NCBI GenBank assembly: GCA_913031335.1
Contig: CAJWGI010000006.1
Location: 1-14,052 of the forward strand
Source: an uncultured Anaerolineales bacterium
GTDB lineage: Bacteria > Chloroflexota > Anaerolineae > Anaerolineales > UBA11657
Direction: 5' to 3'
Length of the DNA: 14,052 nucleotides
Each line of letters begins with the position of its first letter. The stretch's first letter is position 1. The notes beneath the pieces were generated by a model, which saw only the letters and a program-made list of their open reading frames with translations, did not search any database and had not been told where the DNA came from. The position numbers and the translations under genes are program-made. Shown here piece by piece: positions 1 through 14,052 of the stretch.

Positions 1-551
1 AGCTGGAGCGTTGCGGCGCCGGCGTGGTGGGCATACCGTGCAACACTGCGCACGCTCCGCCCATTCTCGACATAATCAAGGCGAACATGACGCACCGTGA
101 CAGCGCGGTGACATTGCTCAACATGGTCGCTGAAATGGTGGCGTTTCTTCGCAGTCACCATGCAGATGTCAGGCGAGTGGGTGTGCTCGCCACCACCGGC
201 GCGCAGCGGGCGCGCATCTACACGCGCGCGCTGGAAAGACAAGGTCTGCTGGTCGTCGTGCCCACCGATGACGACCAGGACCGCATCGTGCATCCGGCCA
301 TCGCAGATGAGCATTACGGCATCAAAGCGTGCGCCAGTCCGGTTTCGCCACGGGCGAGAAACGACTTGCTTCGGTCGGTGCGTGCTTTGGCGAGCGCAGG
401 GGCGGAGGCGATCATTCTGGGATGTACTGAGATACCGCTGGCGATAACGGAAAGGGAAATTGACGGCGTGGCGATAATTGACCCGACATTGGTTCTGGCG
501 CGTGCGTTGATTCGCGCGGTCGCGCCGGAGAAGCTTCTGCCGCTGCACTAG
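1..551 (+). CDS. Aspartate/glutamate racemase family protein, 3' part
   Basis: This is the C-terminal ~180 residues of an Asp/Glu/hydantoin racemase-family enzyme. The frame is open from base 3, so the real start lies upstream of the window. Two hallmark cysteine motifs of the family are visible: CNTAH near the left edge (about base 40) and GCTEIPLAI near base 420. In characterised members the two cysteines act as the acid/base pair that inverts the alpha carbon of aspartate or glutamate without a cofactor. Between them a GVLATTG segment matches the start of the second half-domain. The spacing and the phrase 'PCNTAHAP' favour the aspartate racemase subgroup over MurI, but substrate cannot be fixed from this fragment. 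The gene converges on the yyaL-like gene, and their stop codons overlap inside CTAG. Confidence 0.85.
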
Positions 552-2596
552 TGCAGCTGTCGGCGCAGTGCATCTGCGTCGGTCACTGGCAGCCGACATT
601 CAAAATCCCGGCACACATACGCGGTGGCGTTGTTCCCTTTTTGGGCGCGGCCAGAAAGGAGCGGTACGAGGACATCATCGCCGGGAGATTCACAGCAGGC
701 TACCACTTGATGGGGGCGATACGGGTGCTGGGCGGCAGCCAGCAGCGCACGCGTGTCGACCGCATCGGGAGCGCCGATTACGGCAATCTCATACCTGGAA
801 CTGACCGTAAACGAGAGTGCTTGCAGCCACTGCCCAAAACCGGTGGGGTGGCGGCCCGCCATATTCTGCATGGTTCTTAGGGCATTCTCAGCCGCTTCAG
901 TGAATCTGCGTTCGCCGCTGTAAGCCCCCAGTCTGAGCAGCACGCCAGCAGCCATGGCGCTTCCAGAGGGTGTGGCGTTGTCCTGCAAAGTCTTCGGGCG
1001 CACCACCAGTGTTTCGTGGTCGGCGCTGGTGTCGAAAAAACCGGCCCCATCCTGAACGCTAAAGTGCGCAAGCATGCTATCTGCCAACTGGTGGGCGACC
1101 AGGTACCAGCGCTGATCAAAGGTGGTTTGATAGAGCTGCAACAAACCCTCTGCCAAACAGGCATAATCCGAAAGGTACGCGTTCAGTTTGGCGGAACTGC
1201 CAGCGCGCCAGGTTCGTAGCAGTCTACCATCGCTTCCGAGCAGCGTTTCCAACAGGAACTCCGCGTTGCGGATGGCGGCCATGCGGTAATCGGCGCGGTC
1301 TAGCACGCACGCGGCCTCCGCCATGGCAGCCAGCATCAGCCCGTTCCACGCAGTGATTATCTTGTCATCTAGGCCGGGCCGCACGCGCTCTTCGCGCCGG
1401 GCCCACAACGCCGCGCGGGCGCGGGAAAGCGCGGCCTCCACATCCGTTTCGGGCATCCTGAAATGGGCGCCCAAATCCGCCGTGGGAAGTTTGACATGCA
1501 GGACGTTGACGCCCTCGAAGTTCCCGCGCGCGGTGACACCGAACGCGGCCATGACCAATTCTGCGTGTTGCGGCACTGTGGCGCGAATCTCATCGGCGCT
1601 CCAGACGAAGAACTTGCCCTCTTGCCCTTCCGAATCGGCGTCCTGCGTGCTGAAGAACCCACCCCGCGAATGCGTCATCTCACGGAGCACATAATCGAGG
1701 GTCTCGGTGGTGACGCGGCGATAGAATTGCTTTCCGGTGAGTTGATACGCGTGCAGGTACAGTCGCGCGATCTGGCTGTTGTCGTGAAGCATTTTTTCGA
1801 AGTGAGGCACCAGCCAGTTGGCGTCCACCGAGTACCGATGGAATCCACCTCCGAGTTGGTCGTACATCCCACCCCGAGCCATGGCCTGTAACGTCTTCTC
1901 GACCATCTCCAGCGCGAGCGCATCTCCGCAGCGGTGATGCTGCTGCAAGAGGAATTCGAGTACCATCGGTTGCGGGAATTTTGGCGCTGTACCCCAACCG
2001 CCATTGCGGGCATCGAATCCTTGCCACAACGTGCGCGTGGCCCGGTCGAGGGCGTCGTCTGTCAAGGGTGGCGCGGATTCCTCGTCCGTGGCGGCGAGGC
2101 TGGCCGAAAGATTCTGGAGCAGCTGCTCCCCGCCCTCCAGCAGCTCCGACCTCCGTTGCTTCCAAGCTTGCGTGATGGAGTGGAGTACTTCCCCGAATCC
2201 GGGGTGCTGTCCGCGTCGTTTCGGCGGGAAATAGGTGCCGCCAAAAAACGGTACGGCCTGCGGAGTGAGCCAGACGCTCATTGGCCATCCGCCGTGGCCG
2301 GTCATGGCGACCACCGCGTCCATATAAATCGAGTCTAGGTCGGGGCGCTCCTCGCGGTCGACTTTTATGCTGATGAAATCGGCGTTCAGCAGTGCCGCCA
2401 GTTCCGCGTTTTCGAAGCTCTCACGCCCCATGACGTGGCACCAGTGGCAAGCCGCATAACCGATGCTGAGGAAGACCGGCTTGCCTTCGGCGCGGGCGCG
2501 TGAGAACGCGTCGTCGCCCCATGGGTACCAGTCGACCGGGTTGTCTTTGTGCTGCAGTAGGTACGGGCTGCTCTCGCCCGCAAGGTGGTTGGGCAC
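548..2596 (-). CDS. yyaL: Thioredoxin domain-containing protein, YyaL/DUF255 (SPATA20) family
   Basis: A complete 682-residue protein, the usual length for this family. Residues ~1-160 form the DUF255 thioredoxin-like domain, with the diagnostic opening [21 protein letters not shown] and the redox-type motif C50-H-W-C53-HVM, followed by KVDREERPD and GGWPM. The rest (~170-680) resembles the alpha/alpha-toroid of glycoside hydrolase/epimerase folds, as in other YyaL proteins. The physiological role is not established; a redox or cellobiose-epimerase-like role is only suggested by fold. The start chosen is GTG at 2596, which has a good Shine-Dalgarno (AGAGGGA on the minus strand, about 2602-2608) and begins exactly at the conserved N-terminus. 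The gene lies 49 bp downstream of the carA-carB remnant on the same strand. Plus-strand reading frames across it are shadows. Confidence 0.93.
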
Positions 2597-2645
2597 GCTT
2601 TCCCTCTGGAAGCTAGTATATCGTTCTTCGCGGAGAGCGGCTCAG

Positions 2646-3548
2646 TCAGGAGTAATGTTGTTGCAGGCTGTGCACCTGAAGGCTCTTGGCGCGCATTGCG
2701 CGGCTGTCGTCGTACGCGGTCTGCCCCAGCGGGGTGTTGACAATCAGGTCAAGTTCGCCGGCCGCTACCATTTCGGCGATGTGGTGACCGCCCTCATCCA
2801 CTTTGCGCGCAACATTTACCGGCAGCCCGCTTCGTTTTATCCACTCGGCGGTGCCGGAGGTCGCCAGCAATTTGAAATCCATGCGGTGCAATTCGCGCGC
2901 TATTTTCAGGATGGCGCTTTTGTCAAAATCGTTCACGGTCAGCAGCGCTGTGCCATCGGTCGGCAAGGGCACGCCGGCGGCCAACTGTGCCTTGGCGAAA
3001 GCGTGCCCGAAGCGCGCGGCGTGCCCCATCACCTCCCCGGTGGAGCGCATTTCCGGACCGAGCAGCGTGTCCACTCCGGGGAACTTCTTGAACGGCAGCA
3101 CGGCCTCCTTGACGAAAAAACCGTCCACGGGCAGCATTGAGGTGAAACTCAGTTCCGCCAGCGATTTGCCCGCCTGCACCTGGGCAGCCAGTCGCGCAAT
3201 CGGGTGACCAGTGGCTTTGTTCACAAATGGCACCGTGCGGCTGGCGCGTGGGTTGACCTCGATGACATAAACCGCATCGTCTTTGATTGCGAATTGCACG
3301 TTCACCAGGCCGCGCACTTTCAGCGCCTTGCCCAAGCGCTCGCTTTCCGCGTCCTCCGGCGTGACCCCGTAATTGCCGATATGGGGCATGGTCATAGTGA
3401 TTATTTGCCTGTGATAAGAGGGGTCGGTGAGGACTTCCTGATAACCGGTCAGGCTGATGTTGAAGACGATCTCCCCGGTAGCGTCGCCCGCAGCGCCAAA
3501 GCTAACGCCGGGCCAGAGAGTTCCATCTTCAAGGGCGAGCAGGGCCGG
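2646..3548 (-). pseudogene. Chimeric carbamoyl-phosphate synthase remnant: CarA N-terminus fused in frame to CarB C-terminus
   Basis: Read on the minus strand, 3548 to about 3350 encodes the start of the CPSase small subunit: [27 protein letters not shown] and PHIGNYG are all CarA landmarks. At about 3353-3336 (around EDAESER) it changes without frameshift into the large subunit: [28 protein letters not shown], then the MGS-like allosteric domain with KLLATSGTA and [11 protein letters not shown]. Missing are the whole glutaminase domain of CarA with its catalytic Cys, and roughly the first three quarters of CarB, so the product cannot make carbamoyl phosphate. The C-terminus also ends early ([13 protein letters not shown], stop at 2646) where CarB proteins normally continue some 20-30 residues. 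No ATG, GTG or TTG occurs in frame between the upstream stop (3573-3575) and the CarA homology; the first in-frame ATG is at 3395, inside conserved CarA sequence. Deletion pseudogene or assembly collapse are both possible. Confidence 0.88.
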
Positions 3549-3572
3549 GGAGGATAACGTGACGCGATTATC

Positions 3573-4769
3573 TCAGATGTGAGCGAGTGCTTGCTCCAAG
3601 TCCGAGATTATATCATCAGCGTCTTCGATGCCCACGGAAATCCTGACAAGATTATCCTTGATGCCGACGGAGAGCCGCTCTTCGGGCTCGAGTTCATAAT
3701 ATGACATCAACGCAGGTTGTTCGATAAGCGTCTCAACCCCGCCGAGGCTGGGGGCGATGTACGGGATTGTGACAGCATCCACAAGCCGGCTTGCGCCCTC
3801 CAGTCCGCCGGGCACCTCAAAGCTGATAACACCGCCGTAGCCGCGCATTTGCGCTTTCGCGACAACGTGGTCGGGATGCGAGGGCAATCCCGGATACCAC
3901 ACTCGCTCGACCTGCGCATGGCTCTCGAGGAATTCGGCCACGCGCTGCCCGTTCTCGTTTTGCCGGGCGATGCGAAGCCCAAGCGTTTTCAAGCCGCGGA
4001 TGAGCAGGAAAGCCTGTTGCGGGGCCAACACGGCGCCCATCATCCCGAGCAGCTTCCGAACCAGCCCGGTCAACTGTTCGCTGCCGCACACCGCGCCGGC
4101 CAGAAGGTCGTTGTGGCCGCCGAGGTATTTTGTGCCCGAATGCATTACCAGGTCGATGCCGTATTCAAGTGGGCGCAGATTGAGCGGAGTGGCGAAGGTG
4201 GCGTCAATCAGCGTCTTCACTTTGTGGCGCCGGCCGATTTCGGCAAAACGCTGCAGGTCGAGGCAACGCGTGTAGGGGTTGGTCGGCGATTCGGAGACCA
4301 GCAACTTCGTCTCCGGTCGGATTGCCGCTTCGAGTGCGTCGTAGTCGCCCGCGGGCGCAACTGTGCAGTCCACGCCGAATCGTTTCAAAAATGTACGGCA
4401 AAACTGACGCGTGCGCCGGTACGAATCATCGGTGATGACCATGTGCGTGCCAGCGCTCAGGAATGCCAGTAGCGTGAGGGTGGTGGCGGCCATTCCGGAG
4501 CCGCACAATACGCAATCGCCGGCACCTTCCAGCGCGGCCAGACGGGTCTCGGCGGCTGCTACGGTGGGGTTGCCATAACGTCCGTATTCAACACGCCCAT
4601 CTGCATTTCCCCAGATAGCGGCATCCATAAATTCGCACAAATCGCGTGTGTCTGCGAATGTATAAGTGGCGCTCTGCACGATTGGCTCGGTAAGCGCGTG
4701 GTGCGGCTTTTCGCGCTTCGCTCCGGCGTGCACTGCGCCCGTGGAATCGTTCACTTTTCTATTGCTCAT
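3573..4769 (-). CDS. PLP-dependent trans-sulfuration enzyme (cystathionine gamma-synthase/O-acylhomoserine sulfhydrylase type)
   Basis: A complete 398-residue Cys/Met metabolism PLP enzyme, normal length. Family landmarks are EYGRYGNPT (62-69), CGSGMAA (89-95), SESPTNP (159-165), the cofactor-contacting Asp in DATFATP (D189) and the Schiff-base lysine K214 in HSGTKYLGGH. The fold supports gamma-replacement or gamma-elimination on homoserine esters, cystathionine or methionine. The upstream SAM-I riboswitch argues for methionine biosynthesis, so cystathionine gamma-synthase or direct sulfhydrylation fits better than a catabolic lyase, but the exact reaction is not readable here. The start is ATG at 4769, with GGAGG at 4774-4778. 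A longer open frame to 4985 exists, but its extra 72 codons translate the riboswitch and terminator and are not protein. The carA-carB remnant follows immediately, in the same frame after the TGA. Confidence 0.93.
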   Translation of the reverse strand: MSNRKVNDSTGAVHAGAKREKPHHALTEPIVQSATYTFADTRDLCEFMDAAIWGNADGRVEYGRYGNPTVAAAETRLAALEGAGDCVLCGSGMAATTLTLLAFLSAGTHMVITDDSYRRTRQFCRTFLKRFGVDCTVAPAGDYDALEAAIRPETKLLVSESPTNPYTRCLDLQRFAEIGRRHKVKTLIDATFATPLNLRPLEYGIDLVMHSGTKYLGGHNDLLAGAVCGSEQLTGLVRKLLGMMGAVLAPQQAFLLIRGLKTLGLRIARQNENGQRVAEFLESHAQVERVWYPGLPSHPDHVVAKAQMRGYGGVISFEVPGGLEGASRLVDAVTIPYIAPSLGGVETLIEQPALMSYYELEPEERLSVGIKDNLVRISVGIEDADDIISDLEQALAHI

Positions 4770-4810
4770 TGTGCCTCCGTAACCAGTGGGTGGCGGCCAC
4801 GGCTTTGGCC

Positions 4811-4845
4811 CAAAACGAAAACACCCCGGCGTGAAAGACCGGGGT
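4811..4845 (-). terminator. Intrinsic terminator, expression platform of the SAM riboswitch
   Basis: On the minus strand a 7-bp GC-rich stem (ACCCCGG / CCGGGGT, 4845-4839 with 4829-4823) closes a 9-nt loop and is followed by a U-rich run (GTTTTCGTTTT, down to 4811). It sits between the SAM-I aptamer and the start codon at 4769, where a transcriptional OFF switch is expected. I could not trace the exact antiterminator pairing by eye. Confidence 0.85.
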
Positions 4846-4863
4846 GCAGTGCGCGATTGCGTT

Positions 4864-4961
4864 CTCATCTCCCAGACATTGTCTGCCGGAATTGGCACCT
4901 TGCGCGTGTGCGCCGGTTGCCGAGGTTTCGTAGGGCCGATCCCTCCACCTCTCTGGATAAG
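4864..4961 (-). ncRNA. SAM-I riboswitch (S-box leader)
   Basis: The minus strand from 4961 to 4864 matches the S-box consensus closely. The 5' P1 strand CTTATC pairs with GATGAG at the 3' end (4864-4869), with one G-U pair. Within it are AGAGAGGTGGAGGGA, the GGCCCTACGAAACC core, CGGCAACC and GGTGCCAATTCC. In this class, SAM binding stabilises P1 and lets a downstream terminator form, switching the gene off when SAM is plentiful. The element is about 95 nt upstream of the trans-sulfuration gene, with an intrinsic terminator in between, which is the classical arrangement. Confidence 0.96.
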
Positions 4962-4988
4962 ATTACCAGTTTTGATTATATGCACTTG

Positions 4989-5017
4989 AGATTAGCAGCG
5001 CATGTGGTTTGTGTCAA
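4989..5017 (-). promoter_or_regulatory. Sigma70-like promoter for the SAM-riboswitch/met transcript
   Basis: On the minus strand TTGACA (5017-5012) and TAATCT (4994-4989) are separated by exactly 17 nt. Transcription would start near 4982, about 20 nt before the riboswitch P1 stem. The perfect -35 and optimal spacing make this a convincing housekeeping promoter. Confidence 0.75.
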
Positions 5018-5028
5018 GCGCACCACAT
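5002..5028. promoter_or_regulatory. Inverted repeat over the met promoter -35 box, candidate operator
   Basis: Perfect 7-bp arms ATGTGGT (5002-5008) and ACCACAT (5022-5028) are separated by 13 nt, and the TTGACA -35 box lies between the arms. It sits in the divergent intergenic region shared with the GntR-family gene, so a repressor site is plausible. The 13-nt gap is longer than in typical FadR/FCD operators, so the binding protein is unknown. Confidence 0.4.
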
Positions 5029-5048
5029 CTCGAATTCCGGCGCTATTC

Positions 5049-5078
5049 TTGACTCTGGTGCGGAAAGTAGGTTACAAT
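5049..5078 (+). promoter_or_regulatory. Sigma70-like promoter for the gntR-dimethylglycine operon
   Basis: TTGACT at 5049-5054 and TACAAT at 5073-5078 are 18 nt apart, placing transcription start near 5085, about 35 nt before the regulator's ATG. It faces away from the met promoter. Confidence 0.6.
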
Positions 5079-5090
5079 TTGAAATATGAG

Positions 5091-5100
5091 TGGTATATCA
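5091..5100. promoter_or_regulatory. Near-palindrome TGGTATATCA, candidate GntR autoregulatory site
   Basis: The 10-mer TGGTATATCA differs by one base from the perfect palindrome TGGTATACCA and resembles the TNGTNNNACNA-type half-sites used by FadR/FCD regulators. It lies just after the predicted transcription start of the GntR gene, where binding would block initiation. This is a pattern match by eye only. Confidence 0.3.
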
Positions 5101-5120
5101 GCGATTGCTTTCAGTCCATT

Positions 5121-5819
5121 ATGATTAACGCGCTCGCGCGGCCTACAAGTCTGCTCACCGCTCACCACCCCGGAAGGACACAGGGTGCAACCTCGCAGGG
5201 CGAACAGGCCTATGTGCTCATCAAACGTGGAATCATCCGGCTGGAATATCCGCCGGCCAGTCTGCTGAACGAAGCCGAATTGATGCAGGCCTTGGGGATA
5301 GGACGCACGCCCATTCGCGAGGCGCTGCAACGCCTTGCTCTTGAAAACCTTGTGGTGATATTGCCGCGCCGTGGCACAATGGTGGCCGACCTGAATCTGA
5401 GTGATTTGCAGAAAATCTCCGAGGTGCGGCTTGAGCTGGAAACCTTTGCCGCGCGCCTGGCCGCTGAGCGGGCGCGTCCCGAGCATCTGGTCACATTGGA
5501 GAATCTGCTGGTGGCTAAAGAGGATGTTTCGGAAAGTGACGATCACCACCAGCTGATTGAATTGGACCAGCAATTTCACCAACTCATTGCAGAGGCGGCC
5601 GGAAATGAATTCCTCGCCGGCGAGCTGCGCGGGCTTTACGATCATGTCATCCGCCTGTGGTACCACGCGCTGCACAAAGTCATCGACCCGCTGGGTGTTT
5701 CCCTGAATGACCACGCCAGAATCGCTGCCGCGATCAAGGCAGGAGACGGCGAACGCGCCGCGAAGGTTATGCACGCGCACATCACTAGTTTCCAGGTCGA
5801 ATTTCAGGCAGCGCTTTAG
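5121..5819 (+). CDS. GntR-family transcriptional regulator, FadR/FCD subfamily
   Basis: A 232-residue regulator, typical for FadR/FCD proteins. Residues ~28-88 form the N-terminal winged helix-turn-helix: NEAELMQALGIGRTPIREALQRL is the recognition region and LPRRGTMV the wing. Residues ~95-225 form the all-helical FCD ligand domain. Candidate metal/ligand residues D149 and H153 (ELDQQFH), H198 (NDHARI) and H220 (HAHI) are all present. The start chosen is ATG 5121, because the same frame further upstream runs back through the oppositely oriented SAM riboswitch. The Shine-Dalgarno is weak. The stop is 44 bp before the dimethylglycine enzyme with no terminator between, so the regulator probably heads that operon and senses a pathway metabolite such as a methylated glycine. 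Confidence 0.92.
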   Translation: MINALARPTSLLTAHHPGRTQGATSQGEQAYVLIKRGIIRLEYPPASLLNEAELMQALGIGRTPIREALQRLALENLVVILPRRGTMVADLNLSDLQKISEVRLELETFAARLAAERARPEHLVTLENLLVAKEDVSESDDHHQLIELDQQFHQLIAEAAGNEFLAGELRGLYDHVIRLWYHALHKVIDPLGVSLNDHARIAAAIKAGDGERAAKVMHAHITSFQVEFQAAL

Positions 5820-5863
5820 ATGATGGCGGTGGGTAAGAATCGAGGCTGCAGGAAGAGCGTGAA

Positions 5864-8377
5864 ATGAGCGAGATTCCGGATAGAGCACAGGTTGTCGTTG
5901 TCGGCGCGGGCATTGTGGGTAACAGCCTGGTCTACCATCTGGCTGACATGGGATGGAAGGACGTGGTGCTGCTAGATAAGGGCCCGCTGCCAAACCCGGG
6001 TGGGTCCACCGGGCACGCCTCCAACTTCATCTTCCCGGTTGACCACTCTAAAGAAATGACTGCGCTGACGGTCGAAAGCATCAAAACGTTTAATGATCTT
6101 GGCATGTTTACAGAGCCCGGCGGCATCGAGCTGGCGCGCACAGATGAGCGCATGCAGGAGCTGACCCGCCGGCTTACCTCGGCGAAATCGTGGGGAGTGC
6201 CGGCTGAACTCATCACCCCGGAGCAGGTGAAAGAAAAAGTGCCTTTCGTGAACACCGACCTGATTAAGGGCGGCTTCTGGTGCCCGACCGCCGGTGTGGT
6301 CGACCCGCTGAGGGCCGGCACGCTGATGCGAGAGCACGCGCAGAAAGCGGGCTCTTTGCGCAGCGTGCACGCCAATGTGGAAATCACCGGCATTGAGGTG
6401 CAGGCTGGCCGGGCGCGCGGCATGCACACTAATCAGGGTTACATCGGCGCAGAGTACGTCGTCATTGCGTGCGGCGTGTGGAGCCCGCGCTTGGCGGCGA
6501 TGGCGGGTGCGCGCATACCGCTCACGCCGATGGTGCATCAGTTTGTCACGGTGGGGCCAATCACCATTTTCGAAAACACACGCGGTGAGATCGATTTCCC
6601 GGTGGTGCGCGATGTGGACGTGAATATGTATGAGCGTCAGAACGGCAGCGACCTTGAAATCGGTTCCTACAGCCATCGGCCGATTCACCATTCTCCGGAT
6701 GATATTCCCTCCAACGAGGAGGCGTCGCTCACCCCCACCGAGCTGCCGTTCACCGACGATGATTTTGACGAGAGCATGGAAAACGCACTGGAATTGATGC
6801 CGGAGATTCTGGAAAATGTGGGCACGCGCCACGCCATCAATGGGCTGATGTCGCTCACGCCGGATGGCGGCCCGATAATCGGGGAAATTCCGGAAGTTAA
6901 GGGGCTGTGGTCGGTGGCGGCTATCTGGATTAAGGAAGGACCCGCATTCGGGCGCGTTGCGGCGGAGTGGATGACGAAGGGCTACTCTGAGATTGACGCT
7001 CATGCCGCCAACATCGCGCGCTTTTATGACCACTCGCGTACGGACACTCACGTGCGCGCGCGTACCGGCGAATCATTCAACAAGATGTACGGGATAGTGC
7101 ATCCGGCCGAACAGTACGAAAGCGTGCGAAACGCGCGCGTAAGCCCGTTCTTCGCGCGGCAGCAGGAGCTTGGCGTGGTTTATTTTGAAACCGCCGGCTG
7201 GGAGCGTCCACAATGGTACGGCTCGAACGAAAAGCTACTCGCCGATTGCGGCGAACGCGTGATGCCGCGCCCGGCGGAGTGGGAATCACGCTGGTGGTCT
7301 CCCATCATAAACGCCGAGCACCTGGCAATGCGCGAGCGCGTCGGCCTGGTTGACCTGACCGCCTTCTCGATTTTCGATTTCAGCGGCGAGGGCGCATTGG
7401 ATTACATTCAGCGCATGACGGTGAACCAGATGAACGTGTATGTCGACCGGGCGGTCTATACGCCACTGCTCGAGCCGCAGGGCGGCTTCAAGGCCGACCT
7501 GGCCATCATGCGGCTAGCGGAAGACCGCTTCCGTGTCATCACCGGGGGCTCTACCGGGAACATCGACAAGAAATGGTTCCGCGACCACATGCCGGAGGAC
7601 GGCTCAGTGCGCTTCGAGGAGCTCACCTCCTCACTGTGCACGCTAGGGCTGTGGGGCCCCCGCGCCCGCGACGTGTTGCAATCGGTCTGCAACGACGATG
7701 TCTCGCACGAGAGCCTTCCGTACGGCTGGGTGAAAGAAATCACCATCGGGGTGGTGAAGGCGCTGGCCTTCCGCATCTCGTACGTGGGCGAGTTGGGCTG
7801 GGAGATATACACTGAGATGGAGCACGGACTGTTGCTGTGGGATACGCTCTGGGAGGCCGGGCAGCCGCACGCGATGCTGCCGGTGGGTATGGGGGTCTAT
7901 GGCACCACGGCGCGGTTGGAGAAAGGGTACCGCGCTTACGGAATGGAACTAGAATCGGAATACAACCCGGTGGAGGCCGGTCTGGCACGCCCGAAAGTCA
8001 AGCAGGCTGATTTCATCGGTAAGGAAGCTTACTTGCAGGCGCGCGCGGCAGAGCCGGTTGCCATCCTGTGCACGCTCACTCTGGATGACCCCATCTCGTC
8101 GGGCGGCGAGCCGCGTTACATGCTCGGCAACGAGCCGATTCTCTCAGAGAATGGTGCCCCCATTGTGGATAGCCACGGGCGACGCTCGTACGTCACCAGC
8201 GCCGGCTCTGGGCCCTCGGTTGGCAAGCATTTGCTGCTGGGCTATCTTCCGCCGGATTTTGCGCAGCAGGGAACGCAACTCAAGGTTGAGTACCTCGGCG
8301 AACAGTACTCGGTCAGCGTGGCGGTGGCAGGCAGCATGCCACTGTTCGACCCTACCGACGAACGCATGAAGCAGTGA
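5864..8377 (+). CDS. Dimethylglycine oxidase/dehydrogenase-like flavoprotein with folate-binding GcvT domain
   Basis: An 837-residue two-part enzyme matching the layout of Arthrobacter-type dimethylglycine oxidase and mitochondrial DMGDH/sarcosine dehydrogenase. Residues 1-~380 form an amine-oxidase (DAO) FAD domain with GAGIVG at 14-19. His51 in GGSTGHAS aligns with the His that carries covalent FAD in this family. His225 (MVHQF) and Tyr256 lie where the oxidase has its active-site His/Tyr pair. Residues ~380-440 are the FAO_M linker. Residues ~440-735 are a GcvT/aminomethyltransferase domain with conserved D545 (FKADLA) and YVGELGWEIY, and ~735-830 is GCV_T_C. The expected reaction is oxidative N-demethylation, with the methylene transferred to tetrahydrofolate. 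The adjacent etfBA suggests ETF rather than oxygen as acceptor. Substrate (dimethylglycine, sarcosine or a related amine) is inferred. Start ATG 5864 follows an AGGAAGAG ribosome site. Confidence 0.9.
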   Translation: MSEIPDRAQVVVVGAGIVGNSLVYHLADMGWKDVVLLDKGPLPNPGGSTGHASNFIFPVDHSKEMTALTVESIKTFNDLGMFTEPGGIELARTDERMQELTRRLTSAKSWGVPAELITPEQVKEKVPFVNTDLIKGGFWCPTAGVVDPLRAGTLMREHAQKAGSLRSVHANVEITGIEVQAGRARGMHTNQGYIGAEYVVIACGVWSPRLAAMAGARIPLTPMVHQFVTVGPITIFENTRGEIDFPVVRDVDVNMYERQNGSDLEIGSYSHRPIHHSPDDIPSNEEASLTPTELPFTDDDFDESMENALELMPEILENVGTRHAINGLMSLTPDGGPIIGEIPEVKGLWSVAAIWIKEGPAFGRVAAEWMTKGYSEIDAHAANIARFYDHSRTDTHVRARTGESFNKMYGIVHPAEQYESVRNARVSPFFARQQELGVVYFETAGWERPQWYGSNEKLLADCGERVMPRPAEWESRWWSPIINAEHLAMRERVGLVDLTAFSIFDFSGEGALDYIQRMTVNQMNVYVDRAVYTPLLEPQGGFKADLAIMRLAEDRFRVITGGSTGNIDKKWFRDHMPEDGSVRFEELTSSLCTLGLWGPRARDVLQSVCNDDVSHESLPYGWVKEITIGVVKALAFRISYVGELGWEIYTEMEHGLLLWDTLWEAGQPHAMLPVGMGVYGTTARLEKGYRAYGMELESEYNPVEAGLARPKVKQADFIGKEAYLQARAAEPVAILCTLTLDDPISSGGEPRYMLGNEPILSENGAPIVDSHGRRSYVTSAGSGPSVGKHLLLGYLPPDFAQQGTQLKVEYLGEQYSVSVAVAGSMPLFDPTDERMKQ

Positions 8378-8428
8378 GACTGCCCATCCGACCGTGCGAA
8401 AAACTCAGGGAGAACGCAAGGATATTCA

Positions 8429-9199
8429 ATGGAAATCTTAGTGTGCGTTAAACGTGTTCCGGTTCCCGGAGTCAGATTCGTGTTGACGGAGGACGAGCGC
8501 GAAATCGTAACCCGCAACCTTGGCTTCACAATCAGTCCGCATGAGGAATGTGCGGTGGAGGCGGCTGTGCAGCTGGTGGAGCAGCATGGTGGAAGCTCCA
8601 CGGTGCTCACCATGGGGGAACCGGCTGCGGTTGAGCAGCTGCGTTTCGCCATTTCGATGGGCGTTAACGAGGCTGTCCTGATTGAGACCGATGGCGGCGA
8701 GTGCGACGCGGCCGCCACCACGGCGGCCATCGTGGAGGCCGTCCGTGCGGAGCAATCAGCGGGGGTTCCATTCGACGCGTTGCTGTTCGGCAACGAATCC
8801 GCAGACGCGGGCAACTACCAGGTTGGGTTGGGCGTGGCGCATGCGCTGAACCTTCCCTGCGTGGTGGGCATCAAAGCGCTGGATGTTCAAGCCGATGGAA
8901 GTGTCGTGGCAAAAAGGGAGATCGCAGAGGGGTGGGAGGTATATGAACTGGCGTTGCCGGCGGTGTTCACCGTGAAGGAGGGCGTCAACTTGCCGCGCTA
9001 TCCGCTCTTGCGCGGGAGACTTGCGGCAAAGAAAAAAGAAATCAAAACCTATCCCGCGCAGGGCCCGGGTGAAGCCGGCCTGGAAATGATGGCCTTCAAG
9101 AATCCGCAAGAGACTGCGAGTCAGGTGGAGGTACTTGGCGAGGGCCCCGGCGCTGCTCCGAGAGTGGCGGCGCTGCTGCAGGAAATGGGGGTGCTGTGA
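8429..9199 (+). CDS. etfB: Electron transfer flavoprotein subunit beta
   Basis: A full-length EtfB of 256 residues. It opens with the typical ILVCVKRVP strand and contains FTISPHEECAVEAA (about 33-46) and GNESADAGNYQVG, which forms the nucleotide-binding region. The beta-subunit signature is around AKREIAEGWEVYELALPAVF, followed by VNLPRYP. It forms a heterodimer with EtfA and carries electrons from a primary dehydrogenase to the respiratory chain via ETF-ubiquinone oxidoreductase. It starts 51 bp after the dimethylglycine enzyme and overlaps etfA by one base, so all three are probably co-transcribed and this ETF likely serves that dehydrogenase. Start ATG 8429 has an AAGGAT-like ribosome site. 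Confidence 0.96.
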   Translation: MEILVCVKRVPVPGVRFVLTEDEREIVTRNLGFTISPHEECAVEAAVQLVEQHGGSSTVLTMGEPAAVEQLRFAISMGVNEAVLIETDGGECDAAATTAAIVEAVRAEQSAGVPFDALLFGNESADAGNYQVGLGVAHALNLPCVVGIKALDVQADGSVVAKREIAEGWEVYELALPAVFTVKEGVNLPRYPLLRGRLAAKKKEIKTYPAQGPGEAGLEMMAFKNPQETASQVEVLGEGPGAAPRVAALLQEMGVL

Positions 9200-10167
9200 T
9201 GGTACTGGCGTTTCTCGAGCTGGAGCAGGGTGAAATCAGCGAGCTCTCGCTGCAAATGCTCAACCTTGCGGCCGATATCGCCGCCCAGATGAACACCGGA
9301 GTACAGGCTGTGCTGGTCGGTGAGGATGGGCGAACGGCGGCGGGCGACCTTGCGGCATATGGGATTTCCGAGGTGCATGTAGTCGAACACGAAGAACTGG
9401 TGGATTACGCGCCGGAGGCCTTGGCGCAAGGCCTACTGCAGCTCATGGCTGCGCTGCAGCCGAAAGCGCTAATCGCGGCCGGCAGCGACCGCGGCAATGA
9501 ATTGCTGGCGCGCGTGTCCGTGCGCGGCGAGCTGCCCATGGCGGCCAATTGTATCGCCGCGAGCGCCGGCGAGGGATTGCGCGTGACGCGCGTGCGCTGG
9601 GGCGGCAGCCTGCTGGAGGAAGCCGTGCTGCGCGGCTGTCCGGCATTGCTCACCGTGATGGCGCACATGCTTGCCCCGATTGAAGCTTCGCCGGCCGGGA
9701 GTGAGCCGAACATCAGCAGCTTTCAGACCACGCTAAACGCGGATGATTTGCGCGTGCGCGTGACGGCGCGTGAGCCCGTGGGCGGGGGCGTCTCGCTCAA
9801 CAATGCCCCGGTGGTGGTGAGCGGCGGCCGCGGAGTGGGCAGCGCGGAGGGATTCGATATCCTAGAGAAACTGGCGGGTCAACTTGGCGCGGCTGTGGGC
9901 TGCTCGCGGGCGGTGACGAATAACGGCTGGCGCCCGCATTCCGATCAGGTTGGTCAGACCGGCGCGCAGATTTCACCTGAACTCTACATAGCCTGTGGAA
10001 TCAGCGGTGCCATTCAGCACATGTCCGGCTGTCGCGGTGCGAAACGCATTCTCGCGGTCAACACAGACCCGGAAGCGCCAATCCTGCAGCGCGCTAATTA
10101 CGCCGTGACTGGTGACCTGCACGAGGTGCTGCCAGCGCTGAGCGCGGAAATCGATAAACTTGCTTGA
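9199..10167 (+). CDS. etfA: Electron transfer flavoprotein subunit alpha
   Basis: A full-length EtfA of 322 residues. The N-terminal ~185 residues form the ETF alpha/beta domain. The C-terminal FAD domain carries GGRGVGS, SRAVTNNGW, HSDQVGQTG and the alpha signature LYIACGISGAIQH, with AVN after it. The start is taken as ATG 9199, which overlaps the etfB stop as TGATG; a GTG one codon earlier (9196) is an alternative. The overlap indicates translational coupling with etfB, as expected for an obligate 1:1 dimer. No quinone-reducing partner is encoded in this window. Confidence 0.96.
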   Translation: MVLAFLELEQGEISELSLQMLNLAADIAAQMNTGVQAVLVGEDGRTAAGDLAAYGISEVHVVEHEELVDYAPEALAQGLLQLMAALQPKALIAAGSDRGNELLARVSVRGELPMAANCIAASAGEGLRVTRVRWGGSLLEEAVLRGCPALLTVMAHMLAPIEASPAGSEPNISSFQTTLNADDLRVRVTAREPVGGGVSLNNAPVVVSGGRGVGSAEGFDILEKLAGQLGAAVGCSRAVTNNGWRPHSDQVGQTGAQISPELYIACGISGAIQHMSGCRGAKRILAVNTDPEAPILQRANYAVTGDLHEVLPALSAEIDKLA

Positions 10168-10188
10168 AGTATACGGATTTGGTAGAAT
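10160..10188 (+). promoter_or_regulatory. Possible internal promoter ahead of the corrinoid gene
   Basis: TTGCTT (10160-10165) and TAGAAT (10183-10188) are 17 nt apart in the 78-bp etfA-corrinoid gap. A GTATAC palindrome (10169-10174) falls in the spacer. The match is modest and read-through from etfBA is equally possible. Confidence 0.3.
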
Positions 10189-10245
10189 TTGCGCCACGGC
10201 GCTCACGATGAAATCTTCTGCATTACACTGTATCCCGGAGGGGAC

Positions 10246-10953
10246 ATGGAAGAAGAGCTAGATCTCACTCAGCTGAAAAACCCCGAGCTAATCGAGCAGA
10301 TTCAGGACGACCTGTACGATGGCCTCGCGGAGGAAGTAGAGGAAGGCGTACACGAACTGTTGAGCCGCGAAATGACGCCGTACGATGTGCTCACGCAAGC
10401 ACTGGTAGGGGGCATGGATGTGGTTGGGAAGGACTTCCGCGAAGGGGTGCTTTTCGTGCCCGAGGTGCTGATGGCGGCGAAAGCCATGAAAGCCAGCATG
10501 ACCATCCTGCGGCCGCTGTTGGTGGAAACCAACGCGCCACAGGTAGGTACGGTCGTGATTGGCACCGTCAAGGGCGACATCCACGACATCGGCAAAAACC
10601 TGGTGGCGATGATGATGGAAGGCGCTGGCTTCGAGGTGATTAACCTGGGAATTAACAATGATGCTGAGTCTTTCTTGGACGCGGTGCGCGCGCACAACGC
10701 CGATATTCTGAGCATGAGCGCGCTGCTGACCACAACCATGCCTTACATGGATGTGGTCATAAACGCGGTAAAGCAGGCCGGACTGCGCGAAAAGGTGATT
10801 GTGATGGTGGGTGGCGCGCCGCTCAATGCGGCCTTTGCTGAGGAGATTGAAGCGGACGCCTATTGCCGCGATGCCGCCGTTGCAGTCGAGACCGCCAAAG
10901 AGTTGATGAAAATCAGACGGGATTATGCTGGACAAAGTAACGAGCAAATTTAA
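10246..10953 (+). CDS. Methyltransferase corrinoid protein (MtbC/MttC/MtaC type)
   Basis: A 235-residue cobalamin-binding protein of the size of methylamine/methanol methyltransferase corrinoid carriers. Residues ~10-92 form the helical cap domain (B12-binding_2). Residues ~97-230 form the Rossmann-like B12 domain with the full signature: D111-I-H113-D-I-G116, where H113 is the lower cobalt ligand, then S158-A-L160, then GG at 189-190. Such proteins accept a methyl group on Co(I) from a substrate-specific methyltransferase and hand it to a folate or thiol methyltransferase. The MttB-family gene at 13661 is the natural partner. No reductive activase (RamA/RACo type) is visible here. Start ATG 10246 is set by a strong GGAGGGG ribosome site at 10237-10243; the frame extends upstream to 10189 but without support. 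Confidence 0.94.
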   Translation: MEEELDLTQLKNPELIEQIQDDLYDGLAEEVEEGVHELLSREMTPYDVLTQALVGGMDVVGKDFREGVLFVPEVLMAAKAMKASMTILRPLLVETNAPQVGTVVIGTVKGDIHDIGKNLVAMMMEGAGFEVINLGINNDAESFLDAVRAHNADILSMSALLTTTMPYMDVVINAVKQAGLREKVIVMVGGAPLNAAFAEEIEADAYCRDAAVAVETAKELMKIRRDYAGQSNEQI

Positions 10954-10969
10954 CTAAGGAGAGAATCTA

Positions 10970-11935
10970 ATGGCGGAGATGGCTGACATCAGTGTAATGT
11001 TGTTTCCCTGGGACGCGAGGAAGCCATCGGTGAGCGATATTGTCGAGGCCGCGAAGTTGGCCGAAGACCTTGGTTTCTACTCGGTCACACTGCCCACACA
11101 CATGACCACGCCACCGGGCTGGTTGTTTCGTGATTTTTCCAACCGGGATTTACTCGATGCCAAGGTAGTTTTACCTGCTATTGCCGCGGCGACCTCCAGG
11201 ATAAAAATCGGCTTTAACTCGCTGGTGCTACCTCTGCTCCCACCTTACGAGTGGGCCAAGTATCTGTCTACGCTGGACATTATGTCAGACGGTAGAGTTA
11301 TCTTTGGGGCCGTTATGGGCTGGTGGGAGGAAGACTTTGACGCTGTTGGGGTAGAGCGAAAGTATCGGGGGCAATTGTTCGACGAGCAGCTCGAAGCCAT
11401 CACCCGCCTGTGGACTGAGGACAAAACCACCTTCGAGGGACGGCATTATCAATTGAAGGATATGACCTTAGAGCCCAAGCCGATACAGAAACCTCATCCT
11501 CCAATCTGGATTGGAGGCGGCCTCAAATCAGTTCATCGGGCCGCCCGCTATGGGGAGTGTATCTTGTGCTTCTGGCCCAGCGAGGAGGAGACGCGATCTG
11601 TGTGGCTCCCAAAACTGCGGGAAGAAGGCGCGAAATGGGGTACCGACCCCAAACTTGCTGCCTTTACGTTTGTCTATGTGGCCAAAGACGAAGAGGATTT
11701 TCAGGCCCAGATGCCAAAACTGCAATTGGGCGTGGCCTTTGAAGATGAGAGTGTCGATCCTCTCGAGGTCACTATCAGCGGCACCCCAGAGCGGTGTGCC
11801 GAGCGGATCAAGGCCTTGACAGAGGCAGGGATTTGGCACTTCGTTGTCGAGTTCCAGTTCCACGGCCTGGAATCGGTCAGTTTTGGTATGAATCAGATGG
11901 AAGCCTTTGCCAGAGATGTGACACCCTTACTGTAG
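10970..11935 (+). CDS. LLM class (luciferase-like) flavin-dependent oxidoreductase
   Basis: A 321-residue TIM-barrel enzyme of the bacterial luciferase-like superfamily. Visible landmarks are the N-terminal barrel strand with EAAKLAEDLGFYSVTLPTH, IKIGFNSLVLPLLPPYEWAK, the LSTLDIMSDGRVIFGAVMGWW segment and KPHPPIWIGGG, with a C-terminal SGTPERCAERIKAL helix. Members use reduced FMN or F420; the cofactor cannot be assigned here. It lies 16 bp after the corrinoid gene behind an AAGGAGAG ribosome site, so it is probably part of the same operon, but luciferase-like enzymes have no standard role in betaine demethylation. Possible roles are oxygenative attack on a related N- or S-methyl compound, or a reductase step. 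Function is open. Confidence 0.88.
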   Translation: MAEMADISVMLFPWDARKPSVSDIVEAAKLAEDLGFYSVTLPTHMTTPPGWLFRDFSNRDLLDAKVVLPAIAAATSRIKIGFNSLVLPLLPPYEWAKYLSTLDIMSDGRVIFGAVMGWWEEDFDAVGVERKYRGQLFDEQLEAITRLWTEDKTTFEGRHYQLKDMTLEPKPIQKPHPPIWIGGGLKSVHRAARYGECILCFWPSEEETRSVWLPKLREEGAKWGTDPKLAAFTFVYVAKDEEDFQAQMPKLQLGVAFEDESVDPLEVTISGTPERCAERIKALTEAGIWHFVVEFQFHGLESVSFGMNQMEAFARDVTPLL

Positions 11936-11959
11936 GAGTTGAATCCGCTAAGTAATTCT

Positions 11960-12124
11960 ATGTCTGAGAAAGTTCGCGTCGACGATGTGACAACCATCTT
12001 CGGACCAGCGCCGAAGAAAGAAGCCCTGCCGCTAGTTCGAGAGGGGATTTCGAAAGACGAGATCTCGCGACGAACTGGTCATGTGGTGGCTCTAGCTGAT
12101 GTCTCGTTCTCGGTTCCGGAGTGA
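11960..12124 (+). pseudogene. proV: Truncated glycine betaine/proline ABC transporter ATPase, N-terminal fragment
   Basis: Only 54 codons remain. The sequence VRVDDVTTIFG, followed by ALPLVREGISKDEISRRTGHVVALADVSFSVPE, is the characteristic leader of ProV/OpuAA-type ATPases, which have an extra segment before the ABC core. The reading frame stops (TGA 12122-12124) exactly where GE and the Walker A P-loop should follow, so the ATPase domain is absent. The immediately following sequence belongs to the substrate-binding subunit. ATG 11960 is the natural start; a TTG in frame at 11939 lies next to a GGAG but gives a non-homologous extension. It starts 24 bp after the luciferase-like gene and was probably the next operon member. 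Confidence 0.82.
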
Positions 12125-12396
12125 AAGGTTGTGTTGCGGATCCGTGTCCTATGGGTTTTGTCCCTGCCGACATTCGTATAACGGCTAACAAGGAATTCGT
12201 GGCCTATAACCCGGTCGTTGCGGCTGTGATGGAGAATTTCACGGTGTCGCTGGCCGACATGGGCGCGCAGAACATGAAGATGTTCGACGGCGAGGATAGC
12301 CAGGAGGACATCGAGCGCCATGCGCTGGAGTGGATCGCGGAAAACCGTGAACTGGTGGACCGCTGGTTAGTTAGAGCTAGAATAGCTGGATCGTAG
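12121..12396 (+). pseudogene. proX: Betaine/proline ABC transporter substrate-binding protein, C-terminal fragment
   Basis: The ~91 codons ending at 12396 match the end of ProX/OpuAC-like periplasmic binding proteins: CPMGFVPADIRITANKEF, LADMGAQNMKMFDGEDSQEDIERHALEWI and the terminal AENRELVDRWL. No signal peptide, ligand-binding Trp box or N-terminal lobe is present. The first possible codon is GTG 12121, overlapping the proV fragment's stop as GTGA, but this overlap is produced by the junction rather than being a gene start. The two fragments are in different frames. The permease gene (proW) and most of proX are missing. The fragment is followed by an intact terminator, so the 3' end of the original operon is preserved. 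Confidence 0.8.
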
Positions 12397-12435
12397 CAGT
12401 GGTTGACTGAGACTGAGACGATCTCTGTGCAACAG

Positions 12436-12476
12436 ACAGGGCAGTGGGCTTAGGAAAGCCGCTGCCCTGTTGTTTT
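12436..12476 (+). terminator. Strong intrinsic terminator after the proX fragment
   Basis: A 9-bp outer stem ACAGGGCAG / CTGCCCTGT (12436-12444 with 12462-12470) encloses a second helix GGCTT / AAGCC (12447-12451 with 12456-12460), and TGTTTT follows. It closes the gntR-to-proX transcription unit. Confidence 0.88.
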
Positions 12477-12483
12477 ACCGCAT

Positions 12484-13542
12484 ATGAATACGGATGCTGG
12501 CGGGGCACAATCCCGATGGCGGGTCGCAGGGTTGGCAGCGATTGTACCAATGGTCTTGGCGGGCATTGTCAGCGCCATCGCCCTCCGGGAATTACCGACT
12601 AAACCCCTGGTGGTCGCCGGTCTCAATGCACCACGGGGATTGACCCCGCTGGACGATGGCGGATTGTTAATCTCCGAAGTCCGTGGAGGGCGGCTGCTGG
12701 ACATGAGTCCTCGGAGCGGCTTGACCACAATTCAAGATGGTCTGCCAGCTACCTTGGGAGGGCCGGGTGGCCAATATCCCACTGGGGTCTCGGCGGCGGT
12801 GCTGGTGGAAGACGTCTTGTATTACGTCGTCGGGGAGCATCGTGGGAGACCATTCTCGACGCTGTATCGGCTTGTGCTGGGAGAGGAACCCGAGTTCTTG
12901 GCCGGTGGGGTGCAGCTCGGAGGCATGCCTGCCACTCACATTACCAACCCGTATGATCTCGTGCCCGCGCAGGACGGAGGCTTTTATGTCAGCGATTCTG
13001 GGTATAATGCGGTGTTATATGTCAGCGCAGCCGGAGAGGTTTCCGATTACGCGCTTTTCGCCGACCGGCCTAACCCGTTGTATCCTGAATCTGACATCCA
13101 TCCGCGCATTGACGTGGTACCGGTTGGCATGGCGTTCGGGCCAGGCGGTGCACTTTACGTGGCGAGCTTCACAGGATTCCCTTACCCGCGGGGTGCCGCC
13201 AACATATTCAGGTTGGAAGACGCGAACGACGATGGAGACGCCGCTGACGAGGGCGAGGTGACGGTATTTGCAGAGGGCTTCTCGGTTGCCACCGATCTAG
13301 CCTTTGACGGTGAAGGTGGGCTGCTGGTGACTGAGTTCAGCGAAGACATGGCCGCCTTCGGCGGCGTGTACGATCGGGAACACGCGCGCGCAGCGCCGGG
13401 AAGGCTGCTGCGCTGGAGAGACGGTGACTCTCAGGTGGTTTCCGAGGGACTTGTCTCCCCGACCGCAGTAGCCATTGTGGAGGGCCGCGTTTTTGTCAGT
13501 GAGGAGTTCGCCGGAAGAGTTTCTGAGGTCCGGGTTCCTTGA
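12484..13542 (+). CDS. Membrane-anchored ScyD/ScyE-like (NHL/SMP-type) beta-propeller protein
   Basis: A 352-residue protein with one hydrophobic helix at ~13-34 (VAGLAAIVPMVLAGIVSAIA), either a signal peptide or a membrane anchor, so it acts outside the cytoplasm. The rest consists of repeated propeller blades with phrases such as LNAPRGLTPLDDGGLLISE, NPYDLVPAQDGGFYVSD, PVGMAFGPGGALYVAS, ATDLAFDGEGGLLVTEF and SPTAVAIVEGRVFVSEE. This is typical of NHL/SGL-like folds and the ScyD/ScyE group named from scytonemin clusters. Acidic DANDDGDAADEGE (about 241-253) may bind calcium. No catalytic residues could be assigned; substrate and role are unknown. The ATG is only 7 bp beyond the preceding terminator U-run and lacks a clear ribosome site, so the start is uncertain; an in-frame ATG at 12550 is an alternative. 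Confidence 0.75.
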   Translation: MNTDAGGAQSRWRVAGLAAIVPMVLAGIVSAIALRELPTKPLVVAGLNAPRGLTPLDDGGLLISEVRGGRLLDMSPRSGLTTIQDGLPATLGGPGGQYPTGVSAAVLVEDVLYYVVGEHRGRPFSTLYRLVLGEEPEFLAGGVQLGGMPATHITNPYDLVPAQDGGFYVSDSGYNAVLYVSAAGEVSDYALFADRPNPLYPESDIHPRIDVVPVGMAFGPGGALYVASFTGFPYPRGAANIFRLEDANDDGDAADEGEVTVFAEGFSVATDLAFDGEGGLLVTEFSEDMAAFGGVYDREHARAAPGRLLRWRDGDSQVVSEGLVSPTAVAIVEGRVFVSEEFAGRVSEVRVP

Positions 13543-13575
13543 GGGACATGCTATCCTGTATCTGGCTTAGGAATG

Positions 13576-13603
13576 CAGAATTGATAATGTCCAGAATTGT
13601 CCA
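13576..13603 (+). repeat. Short direct repeat upstream of the MttB-family gene
   Basis: CAGAATTG occurs at 13576-13583 and 13592-13599, a 16-bp period, and TGTCCA also repeats (13588-13593 and 13598-13603). It lies in the 118-bp gap before the methyltransferase start, where a regulator could bind. No clear promoter was found in this gap. It may be chance. Confidence 0.25.
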
Positions 13604-13660
13604 TCGAGAAACTGGAGATTGGCGTGTTTTCCACTCACCAACGTCTAAGGAGTTCAAACT

Positions 13661-14052
13661 GTGACTCGTCGGGAACGGCGTTCTCGCCGTCGAGAAGCAC
13701 AACGCGCTGCAAAGCAAGAAAATGGCCAAGTTAACGGAAATAGGCCGCTGGTCAATAACTTGCCCCGTACTGAGATCCTCACTGAGGAGGGGATAGAGCG
13801 CATTCACCGCGCCTCGATGCGACTGTTGAAAGAGACCGGCATGCTCTTGATTGATTTTCCACCGGTTCTGGAAACGTTTCGCGAGCACGGCGCCAAAGTT
13901 GAAGGCGAGATGGTCTGGATTGACGAGGATACCTTGATGCACTTTGTCAAGCAGGCACCCGCATCCTTCACCCAACTCGCCCGTAATCCGGCCAATAATG
14001 TGATTATGGGGGGGCGCAACACAGTCTTTTCTCCGGTTTACGGCCCGCCCTT
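13661..14052 (+). CDS. Trimethylamine methyltransferase (MttB/MtgB) family protein, 5' part
   Basis: The first ~130 residues of an MttB-superfamily methyltransferase run off the right edge. The start is GTG 13661 with AAGGAG at 13647-13652, 8 nt upstream. The N-terminus is Arg-rich (TRRERRSRRREAQR), as in many family members. It is followed by ILTEEGIERIHRASMRLLKETG, the FREHGAKVEGEMVWID segment and the family-typical GGRNTVFSPVYGPP. MttB proper demethylates trimethylamine using pyrrolysine, while the larger non-Pyl group includes glycine betaine methyltransferase (MtgB). The Pyl-encoding amber codon would lie well beyond this window, so the subgroup cannot be told. Partnership with the corrinoid protein at 10246 is likely: methyl transfer from a quaternary or tertiary amine to cobalamin. 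Confidence 0.9.
   Translation, partial: MTRRERRSRRREAQRAAKQENGQVNGNRPLVNNLPRTEILTEEGIERIHRASMRLLKETGMLLIDFPPVLETFREHGAKVEGEMVWIDEDTLMHFVKQAPASFTQLARNPANNVIMGGRNTVFSPVYGPP

Follow-up and report, generated by a model that had tools for sequence, protein, structure and literature searches.

Does the minus-strand frame at positions 3572-2646 of this DNA encode a working enzyme, or is it what remains of one? The window, which is the whole stretch of 14,052 nucleotides analysed here, is the entire contig C6 of a draft genome of Anaerolineales, Chloroflexota (G000; 1.73 Mb, 351 contigs, 73.3% complete, 3.5% contamination). Within it, a single open frame (hereafter the car frame) begins as CarA, the small subunit of carbamoyl-phosphate synthase (CPS), and ends as CarB, the large subunit. 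The enzyme is required for arginine and pyrimidine synthesis. We conclude that the car frame most probably represents the decaying remains of the carbamoyl-phosphate synthase genes, and consider it highly probable that it is a recent pseudogene, formed stepwise at this Anaerolineales bacterium's native carAB locus. The features on which this reading is based are collected in Table 1.

Table 1. Coordinates of the car frame, its segments, junctions and flanking genes in the window.
Feature	Position	Strand	Description
Car frame	3572-2646	-	One stop-free frame of 308 codons, TGA at 2648-2646
CarA-derived segment	3336..3557	-	74 codons aligned to G001 carA; Pfam CPSase_sm_chain
CarB-derived segment	2646..3335	-	End of second ATP-grasp domain, linker, most of MGS domain, TGA
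Junction 1	3333..3341	-	Codons E-R-L; carA on left, carB on right; from DNA alignment to G001
Junction 2 (ATGCGCGCC)	2688..2696	-	In-frame 84-bp (28-codon) deletion, cuts end of MGS domain
First ATG, GTG or TTG of car frame	3393..3395	-	Internal CarA Met; the stretch upstream, in which intact relatives start, has none
Upstream flank, Cys/Met metabolism PLP-dependent enzyme	3573..4751	-	83% identical over 392 residues to gene before carA in G001, no gaps
Downstream flank, DUF255/Thioredox_DsbH protein	548..2596	-	71% identical over 679 residues to gene after carB in G001, no gaps

For DNA comparisons we used G001, the sole genome of the same genus in our searches of relatives' genomes, as the reference. 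Homologue sets for CarB and CarA, each comprising the best 120 of approximately 8000 matches, served for the alignments and for counts of changes at invariant columns. Profile searches covered a smaller sample of 61 relatives and 14 control genomes, and an order-wide draw of 201 genomes (200 that are at least 90% complete, and G000), in which CarB was scored on up to 3 candidates per genome. CarB was taken as present on a TIGR01369 match at E 1e-20, and matches over the family cut-off were counted separately.

The car frame starts just after the stop codon of the upstream gene; its first ~79 codons are CarA and the remainder CarB. Pfam identified CPSase_sm_chain at car-frame residues 12-91 (E 3.7e-29, model positions 1-76 of 126), CPSase_L_D2 once, at residues 79-140 (model positions 147-210 of 211), and MGS (PF02142) at residues 221-297 (model positions 2-85 of 94, 57.7 bits), with no match to a glutaminase domain anywhere in the frame. 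For comparison, the intact CarB P0006 contains two CPSase_L_D2, two L_D1, an L_D3 and a full MGS domain. Scores against the complete family models fall below their cut-offs, at 105.1 bits versus 307.35 for CarA (TIGR01368) and 182.5 bits versus 1027 for CarB (TIGR01369). By these Pfam and TIGR01368 results the frame lacks the combination of N-terminal domain and class I glutaminase domain that defines a functional CarA, and by Pfam it lacks the two ATP-grasp halves, oligomerisation domain and MGS domain of a functional CarB. Carbamoyl-phosphate synthase activity is not expected, since no glutaminase domain, first CarB half or complete ATP-grasp domain is left; this expectation follows from the domain needs of the known enzyme.

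The original prediction had proposed an in-frame join of CarA to CarB lacking a glutaminase and a complete ATP-grasp domain. Both points were borne out, the join by a single 308-codon frame with a CarA N-terminus and then a CarB C-terminus (in Pfam, E. coli structures and G001 DNA), and the missing domains by Pfam. A product of ~300 residues, ending in the allosteric domain, had also been suggested. The length holds for the frame and not for the product, as there is no usual start upstream and the longest ORF with one is 249 aa, from the ATG at 3395; the allosteric MGS domain is indeed present and not complete, with 28 residues that are found in both P0006 and G001 absent near the C-terminus.

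The neighbouring genes place the frame at a native carAB locus. In G001, carA follows the PLP gene (contig C46) and carB precedes the DUF255 gene (contig C57), and both are ordinary as far as the contigs go, each running off a contig end. Both flanking proteins of the window align gap-free to G001, so the car frame alone has suffered deletions. The frame thus goes back to a locus whose intact form, flanked by the same genes, is present in close relatives (the G001 flanks, and the P0006 tail described below), in support of the collapse of carA and carB that had been predicted. A plasmid search with the locus gave no match.

Elsewhere in the window, positions 5864-11935 contain a cluster of genes for a DAO/GCV_T demethylating-type dehydrogenase, two ETF subunits, a corrinoid protein and a luciferase-like monooxygenase, whose composition is suggestive of methylamine or betaine breakdown. 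Near the PLP gene, the G001 stretches examined share with this region no more than the corrinoid gene and one short match to the frame on the GntR side.

Two deletions and the loss of the start codon separate the car frame from intact carA and carB. Approximately 3.3 kb are gone at junction 1, amounting to ~287 CarA codons (relative to 362-aa relatives) and 814 CarB codons (P0006 numbering), in agreement with the earlier estimate. Alignment to close CarA and CarB sequences, which had been proposed as a check, set the breakpoint at 3341-3333 and revealed short similar codons in G001, GACCGC in carA and GAGCGC in carB. At junction 2, the corresponding ends in G001 are ATGCGTGCC and CTCCGTGCG, a short repeated codon run 84 bp apart. 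The microhomology at both junctions is taken from the G001 sequence, from which the parent allele may differ. In both the window and P0121, a near-identical sequence, the Pfam MGS match stops at model position 85 of 94; in P0122 and P0006 it is complete. By chance, two deletions would both be in frame approximately 1 time in 9.

Upstream of 3395 the car frame has no ATG, GTG or TTG, and of the rarer start-like codons considered it contains ACG, CTG, ATC and ATA. In the intact CarAs P0247 and P0248, a Met stands right before a 12-residue stretch that is also present in the car frame, and the first residue among the 120 listed CarA homologues is M in 117, V in 2 and L in 1. The start loss and the second deletion are both lesions absent from the original prediction. 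Together, the missing start before 3395 and the two deletions amount to a loss of start and domains, while the reading frame itself is intact.

We identified further alleles of the locus, both deleted and intact. The closest intact CarB among the best 120 of ~8000 matches, P0006 (1082 aa), matches the window DNA at 83% over its last 29 residues, across the TGA of the window, and because the match continues past this stop codon we assign P0006 to this locus in a very closely related bacterium. P0006 is 11 residues longer at its C-terminus than is usual, and this extension corresponds to DNA that lies between genes in the window (2616-2648). P0121 (249 aa) has both deletions and differs from the window in one residue; its cluster comprises 10 member sequences on 2 contigs, the longest of 33,806 bp. 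The source entry of P0121 is the one used for proteins that the window itself encodes, so its second contig may have been reassembled from the same sample, in which case the samples would not be independent. P0122 (288 aa, 7 members, 2 contigs) has the first join and not the second deletion. In car-frame numbering it follows the window through residue 147 or further, and the intact P0006 from residue 219 onward, a pattern that points to a recombinant or to an assembly in which two alleles are mixed; in both cases P0122 contains the first join. This join is accordingly found in three non-identical sequences, the window, P0121 and P0122, and the comparison indicates that near relatives carry this locus in deleted, partly deleted and intact states.

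These alleles suggest a stepwise decay. A ~3.3-kb deletion between short similar codons would have joined carA at about codon 75 to carB at about codon 815, the join being observed and this mechanism being the probable one. The second deletion, of 84 bp and likewise observed, may have arisen between another short repeat, and took the end of the MGS domain; the start codon before the CarA part is gone. The 3.3-kb join would be the earlier of the two, since P0122 has the first only, although P0122 may be a mosaic. The 308 codons without a stop and the two in-frame deletions count against a pseudogene. That the frame is still open is most likely due to a recent loss and to two deletions that happened to preserve it; as a guess, weak selection against stops upstream of the DUF255 gene may have contributed.

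We compared constraint on the two parts of the frame. Relative to G001, dN is 0.084 in the CarA part (74 codons) and 0.130 in the CarB part (229 codons), and 0.114 and 0.189 in the flanking PLP and DUF255 genes; dS is saturated, so that dN/dS carries no verdict. The similar dN of the car frame and its flanks indicates that most of the divergence predates the loss, and that this was a normal gene for most of its history. When changes were counted leave-one-out, at columns without variation among the other homologues, the CarA part has 2 changes, a number reached by 1 of 120 homologues, and this is suggestive of relaxed constraint. For the CarB part the signal of relaxation is weak, with 1 change (13 of 120 intact CarBs have at least one); relaxing the criterion to columns that are at least 98% conserved gives 2 changes, a count that 11 of 120 attain. 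The CarB part of P0121 has 2 changes at invariant columns, as do 2 of 120 homologues. Derived changes in the CarB part, counted by eye, are similar on the window and P0006 branches (6-7 versus 7-9).

A real remnant could coexist with a working carbamoyl-phosphate synthase elsewhere in the cell, missed in the 73%-complete bin. We consider this rather unlikely; it is in any case compatible with a pseudogene at the native locus. About a quarter of the G000 genome may be missing, a close intact CarB exists in P0006, and G000 retains genes whose products need carbamoyl phosphate: pyrB, pyrC, pyrD and a pyrF-pyrE fusion in one cluster on contig C35 (pyrC and pyrD named by eye), and argF on C136. It also has upp. 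Against a second enzyme, the search of the rest of the genome for intact carA and carB, which had been suggested at the outset, found no other copy of either in G000, and P0006, whose tail runs into DNA that is intergenic in the window, looks like an allele of this locus from a different strain or a sister species and not like a second copy. Two candidates were rejected: C124 as a second CarB (weak, 29% identity to CarB residues 120-338) and C159 as a second CarA (its weak match falls within the glutaminase part of the CarA model). Lack of carbamoyl phosphate would be expected to cost a cell its pyr and argF genes in time, so this one may have an alternative source, contain a CPS outside the bin, or have lost the enzyme very recently.

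G000 additionally encodes a third transcarbamylase (C29, L169 275-1273), which is below the cut-off of all 16 NCBIfam models that it matched, and which adjoins hydantoinase/oxoprolinase-like and aldehyde ferredoxin oxidoreductase-like genes (both named by eye). Profile searches did not find arcC, encoding carbamate kinase, in G000 or G001; in G001 it may lie beyond a contig end, as the third transcarbamylase ends 141 bp before that end.

Less probable still is an assembly chimera, in which reads of carA and carB, or of two strains, were misjoined to give a frame that exists in no cell. The region does appear hard to assemble, given that the G001 assembly breaks inside both carA and carB, and P0122 resembles a mosaic of deleted and intact alleles. 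However, the longest exact word common to the carA and carB regions of G001 (which are without the carA 3' end and the carB 5' end) is 10 bp, and assembler overlaps are longer than this. A misjoin would also leave aside the separate, unrelated 84-bp deletion and the absent start codon in the same frame, and the first join recurs in the three non-identical sequences described above; an error confined to the assembly of one contig is unlikely. A working small protein encoded by the 249 codons from ATG 3395, such as an MGS-domain sensor or decoy, is very improbable: the frame survives two deletions with PF02142 still scoring over most of its length, but the second of these removes the last part of the MGS domain, complete in P0122 and P0006, its N-terminal half mixes two partial domains, and otherwise invariant residues are changed.

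The probable pseudogene stands in an order in which CarB went unmatched in most sampled genomes. We identified a CarB match (TIGR01369) in 44 of the 201 genomes of the order-wide draw, with the G000 remnant included and 41 over the cut-off, and none in the other 157; in the smaller sample, 17 of 61 relatives and all 14 controls matched. Of the 201 genomes, 188 have a carbamate kinase match (179 over cut-off), as have 2 of the 14 controls. Transcarbamylase models found matches in 58 of 61 relatives, with 52 exceeding the aspartate and 48 the ornithine family cut-off. With such a distribution of CarB and carbamate kinase, auxotrophy cannot be assumed. The arginine and pyrimidine auxotrophy that the original prediction had expected, barring a second copy, is not shown, as G000 is 73% complete and keeps downstream pyrimidine genes and argF, and CarB goes unmatched in most of the order-wide draw.

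Individual lineages differ in what they retain. Within the family, genus g2 gave no TIGR01369 match in 5 genomes, one of them at least 90% complete, and a sequence search there reached only 25-29% identity. One genome of this genus has, at a contig edge, a carA start of another type (G004 C28, L017 1-409), which looks proteobacterial by eye and so would be a transfer or contamination; this aside, the genus is without CarA or CarB over the cut-offs. Three genomes of family f9, genus g11 (G030, G042 and G054; 93-96% complete) kept carbamate kinase, and profile searches of them matched neither CarB nor an aspartate or ornithine transcarbamylase, an apparent loss of the first steps of both pathways.

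Carbamate kinase as a simple replacement for CarAB was rejected by the larger sample. In the first sample, arcC occurred in 38 of 44 CarB-less versus 10 of 17 CarB-bearing genomes (Fisher p 0.033), and in the larger one in 148 of 157 versus 40 of 44 (p 0.49; hand-counted, with kinship ignored), indicating that arcC is near-universal in the order rather than tied to CarB loss. Among the open-licence papers listed by our searches, we found none on the absence of CPS in Chloroflexi, Anaerolineae or Anaerolineales; one dealt with arginine deiminase enzymes. Tentatively, the Anaerolineales may have largely dropped CPS and kept the de novo pyrimidine and arginine genes, taking carbamoyl phosphate from ureido compounds or arginine through transcarbamylases, from carbamate kinase, or from both; the window and its close intact allele would then capture one such loss soon after it happened. 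The remnant itself is ordinary gene decay, and its interest lies in the enzyme missing across the order: it is a snapshot of CPS loss, in an order where most sampled genomes gave no CarB match.

Finally, we compared the car frame with known systems. Natural CarA-CarB fusions such as CPS I have a CarA-like part before a CarB-like part in one chain and retain the domains of both subunits, whereas the car frame retains just the two outer ends. Its match to mitochondrial CPS I (PDB 5DOT, 6UEL) covers 5DOT residues 1186-1435, the CarB-like end. Compared with E. coli CarAB (PDB 1A9X, 1BXR; TIGR01368/TIGR01369), the frame, searched with 303 of its 308 codons, matches CarA residues 4-85 and CarB residues 814-1036, and the glutaminase domain, ~814 CarB residues, the end of MGS and the usual start codon are absent. 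The origin of carbamoyl phosphate in these bacteria becomes a directly testable question, for which an archaeal parallel has been published: according to PMC13260591, canonical CPS is absent from most Thermococcales, an archaeal order that keeps its pyrimidine genes, and knock-outs in T. kodakarensis trace carbamoyl phosphate to arginine via ArcE and ArcB. Catabolic transcarbamylases as a source of carbamoyl phosphate are reviewed in PMC6022934. As in the Thermococcales so described, the sampled Anaerolineales keep pyrimidine genes, mostly without canonical CPS; the arginine-derived supply, in contrast, is established by knock-out in T. kodakarensis.
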